Position numbers and translations under genes: made by a program
Notes under the pieces: model-generated
The model's input: only the letters and a program-made list of their open reading frames with translations
What the model was told of the DNA's origin: nothing
The model's database searches: none
Origin: Betaproteobacteria bacterium
GTDB lineage: Bacteria; Pseudomonadota; Gammaproteobacteria; Burkholderiales; SG8-39
DNA length: 32,408 nt
Assembly (NCBI GenBank): GCA_004298325.1
Contig: SCUF01000399.1
Location: 1 to 32,408, forward strand
Direction of reading: 5' to 3'
Shown here: positions 1 to 32,408 of the stretch, one piece after another
Position numbering within the stretch: the first letter of the stretch is position 1
Layout: each line of letters starts with the position of its first letter

Positions 1-668
1 GCCGCCATCTGCGAGGAACCGAGCAGGCTCATGCCGAGCGCCTCGAAGGAGGAGCTCATGGTGTTCGCGGTGTACTGGCCGCCGCAGGCACCGACCGTCG
101 GGCAGGCGTTCTTCTCGATCCCGAGGAAGTCTTCTTCGCTCATCTTGCGCGCGGCATACGCGCCGACCGCCTCGAAGGCCGAGACGATCGTCAGGTCCTG
201 CCCCTTCCACCGGCCCGGCTTGATGGTGCCGCCGTAGACGAAGATGCCGGGCACGTTCATGCGCGCGAGCGCGATCACCCCCCCCGGCATGTTCTTGTCG
301 CAGCCGCCGACGACCAGCGCGCCGTCCATCGCCTGGCCGTTCACCGAGGTCTCGATCGCGTCCGCGATCACTTCGCGCGACACCAGGGAATATTTCATCG
401 CCTCGGTGCCCATGCCGATGCCGTCGGTCACCGTCGGAAAACCGAACATCTGCGGCTTGGCGCCGGCGGCCTCGAGCGCGGCGACGGCGCGGTCGACCAG
501 CGGCTGGATGCCGGCATTGCACGGGTTGAGCGTCGAATGGCCGTTGGCGACGCCGATGATCGGCTTGTCGAAATCGTCATCCTTGAAGCCCACCGCGCGC
601 AGCATCGCGCGGTTGGGCGAGCGCGCCACACCCTGGGTGATGAGGCGGCTCCTGCGGTTGTAGGCCAT
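1..668 (-). CDS. ilvD: Dihydroxy-acid dehydratase, N-terminal part (runs off left edge)
   Basis: IlvD dehydrates 2,3-dihydroxy-isovalerate and 2,3-dihydroxy-3-methylvalerate to the 2-oxo acids in valine, leucine and isoleucine synthesis, in the cytoplasm, using an Fe-S cluster. The minus strand reads from ATG at 668 through 222 intact codons, starting [20 protein letters not shown]. The three cluster cysteines of the family are visible at Cys50 (NPCNAG), Cys123 (GGCDKNMPG) and Cys195 ([12 protein letters not shown]). The family is about 560 residues in its short form, so roughly 60 percent lies outside the window. A GGAGGA ribosome site precedes the ATG by about 8 bases. The gene is divergent from lgt with only 37 bases between the two starts, so promoters must lie in that gap or inside the opposing gene. 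Identification is certain; the partial length is due only to the window edge. Confidence 0.97.
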
Positions 669-705
669 GCCTGCGGTCCTCCGATGTTTAGAATGCCATC
701 TTACC

Positions 706-1491
706 GTGCTCACCCACCCGAACTTCGATCCGGTCGTATTCTCGCTGGGACCGCTGGCGGTCCGCTGGTACGGACTGATGTATCTCGCCGGATTTGCCGC
801 AGGCTGGTGGCTCGGCGTCAAGCGCATTCAGGCGGGCGACCGAACCGGCGGCGCGTTACTGAGCCGCGCGCAGTTCGACGACCTGCTGTTCGCGGCCATC
901 CTCGGCGTCATTCTCGGCGGGCGCCTGGGCTACGTGCTGTTTTACAAGCCGGCCTACTACGCCTCGCATCCGCTCGAGATCCTGGCCATCTGGCAGGGCG
1001 GCATGTCGTTCCACGGCGGTTTTCTCGGCGTGCTGCTCGCGATGGTGTGGTTTGCGCGCCGCCAGCGCCTGCGCTGGCTCGACGTCATGGACTTTCTCGC
1101 GCCGCTGGTGCCGCTGGGCATCGCCGCCGGGCGCCTGGGCAATTTCATCAATGGCGAGCTCTGGGGGCGGGTGACGGAGCTGCCCTGGGGCATGGTGTTC
1201 CGCGGCGCCGGCCCGCAGCCGCGGCATCCGTCGCAGCTTTATCAGTTCGCGCTCGAGGGGCTGGTGCTGTTCGCGCTGCTCTGGTGGTTCTCGACGAAGC
1301 CCCGGCCGCGCGGGCAGGTCTCGGCGCTATTCCTCGCCGGCTATGGCGTCTGCCGTTTCGTCGCCGAGTACGCGCGCGAACCCGACGATTTTCTCGGCCT
1401 GCTCGCGCTCGATCTGTCGATGGGACAGTGGCTCAGCCTGCCGATGATTCTGGCCGGCGCGTGGCTCTTCGTCTGGTCACGGCGGCACTGA
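706..1491 (+). CDS. lgt: Prolipoprotein diacylglyceryl transferase Lgt
   Basis: Lgt moves the diacylglyceryl group of phosphatidylglycerol onto the lipobox cysteine of prolipoproteins, in the inner membrane. The 261-residue multi-spanning protein shows the family landmarks: [20 protein letters not shown] near the N-terminus, GGMSFHGG with the conserved His, the [14 protein letters not shown] signature with its essential Arg, Asn and Glu, and a C-terminal [15 protein letters not shown] with the conserved Arg. I chose GTG at 706 because homologous sequence begins there. An ATG at 667 would add 13 unrelated residues and would overlap the ilvD start codon. No Shine-Dalgarno is seen before 706. 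A TAGAAT at 689-694 could be a -10 box, which would leave almost no 5' leader. The stop is followed one base later by the ATG of the next gene. Confidence 0.95.
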
Positions 1492-1492
1492 C

Positions 1493-2278
1493 ATGAAATC
1501 TTCATTGGCGGCTGCGCTTGCGCTGTGCATCGGCGCGGCATCGGCGCAATCGCTCGAGAAACAGGTGCTGCAGCGTGGCGCGACGGAAACCCCGATCGAG
1601 GTTGCGCGACCTGCCGGCGCCGGACCGTTTCCTGCGCTGCTCTATATCCATGCCAAACGCGGCTTCGAGGACGTCGACCGCGCCCATATGGCCGCGCTCG
1701 CCCGCGACGGCTTCCTCGTGCTCGCGCCCGACTGGCTGTCCGGCAATCTGATCGAACGCTGGCCTGACCGGCATTACCCGGAAACGGAGGCCGAAGTCGA
1801 AACGGGCTTGAGCGCGCTGCTGGCGCGGGACGATGTCTGCCGGGGCCCGGTCGGTGTGGTGGCCAAATCGCGCGGGCCGTATTTCGCGATTCGCCTCGCG
1901 GCGAAACGCCCGCGCGACATCGCCGCCATCGTCGCCTACTACGGTCATTTTCAGAATCCGAACGCGCCGGAGCCGCAGCAGCTGTTCTCGGTCGCGCCGG
2001 AAGTGCAAACGATCACGGCGCCGGTGCTGATGATGATCGGCGACGCCGATTACGAGCTGCGGCGCTTCGTCAACGGGCGTGCGTTCTACGCCCTCTGGGA
2101 GCGCGGCGTGCCGGTTGAGTTGCAGATGTACCCGCTGGCGCGTCGCGCTTTCGACTTCCGGCCGGACGCCACGCCTGAAGAGAAGATTGCCGCCCGCCAT
2201 GCGGCTGTGCGTGCGCGCGACTGGCTGCGCCGGCATATGAAGCTTGACGACAGCGGGCGCTGTCTGCAGGCTAAGTAA
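1493..2278 (+). CDS. Exported dienelactone-hydrolase-family protein with altered catalytic triad
   Basis: This 261-residue alpha/beta-hydrolase-fold protein has an N-terminal signal peptide (about residues 1-18, ending ASA-QS), so it is probably periplasmic. Family features are PALLYIHAKRG near residue 48, GFLVLAPDW near 73, a nucleophile elbow VVAKSRG with Ser126 where classical dienelactone hydrolases have GxCxGG, and GDADYE with Asp184. Where the family normally has a His in a YPGAGHGF-like motif, this protein has YPLARRAFDF, with arginines at 217-218. The standard catalytic His therefore appears absent. The protein may be inactive, may use another residue, or may bind a ligand instead. 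The ATG lies one base after the lgt stop, suggesting co-transcription. Its end overlaps the convergent dehydrogenase by 8 bases. Substrate unknown. Confidence 0.8.
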   Translation: MKSSLAAALALCIGAASAQSLEKQVLQRGATETPIEVARPAGAGPFPALLYIHAKRGFEDVDRAHMAALARDGFLVLAPDWLSGNLIERWPDRHYPETEAEVETGLSALLARDDVCRGPVGVVAKSRGPYFAIRLAAKRPRDIAAIVAYYGHFQNPNAPEPQQLFSVAPEVQTITAPVLMMIGDADYELRRFVNGRAFYALWERGVPVELQMYPLARRAFDFRPDATPEEKIAARHAAVRARDWLRRHMKLDDSGRCLQAK

Positions 2279-5108
2279 GCGCCCGCTCCAAGACGCGTGC
2301 CACGTGCTCCGCGCCACGCGCCGAGCCGTGCGCGATCTGCTGCCGGCAGCTGGTGCCATCGGCGACGATCAGCGCATCTGCCGGGGCGTTGCGTATCGCG
2401 GGCAGCAGGCTCGCTTCGGCCATCTTCATCGAGATATCGAAGTGCTCGGCCTCGTAGCCGAAGCTGCCTGCCATGCCGCAGCAGCTCGATTCGACGACGT
2501 TCAGTTGCAGCTCCGGAATCAGCTTGAGCGCGCGCTCGACCGCGCCCATGGCGCCAAATGCCTTCTGATGGCAATGACCGTGCAGCAGCGCCTGGACGGG
2601 CAGTGGCTTGAACGTCAGCCGCAAGCGCCCGGCGTCGGCCTCGGCGGCGAGAAATTCCTCCAGCAGCAGCGCGCGCTGCGCAAGCGCCGCCGTTTCAGCT
2701 CCCGGCAGCATCGCGCCGAACTCGTCGCGCAACGTGAACAGGCACGACGGCTCCAGGCCAACGATGGGCACGCCGCGCTCGACGAACGGGCGCAGGGCCG
2801 CCAGCATGCGACGCGCCTCCGTCTTCGCCTCGTCCACCAGGCCCGCTGACAGAAAAGTCCTGCCGCAGCACAGCGGTTCGGTGGCGTGGACCCGATAGCC
2901 CGCCGCCGCGAGCACCCGGGCGGCGGCACGCGCGTTTTCCGGTTCGAAATAGCGCGTGAAGGTATCGACGAACAGCACCACGTCGCCATCGGGCGCCGCG
3001 GTTGCGGTAAAGACGTCGCTGCGCCAGCGCGGCAGCTCGCGTCGCGTCGAAAAACCGAGTGCGCCGCGCGCGAGCGCGCTGCCGAGGTTCGCAAGCGGTG
3101 CGAGCCGCGCGGCGAGCCGCGCGTAGCGCGGCAGGTAGGCGATCAGGCGCTCGCGCGGCGTGGGCGCGTGACGCGCGCGGTACTGCGCCAGGTATTCGAT
3201 CTTCATGCGCGCCATGTCGACGCCCGTGGGGCATTCGCGCTTGCAGCCTTTGCACGACACGCACAGCTCGAGCGCTTCTTTGGCGTCTTCGAAGGCGAGC
3301 TGTCCCGAGAGCGCGAGCCGCAGGGTGTTGGCGCGGCCCCGCGTGACGTGCTGCTCGTCGCGCGTGGCGCGATACGAAGGACACATGGTACCGGCATCGA
3401 ACTTGCGACAGTGGCCGTTGTTGTTGCACATCTCGATGGCCTTGTCGTAGCCGCCCCATTCGCCCCAGTCGAGCGCTGCGTTCAGGCTGATGGCCCGATA
3501 GCCCGGCTTGAAGCGAAACAGCGCGGCGTCATCCATGCGCGGCGGATTGACGATCTTGCCCGGATTCATCAGGCCCCTGGGATCGAGCCAGGACTTGATC
3601 TCGCCGAGCGCTGCGGTGAGGCGCGGGCCGAACAGGGGCGCGATCCACTCGGAACGCGCCAGGCCGTCGCCGTGCTCGCCGGAATACGCCCCCTTGTACT
3701 GCCGCACCAGCGCGCAGGCCTCCTCGGCGATGGCGCGCATCTGGCTCGCCCCCTCGCGACGCATGTCGAGGACCGGGCGCACGTGCAGGCACCCTACCGA
3801 GGCATGCGCGTACCAGGTGCCGCGCGTGCCGTGCTTTTCGAACACCTGCGTGAGGCGTTCGGTGTACTCGGCGAGATGCTCCAGCGGCACCGCACAGTCC
3901 TCGATGAAGGACACGGGCTTGCCGTCGCCCTTCATCGACATCATGATGTTGAGGCCCGCCTTGCGCACCTCCCAGATGTCTTTCTGCTGCTTCGCGTCGA
4001 TGACTTCGACCACGCTGCCGGGCAGCCCGAGGTCCGCCATGAGCTGCACCAGCTGCTTGAGCTTGCCTTGCGGCTCGGCCGGGGCCTCGCCTGAGAATTC
4101 GACCAGCAGGATCGCATCCGGCGCGCCGCGGATGAACGCCGCCACGGTCCTGGCAAATGCCGGAATCTCACGCGCCAGTCCGATCATGGTGCGATCGACC
4201 AGTTCCACCGCCGTGGGACCCAGCTTGACGATGTGCTGCGTCAGGTCCATCGCGCTGTAGAACCTGGGGAAATGACACACGCCGAGCGCCCGCGCCGCCG
4301 GCAGTGGCGCCAGTTTCAGGTGCAGCCGCTCGAAGTAGGCGAGCGTGCCTTCCGATCCGACCAGCAGGTGCGCGGCATTCGCATGGGGCGGACCGAGATG
4401 GTCGAGGTTGTAGCCCGCCACCTTGCGTTGCACCGCAGGAAAGCGCGCCGCAATTTCCGCCTTTTCGCGCTCGTAGAGCACCCGCAACCGCCGCACCAGT
4501 TCGCGATAGGCCGGCGGACCTGCTTGCTCGTCAAGCGGCCCGAAGCGCCAGCGCTCGCCAGCAGCCGTGACCGCGTCGATGGCGAGGACGTTGTGCACCA
4601 TGTTGCCGTAGGCGATCGAACGCGAACCGCAGGAGTTGTTTCCGGCCATGCCGCCCAGCGTCGCCTGGGCGGAAGTCGAGACATCCACCGGAAACCACAG
4701 GCCGTGCGGGCGCAATTGCGCGTTCAGCGCATCGAGCACGACACCCGGCTGCACGAGCGCCCGGCGTTCGGCGGCATCGACCTCGAGAAGGCGATTGAGG
4801 TGCTTCGAATCGTCGATCACCAGCGCGGCGCCGACCGTCTGGCCGCATTGGGAGCTCCCGGCACCCCTCGGCAGCACCGGAACGCCCTCGTCCATGGCGA
4901 TCGCCAGCGCGGTGCGCGCCGCTTCTTCCGTGCGCGGGATGACGACGCCAAGCGGTTCGATCTGATAGATCGACGCGTCGGTGCTGTAGCGGCCGCGGCT
5001 GGCAGCATCGAACAGCACTTCGCCGTCGATTTCCTTGCGCAGTCGTGCAGCCAGGGCGGCATCGCCCGGATGGGTCCCGCCCGGCCGGCCCGGCGACGGT
5101 GCGCTCAT
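2271..5108 (-). CDS. FAD-linked D-2-hydroxyacid dehydrogenase with fused Fe-S domains (YdiJ/GlcD-GlcF-like)
   Basis: The 945-residue fusion protein should oxidise a D-2-hydroxy acid to the 2-oxo acid and pass electrons through Fe-S clusters to an acceptor, probably quinone. The N-terminal half is a PCMH-type FAD-binding module (PRGAGSSQCGQTVG near residue 80; LGGMAGNNSCGSRSIAYG near 150) followed by an FAD-oxidase C-terminal domain ending near PGKIVNPPRMD. Ferredoxin-like motifs follow: CNNNGHCRKFDAGTMCPS near 560-575 and CVSCKGCKRECPTGVD near 612-628. Two cysteine-rich CCG motifs come next, LCCGRTFLSAG near 747 and SSCCGMAGSFG near 875, with HGHCHQK between them. This layout matches YdiJ-like D-2-hydroxyglutarate/D-lactate dehydrogenases and resembles GlcD joined to GlcF. 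Its ATG overlaps the stop of the upstream GntR regulator (ATGA), so the two are likely translated together. Substrate is inferred only. Confidence 0.9.
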   Translation of the reverse strand: MSAPSPGRPGGTHPGDAALAARLRKEIDGEVLFDAASRGRYSTDASIYQIEPLGVVIPRTEEAARTALAIAMDEGVPVLPRGAGSSQCGQTVGAALVIDDSKHLNRLLEVDAAERRALVQPGVVLDALNAQLRPHGLWFPVDVSTSAQATLGGMAGNNSCGSRSIAYGNMVHNVLAIDAVTAAGERWRFGPLDEQAGPPAYRELVRRLRVLYEREKAEIAARFPAVQRKVAGYNLDHLGPPHANAAHLLVGSEGTLAYFERLHLKLAPLPAARALGVCHFPRFYSAMDLTQHIVKLGPTAVELVDRTMIGLAREIPAFARTVAAFIRGAPDAILLVEFSGEAPAEPQGKLKQLVQLMADLGLPGSVVEVIDAKQQKDIWEVRKAGLNIMMSMKGDGKPVSFIEDCAVPLEHLAEYTERLTQVFEKHGTRGTWYAHASVGCLHVRPVLDMRREGASQMRAIAEEACALVRQYKGAYSGEHGDGLARSEWIAPLFGPRLTAALGEIKSWLDPRGLMNPGKIVNPPRMDDAALFRFKPGYRAISLNAALDWGEWGGYDKAIEMCNNNGHCRKFDAGTMCPSYRATRDEQHVTRGRANTLRLALSGQLAFEDAKEALELCVSCKGCKRECPTGVDMARMKIEYLAQYRARHAPTPRERLIAYLPRYARLAARLAPLANLGSALARGALGFSTRRELPRWRSDVFTATAAPDGDVVLFVDTFTRYFEPENARAAARVLAAAGYRVHATEPLCCGRTFLSAGLVDEAKTEARRMLAALRPFVERGVPIVGLEPSCLFTLRDEFGAMLPGAETAALAQRALLLEEFLAAEADAGRLRLTFKPLPVQALLHGHCHQKAFGAMGAVERALKLIPELQLNVVESSCCGMAGSFGYEAEHFDISMKMAEASLLPAIRNAPADALIVADGTSCRQQIAHGSARGAEHVARVLERALT

Positions 5109-5809
5109 GCCGCTGCCATGGCGGGGCGTTCAGCCAATGCGGCCAGCACCGAGGCGGTCTTTTGCGCGAGATGGTCGGAGAGCAGCGCTTTCAGCCGCGA
5201 GCCGTCGCGCGCGCCAAGCGCTGCGAGGATCGCGTCGTGCTCGCGCACCGCGGCGTCCCAACGCTCAGGTGACAGGTTGGCCATGTAGCGCACCCGGCGC
5301 ACATTGGCGTTGAGTTGCCGGTAAGTGAGTGCCAGCACCGCGTTGCCGGCCGCTTCCGCGAGCTTCAAGTGGATCGCCTGGTTGTAGCGGAAGTAGACGG
5401 CCAGATCGCGGCGCGCGTGCGCCGCGCGCATTTCGAAGTGCAGCGCCCGGATTTCGGCGATCGCGGTCTCCGGAGCCTGTTTGCAGGCAAGTTCCCCGAT
5501 CAGCGCTTCGAGCGCTCCCATGACCGCGAGTGTCTGGCCAATGCGCTTCGGGTCCAGTTGCGCGACGATGGCGCCGCGGTTCGGCAACAGCTCGACCAGG
5601 CCTTCGGCAGCGAGCAATTTGAAGGCTTCACGCAGCGGTGTGCGCGAGATGCCGAGCCGTCCGGCCAGCACGCGTTCGTTCAGGCGCGACCCCGGCGGCA
5701 GTTCGCCCTGCACGATGAGGTCGCGCAGGCGATCGATCGCGGCTTCATGAAGGGGGCGGCGTGCGATCGGCGCCAGGGTCGCGAGACTGGAAGGGAGGTC
5801 GGTTTCCAT
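5105..5809 (-). CDS. GntR-family transcriptional regulator, FCD (FadR) subfamily
   Basis: This 234-residue regulator has an N-terminal winged helix, with the GntR signature at about residues 35-85 (LPPGSRLNERVLAGRLGISR, then TPLREAFKLLAAEGLVELLP). A C-terminal all-helical FCD ligand domain follows, with conserved metal/ligand-type residues in FRYNQAIHLKLAEAAGN and VREHDAILAAL. Members such as GlcC, LldR and MatR respond to small carboxylic acids. It is the first gene of a minus-strand pair with the hydroxyacid dehydrogenase (4-base ATGA overlap) and is divergent from the aminotransferase and TRAP genes. It is therefore the natural candidate to control both directions through the palindromes at 5827-5838, 5875-5890 and 5898-5909. 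The effector is not identifiable; a hydroxy or oxo acid is inferred from the neighbours. Confidence 0.92.
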   Translation of the reverse strand: METDLPSSLATLAPIARRPLHEAAIDRLRDLIVQGELPPGSRLNERVLAGRLGISRTPLREAFKLLAAEGLVELLPNRGAIVAQLDPKRIGQTLAVMGALEALIGELACKQAPETAIAEIRALHFEMRAAHARRDLAVYFRYNQAIHLKLAEAAGNAVLALTYRQLNANVRRVRYMANLSPERWDAAVREHDAILAALGARDGSRLKALLSDHLAQKTASVLAALAERPAMAAA

Positions 5810-5826
5810 GCTGGCGTCCTATAAGT

Positions 5827-5838
5827 TTTGCATGCAGA
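5827..5838. promoter_or_regulatory. Near-perfect TTTGCATGCARA palindrome, candidate GntR operator (regulator side)
   Basis: TTTGCATGCAGA differs at one base from the perfect palindrome TTTGCATGCAAA found again at 5898-5909. The two centres are 71 bases apart, close to seven helical turns. This copy lies 18 bases upstream of the regulator's ATG and just upstream of a weak minus-strand -10-like TATAGG (5823-5818), where binding would block transcription of the regulator and dehydrogenase. That it binds the adjacent GntR protein is an inference. Confidence 0.5.
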
Positions 5839-5851
5839 ATACAAAACAAAC

Positions 5852-5881
5852 TTGGCATTTGCAATGCTGCGCCAGTATGCT
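5852..5881 (+). promoter_or_regulatory. Candidate sigma70-type promoter for the aminotransferase-TRAP operon
   Basis: TTGGCA at 5852-5857 and TATGCT at 5876-5881 are separated by 18 bases. This would place transcription start near 5888, inside the 16-base palindrome at 5875-5890 and about 35 bases before the aminotransferase ATG. Both hexamers are imperfect. The call rests on spacing and position only. Confidence 0.4.
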
Positions 5882-5890
5882 GCAGCATAC
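5875..5890. promoter_or_regulatory. Perfect 16-base palindrome in divergent promoter region
   Basis: GTATGCTGCAGCATAC is a perfect inverted repeat without spacer. It overlaps the candidate -10 box and start site of the plus-strand operon, a typical place for a repressor site. It shares TATGC/GCATA half-sites with the flanking GCATGC palindromes, so the same dimeric GntR protein or a second regulator could bind. Its role is inferred. Confidence 0.5.
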
Positions 5891-5897
5891 AGCCAAC

Positions 5898-5909
5898 TTT
5901 GCATGCAAA
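5898..5909. promoter_or_regulatory. Perfect TTTGCATGCAAA palindrome, candidate GntR operator (operon side)
   Basis: This 12-base perfect palindrome sits directly before the aminotransferase ribosome site (AGGAGGG, 5912-5918) and ATG (5923). With the near-copy at 5827-5838 it brackets the plus-strand candidate promoter, an arrangement that would suit co-operative binding or looping by one dimeric regulator. Confidence 0.5.
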
Positions 5910-5922
5910 TCAGGAGGGCCTG

Positions 5923-7116
5923 ATGAGCTATCGAGCCGGACGTCATTTCCTGCAGATCCCCGGACCGACGAATGTCCCGGACCGCGTCCTGCGCGCCATC
6001 GACTTCCCGACGATGGATCACCGCGGCCCGGAATTCGCCGAACTCGGCAAGACCGTGCTGGAGGGCATGAAGCGCGTGTTTAGGACCGTGGGGCAGGTCG
6101 TGATCTATCCCGCCTCCGGCACCGGCGCCTGGGAAGCTGCACTCGTCAACACGCTCTCGCCCGGGGACGCGGTGCTGATGTACGAAACCGGGCACTTTGC
6201 GGCGCTGTGGCAGAAGATGGCGCTCAGGCTAGGGCTGGCGCCGGAGTTCCTTGCCGGGGACTGGCGCAGCGGCGTTGACCCGGGGGCGATCGAGCAACGC
6301 CTGCGCGCCGACGCCGAAGGACGCGTCAAGGCGGTCTGCGTGGTGCATAACGAGACCTCCACCGGGGTGACGTCGCGCATGGCCGAGGTGCGCAAGGCGA
6401 TGGATGCGGCAAGACACCCGGCGCTGCTGATGGTCGACACGATTTCGTCGCTCGCCTCGATCGACTACCGCCATGACGAATGGGGCGTCGATGTCACGGT
6501 CGCCGGCTCGCAGAAAGGGCTCATGCTGCCGCCGGGGCTGTCGTTCAATGCGATTTCGGACAAGGCACTGGCCGCCTCCAGAGCGGCGAAGCTGCCGCGC
6601 GCGTACTGGAACTGGGACGAGATGATCGCGAGCGGCAAGTCCGGCTATTTCCCCTACACGCCGGCGACGAACCTGCTTTACGGCTTGCGGGAGGCCCTGC
6701 AAATGCTGGAAGAGGAAGGCCTCGAGCAGGTGTTTGCGCGCCACCGGCGCCACGCCGAGGCGACGCGGCGCGCGGTGCGGGCGTGGGGCCTGGACGTGCT
6801 GGCCGCAAACCCCGCGGAGTACTCGGCTTCGCTCACCGCCGTGCTGATGCCCGCCGGCCACGACGCCGATCGCGCGCGCCGGGTGATCCTCGAGAATTTC
6901 GACCTGTCGCTCGGCACCGGGCTGGGCAGGCTCGCCGGCAAGGTGTTTCGCATCGGTCATCTCGGTGATTTCAACGACCTTGCGCTGATGGGTACACTCG
7001 CGGGGGTGGAGATGGGCCTTGAGCTCGCCCGCGTGCCCGTCAGGCGGGAGGGCGTGCAGGCAGCCATGGCGTACCTTGCGGAGTGCCGCGCCAAGCCGGC
7101 GCGCGCCGCGGCGTGA
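5923..7116 (+). CDS. Class V PLP aminotransferase, serine-glyoxylate aminotransferase type
   Basis: The 397-residue enzyme belongs to the alanine/serine-glyoxylate aminotransferase family, which moves an amino group from serine or alanine to glyoxylate. Motifs are FLQIPGPTNVPDRV at residues 9-22, PASGTGAWEAAL at 63-74 (PLP phosphate region), VVHNETSTGVTS at 140-151, MVDTISSL at 170-177 (the PLP-pyridine Asp) and GSQKGLMLPPG with the Schiff-base Lys198. The C-terminal GTGLGRLAGKVFRIGHLGDFN is close to the methylotroph serine-glyoxylate enzymes. I chose ATG at 5923 because AGGAGG precedes it and homologous sequence begins there; upstream in-frame sequence belongs to the control region. It is the first gene of the plus-strand run before the TRAP transporter. 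Exact amino donor and acceptor are inferred from the family. Confidence 0.9.
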   Translation: MSYRAGRHFLQIPGPTNVPDRVLRAIDFPTMDHRGPEFAELGKTVLEGMKRVFRTVGQVVIYPASGTGAWEAALVNTLSPGDAVLMYETGHFAALWQKMALRLGLAPEFLAGDWRSGVDPGAIEQRLRADAEGRVKAVCVVHNETSTGVTSRMAEVRKAMDAARHPALLMVDTISSLASIDYRHDEWGVDVTVAGSQKGLMLPPGLSFNAISDKALAASRAAKLPRAYWNWDEMIASGKSGYFPYTPATNLLYGLREALQMLEEEGLEQVFARHRRHAEATRRAVRAWGLDVLAANPAEYSASLTAVLMPAGHDADRARRVILENFDLSLGTGLGRLAGKVFRIGHLGDFNDLALMGTLAGVEMGLELARVPVRREGVQAAMAYLAECRAKPARAAA

Positions 7117-7136
7117 CAACACAAGGAGGAGGACCA

Positions 7137-8105
7137 ATGAAACTGCTGACCATTGCCGCCGCTTTCGCGGCGGCTGTTGCGGGCAACGTTTACGCGCAGA
7201 CTGAAATCAAGTTCGGCCACGTCGGCAATCCGGGCTCGCTGTTCGCGGCCAGCGCCGAAGAATTCGCGCGCCGCGCCAATGCCAAGCTGGGCAACAAGGC
7301 GAAAGTCGTCGTCTACGGCTCCAGCCAGCTCGGCGGCGACAAGGAACTGCTGCAGAAGCTCAAGCTGGGCACCGTCGACATCGCCTTGCCGTCGACCGTG
7401 ATGTCCTCGGAAGCGGACCTGTTCGGCGTGTTCGAGATGCCGTATCTCGTCAAGGACCGCAATCACATGAAGCGCATCGAGAGCGAGGTGTTCTGGAAGA
7501 CGCTCGCGCCGGCGGTCGAGGCGAAGGGCCTGAAGATCATCGCGGTGTGGGAAAACGGCTACCGCCACATCACCAACAACCGGCGCCCGATCAACACGCC
7601 GGAGGACCTCAAGGGCATCAAGCTGCGGGTGCCGGAGGGCAAATGGCGCGTGAAGATGTTCCAGACCTATGGCGCCAACCCCTCGCCAATGAAATTCTCC
7701 GAGGTATTCACTGCGCTGCAGACCGGCGTCATGGACGGCCAGGAAAACCCGTTCACGCAGATTTTCAGCGCCAAGTTCCAGGAGGTGCAGAAGTACCTGA
7801 CCCTCACCGGGCACGTCTATACGCCGGCCTACGCCACGGTCGGCGCCAAGCGTTGGGCCAGCCTGCCGGCCGACGTGCGCGGCGCCCTCGAGGCTGCGGC
7901 CAGGGAAACGCAGGACTTCGTCTACGCCAAGGCGGCGAAAGACGACGAGGACCTGCTCGGCAAGATCAAGGCCGCCGGCGTGCAGGTGAATACGCCCAAC
8001 AAGGACGCCTTCGTCGCCGCCTCCAAGCCCGTATACGACGAGTTCGCCAAAGAAGTGAAGGGCGCAAAAGAGGTGATCGACCGCGCCATCGCGCTCGGCA
8101 AGTAG
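7137..8105 (+). CDS. TRAP transporter periplasmic substrate-binding protein (DctP family)
   Basis: This 322-residue periplasmic binding protein captures a carboxylate and delivers it to the DctQM membrane complex. A signal peptide spans residues 1-20 (ending VYA-QT). The body shows DctP signatures: FGHVGNPGSLFAASAEEFAR, the INTPEDLKGIKLRVPEG block with Arg164 at the position that normally grips a carboxylate, and FSEVFTALQTGVMDGQENP. An excellent ribosome site (AAGGAGGAGG, 7123-7132) precedes ATG 7137, which I chose over an upstream in-frame start that adds unrelated residues. The gene lies 20 bases after the aminotransferase, so the ligand is probably related to the hydroxy/oxo/amino-acid chemistry of the locus. 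The sequence does not name the ligand. Confidence 0.95.
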   Translation: MKLLTIAAAFAAAVAGNVYAQTEIKFGHVGNPGSLFAASAEEFARRANAKLGNKAKVVVYGSSQLGGDKELLQKLKLGTVDIALPSTVMSSEADLFGVFEMPYLVKDRNHMKRIESEVFWKTLAPAVEAKGLKIIAVWENGYRHITNNRRPINTPEDLKGIKLRVPEGKWRVKMFQTYGANPSPMKFSEVFTALQTGVMDGQENPFTQIFSAKFQEVQKYLTLTGHVYTPAYATVGAKRWASLPADVRGALEAAARETQDFVYAKAAKDDEDLLGKIKAAGVQVNTPNKDAFVAASKPVYDEFAKEVKGAKEVIDRAIALGK

Positions 8106-8112
8106 GCGGCCG

Positions 8113-8604
8113 GTGCTGGCCGTCTGGCGCAGGCGCTACGAGCGCCTGCTGGAGTGGGTCGCCATCGTCCTGATGGTGGCGCTCGCGCTGCTGGTGGCGG
8201 TGGCCGTGGTGTACCGCAAGGCGGGGGTTTCGATCGTCTGGTACGACGAGATCGCTTCCGTGCTGCTGGCGTGGATCACGTTCTACGGCGCCGCCCTGGC
8301 CGCGCTGCGCGGCGCGCACATCGGCGTCTCGGCGCTGGTCGATGCGATGCCGCCGCCCGCGCGCCTGGCGGCGACCCTGCTGGCGGAAGCCTGTGTGATC
8401 GGCTTTTTCGGCCTGCTCGCCTGGGTCGGCTGGTCGGTGCTTGAAGTTCTCGCGACGGACCACCTGGTCAGCCTGCCGGAGGTCTCGGTGATGTACACCC
8501 AGTCGGTGATCCCGATCGGTTCGGCACTGTTCGTGATCGCCGAATTGCTCCGTCTGCCCGAGGCGCTGCGCGCGGCCGGCACGCCAATCGAACTGAGTCC
8601 GTAG
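8113..8604 (+). CDS. TRAP transporter small membrane subunit (DctQ family)
   Basis: This 163-residue protein has four predicted membrane helices (about residues 13-35, 46-65, 85-108 and 125-147) and the DctQ-type WYDEIASVLLAWITFYGAALAALRGAHIGV segment spread over residues 36-66. It pairs with the large DctM subunit to form the sodium-driven permease. The start is GTG at 8113, seven bases after the dctP-type stop. Its stop TAG abuts the ATG of the large subunit with no gap, so translational coupling is likely. Confidence 0.93.
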   Translation: MLAVWRRRYERLLEWVAIVLMVALALLVAVAVVYRKAGVSIVWYDEIASVLLAWITFYGAALAALRGAHIGVSALVDAMPPPARLAATLLAEACVIGFFGLLAWVGWSVLEVLATDHLVSLPEVSVMYTQSVIPIGSALFVIAELLRLPEALRAAGTPIELSP

Positions 8605-9885
8605 ATGGCCATCGTCCTGCTGTTCGTGGGCGTGCTGGCGCTCGTGCTGCTCAACGTGCCGATCGCGGTCGCCATCGGCATCGCCGCGGTCTGCGCCATG
8701 CTCGCCACCCAGGGCACGGACGTGCTGCCGAACCTCGCCATCGTGGTCTACAACGGCGCGACCAACTTTCCGCTGATCGCGATCCCGCTGTTCATCCTCG
8801 CCGGCGCGATCATGAATACTTCGGGCATCTCGCGCCGGCTGATCGCCTTCGCCTCCGCACTGCTCGGCTTCGTGCGCGGCGGCCTGGCGATGGTGAACGT
8901 GGGTGCGTCGATGTTCTTCGCCGAGATCTCCGGCTCGGCGGTCGCCGATGTCGCCGCGATCGGCTCGGTACTGATGCCGGCGATGAAGAAGAGGGGCTAC
9001 CCCGGCCCGTTCACCGCCGCGGTCACGTCCTCGGCGGCCTCGCTCGCCATCATCATTCCGCCTTCGATTCCGATGATCCTGTATGCGGTGATGTCGGGCA
9101 GCTCGGTGGTGCAGTTGTTCGTCGCCGGCATCGTCCCGGGCATCGTCGGCGGTTTCCTGATGATGGGCCTGTGCTACTGGTACGCGGTGCGCTACAACTA
9201 CCCGGTCGAGGAGGTTTTCCGCCTGCGCCGCGTCTGGCAGACGTTCAAGGATGCCGCACTCGCCTTCCTGCTGCCGGTCATCATCCTCGGCGGCATCTTC
9301 GGCGGCCTGGTCACCGCGACCGAAGGTGCCGGGCTCGCGGTGGTCGCGGCGATCGGCGTCGCGCTGTGGTACCGCGAAATCGACCTGAAGATGTTGCGCA
9401 CAGCGGTCGTTGACGGCGTCGTGCAAACCGCCGTGGTGATGCTGCTGGTCGCCTGCAGTGCGCTGCTCGGCGTCTACCTCACGGAGTCGCAGGCGCCGCA
9501 GCAACTTGCGACGGCCATCGCGCGGCTGACGACGGAGCCCTGGGCGGTGCTCGCGTTGCTGAACGTGTTTTTCCTGTTCATCGGACTGTTCCTGCATTCG
9601 GCGGCGGCGATCATCCTGGTGGTGCCGATCGTGATGCCGGTCGTCGAAACGGTCGGCATCGACCCCGTGCACTTCGGCCTCGTGGTGACGCTGAACCTCG
9701 CCATCGGCCAGCAGACGCCGCCGGTGGCGAGTGTGTTGATGACCGCCTGCTCGATCGCAAGGGAGAACGTATGGGACGTGACGCGCGCCAATATCCCCTT
9801 CATCGTCGTGCTGCTCGGGGTGCTCCTGCTGGTCACCTACGTGCCCGCGGTCCCGATGTCGCTGGTCAACCTGTTCTACCGCTGA
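8605..9885 (+). CDS. TRAP transporter large membrane subunit (DctM family)
   Basis: The 426-residue protein has about twelve hydrophobic segments and belongs to the DctM/ion-transporter superfamily. Recognisable family stretches are FPLIAIPLFILAGAIMN near residue 55, the small-residue segment EISGSAVADVAAIGSVLMPAM near 108, SLAIIIPPSIPMILYAVMSG near 148 and the C-terminal NLAIGQQTPPVASVLMTAC. It carries the translocation path and couples sodium entry to substrate uptake. It starts immediately after the small-subunit stop codon. The set binding protein, small subunit, large subunit is complete. Confidence 0.96.
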   Translation: MAIVLLFVGVLALVLLNVPIAVAIGIAAVCAMLATQGTDVLPNLAIVVYNGATNFPLIAIPLFILAGAIMNTSGISRRLIAFASALLGFVRGGLAMVNVGASMFFAEISGSAVADVAAIGSVLMPAMKKRGYPGPFTAAVTSSAASLAIIIPPSIPMILYAVMSGSSVVQLFVAGIVPGIVGGFLMMGLCYWYAVRYNYPVEEVFRLRRVWQTFKDAALAFLLPVIILGGIFGGLVTATEGAGLAVVAAIGVALWYREIDLKMLRTAVVDGVVQTAVVMLLVACSALLGVYLTESQAPQQLATAIARLTTEPWAVLALLNVFFLFIGLFLHSAAAIILVVPIVMPVVETVGIDPVHFGLVVTLNLAIGQQTPPVASVLMTACSIARENVWDVTRANIPFIVVLLGVLLLVTYVPAVPMSLVNLFYR

Positions 9886-9889
9886 TGCC

Positions 9890-9976
9890 ATGAGCGGCGC
9901 CACCCTGATCATCGCAGGCGGCCCGATCGCCGGCATCGCCCGCAACCGCACCGCAACGCGCGCGAGCCGCCGCTGA
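9890..9976 (+). CDS. Possible 28-residue leader ORF between TRAP and malonyl-CoA decarboxylase genes
   Basis: In the 92-base gap after the DctM-type stop, an ORF begins at ATG 9890 (MSGATLIIAGGPIAGIARNR and eight more residues) and ends TGA 9974-9976, one base before the decarboxylase ATG at 9978. The arrangement would let ribosomes terminate and re-initiate on the decarboxylase, which has no visible Shine-Dalgarno of its own. It could equally be chance in GC-rich DNA, or a remnant of a longer gene. I recognise no family. Confidence 0.3.
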   Translation: MSGATLIIAGGPIAGIARNRTATRASRR

Positions 9977-9977
9977 C

Positions 9978-11291
9978 ATGGCACCGGGCCTCATCGAGCG
10001 GCTGTTTCGCACGCAGGGGGCGCGCGATGCCGCTGCCCTGCGCAGGTTGCACGAGACCTGCGGCACGCTGCTGAGCGAGCGCGGCGCAGCCAACAGCGCC
10101 AAGTTTGCGGAGCTGGCGATCGAGCACTACACCGCCCTTGGCGACGACGCGCGCGCGGCCTTCTTCGGCCTGCTGGCGGAGCGTTTCGGCCCCGACGCCG
10201 GACGCGTGCTCGCTTGCGCCAGGGCCTACGCCGAGGAGCGCTCCGCCGGCAACCTGGCACGTCTGTTCGAGGCGGTGGAGCCGCCGCGCCAGGAACTGCT
10301 GCGCCGCATCAACCTCGGACCGCGCGGCACCGCCGCGCTGGTGCGCATGCGCGTCGACCTGCTCAAGGCGATGAAATCGCACCCGGCGCTCGCCGCGGTG
10401 GATGCGGATTTCACGCATCTGTTCGGCTCGTGGTTCGGCCCGGGATTCCTGGAGCTGGCGCGCGTCGACTGGAAGTCTCCGGCGAGCCTGCTCGAGCAGA
10501 TCATCCGGCACGAGGCGGTGCATGCGGTGCGCGACTGGGACGACCTGCGCCGCCGGCTGGAGCCGGACCGGCGCTGCTTTGCCTTCCTGCACCCCGCGCT
10601 ACCCGGGGAGTTGCTGATCTTCGTCGAGGTTGCGCTGCTCGACGACATGCCGGACTCGATCGCCCCGCTGATCGAAGAGCACGCCGTCGATGCCCGCGGC
10701 TCACGCGCGCGCTGCGCCGTGTTCTATTCGATCTCGAACTGCCAGCCGGGCCTGCGCGGCGTATCGCTCGGCAACTTTCTCATCAAGCGCGTCTGCGAAA
10801 TCCTGCGCCGCGAAAACCCGGAGGTGCGCCGCTATTGCACCCTCTCGCCGATGCCCGGCTTTGCCACCTGGGTGCGCGCCGGCGCGCCGCTCGAGCCGCC
10901 ACGCGCACCGCGCGGCGCCGCAGCGCAGCTTGAACGGGCGCGCGAGGCGGTGCGCGCGGCGCTGCAAGGCGGCACGCTCGCGACCGACGCTGCACTGCTC
11001 GAGAACCTCGAGCCCGCGCTGCGCGAGGCCCTGGAACGGCTCGCGGTGTCCTATTTGTACGCGACGCGCGACACCGATCCGGCGAGCGACCCGGTGGCCA
11101 AATTCCACCTCAACAATGGCGCCCGCATCGAGCGCCTGAACTGGCTCGCGAATCGGTCCCGGCGCGGACTGGCGGAGTCCTTCGGCATGATGGTGAATTA
11201 CGTCTACGACCTCGAGCGCATCGAGGATTACCACGAAGGTTTCGTGAACGGCCGCGTTGCGACCTCGCGCGCGCTGCTGCGCCGCGCGTGA
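9978..11291 (+). CDS. Malonyl-CoA decarboxylase
   Basis: The 437-residue enzyme converts malonyl-CoA to acetyl-CoA and CO2. The N-terminal helical domain occupies roughly residues 1-135 and the catalytic GNAT-like domain the rest. Hallmarks are [52 protein letters not shown] with Ser290 corresponding to the catalytic Ser, and [18 protein letters not shown] with catalytic His377. The C-terminal [20 protein letters not shown] matches bacterial MatA/MCD proteins. It lies downstream of the TRAP genes, and its stop overlaps the start of the ABC ATPase gene (GTGA), tying it to both transporters. No malonyl-CoA synthetase (MatB) is in the window, so the source of malonyl-CoA is not evident. Confidence 0.93.
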
Positions 11292-13342
11292 GCACAGCCG
11301 CTGCCGGCAACCCCGGCGCAGGCCTGTCGCCGCTGCTCTCGGTCGAAGACCTGCACGTGCACTTCGTCACCTCGCGCGGCGTGGTGCGCGCGGTGGAGGG
11401 GCTGAGCTACGACGTGCGCGCGGGCGAGATGGTGGCGCTGGTCGGCGAGTCCGGCTGCGGCAAGTCGGTGTCCGCGCTCGCGGTCATGCGCCTGCTGGCG
11501 AAGCCCGCGGGCAGGGTCGTTGCCGGCGCCGTGCGCTTTGACGGCCGCGACCTGCTCAAGCTGACGGAAGACCAGATGCGCGAGGTGCGCGGCCGCGACA
11601 TCGGCATGATCTTCCAGGAGCCGATGACTTCCCTCAATCCGGTGCTGCCGATCGGTTTCCAGATCACCGAACCGCTCTTCATGCACCAGAAGATCGGCGC
11701 CGAGGCGGCGCGGGCGAGGGCGCTGGATCTGCTCCGGATGGTCGGCATTCCCGACGCAGAGCGGCGGCTGGAGCAATACCCGCACCAGTTCTCCGGCGGC
11801 ATGCGCCAGCGCGCCATGATCGCCATCGCGCTCGCGTGCGATCCCAAGCTGATCATCGCGGACGAGCCGACCACTGCGCTCGACGTCACCATCCAGGCGC
11901 AGATCCTGGAGTTGATGAAGGAACTGTCGCGGCGCCTCGGCATCGCCATGGTCATGATCACGCACAACCTGGGGGTCGTCGCGCGCTACGCCGATCGCGT
12001 CAACGTGATGTACGCGGCGCGGCTGGCGGAGCAGGCGGCGGCCGAGGCGCTCTTCGCGCGCCCGCTGCACCCCTACACGGTAGGGCTGCTGCGGTCGGTG
12101 CCGCGCCTCGACCAGCCGCGCGGCCCGCGGCTCGAAACCATCGAGGGACTGCCGCCGAACCTGCTGGCACCGCCGCCGGGCTGCCGCTTCGCGCCGCGGT
12201 GTGCGGCGAAGCAGCCCGAGTGTGAGCAACGCGTGCCGCCGCTCGACGAGATCGGGCCGGGGCGTCATTCCGCCTGTCTGCGTGCGGCCGAACTCGCGAG
12301 CGCGGGGCCGCAGGCGCTCGGACTGCAGGACGCCGAGGCCGGCGCCGCGCCGCCGGCAAAATCGCTCGATCCGCTTCCGGTCATCGAAGTGCGCGGCCTG
12401 AAGACGCATTTCGACGTGACGCGCGGCCTGGTCGCGGCGCATCGCGCCGTGGTGAAGGCCGTGGACGGCGTGTCATTCGAGATCCGGCGCGGCGAGACGC
12501 TCGGCCTGGTGGGCGAATCGGGCTGCGGCAAGACGACGATCGGCCGCACGCTCCTTCGGCTGGAGGAGGCGAGCGCCGGCGAAATCCTGTACCGGGGCAC
12601 GGACCTGACGCGCGTCAACGGCGCCCTGTTGAAGGACTACCGCCGCAGGATCCAGGTGATCTTCCAGGACCCGTATTCATCGCTCAATCCTCGCATGACG
12701 GTCGGCGAGATCCTCGCCGAGCCGATGCGGGTGCACGGGTTGCAACCCGACCGGCGCGCGGCGCGCGCCCGTGCGGGCGAGCTGCTCGAGCAGGTGGGCC
12801 TCTATGCCTACATGGCGGAACGCTATCCGCATGAGCTCTCCGGCGGTCAGCGCCAGCGCGTCGGCATCGCGCGGGCGCTCGCGCTCGAGCCGGAGTTCAT
12901 CGTCTGCGACGAGCCCGTGTCGGCGCTCGACGTTTCCATCCAGGCGCAGATCATCAACCTGCTCGAAGCGCTGCAGCAGCGCCTGGGCCTGACGTATCTG
13001 TTCATCGCGCACGATCTCGCGGTCGTGCGCCACATCTGCGATCGCGTCGCCGTCATGTACCTGGGCAAGGTGATGGAGATCGCGGACCGTGACGCGCTCT
13101 ACGCTGCGCCGCAGCATCCCTATACGCAGGCCTTGCTCGATGCAGTGCCGATCCCGGATCCGCGACTGGAGCGTGAGCGCTCGCGGGTGCCGCTGCGCGG
13201 CGAGATTCCCAGTCCGCTCGATCCGCCCCAGGGCTGCGTATTCCACACGCGCTGTCCGCTCGCCGAGGAGCGCTGCCGGCGCGAGGTGCCGGCGCTGCGC
13301 GAGATCCGGCCGCTGCACTTCGCGGCCTGTGTCAAACTATAG
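11288..13342 (+). CDS. Dipeptide/oligopeptide-type ABC transporter, fused tandem ATP-binding protein (DppD-DppF)
   Basis: This 684-residue protein joins two complete ABC ATPase modules, equivalent to DppD and DppF on one chain as in GsiA or YejF. Module 1 has Walker A GESGCGKS near residue 53, signature FSGGMRQR near 167 and Walker [13 protein letters not shown]. Module 2 has Walker A GESGCGKT near 410, signature LSGGQRQR near 517 and Walker [13 protein letters not shown]. Each module ends with the oligopeptide-family C-terminal cysteine cluster ([15 protein letters not shown] and [15 protein letters not shown]). It powers the DppBC-like permeases encoded downstream. GTG start at 11288 overlaps the decarboxylase stop by 4 bases. 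Substrate is not determined; the family handles peptides, glutathione, nickel and other solutes. Confidence 0.94.
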
Positions 13343-13350
13343 TCATCCAC

Positions 13351-13370
13351 GAGGAGGAGGAGGAGGCAGC
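13351..13370 (+). promoter_or_regulatory. GAG-repeat ribosome binding region of the ABC binding-protein gene
   Basis: Five tandem GAG triplets (13351-13366) form an unusually long purine Shine-Dalgarno tract ending four bases before ATG 13371. Several registers could pair with 16S rRNA, fitting high expression of a periplasmic binding protein. Repeat slippage would alter the spacing by threes. Confidence 0.55.
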
Positions 13371-14948
13371 ATGAAAGCGACCTATCTGTTGGCAGCCGCG
13401 GCGTTCGCGCTCGCGGCGTACCCGGCCCACGCGCAGACGCCCAAGCGCGGCGGCGAACTGAAGTTCGCGGTAAGCGCCGAACCGCCCAACTACGACTGCC
13501 ACGCGAACACCTCGTTCGCGTTCGTCCATCCGGTGCGCCCGCACTACAACACGCTGCTCAAGTTCGATGCGCCGAACTATCCCAAGATCGTCGGCGACCT
13601 CGCCGCATCCTGGAGCGTGTCGAGCGACGGCCTCAGCTACACCTTCAAGCTGCACGACGGCGTCAAGTTCCACGACGGCTCGTCCTTCAGCTCCGCGGAC
13701 GTCAAGGCCACGTATGACCGCATCCGCGACCCGCAGGGCGGGGCGCGCTCGGTGCGCAAGGCCGCCTACGCCGACATCGCATCGATCGAGACCCCCGATC
13801 GCCTGACGGTGGTGGTCAAGCTGAAGAAGGCCAACGCCTCGATGCTGGCCAATTTCGCCTCGCCCTGGGACTGCATCTACAGCGCGGCAAAGCTGAAAGA
13901 CGACCCCAAGTTCCCCGAGCGCAACATCCTCGGCACGGGCCCCTTCACCTTCGTGCAGCACGCCGCCGGCTCGCACTGGATCGGCAAGCGCTACGACGGC
14001 TACTTCGTCAAGGGCCAGCCTTACCTCGACGGCTACCGCGCCATCTTCATCCGCGGTGCGCCGATGGTGAACGCGCTGTCGGCAGGCGAAGTGATGGTCG
14101 AGTTCCGCGGCCAATCGCCGGCCGACCGCGACCGCATCGTCGGCACGCTGAAGGACCAGGCCGCGGTGATGGAATCGCCCTGGCAGTGCAGCCTCGTGGT
14201 GAGCTTCAACACCAAGAAGAAACCGTTCGACGACCAGCGCATCCGCAAGGCGCTGTCGCTCGCGATCGACCGCTGGGCGGGCGCCGAGGCGCTGCAGAAA
14301 ATCGCGCTGGTGCGCCACGTCGGCGGGGTCCTGCGGCCGGGCGACGCCCTGGCGATCAGCCCGCAGGAGCTGGAAAAGCTGCCGGGATTCTCGCGCAACA
14401 TCAACGCCTCGCGCGCCGAGGCGCGCAAGCTGCTGAAGGAGGCCGGAGCCGAAAACCTCGCCTTCAAGCTCACCAACCGCAACGTCGCCATGCCCTACAC
14501 GCCGGTCGGCGTATTCCTGGTGGATCAGTGGCGGCAGATCGGCCTCAACGTGCAGCACGAGCAGCTCGACACCAAGCTCTATCTCGCCGCGCAGCAGCGC
14601 GACAACCCGACCTATGACGCCGCGCTCGATTTCAACTGCGACTTCATGGACGAGCCCAACCTGCAGCTGATCAAGTACATCTCGGCCGACCGCTCGCCGA
14701 TCAACTACGCGGGCTACACCGACCGCAAGCTCGACGAACTGTACGACCGCCAGTCGGGCGAGCTCGACCGCGGCAAGCGCATCGCCGTGCTGCGCGAGTT
14801 CGAGCGCCACGTGCTCGAGCAGGCGTACATCATCCCGACCATCTGGTGGCACCGCATCATCGTCGCCAACAAGAAGCTGCGCGACTGGGAGATCACGCCC
14901 AGTCATTACCTGAACCAGGACCTGGCCGACGTCTGGCTGGACCAGTGA
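13371..14948 (+). CDS. ABC transporter substrate-binding protein, family 5 (DppA/OppA-like)
   Basis: This 525-residue exported binding protein has a signal peptide at residues 1-22 (ending AHA-QT) followed by the family-5 start PKRGGELKFAVSAEPPNYD. Further signatures are YTFKLHDGVKFHDGSSFSSADVKATYDRIRD near residue 88, where the family consensus lies, FNTKKKPFDDQRIRKALSLAIDR near 280 and a C-terminal AYIIPTIWWHR. It captures a solute for the DppBC-like permeases. I chose ATG 13371 because the GAG-rich ribosome site and the signal peptide both begin there; in-frame sequence upstream is in the ATPase gene. The gene is separated from the permease genes by a stable hairpin. Ligand unknown; family 5 proteins bind peptides but also metals, sugars and opines. 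Confidence 0.94.
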   Translation: MKATYLLAAAAFALAAYPAHAQTPKRGGELKFAVSAEPPNYDCHANTSFAFVHPVRPHYNTLLKFDAPNYPKIVGDLAASWSVSSDGLSYTFKLHDGVKFHDGSSFSSADVKATYDRIRDPQGGARSVRKAAYADIASIETPDRLTVVVKLKKANASMLANFASPWDCIYSAAKLKDDPKFPERNILGTGPFTFVQHAAGSHWIGKRYDGYFVKGQPYLDGYRAIFIRGAPMVNALSAGEVMVEFRGQSPADRDRIVGTLKDQAAVMESPWQCSLVVSFNTKKKPFDDQRIRKALSLAIDRWAGAEALQKIALVRHVGGVLRPGDALAISPQELEKLPGFSRNINASRAEARKLLKEAGAENLAFKLTNRNVAMPYTPVGVFLVDQWRQIGLNVQHEQLDTKLYLAAQQRDNPTYDAALDFNCDFMDEPNLQLIKYISADRSPINYAGYTDRKLDELYDRQSGELDRGKRIAVLREFERHVLEQAYIIPTIWWHRIIVANKKLRDWEITPSHYLNQDLADVWLDQ

Positions 14949-14956
14949 CGACCTAG

Positions 14957-14988
14957 CCGCGGCAGGAGCCTGCGCGCTCCTGCCGCGG
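14957..14988 (+). repeat. Perfect inverted repeat (hairpin) between ABC binding-protein and permease genes
   Basis: The arms CCGCGGCAGGAG (14957-14968) and CTCCTGCCGCGG (14977-14988) are exactly complementary. An extra C-G pair closes a 6-base loop, giving a 13-bp GC-rich stem. No T-run follows, so it is not a standard intrinsic terminator. It sits 8 bases after the binding-protein stop and ends 10 bases before the permease GTG. The likely ribosome site GGAG (14987-14990) is partly inside the 3' arm. It could protect the upstream mRNA and lower permease translation, as intergenic hairpins in other ABC operons do. Confidence 0.8.
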
Positions 14989-14998
14989 AGTCCCTCCC

Positions 14999-15952
14999 GT
15001 GCTCCGCTACATCCTGCAGCGCGTCGCGCTGATGATCCCGACGCTGATCGGCGTCGCGCTGCTCGTGTTCCTGATGCTGCGTGCCATGCCCGGCGACATC
15101 ACCGATGTGATGTTCCGCGGCGAAGGCGGCGGCGTGCCGGAGGAACTGATCGTGGCCGAGCGCCAGCGTCTCGGCCTTGACCAGCCGATCTGGGTGCAGT
15201 TCGGAAAATGGTTCTGGGGCCTGCTGCAGGGCAACCTCGGCGTGTCGATGTGGACCGGGCAGCCGGTGGCCTACGAGATCGCCATCCGGCTGGAGCTGTC
15301 GCTGCAGGTGGCGGTGATGGCCACGCTGCTGGCGGTCCTGCTCGCCATTCCGCTGGGCACGCTGTCGGCCCTGTACAAGGACCGCTGGATCGATCAGGCG
15401 ATCCGCGTGTTCTCCATCGCCGGCCTCGCGGTACCCTCGTTCTGGCTCGGCATGATCATCATCCTGCTGCTGCTCACGCTGTTTGCCTGGCATCCGCCGC
15501 TCACCTTCACGCGCTTCACCACGGACCCCGTCGCCAACCTGTCGCAGCTCGTCTGGCCGGCGCTCGCCGTCGGCTATCGCTACTCGGCGGTCGCGACGCG
15601 CATGATGCGCTCGACCATCCTTGAAGTGCTGCAGGAGGATTACATCCGCACCGCGCGCGCCAAGGGCGTGTTCGAGCGACTGGTCATCGTGCGGCATGCG
15701 CTCAGGAACGCGCTGCTGCCGGTGGTCACCGTGATCGGCCTGGAATTCGCCTTCGTGATCGGCGGCCTGGTGGTGACCGAGCAGGTGTTCAACCTCAACG
15801 GCATCGGCAAGCTGTTCGTCGAAGCGGTGACGCGCGGCGACAACACCCTGGTGCAGGGGCTGGTGCTGCTCGTCGCCACCACGTTCATCCTGATCAACTT
15901 CGCGATCGATCTGATGTACGCCTGGCTCGATCCGCGCATCCGCTACCGATGA
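14999..15952 (+). CDS. ABC transporter permease, DppB-like
   Basis: This 317-residue inner-membrane permease has the DppB N-terminal pattern (MLRYILQRVALMIPTLIGVA as first helix), a large periplasmic loop with GLDQPIWVQFGKWFWGLLQGNLGVS, and the BPD_transp_1 core. The cytoplasmic EAA loop appears as DYIRTARAKGVFERLVIVRHALRNALLP. It ends with MYAWLDPRIRYR, typical of the family. Start is GTG 14999, with a weak GGAG partly buried in the preceding hairpin. Its stop overlaps the next permease ATG (ATGA), suggesting coupled synthesis of the two halves of the channel. Confidence 0.95.
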   Translation: MLRYILQRVALMIPTLIGVALLVFLMLRAMPGDITDVMFRGEGGGVPEELIVAERQRLGLDQPIWVQFGKWFWGLLQGNLGVSMWTGQPVAYEIAIRLELSLQVAVMATLLAVLLAIPLGTLSALYKDRWIDQAIRVFSIAGLAVPSFWLGMIIILLLLTLFAWHPPLTFTRFTTDPVANLSQLVWPALAVGYRYSAVATRMMRSTILEVLQEDYIRTARAKGVFERLVIVRHALRNALLPVVTVIGLEFAFVIGGLVVTEQVFNLNGIGKLFVEAVTRGDNTLVQGLVLLVATTFILINFAIDLMYAWLDPRIRYR

Positions 15953-16848
15953 GCGCCGTTTCCGCCGCCCCCGACATCGTCTACGCCGCGCCCAGGCAAC
16001 GGCACCCGGTGATCGCGTTTTTGCGCCACCAGCCGCTCGGCGCCGCCGGCCTCGTCGTGATCGTGCTGATGATCCTCGCCGCAGTGCTGGCGAAATGGGT
16101 CGCGCCCTACGATCCGCTGACGGTGGACTACGGCGGCATCCTCGCGCGCCCGTCCTGGCAGCACTGGCTCGGCACCGATAATTTCGGCCGCGACGTGCTC
16201 TCGCGCATCATCTACGGCGCACAGACCGCGCTTTCGGTCGGGTTCCTCGCCTCGATCCTCGGTTCGACCCTCGGCGCCCTGATCGGCGTCGCCTCGGCCT
16301 ACTTCGGCGGCCGCATCGACATGCTCGTGCAGCGCCTGATGGACGTGCTGCTCTCGTTTCCGATCATCGTGCTGGCGCTGGCAGTGGCAGCGATCCTGGG
16401 CAAGAACGTGGTGCTCGGGGTGGACGTGAACCTGGTCCTCGCCATCGGCCTGCCGATGGTGCCCAAGGTGGCGCGCGTGGTTCGCGCCTCCGCGCTCGCC
16501 GTACGCGAGATGCCTTACATTGACGCCGCGCGCACCGCAGGGTTCTCGCACGCGCGCATCATCTTCCGCCACATCGTGCCGAACGTGACCGCGCCCTACC
16601 TGATCATGCTCACCGCGTTCGTCGGCCAGGCGATCCTGCTCGAAGCCTCGCTCTCGTTCCTCGGCCTCGGCGCCACCGAGCCGACCCCGGCCTGGGGGCT
16701 GATGCTGTCGGGCTCGGCGATCGACTTCTACCAGCAGGCGCCCTGGATGATCGTGTTTCCGGGGCTGGCCATCAGTCTCGCGGTGTTCGCCTTCAACCTG
16801 TTCGGCGACAGCCTGCGCGACTGGCTCGATCCGAAGCTGAAGATTTGA
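15949..16848 (+). CDS. ABC transporter permease, DppC-like
   Basis: This 299-residue partner permease carries the oligopeptide-permease N-terminal helix (LGAAGLVVIVLMILAAVLA), the loop motif HWLGTDNFGRDVLSRIIYGAQTALSVG characteristic of DppC/OppC (about residues 74-100), the EAA loop YIDAARTAGFSHARIIFRHIVPN near 188-210, and a C-terminal FNLFGDSLRDWLDPKLKI. It completes the transporter with the DppB-like protein, the fused ATPase and the binding protein. The stop codon overlaps the TTG start of the azlC-like gene (TTGA). Confidence 0.95.
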   Translation: MSAVSAAPDIVYAAPRQRHPVIAFLRHQPLGAAGLVVIVLMILAAVLAKWVAPYDPLTVDYGGILARPSWQHWLGTDNFGRDVLSRIIYGAQTALSVGFLASILGSTLGALIGVASAYFGGRIDMLVQRLMDVLLSFPIIVLALAVAAILGKNVVLGVDVNLVLAIGLPMVPKVARVVRASALAVREMPYIDAARTAGFSHARIIFRHIVPNVTAPYLIMLTAFVGQAILLEASLSFLGLGATEPTPAWGLMLSGSAIDFYQQAPWMIVFPGLAISLAVFAFNLFGDSLRDWLDPKLKI

Positions 16849-17546
16849 GCCGCGCCGCGCTCGTCCTCGGCGCTCGCGAAGCCGCGGGCGTGCCGGCGGC
16901 GGTGCTCGCGGCCGGTTACCTCGGCTTCGGCGCCCTTGCCGCCGGGCACGGGCTGCCGCTTTCGCTCGTGGTCGCTTCCACGCTCGCCGTCTGGGCGTTG
17001 CCCGGGCAACTGATCCTGGTGGAAATGAACACGCTCGGCGCACCGCACTTCGCGATCGTGTTCACGGTGGCGCTGTCCTCGGCGCGCTTTCTGCCGATGA
17101 CGCTGGTGCTGATGCCGCTGATGCGCGATGCGCGCCATCGCGGGTGGCATTACTACGTCTTGGCGCAGCTCCTCGCGCTCACCGGCTGGACCATGGCCAT
17201 GGCGCGTTTTCCGGAAATCGAGCGCGCGCAGCGCCTGGCCTGGTTCTACGGCTTCACCGTGGTGTGCCTGGCGGCAAGCGCCGCGGCCACCGCCACCGGC
17301 TACCTGATTGCCGACCTTCTGACGCCGCTTGCCAAGACGGGCCTCGTCTTCATGGCACCCCTGTACTACCTGTTGATCCTCGTTGGCGGCGTGCGTCAGC
17401 GCACTGCCGCGCTGGCGCTTGCCTGCGGCGCTCTTGCCGGGCCCCTCGCGTATCTTGGGTCTGCGCAATGGAGCGTGCTGGTCGGAGGCTTCGCGGGCGG
17501 CACGCTGGCCTACCTGATCCAGCGTCAGGGCCGGCTTGGTGGCTGA
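16845..17546 (+). CDS. azlC: AzlC-family branched-chain amino acid export permease, large subunit
   Basis: This 233-residue hydrophobic protein of the AzlC family (BrnF/YgaZ relatives) exports branched-chain amino acids or related compounds together with AzlD. Family landmarks are the early GYLGFGALAAGHGL segment near residues 23-36, WALPGQLILVEMNTLGAP near 51 and the ARFLPMTLVLMPLMRD stretch near 77-92. About six helices are expected. The start is the TTG at 16845 overlapping the stop of the DppC-like gene, as the protein must begin close to this point. This attaches the exporter to the ABC import operon. Whether it exports leucine/valine here is inferred only from the family. Confidence 0.87.
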   Translation: MSRAALVLGAREAAGVPAAVLAAGYLGFGALAAGHGLPLSLVVASTLAVWALPGQLILVEMNTLGAPHFAIVFTVALSSARFLPMTLVLMPLMRDARHRGWHYYVLAQLLALTGWTMAMARFPEIERAQRLAWFYGFTVVCLAASAAATATGYLIADLLTPLAKTGLVFMAPLYYLLILVGGVRQRTAALALACGALAGPLAYLGSAQWSVLVGGFAGGTLAYLIQRQGRLGG

Positions 17547-17862
17547 ATCCTGGGTGCTGCTGGCGCTGTGCGGGCTCGCCACCTATGCCTGGCGCGGGCT
17601 GGGAGCACGGCTGTCGAGCGAAATCGATGCCGAGAGCGAGGTGTTCGCGTGGATTTCCTGCGTCGCCTACGCGATGATCGCCGGCCTCATCGCGCGCATC
17701 CTCGTCATGCCGACGGGCGCGCTGGCGGAAACGACGCTCGTCGAGCGCGCACTGGGCAGTGCCGTGGCGCTGGGCGCCTACTTCTGGCTGACCCGGCGCA
17801 ATCTGTTCGCCGGCGTGTTCGCCGGCGCGGCCGCCGTGTGGCTGATGAAGCTTCTCATCTAG
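17536..17862 (+). CDS. azlD: AzlD-family small subunit of branched-chain amino acid exporter
   Basis: This 108-residue protein has three or four membrane helices (about residues 5-22, 38-58, 67-86 and 88-107) and matches AzlD in size and position after azlC. The start is TTG 17536 or GTG 17539, both inside the end of azlC, an 8-11 base overlap. It is the last gene of the long plus-strand run. Its TAG shares the CTAG sequence with the stop of the convergent CoA-transferase gene, so no room for a separate terminator exists. Confidence 0.82.
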   Translation: MVAESWVLLALCGLATYAWRGLGARLSSEIDAESEVFAWISCVAYAMIAGLIARILVMPTGALAETTLVERALGSAVALGAYFWLTRRNLFAGVFAGAAAVWLMKLLI

Positions 17863-19082
17863 ATCGTTCCCTCAGCGCGCAGCCGCGCGATCTCGGCGTC
17901 AGTCTTGCCGAGGATGCCACGCAGGACTTCGTCGGTATGCTGGCCCAGCAGGGGCGGCGCCACGCGGTGCTCCAGCGGCGTGCCGGAAAACCGCATCGGG
18001 CTCGCGACCGTCGCCAGCTTGCCCGCCACCGGATGGTCCAGCTCGACGCGGATGCCGCGTGCCTTCACCTGCGGTTCTTCGAAGACCTGCGCAATATCGT
18101 TGATGGGTCCATTCGGCACGCCCGCCGTCTCGAGCAGCGCGACCCATTCGCGCGTGCTGCGTTGCAGGAAGACTTCCTGCAACAACCGCGTCAGTTCCGC
18201 CCGGTTCTCGACCCGCTGGCCGTTGGTGACGAAGCGTGCATCGGCGGCGAGCGCGGCGCAGCCGGCGGCCTCACAGAATTTGCGGTAGAGGTTGTCGTTG
18301 CCGCAGGCGAGGATCACTTCGCCGTCGCGTGTGCGAAACGGCTGATAGGGAACGATGTTGGGGTGCAGATTGCCGATTCGCTTGGGCGGCGTTCCGGTCG
18401 CGAAGTAGTTGGTGTTCTGGTAGGCGAGCAGCGCAATCTGCGAGTCGAGCAGCGCCAGATCCAGATGCTGCCCGAGGCCGGACTCGGCGCGGTGTGCAAG
18501 CGCAGCGCAGATGGCAATCGAGGCGTACATCCCGGTGATGATGTCCGCGACGGGAACCCCGGCGCGCTGCGGGCCGCCGCCCGGCACGCCGTCGGGCTCG
18601 CCGGTGACGCTCATCATCCCGCCCATGCCCTGGATCATGAAGTCGTAGCCGGGCCGCTCGCGGTAGGGGCCGGTCTGGCCGAAACCCGTGACCGAGCAGT
18701 AGATGAGGCGCGGGTTGAGCGCCTTGAGATCGTCGTAGCCGAGCCCGTAGCGCGCCAGGTCGCCGAACTTGTAGTTCTCGATCAGCACGTCCGAGGCGCG
18801 CGCGAGCTCGCGCACGAGGGCCTGGCCCTGCGGCACGGCAAGGTTGATCGTGACCGATTTCTTGCCCCGGTTCGCGGCGGTGAAGTAGGCCGAGTCCTTG
18901 GTATCGCGGCCTTCACGGTCCTTGATCCACGGCGGACCGTAGGTGCGCGAGTCATCGCCGAGCTTCGGGCGCTCGACCTTGAGCACTTCGGCCCCCAGGT
19001 CGGCGAGATTCTGCCCCGCCCAGGGCCCCGCCAGCACGCGGGAGAGATCCAGCACGCGAACATGCGACAGGGGGCCAGGCAT
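17859..19082 (-). CDS. Class III CoA transferase (CaiB/BaiF family)
   Basis: This 407-residue enzyme moves CoA between carboxylic acids without a ping-pong glutamate, using an aspartyl intermediate. Family signatures are VLDLSRVLAGPWAGQNLADLGAEV spread over residues 10-33, the NRGKKSVTINL segment at 71-81, LIENYKFGDLARYGL near 100, and VTGFGQTGPYRERPGYDFM with Asp147 at the catalytic position (the formyl-CoA transferase Asp169 equivalent). The C-terminal GQHTDEVLRGILG motif is also typical. The ATG at 19082 has an AAAGGAGA ribosome site and lies 30 bases after the TauE-like stop, so it is the last gene of the glpD run. Substrate is unassigned. Other CaiB members act on carnitine, oxalate, succinate or mesaconate CoA esters. 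Confidence 0.92.
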   Translation of the reverse strand: MPGPLSHVRVLDLSRVLAGPWAGQNLADLGAEVLKVERPKLGDDSRTYGPPWIKDREGRDTKDSAYFTAANRGKKSVTINLAVPQGQALVRELARASDVLIENYKFGDLARYGLGYDDLKALNPRLIYCSVTGFGQTGPYRERPGYDFMIQGMGGMMSVTGEPDGVPGGGPQRAGVPVADIITGMYASIAICAALAHRAESGLGQHLDLALLDSQIALLAYQNTNYFATGTPPKRIGNLHPNIVPYQPFRTRDGEVILACGNDNLYRKFCEAAGCAALAADARFVTNGQRVENRAELTRLLQEVFLQRSTREWVALLETAGVPNGPINDIAQVFEEPQVKARGIRVELDHPVAGKLATVASPMRFSGTPLEHRVAPPLLGQHTDEVLRGILGKTDAEIARLRAEGTI

Positions 19083-19112
19083 GAGGTTCGTCTCCTTTAC
19101 CGATGAGCCGCG

Positions 19113-19907
19113 TTACCACAGCGTCGCCAGCATGCGCGCGCCAAGGGCGTACAGCATGATCGCAAACACGGTCCGCAGGCGGGCGATGGGCAGCCGATGC
19201 GCCAGCCGCGCCCCCCAGGGCGCAACCCACATGCTGGTCGCGACGATCAGCACCAGCGCCGGCAGGTACACGAAACCGAAGCTGCCGCCGGGCAGGCCCT
19301 CGACGCGCAGGCCCTGGAGCACATAGCCGGCCGATCCGGCGAACGCAATCGGAAAGCCGTTCGCCGCGGCGGTGCCGATCGCGCGCCGGAGCGGGAGGTT
19401 GCACCAGGCGAGGAACGGGATCGAGAGAAACGCACCGCCCGCCGCGAGCAGGCTGGAAAAGCCGCCGATGACCGCGCCCGCGACGAAAATGCCCGCCGGG
19501 CCGGGGAGCGCACGCGTCGACTTGGGTTGCCGCTGCAACAGCATCTGGGTCGCGGCGAAGAACATGAAGCCGGTGAAAAATGCCGCCAGCGGTCGCGTCG
19601 GAATGAGCCCGGCGCCGAGCGCCGCGGCGAAGGACCCCACGACGATGCCGGGCGACATGGCGCGCGCGATCGGCCAGTCGACGGCGCCGTGGCGGTGATG
19701 CGCGCGCACGCTCGCGACCGAGGTGAACACGATCGTCGTGATCCCAGTCGCGAGCGCCAGATGCATCATGTGCTCGGCGGGAAAACCCTTGGCGGTGAAA
19801 ATGAACACCAGCGCCGGCACCATCACCATGCCGCCACCGATGCCGAGCAGCCCGGCGAGGAACCCCACCGCAGCTCCGGTCAGGAGATACGCCCACCACC
19901 ACTCCAC
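19113..19907 (-). CDS. TauE/SafE-family membrane permease (anion or sulfonate exporter type)
   Basis: This 264-residue protein has about eight membrane segments in two homologous halves. Each half begins with a glycine-rich motif: VGFLAGLLGIGGGMVMVPAL at about residues 14-33 and AVIGGFSSLLAAGGAFLSIP in the second half. These define the TauE/SafE family, which exports sulfite, sulfoacetate or other small anions. The start is GTG 19907, whose first base is shared with the final base of the HAD gene's TAG stop. It lies between the phosphatase and the CoA transferase on one likely transcript. The transported anion is not deducible. Confidence 0.88.
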   Translation of the reverse strand: MEWWWAYLLTGAAVGFLAGLLGIGGGMVMVPALVFIFTAKGFPAEHMMHLALATGITTIVFTSVASVRAHHRHGAVDWPIARAMSPGIVVGSFAAALGAGLIPTRPLAAFFTGFMFFAATQMLLQRQPKSTRALPGPAGIFVAGAVIGGFSSLLAAGGAFLSIPFLAWCNLPLRRAIGTAAANGFPIAFAGSAGYVLQGLRVEGLPGGSFGFVYLPALVLIVATSMWVAPWGARLAHRLPIARLRTVFAIMLYALGARMLATLW

Positions 19908-20689
19908 TACGGCGCTCCGAGGAGGTGCGACACCAGCTCCGCGAATCCCGCCCCGCAGGCACTCCGCGTCACGTAATTCGGCGCTGCCGCCAGCCGTCCC
20001 GAGAAGCGCGCCACGTTGGCGACCCCTACCGAGTGCTCGAAAAAGGCGAACATCGGCGCGTCGTTCGGCGAATCGCCGGCAAACACGAACTGCGCATTGG
20101 CGCGCTCCAGGTCGGTGCCGAAGCGCTCGGCGAACAGCCGCCGCGTCATGCCGAGCTTGTCGTAGTCGCCGAACCAGCCGTTGACGTGGATCGAACTGAT
20201 CTTCGCCGTGAGGCCCGCCTCGCGCATCAGCGCGGCGATGCGCTCGGCGTCTTCCAGCTCAAGCGCCGGCAGGTCCTCGCAGTAGTCGATGGCGAGATCG
20301 GATTCGCGATAGGCCTGGTCCGATGCGAGCGCGCAACCCGGCACCGCCGCGAGAATGCGGCGCGCGATGTCTCCCAGACGAGCGCGCTTTTCACGGCGCA
20401 CGGACTCGTCGTCCTGGAAGCGACGCAGCAGCCGGCCCTGATGATGCAGAAAGTAGAACGCGCCGTTCTCGCCCACCACCGCGTCGACCGGCCACAGGCG
20501 CGCGATCTGGTCGCACCAGCCGGCCGGACGTCCGGTGATCGGTACCGCGAGCCGGCCGGCCGCATGCCAGCGTTCCAGCGCACCATAGGCGGCGGCCGTG
20601 AGACGGCCTTCCGTGGTCAGCGTGTCGTCGATGTCGAACAGCAGGCCGCGGATGCCCTGCGCCGGCAGTTCGCCGAGCGGACGCATCAT
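19907..20689 (-). CDS. HAD-IIB family phosphatase (sugar-phosphate phosphatase type)
   Basis: This 260-residue haloacid-dehalogenase-fold phosphatase has motif I LLFDIDDTLT with nucleophile Asp19 and general-acid Asp21. Motif II is PITGRPAGW, and motif IV is FAGDSPNDAPMF, which binds magnesium. The insertion of a C2-type cap between motifs II and III fits the HAD-IIB/Cof group, which includes sucrose-, trehalose- and mannosyl-3-phosphoglycerate phosphatases. The ATG at 20689 overlaps the glpD stop (ATGATGA), and a second ATG follows directly. A long upstream in-frame extension is only glpD read in the wrong frame. Coupling to glpD suggests a phosphorylated three-carbon or glycosyl-glycerol type substrate, but this is inference. 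Confidence 0.85.
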   Translation of the reverse strand: MMRPLGELPAQGIRGLLFDIDDTLTTEGRLTAAAYGALERWHAAGRLAVPITGRPAGWCDQIARLWPVDAVVGENGAFYFLHHQGRLLRRFQDDESVRREKRARLGDIARRILAAVPGCALASDQAYRESDLAIDYCEDLPALELEDAERIAALMREAGLTAKISSIHVNGWFGDYDKLGMTRRLFAERFGTDLERANAQFVFAGDSPNDAPMFAFFEHSVGVANVARFSGRLAAAPNYVTRSACGAGFAELVSHLLGAP

Positions 20690-22188
20690 CGACCCATGCG
20701 CGCGGCGACACGCGCGCGCTGGGCCTCGGTCATGTGCAGCCCGCATTTGGTGCGTCGCCACAGCACATCTTCTGCGCTGCGCGCCCACTCGCGTTCGACG
20801 AGATAACCCACCTCGCGCTCGTGCAGGCCGGCGCCGAAATCTTCTCCGAGCTCGCCGTCGCCGACGACCTCCAGTGCGCGCGTGCCGTGGCGCCTGAAAA
20901 TGCCGCGCAGGCAATTGCGTCCGATACGCGGGCGGCGCGCAAACAGCGCTTCGCGCGCCGCCGCGCGGCCGGCAGCGCCAAAGTCGCTCCCGGGCAGGGG
21001 GGCGGTGGCGGTCCAGGCCGCCTTCATGGCGGGAAAGTACGGCGCGAGTTTCGCCACCGCCTGCTCGGCGAGTCTGCGATAGGTCGTGATCTTGCCGCCG
21101 AATACCGACAGCACGGGCGTCGTGCCCGCCGCGTCGTCGAGCCGCAAGGTGTAGTCGCGCGTCACCGCCGAGGGATCGCTCGTGCCGTCGTCGTATAGCG
21201 GGCGCACCCCGGCATAGCGCCACACGATGTCCTGCGGGCTCACCGGACGCGCGAGGTAGCGGTTCACCGCGCGGCAGAGGTAGTCCACCTCCTGCGCCGT
21301 CACAACGGGTGCCGCCGCCTCGGTCACGGGCACATCGGTGGTTCCCACGAGGGTGTAGCTTCCCTCGTAAGGGATCATGAACACCACGCGGCGGTCATCA
21401 TTCTGCAGCAGGAAAACATGCTCGCCCGCGTACAGTCGCGGCAGCACGATGTGGCTGCCCTTCACCAGGCGCACCGCATCGCCGGAAGGCTGCGCCAGCC
21501 GCTCGTTCAGCACCTGTTTGACCCAGGGGCCGGCGGCATTGACGATGGCGCGCGCGCGAACGCGCGTGCCGTCGGACAGCCCGACCTGCCAGACGCCATC
21601 GTGCCGCCGCGCCGAGACGCATTCGGTGCGCGTGCGGATGGCGGCGCCGAGTTCGGCCGCGCTGAGCGCATTCGCCACCACCAGACGCGCGTCGTCCACA
21701 CGGCAGTCCGAGTACTCGAAGCCATGCCGGAATTCCGGCTTCAGTCCGGCGTTGAGCGGCGGCAGGTCGAGCCGCACGCCGCGCGAGCCCGGCAGCGACG
21801 CACGCCCGGCGCCGAGTGACGGCGCCAGCCGGCCGAGACGGTCGTACAGGAAAAGCCCCGCGCGAATCATCCAGCGCGGTCGCAGCTCCGGCACGTGCGG
21901 CATGATGAAACGCGCCGGCCAGACGAGATGGCGCGCGATCGCGAGCATGACTTCGCGCTCGGCCAGCGCCTCGGCCACCAGGCGGAACTCGTAGTGCTCC
22001 AGATAACGCAGGCCGCCATGGATCAGCTTCGAAGACCACGACGAGGTGGCGCTCGCCAGATCGTCCTTTTCCGCCAGGATCACCGACAGGCCGCGTCCCG
22101 CCGCATCGCGCGCGATGCCGGCGCCGTTGACGCCGCCGCCCACGACCAGAAGGTCGACCGTGCCCCCCGGGGAATCGTGCGATTGCAA
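20686..22188 (-). CDS. glpD: Aerobic glycerol-3-phosphate dehydrogenase
   Basis: The 500-residue membrane-associated flavoenzyme oxidises sn-glycerol-3-phosphate to dihydroxyacetone phosphate and reduces quinone. It has the FAD Rossmann motif LLVVGGGVNGAGIARDAAGR at about residues 13-32, and ATSSWSSKLIHGGLRYLEHYEFRLV, the GlpD fingerprint, at 47-71. Also present are FEYSDCRVDDARLV, NAAGPWVKQVL, and RYAGVRPLYDDG followed by SVFGGKITTYRRLAE. The C-terminal DEWARR-like region appears as VEREWARSAEDVLWRRTKCG. Start is TTG 22188, because no ATG or GTG lies close enough upstream of the FAD motif. No good ribosome site is visible, but the kinase stop is only 8 bases upstream. No glpK or glpF is present in the window. 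Confidence 0.95.
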   Translation of the reverse strand: MQSHDSPGGTVDLLVVGGGVNGAGIARDAAGRGLSVILAEKDDLASATSSWSSKLIHGGLRYLEHYEFRLVAEALAEREVMLAIARHLVWPARFIMPHVPELRPRWMIRAGLFLYDRLGRLAPSLGAGRASLPGSRGVRLDLPPLNAGLKPEFRHGFEYSDCRVDDARLVVANALSAAELGAAIRTRTECVSARRHDGVWQVGLSDGTRVRARAIVNAAGPWVKQVLNERLAQPSGDAVRLVKGSHIVLPRLYAGEHVFLLQNDDRRVVFMIPYEGSYTLVGTTDVPVTEAAAPVVTAQEVDYLCRAVNRYLARPVSPQDIVWRYAGVRPLYDDGTSDPSAVTRDYTLRLDDAAGTTPVLSVFGGKITTYRRLAEQAVAKLAPYFPAMKAAWTATAPLPGSDFGAAGRAAAREALFARRPRIGRNCLRGIFRRHGTRALEVVGDGELGEDFGAGLHEREVGYLVEREWARSAEDVLWRRTKCGLHMTEAQRARVAARMGR

Positions 22189-22196
22189 GCGGCGGA

Positions 22197-23801
22197 TTAT
22201 AAGGTCGGTTCGCGCGCCGCCCTCAGATTGGCGGTGACAGCGACACCGCTGCCGCCCGGCAGATTTTCGGCGCGCAGGCTGCCGCCGTGAAATTCGGCGA
22301 TCAGGCGCGCCACGTACAGCCCGAGCCCCAGGTGCGGCGCGTCGCCGGAGCGCGCAGCGCGCTGCGAAACCATCGACTCGAAAAGCGATTCGCGGATCGC
22401 CTCCGGCAGGGACGGTCCCGCGTTTTCGACGCGAAGGCTCGCGTCCGCGCCGAGGACGATCCGCACCGTCGTGCCGGGGGCCTGAAAGTCGACCGCGTTC
22501 TCGACCAGCTTGTCGAGCATCTGCGCGAGCAGGTCGGCGCTGCCGTCGAGCGTCACCGGGACCGCAGGCACCGCAACTTCAAATGCGGTGCGCGCGTACG
22601 CCAGGCGGTAGCCCTCGGCGCAGCCGCGCACCACGGGCACCGCGTCGTAGCGCTCGCGCGCCTCCGTAGACAGGCTCTGCTCCAGGCGGCTCGCCTCGGC
22701 CATGCGCGCGAGGATCGCGCTGAGCCGGCCGAGCCCCTCTTCCGCGCGCTTGAGGTAGGTGCGGGCCTCCTCGTCGCCGCGCGCGGCATGCAGATTTTCC
22801 AGCGACGATCGCACCACGGCGATCGGTGTGCGCAGCTCGTGCGACAGCCGCCCGGCCATGCCCTCGAGATAGGCATTGTAGCGGCTCATGCGTCGCAGCA
22901 CCGTGGTGAAGCTGCGCGAGAGATCGCCGATTTCGTCGCCCGCGCCGGAGGCCGTCAGCAGCCGGGTGACGCGACCGTGCGCGTCGATCGCGGCTTCGGC
23001 CTCGTCGCGCAGTCTGCGGATGCGGCTGGAGATGCGCGTCGCAAACCACAGCAGCACCGCCCCGACCAGGGCAAACACTGCCAGCGTCACCGTCAGCAGC
23101 CGCTCGAGCGCCTGGTTGGTGAAAGACGCGATGCGATTCGTCGTTTCCTCGGCAACCACCGCGCCGTACACCTGATCGCCGACCCAGATCGGGTGCGCTG
23201 CGGAGACGATGCGCGCGCGGCCGTCGCGCGTGTTGCGCGTGCGCTCGCCCGCCGCGCCCTGCAGCGCGGAGGCGATTTCGCGCCCGGCGCCGAGCGCTTC
23301 GTCGGCAATCGCCTCGTCGAAGTCCTCCGTCGGGGCGCCGATCAGCCAGCCCAGGGCGGCCTGCACGACGCCGGGCCGCTCCGGTTCGGGCCGCCGCAGC
23401 GACCCCGCGAGCGCCAGCACGCGATAGTCGCGGCTCACCACCCAGACGCGCGAGCTGGCGCGCGCCACCCCTTTCAGGATGGCGGCAATCTCGGCATTGG
23501 CGGCGGATCCTGCATCCGGAGTCTCGCTCGCGCCAAGCAGCGAAGTGCCGCCGGCAAGGCGCTGCAGCTCGCGCTCGGCTTCGCGGCGCAGCTCGGATTC
23601 GTCCGCCGAGCGGTAGGCCAGCAGCTGGGGCCGGTCGTGCAGCGCCGTCGCCACGGCGCGCGCAGTGGCTGCGAGTGCCGCCTCCTGCGCGCCGAGCAGG
23701 AAACGCTCCATTTCGCGCACGTAGCGATAGCCCGCCCAAGGCAGCGCAAGCAGCACCAGCGCCACCAGCGCGAGCTTCGCGCGCAGCGTGAGCCGGTTCA
23801 A
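22197..23801 (-). CDS. Sensor histidine kinase resembling the proteobacterial dedicated-sortase system kinase
   Basis: This 534-residue inner-membrane sensor kinase has a first membrane helix at about residues 8-25, a periplasmic sensor domain of about 200 residues, a second helix near 235-253, a HAMP linker, and a HisKA dimerisation domain with RLSHELRTPIAVVRSS (phospho-accepting His near residue 321). The ATPase domain follows, with N-box LVENAVDF and G-box HLGLGLYVARLIAEFHGG. From memory, the combination with the adjacent regulator resembles the PdsS/PdsR pair of the dedicated sortase system. That assignment is not proven. The start is TTG 23801, one base after the regulator stop. A start further in would remove part of the first helix. 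The signal sensed is unknown. Confidence 0.88.
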   Translation of the reverse strand: MNRLTLRAKLALVALVLLALPWAGYRYVREMERFLLGAQEAALAATARAVATALHDRPQLLAYRSADESELRREAERELQRLAGGTSLLGASETPDAGSAANAEIAAILKGVARASSRVWVVSRDYRVLALAGSLRRPEPERPGVVQAALGWLIGAPTEDFDEAIADEALGAGREIASALQGAAGERTRNTRDGRARIVSAAHPIWVGDQVYGAVVAEETTNRIASFTNQALERLLTVTLAVFALVGAVLLWFATRISSRIRRLRDEAEAAIDAHGRVTRLLTASGAGDEIGDLSRSFTTVLRRMSRYNAYLEGMAGRLSHELRTPIAVVRSSLENLHAARGDEEARTYLKRAEEGLGRLSAILARMAEASRLEQSLSTEARERYDAVPVVRGCAEGYRLAYARTAFEVAVPAVPVTLDGSADLLAQMLDKLVENAVDFQAPGTTVRIVLGADASLRVENAGPSLPEAIRESLFESMVSQRAARSGDAPHLGLGLYVARLIAEFHGGSLRAENLPGGSGVAVTANLRAAREPTL

Positions 23802-23802
23802 G

Positions 23803-24492
23803 TCAGGCCTGCCAGCGGTAGCCGAGGCCGTAGACCGTCTCGATGGCGTCGAAGGCGGGGTCGGCCGCGAGGAATTTGGCGCGCACGCGCTTGACGTGCG
23901 AAGTAATGGTGGCGTCGTCGACGACCAGTTCGGCGTCCCGCATCAGCTGTTCGCGGTTCTTGACATGCCCGGGATGGCGCGCCAGCGAATGCACGATCCA
24001 GAACTCGGTCAGCGTGAGGTCGATGCGGTTCCCTTTCCAGTGCGCACTGAAGCGCTTCAGGTCGAGTTCGAGCGCGCCGCGCGCGATCCTTTCCTCCACC
24101 GGCCGCTCCTCGCCCAGCGCATCGACGCGACGAAACAGCGCCGCGACGCGCGCCAGCAGGTGCGGCAGGCTCACGCCCTTGGTGAGATAGTCATCGGCGC
24201 CCATGCGCAGGCCGGAGACGACGTCGAAATCCGAGTCGCGTGCGGTCAGGAATACGATCGGCAGCTGCGCCGATAGCGCGCGCAGCTCGCGGCACAGGGC
24301 AAAGCCGCCGTCTGCCTCGTCGCCCAGGCCGATGTCGATGATCGCCAGATCGGGCAGGCGGACGCGACACGCCGCCAGCGCCGCGCGACGGCTGTCGTAG
24401 GCCGCGACCTCATAGCCGTGGCGCTTGAGCGCCTCGGCATAATTGGCCCGGATGGCCGGTTCGTCCTCGACCAGCGCGATGCGGCGGGGCAT
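23803..24492 (-). CDS. OmpR-family response regulator, partner of the adjacent kinase
   Basis: This 229-residue DNA-binding regulator has a receiver domain with the acidic pair Glu9/Asp10, phospho-acceptor Asp53 (LAIIDIGLGDE), the switch Thr in FLTARDSDFDVV and the conserved Lys in DDYLTKG. A winged-helix output domain spans about residues 130-229, ending VYGLGYRWQA. The wording of the receiver (DGGFALCRELRALSAQLP, then ARDSDFD and LRMGADDYLTK) is close to what I recall of the proteobacterial dedicated sortase system response regulator. ATG at 24492 lies only three bases after a TATATT box (24501-24496), so the message may have almost no leader. The gene is divergent from the tiny membrane protein gene at 24620. 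Confidence 0.93.
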   Translation of the reverse strand: MPRRIALVEDEPAIRANYAEALKRHGYEVAAYDSRRAALAACRVRLPDLAIIDIGLGDEADGGFALCRELRALSAQLPIVFLTARDSDFDVVSGLRMGADDYLTKGVSLPHLLARVAALFRRVDALGEERPVEERIARGALELDLKRFSAHWKGNRIDLTLTEFWIVHSLARHPGHVKNREQLMRDAELVVDDATITSHVKRVRAKFLAADPAFDAIETVYGLGYRWQA

Positions 24493-24619
24493 GCGCCGAA
24501 TATACCGGAACGCGCGGCGTCATTTTTCCTGCATGTTTTGTCGCGCGCCTGCCCGCTTTGGCGCCCGCTGCTTGCGGTTTCATCGGTTGCAATGTCGCTG
24601 ACTGCCGAGGAGATTGCGC

Positions 24620-24796
24620 ATGGCCAAATCCCGCACTTTCGCGCTCGAGATCGTGACCCAGACGGCGCTCGCCCTCGCCATCGGGCTCGCCGTCAGCATC
24701 GTCCTCGCCGGCGCCGCGCTGCTGCTCGCCGCCCACGCACAGGCCGGCGCGCCATCGGCAGGCGCGGCGACGAGCGTACCGGCCGCGGGCGCATGA
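24620..24796 (+). CDS. Small membrane protein of unknown function (58 residues)
   Basis: An ORF from ATG 24620 encodes a short positively charged N-terminus (MAKSRTF), one long hydrophobic helix at about residues 9-38 and a small Ala/Gly/Pro-rich tail. A GAGGAGA ribosome site (24607-24613) is well placed. It diverges from the response regulator with 127 bases between the starts, so it could be a target of that regulator. I do not recognise a family. The helix could be a signal anchor or an uncleaved signal peptide with the tail outside. Its stop overlaps the next ORF by ATGA. Confidence 0.6.
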   Translation: MAKSRTFALEIVTQTALALAIGLAVSIVLAGAALLLAAHAQAGAPSAGAATSVPAAGA

Positions 24797-24975
24797 TCAA
24801 GCCCGCAGGCGAGGGCGACGTTGCGCTCGGTGTCGAGTGCGCACTGCCCGCAGCCTATCCGCGCGGCAGCGGGCTGGCACGCGGCGATGGTCCCCTGGCG
24901 CGCGGCGCGAAGGCAGCGCTGCGGGCCGTCCGCCGCTTGAACAAGCGAACGCGCTGGCAGCAGCAGCGTCGCTGA
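24793..24975 (+). CDS. Hypothetical basic 60-residue ORF
   Basis: This ORF starts at ATG 24793, overlapping the stop of the small membrane protein gene (ATGA), and ends TGA 24975. The product is glycine/alanine-rich at first and strongly basic at the end (LNKRTRWQQQRR). No domain is recognised. The overlap suggests translational coupling, but the DNA is GC-rich enough for an open frame of this length by chance. Confidence 0.3.
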   Translation: MIKPAGEGDVALGVECALPAAYPRGSGLARGDGPLARGAKAALRAVRRLNKRTRWQQQRR

Positions 24976-25005
24976 GAGACCGCGGCGGCGGCGGCGCCGG
25001 ACTGG

Positions 25006-25109
25006 AAAGGAGGTCGGGAGAATTGCTCCGGATGCCGCCCGCCGCTTCGGCACGCGCTTGCGCGCGCGCCTCGAAGCCGGTCAAATCGGGGCCGTGGGCG
25101 CGCACCTGA
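25006..25109 (+). other. Strong ribosome site with short ORF overlapping the GST start
   Basis: AAAGGAGGT (25006-25014) is the best Shine-Dalgarno in this stretch, but it is not close to the GST start. Eight bases after it a TTG (25023) opens a 28-residue ORF, with an in-frame ATG at 25032, ending TGA 25107-25109. That is 13 bases inside the GST gene, in another frame. It may be a coupling leader, or the real GST start may lie differently. The upstream part of this 118-base gap also holds a short GGC repeat (about 24983-24995). Confidence 0.3.
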
Positions 25110-25780
25110 CGCTGGTCATTGCCAACAAGAACTATTCGTCCTGGTCGATGCGACCGTGGCTGGCGTTGCGTTCGGCCGGCATCCCATTTCGCGAGCGGCA
25201 GCTGAAGTTCGAATCGCAGGATTGGGCGGAGCACATCGGCACGCACTCGCCATCGGGGCTCGTGCCCGTCTTGTGGGAGGGCGAACCCGGAACCGGCTTT
25301 GCCACCTGGGACACGCTTGCGATCATCGAGCGCGCGCACGAGCTTTTCCCTGCGCACGGCGTCTGGCCGGCGGATCCGCGCGCGCGCGCCCGGGCGCGCT
25401 CGATCTGCGCCGAGATGCATGCGGGCTTTCGCGCACTGCGCGGCACCATGCCGATGAACATCCGCGGTCGCTATCCGGGCAAGGGCATGAACCCCGAGGT
25501 GGCGACGGACATCGCCCGCATCGCTGCGCTGTGGGAGGACGCGCGCCGCCATTTCGGCCGCGGCGGAGCCTATCTGTTCGGTGCCTTTTGCGCCGCGGAT
25601 GCCTACTATGCTCCGGTCGCGACGCGCTTCGTCACCTATGGCGTCGCGCTCACGGGGGACGCGGGTGCGTATCAGCAGGCGCTACTGGAGGCTCCGGCGG
25701 TTCGTGACTGGTGCGGCGCCGCAGCCCAGGAGACCGAGTTCGTCGCTGCGGACGAGCCGTACGTGACGGCACCGAGATAA
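25094..25780 (+). CDS. Glutathione S-transferase family protein
   Basis: This protein of about 228 residues has the N-terminal thioredoxin-like domain [20 protein letters not shown], followed by [13 protein letters not shown] (the cis-Pro region that holds glutathione) and [16 protein letters not shown], the usual Glu-Ser/Thr region here written D-T. A helical C-terminal domain follows, with [20 protein letters not shown]. Members conjugate or reduce electrophiles with glutathione in the cytoplasm. GTG 25094 is preferred because homologous sequence starts about there. TTG 25058 in the same frame would add 12 arginine-rich residues. The stop lies 5 bases before the racemase TTG, suggesting an operon. 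Confidence 0.88.
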
Positions 25781-25785
25781 CGACC

Positions 25786-26934
25786 TTGGGACCTCTCGCG
25801 GGGATTCGGGTCCTGGAGTTCGAGGCCATCGGCCCGGGACCCTTCTGCGGCATGATGCTCGCCGACATGGGGGCCGACGTACTGCTCGTCGACCGCCCCG
25901 ACGATCCCGGACTCGGCCTCGGGCGCGAGCGCTGGTCCGATGTCATGCTGCGCGGCCGGCGCTCGGTGACGCTGGACCTGAAGTCGAAGGACGGTGTCGA
26001 GGCCGCGTTGCGCCTTGCCTCGCGCGCCGATGCGCTCATCGAGGGCTTCCGCCCGGGCGTCATGGAGCGGCTCGGCCTGGGCCCCGATGCGCTCGCCGTG
26101 CGCAACCCGAAGCTCGTTTACGGCCGCATGACGGGCTGGGGGCAGGAAGGGCCGCTTGCACCGCGCGCCGGCCATGACATCAACTACATCGCGTTGACCG
26201 GCATCCTGCACGCGATCGGACGCGCCGGCGAAGCGCCGGTCCCGCCCTTGAATCTCATTGGCGATTTTGGCGGCGGCGGCATGCTGCTCGCGTTCGGCAT
26301 TGCCTGCGCGCTGCTCGATGCGCGACGCGGCGGCAAAGGCCAGGTCGTGGACGCCGCCATGGTGGACGGCGCCTCGCTCCTGTCGACGATGTTCTGGGGC
26401 ATGCTCGCCAGCAAGCGCTGGAGCGAAATCCGCGGCGTAAACGTCCTCGATAGTGGCGCGCCCTGGTACGACGTCTACGAAACGAAGGACGCGAAATTCG
26501 TTGCCATCGGCGCCATCGAGCCAAAGTTCTACGCCGAGCTCCTCGCACGGCTCGGGTTCGGCGGCGAGGACCTCCCGGCACAGCACGACCGCGGTCGCTG
26601 GCCGCAATTGCGACAGCGTCTTGCCGAGACTTTCCGTTCGAAGACGCGTGACGAATGGACCGCGGTCTTCGAGGACTCGGACGCGTGCTACGCGCCTGTG
26701 CTCTCGTTCTCCGAGGCGCGCGCGTACGCGCACAACGCCGTGCGGCGCACTTTCGTCGAAGCAGGGAAGGTCATGCAGCCCGCGCCCGCGCCGCGCTTTT
26801 CCCGCACCCCCGGTGCCATCCGGCGCGCACCGCCCGAACGCGGCGCTCGCGGCGGCGAGGCGCTCGCCGACTGGGGATTTTCGCCTGAGGAAATCGAGCG
26901 GCTGGCGTTGCTCGGGGTCGGCGTCGCGCGCTGA
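25786..26934 (+). CDS. Alpha-methylacyl-CoA racemase (AMACR/MCR, CaiB/BaiF fold)
   Basis: This 382-residue enzyme interconverts (2R)- and (2S)-methylacyl-CoA, needed to degrade branched fatty acids, isoprenoids or sterol side chains. The active site of the mycobacterial enzyme MCR (Arg91, His126, Asp156, Glu241) is matched with a constant offset of four: Arg95 (GVMERL), His130 ([13 protein letters not shown]), Asp160 ([10 protein letters not shown]) and Glu245 ([11 protein letters not shown]). The N-terminal [20 protein letters not shown] is typical of the family. TTG 25786 places the start at the usual point; upstream in-frame sequence lies inside the GST gene. It ends 5 bases from the convergent atpC stop. 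This is a racemase and not a CoA transferase, unlike the related gene at 17859. Confidence 0.93.
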
Positions 26935-26939
26935 GCGCG

Positions 26940-27358
26940 CTACTTCTTGCGCAGCCGGCGGATTGCCGCGAGTTGCGCGGCCAGCATCGCGAGCTCGCCC
27001 TCGACCGCGGCGATTTCCTGCTTGTCCTGTGCCTTGGCGCGGGCTTCCTCGGCTTTTTTCAGCGCCTCGTTCGCTCTTGCCTCGTCCAGATCGTGGCCGC
27101 GGATCGCCGTGTCGGCGAGTACGGTGATCATCTTCGGCTGCACCTCGAGAATGCCGCCGGCGACGAAGATCAGCTCCTCGGCACCGCCGCCGGCGGGCTT
27201 GATTCTGACCTCGCCCGGGCGGATGCGCGTGATGAGCGGCGTGTGCCGGGGATAGATGCCGAGCTCGCCGACTTCGCCGGGCAGCACGACGAACTCGGCT
27301 TCGCCCGAGTAGATCGAGGCCTCGGCGCTGACGACGTCGATGTGGATGGTGTGCGCCA

Positions 27359-27359
<1 letters not shown>
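26940..27359 (-). CDS. atpC: ATP synthase F1 epsilon subunit
   Basis: The 139-residue central-stalk subunit has the N-terminal beta-sandwich ([20 protein letters not shown], then [17 protein letters not shown] at about residues 27-43) and a C-terminal helical hairpin from about residue 90 that can inhibit ATP hydrolysis. ATG 27359 shares one base with the atpD TAA stop. It is the last gene of the ATP synthase operon. A long in-frame extension upstream is atpD read in the wrong frame. No intrinsic terminator is visible in the 5 bases before the convergent racemase gene. Confidence 0.96.
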
Positions 27360-29664
<2,305 letters not shown>

Positions 29665-29676
29665 GGCGTCTGCGGC

Positions 29677-31224
<1,548 letters not shown>

Positions 31225-31242
31225 GACTGCTCCTGAAAAGCT

Positions 31243-31779
31243 TCAAGCCTTGAGGGCGGCCTCGAGCGCGCCGAGCTGCGCGCGCGCCGAAGCGTCGATG
31301 ACCTTGTCGCCGATGACGATCTTCACGCCGCCGATCAACGCGGCGTCGACGCTGACGCGCGCCTTCACCTTGCGGCCGGTCTTGTGCTCCAGGCGCGACA
31401 CCAGGTCGGCGACCTGCGCCGCGTCCAGTTCGAACGCCGAGAAGACGTCGGCCTCGACCACGCCTTCGCGTTCGTTCTTCAGCGCCTCGTACTGCGTGCA
31501 GATCTCGGCCAGGACGTCCAGCCGGCCGTTCGCCGCCAGCACCCGGACCAGGTTCTCAGCGTCCCCGCTGAGCCTGCCGGCGAGGACGGCGATGAACAAT
31601 CCGGCGACCTTTGCCGCCGACAGGTTCGGATCGCCGACGGCCGCCCGCACGCGCGCATCGCCCGCGACGGCCGCAAGGTTGGCGAGGGCGGCCGACCATT
31701 CGGCCAGCCGGCCTTGCGCGTCCGCGAGCCTGAAGACCGCTTCTGCGTAGGGCCGCGCGATGGTTCTGGGTTCAGCCAT
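31243..31779 (-). CDS. atpH: ATP synthase F1 delta subunit
   Basis: This 178-residue peripheral-stalk subunit caps the F1 head and binds subunit b. It has the N-terminal six-helix domain beginning TIARPYAEAVFRLADAQGRL and the C-terminal family motif KVKARVSVDAALIGGVKIVIGDKVIDASARAQL spread over residues 137-169. ATG 31779 shares one base with the atpF TGA stop. The adjacent genes confirm the assignment, as this subunit is the least conserved of F1. Confidence 0.96.
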   Translation of the reverse strand: MAEPRTIARPYAEAVFRLADAQGRLAEWSAALANLAAVAGDARVRAAVGDPNLSAAKVAGLFIAVLAGRLSGDAENLVRVLAANGRLDVLAEICTQYEALKNEREGVVEADVFSAFELDAAQVADLVSRLEHKTGRKVKARVSVDAALIGGVKIVIGDKVIDASARAQLGALEAALKA

Positions 31780-32249
31780 CAGAGCTGCTTCTTGATCCCG
31801 TCGAGGAGTTCCGCGTGCGCCCGGGCGTCGACTTCGCGGCGCAGGATCTTTTCGGCCCCCGCCACGGCCAGCGTCGCGACATGCTCGCGCAGCTGCTCGC
31901 GCGCGCGCGACACCGCCTGTTCGATCTCCGCTTTCGCGGCGGCTTTCTCGCGCGCGCCTTCGTCCTTGGCCGCGGCCCTGGCTTCCTCGACCATCTGGAC
32001 CGCGCGCCTTTCGGCCTGCGCCACGACTTCGGCCGCGCGCTCGCGCGCCGCCCGGATCGCATCGTCGGCCTGCCGCGTGGAAAGTTCGAGCGACTTGCGG
32101 CCCTGGTCGGCCGCCGCCAGGCCGTCGGCGATCGTCTTCTGGCGTGCCTCGATCGCGCGCAGCATGTAAGGCCAGACCACCTTCACCGTGAACCAGATGA
32201 AGGCAAAGAACGTCAGCGCCTGCGCGAACAGCGTCAGATTGATGTTCAT
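31779..32249 (-). CDS. atpF: ATP synthase F0 subunit b
   Basis: The 156-residue b subunit anchors the peripheral stalk. One N-terminal membrane helix (about residues 5-27, [20 protein letters not shown]) is followed by the conserved [20 protein letters not shown] and a long charged Ala/Glu/Arg-rich coiled coil to residue 150. It is a single b gene, as usual in non-photosynthetic proteobacteria. A GGGAGGC-type ribosome site precedes ATG 32249. Confidence 0.97.
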
Positions 32250-32288
32250 GCGATAGCCTCCCGGGACACGAACCCGCTCGCGCCGCGT

Positions 32289-32408
<120 letters not shown>

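Follow-up and report, generated by a model that had tools for sequence, protein, structure and literature searches.

The dedicated sortase system brings together a class GN sortase (TIGR03784), a sensor histidine kinase (TIGR03785), a response regulator (TIGR03787) and a target protein (TIGR03788) with VIT/VWA domains. These parts are known, and class GN sortases are treated in an excerpt of PMC10581121 as poorly described enzymes whose role in Gram-negative bacteria is unknown. A second point of reference is MgrB: an excerpt of PMC8404706 presents this inhibitor of PhoQ as a membrane protein of 47 residues that belongs to the PhoQ/PhoP regulon. The membrane region of MgrB mediates the interaction with PhoQ, and R219, at the junction of TM2 and HAMP in the kinase, is the partner of two lysines at the cytoplasmic end of MgrB.

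What, then, is to be made of a regulator and kinase of the dedicated sortase type that stand without a sortase or a target? Such a pair is found in a stretch of 32,408 nucleotides from a betaproteobacterial assembly (contig SCUF01000399.1), which was analysed at its full length and is here called the window. We consider it probable that this locus is a class GN dedicated sortase system reduced to its signalling components, and that stubs of the lost genes persist because of a role that they play together with the kinase. Open-licence literature, judged largely from listings and hence no proof that none exists, yielded no account of sortase-less relics of the dedicated sortase system, and the literature searched described neither the stripped form with stubs under selection nor the helix as a free partner. 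Loci and genomes are referred to below by L and G numbers, respectively.

The regulator and kinase pair

The response regulator (RR), of the OmpR family, is a protein of 229 aa encoded at 23803-24492 on the minus strand, and the sensor histidine kinase (HK), a protein of 534 aa with HisKA and HATPase_c domains, follows at 22197-23801 on the same strand, its TTG start codon lying one base from the RR stop. Downstream of HK comes glpD (20686-22188, minus strand; NF008899, 689.5 bits), a neighbour already named in the sequence-only reading, and glpD matches lie near HK in many relatives. Among the NCBIfam models RR finds TIGR03787 first (2.1e-112, 374.1 bits, model positions 1-226 of 227), above the curated cut-off of 335.7, with CreB in second place at 164.9 bits. 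HK finds TIGR03785 first (1.5e-155, 519.3 bits, the best stretch placing aa 102-526 on model positions 258-702), below the curated cut-off of 612.2 and followed by CreC at 135.6 and ChvG at 119.5 bits. A TIGR03785 match below the cut-off occurs in 20 of 47 RR-bearing genomes, the window's own included, and some of these (e.g. G014 and G119) have a sortase. The SHELRTP motif is invariant in all 12 kinases aligned. The sequence-only reading had likened both proteins to the dedicated sortase family, taking ordinary OmpR/EnvZ scores as an outcome that would speak against it. Both reading frames stand where it placed them, the receiver stretches that it quoted are present in the translation, and the profile scores show the family to be the right one, with RR above its cut-off and HK nearest to TIGR03785 though it misses the curated threshold.

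The window's kinase is of a short-sensor form. In the long kinase of L169 a sensor segment matches CBM9_1 below threshold, at 20.2 bits for a cut-off of 23.4, and we read this CBM9-like segment as the part of TIGR03785 that HK leaves unmatched; no match to it was found in HK. Loss of the segment as the cause or mark of sortase loss was considered and rejected, as the kinases of L111, L114, L141 and L159 are without it and yet have target and sortase intact. The 50 PDB matches listed for an AlphaFold model of HK (mean pLDDT 68, pTM 0.42) were histidine kinases or kinase cores, phytochromes and similar proteins, which are uninformative about the sensor.

Of 274 genomes drawn from the class, 49 have RR at E<=1e-80 (44 above the cut-off) and 39 have the sortase at E<=1e-10 (35 above it). 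A sortase match accompanies RR in 26 of the 49 and is lacking in 23, so that it is common for the pair to occur with no TIGR03784 sortase. From the 22 other sortase-less RR-bearing class genomes 20 were examined, G194 and G256 being left out.

Two free-standing N-termini opposite the regulator

Divergent from RR, across a gap of 127 bases (24493-24619), lies ORF1 (24620-24796, plus strand), which encodes 58 aa from its ATG with one strong helix. The position and size are those given in the sequence-only reading, which named it as a neighbour of the pair, a tiny membrane protein. It is not an unrelated one. A profile was trained on the target N-termini of nine loci (L111, L114, L141, L144, L159, L162, L191, L195 and L197, where the L162 N-terminus comes from a damaged target and the L144 target reads in two frames), and among 477 hydrophobic-helix ORFs from 69 loci ORF1 matches it with E=1.7e-9. 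The 39 matches at E<=0.01 include 6 training rows; the remaining 33 all lie in the RR-divergent place, and the first unrelated match comes at E=0.035. By this profile comparison ORF1 is a homologue of the N-terminal signal or membrane helix of the class GN sortase target, here free-standing as a stub. The negative start offset of some matches reflects an open frame that extends farther in the 5' direction; L109, L146 and L164 have additional residues attached to the helix, and in L147 and L158 the sortase is still present.

ORF2 (24793-24975, plus strand), which the sequence-only reading did not mention, has 60 codons and overlaps ORF1 in the bases ATGA. By motif, profile and codon test it is the N-terminal peptide of a class GN sortase followed by an unconserved tail. 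It opens MIKPAGEGDVALGVECALP, and its motif, GDVALGVECALP, also opens the class GN sortases of the related betaproteobacterial loci L111, L114, L156, L158 and L170, of which the L158 sortase scores below the family cut-off. Variants of the motif (AWGAECAWP, ALGVECAWT) start the sortases of L141, L144 and L159, and the motif was not seen in L169 or in gammaproteobacterial loci. Against a profile of the five sortase N-termini from L111, L114, L156, L158 and L170, searched over 13,596 ORFs from 69 loci, ORF2 has iE=2.3e-5. Fourteen reduced loci, the window included, fall at iE<0.03, three more intact sortases at 0.025-0.24 and the first chance match at 0.34; reduced loci with variant motifs are non-significant (L153 0.41, L146 7.8). 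The four-base overlap of ORF1 and ORF2 is found in six of the seven loci of the window's own clade by the starts used, and also in L108 if an upstream ATG is taken.

A signature in the helix

ORF1 fits the pattern [DE]-x11-G-x3-[SAG] with E10, G22 and S26. In the 33 non-training helices, aligned to the profile at the HMMER inclusion threshold, the first column is D or E in 29 of 30, glycine occupies the column twelve residues later in 32 of 33 and S, A or G the column four beyond it in all 33, these rows being related to one another; in the nine training helices the same columns, by our reading of the alignment, hold D or E in 8 and G in 5. Hydrophobic windows counted unaligned and out of register reveal no acidic excess before the helix (19/36 vs 187/410, p=0.49); the conclusion about the acidic residue relies on the profile alignment.

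The strict pattern within an uncharged helix occurs in the RR-divergent place in 33 of the 88 listed loci (loci without RR being skipped), and there are 3 cases elsewhere in 915 kb of six-frame sequence. Four of the 33 are intact targets (L144, L169, L191 and L195), and in L220 the motif lies within another protein. It is missing from 55 of the 88, among them the intact L111, L114, L141 and L159 and most gammaproteobacterial loci. Free motif helices adjoin the pair in many betaproteobacteria and in few gammaproteobacteria: the sortase-less gammaproteobacterial loci with the strict motif are L171, L182, L183, L186 and L189. By the profile, too, the helix is exceptional in this group (E<=0.01 in 4 of 20 loci examined, namely L171, L179, L183 and L189). 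This, the 55 loci without the strict motif and the unaligned count without an acidic excess all count against the main reading. The L156 target opens with a different signal peptide, and the L170 target has D, with A replacing G. In G296 and G298 target and sortase are on a separate contig while a free motif helix stands beside RR (L154 and L155), and the helix therefore accompanies the pair rather than the target.

That the first few dozen residues of target and sortase persist as tiny genes under selection suggests a part in the signalling for a membrane helix of the substrate from the outset. A broader proposal, which we rate at about even chances, is that the N-terminal helix of the class GN target is a dedicated ligand of its own sensor kinase, marked by [DE]-x11-G-x3-[SAG], and that several lineages kept it free, as a membrane protein of 40-60 residues, after loss of target and sortase, while some whose target is unlinked retain the free helix next to the pair. 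The free helices would then form a new family of small kinase regulators, to which one betaproteobacterial group would add the GVECALP sortase tail as its second piece, on the cytoplasmic side.

Intact, half-decayed and reduced relatives

The comparison set of 61 genomes joined 60 relatives to the window's own genome. Of these 61, 31 have RR at E<=1e-70 (29 above the cut-off), 9 the sortase at E<=0.001 (7 above) and 15 the target at E<=1e-10 (5 above). Locus counts omit L105-L107 where L139, L138 and L137, which have the same matches, were used, as well as L117 and L118, on a stretch without RR, and L126 and L127, which are too distant.

Intact loci give the arrangement from which the window departs. 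In L169 HK and RR are divergent from the target, which is followed by the sortase with an overlap of four bases, and L111 has the same order, with a target of 719 aa (TIGR03788, 808.9 bits) and a sortase of 238 aa (TIGR03784, 218.2 bits, a family now described as class GN sortase). Where L169, L111, L114, L141 and L159 are intact, the window has stubs in syntenic position, and this comparison shows a loss in place. Stages of decay lie in between. One contig of G308 has glpD, HK, RR and a target start interrupted by an internal gap; a second has a sortase that ends at about position 134 of the 174 of the model and is followed by a hairpin and by a glutathione S-transferase-like (GST) gene 70% identical to that of the window. 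In L146 and L164 the target start is fused to a stretch from near the target end (in L146 TIGR03788 541-576, E=1.1e-5), and the sortase is reduced to an N-terminal tail and a helix. From these stages glpD, HK and RR, divergent from target, sortase and GST, is therefore the simplest ancestral order.

A joined tree of RR and HK with 43 rows groups the seven loci closest to the window, each of them reduced, into a single clade (support 100/100), and outside it reduced and intact loci interleave. The label 'helix and N-tail' (15 rows) requires 5 changes on the tree, at least 3 of them forced by the starred branches, and L143, intact by its partner contig L144, is sister to the reduced L151 (100/99). 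By this phylogeny the reduced state has arisen more than once, and the mixed branches could in part reflect regain by recombination. G283 and G308 have a genus code in common and differ in the clade of their two-component systems. The direction of change, a target helix set free or a free helix fused to a target, is indicated by the relics only where remnants of sortase or target persist.

Constraint on the stubs

Are the two stubs still maintained? Three independent contrasts within the seven-locus clade were used. Over ORF1 residues 2-38 the pooled values are pS 0.47 and pN 0.23 (p=2e-5), and for ORF2, from its start to the end of the motif, pS 0.58 and pN 0.21 (p=4e-5); the 12 motif codons alone, which were chosen after seeing them, give p=6e-6. 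Behind the motif pS is 0.69 and pN 0.62 (p=0.27), a weak control, since this ungapped comparison may be partly out of register. By these codon contrasts the heads of ORF1 and ORF2 are under purifying selection. The L108/L145 contrast taken alone indicates no constraint on ORF1 (pS 0.24, pN 0.26), and both pieces are short, which counts against the main reading.

The constraint could, however, predate the loss, with ORF1 and ORF2 as functionless relics that were left by deletions and are dying. The half-decayed stages in L109, L146, L164 and G308 agree with this, as do the unconstrained stretch of ORF2 behind its motif and the lack of constraint on ORF1 between L108 and L145. Yet all seven loci of the clade are reduced and have the four-base overlap (L108 by way of the upstream ATG), and the heads are constrained throughout a clade in which the RR synonymous distances are about 0.55-0.95 (0.15 for the near pair of the window and L105). 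The same pieces, moreover, persist in separate lineages, and the D..G..S pattern common to the free helices is near-invariant. We regard decay without function as unlikely, while granting it some weight, and prefer stubs retained for their work with the kinase.

The probable regulator box and promoter

A weight matrix was built from 34 of 35 other loci, in which 11-bp direct repeats (TGCCATnTTTnTGCCAnAATT) recur. Its best site on either strand of the whole window, at 16.4 bits with the next at 4.7, is a probable RR box of 11-bp direct repeats (CGTCATTTTTCC TGCATGTTTTG ... CCTGCCC) at 24518-24555, between RR and ORF1. All seven loci of the clade have a matrix box at the same offset (11.5-41.6 bits). 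Near the RR start codon a -10-like TATATT (24499-24504, minus strand) belongs to a type, AATATACC/ACTATACC, that is enriched in 51 intergenic regions and recurs in many related loci, and it probably serves as a promoter element. RR is predicted to bind the box at 24518-24555.

A re-purposed pair, a possibility raised in the sequence-only reading, might control new genes such as glpD or GST, with the small ORFs incidental, and both genes do flank the pair in several relatives. The predicted box, however, is retained at the RR/ORF1 promoter, no other site in the window exceeding 5 bits, and the strict box pattern occurs once in the genome, in the same place, with no new regulon seen. The strict pattern is neither complete nor specific, as 3 of 5 genus members lack a match to it and some genomes without RR have one, and it may miss further sites. 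Taken together, re-purposing appears distinctly improbable, and the retained box fits a stripped system that still governs its own operon and stubs.

The hairpin and the downstream gene

Between ORF2 and GST lies a conserved GC-rich hairpin element (24979-25052, plus strand), recognised by sequence comparison and predicted pairing, which is present as a single copy each in 7 of the 61 genomes. Twenty pairs are predicted, 4 of them changed on both sides. Two of three single-sequence folds are no better than shuffles, and an Rfam search gave no family at its gathering score (M23, 19.5 bits vs 41.2). The GST-like ORF itself (25058-25780, plus strand), whose true start may be internal, is a syntenic neighbour also in L105-L108, L140, L145, L152 and L163.

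Such an arrangement could mean that ORF1 and ORF2 are a leader, their translation or the hairpin controlling GST and not the kinase, and the hairpin is indeed conserved between ORF2, or a cut sortase, and GST in the window's own genus and in G308. Many free-helix loci, however, have neither hairpin nor GST, and the constraint falls on amino-acid changes, with the result that we hold a leader to be very improbable.

Absence of sortase and target

The window's assembly comprises 4.02 Mb in 492 contigs and is 88.45% complete. It contains no match to the TIGR03784 sortase at E<=0.001 or to PF04203 at E<=0.1. No sortase adjoins the pair, as the sequence-only reading had stated, and the position is occupied by the stubs. 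Its further suggestion, that the sortase may lie elsewhere, is not supported: all five genomes of the genus (73-88% complete each) have RR, and none has a TIGR03784 sortase or a TIGR03788 target. That both genes exist but escaped the search, lying at another place in the genome or in the roughly 12% left unassembled, finds a precedent in the unlinked target-sortase loci of G296 and G298 and some room in the fragmented assembly, but against their absence from all five genomes and the stubs of both genes in the locus itself it is barely credible.

A probable stripped signalling system and its nearest relatives

In the reading that we prefer, the ancestral locus lost the body of the target, with its VIT/VWA domains, and the sortase domain. 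As the sequence shows, HK and RR were kept together with the predicted box in the divergent promoter, the first helix of the target (ORF1) and the first peptide of the sortase (ORF2), the two stubs still coupled by the ATGA overlap. Phosphorylated RR would act at the box of 11-bp repeats on its own operon and on ORF1-ORF2. ORF1 would insert as a single helix and pack against the membrane helices of HK, tuning the kinase as MgrB does PhoQ, and its contact face would be formed by the acidic residue at the cytoplasmic edge and the G-x3-S face; the head of ORF2 may work in the cytoplasm. Where the system is intact, and this helix is still part of the target, the kinase would use it to register that protein. 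The stubs would have been retained through working with the kinase, and the helix is best read as the kinase's membrane partner, kept as an MgrB-like small protein.

Natural deletions would on this account mark out what the pair seems to need from target and sortase, namely a short sortase tail and a membrane helix that has an acidic edge and a G-x3-S face, and the signal of the pair becomes directly testable. The locus would also show a route from a signal peptide to a small regulatory protein.

How does the window compare with the systems already described? CreB/CreC and ChvG-type pairs are the next-best families for the two proteins and differ by their far lower scores (164.9 bits for CreB, 135.6 for CreC and 119.5 for ChvG). 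With the dedicated sortase system the window shares a regulator above the family cut-off, a kinase with its best match there, the divergent gene order, a probable box and the N-terminal pieces of target and sortase, whereas it is without the sortase domain and the VIT/VWA target, and its kinase is without the CBM9-like sensor segment. The likeness to MgrB, as the latter is presented in the excerpt of PMC8404706, is that of a single-pass protein of about 50 residues, beside and probably controlled by its own pair, with a charge at the cytoplasmic edge; ORF1 differs in its sequence and in its origin, which is the N-terminal helix of a sortase target, and its interaction with the kinase is a prediction.

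Sortases, targets and membrane helices at related loci

At locus L144 of the relative G280 a sortase scoring above the cut-off adjoins a target that spans two frames, covering TIGR03788 1-305 and 326-628, and this division of the target is a frameshift or an assembly error. Diverged sortases adjoin the regulator-kinase pair and the tiny divergent membrane helix at L158 of G302 (106.8 bits) and L147 of G285 (56.6 bits), both scoring below the cut-off of the class GN sortase model TIGR03784, and no TIGR03788 target was found at E<=1e-10 in either genome. Among several gammaproteobacterial loci, including L179, L175 and L208, an ORF of ~230-250 aa separates the regulator from the tiny helix, an ORF that may be the OmpA-like partner pdsO; the helix of L175 was not significant in the profile search.

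Putative promoter and hairpin elements

Since a -10-like TATATT (24499-24504) lies so near the start codon of the regulator, the regulator message may be leaderless, and the same arrangement recurs in many related loci. Further along, a GC-rich hairpin element (24979-25052; ACCGCGG...GGAAAGGAGG...CTTCGGCA) is found in single copy in each of seven positive genomes among the 61 searched. It directly precedes the glutathione S-transferase-like ORF (25058..25780, + strand), except in G283 where one ORF lies between them. Both-sided changes occur in four of its 20 predicted base pairs, and no Rfam family reached its gathering score.

Kinase sensor segment

In the family's long kinases the sensor includes a CBM9-like segment, recognised through a weak Pfam match for L169 and by tblastn for L166, L167 and L120-L125. 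The likeness to CBM9 may be a clue that the signal is a carbohydrate or comes from the cell wall.
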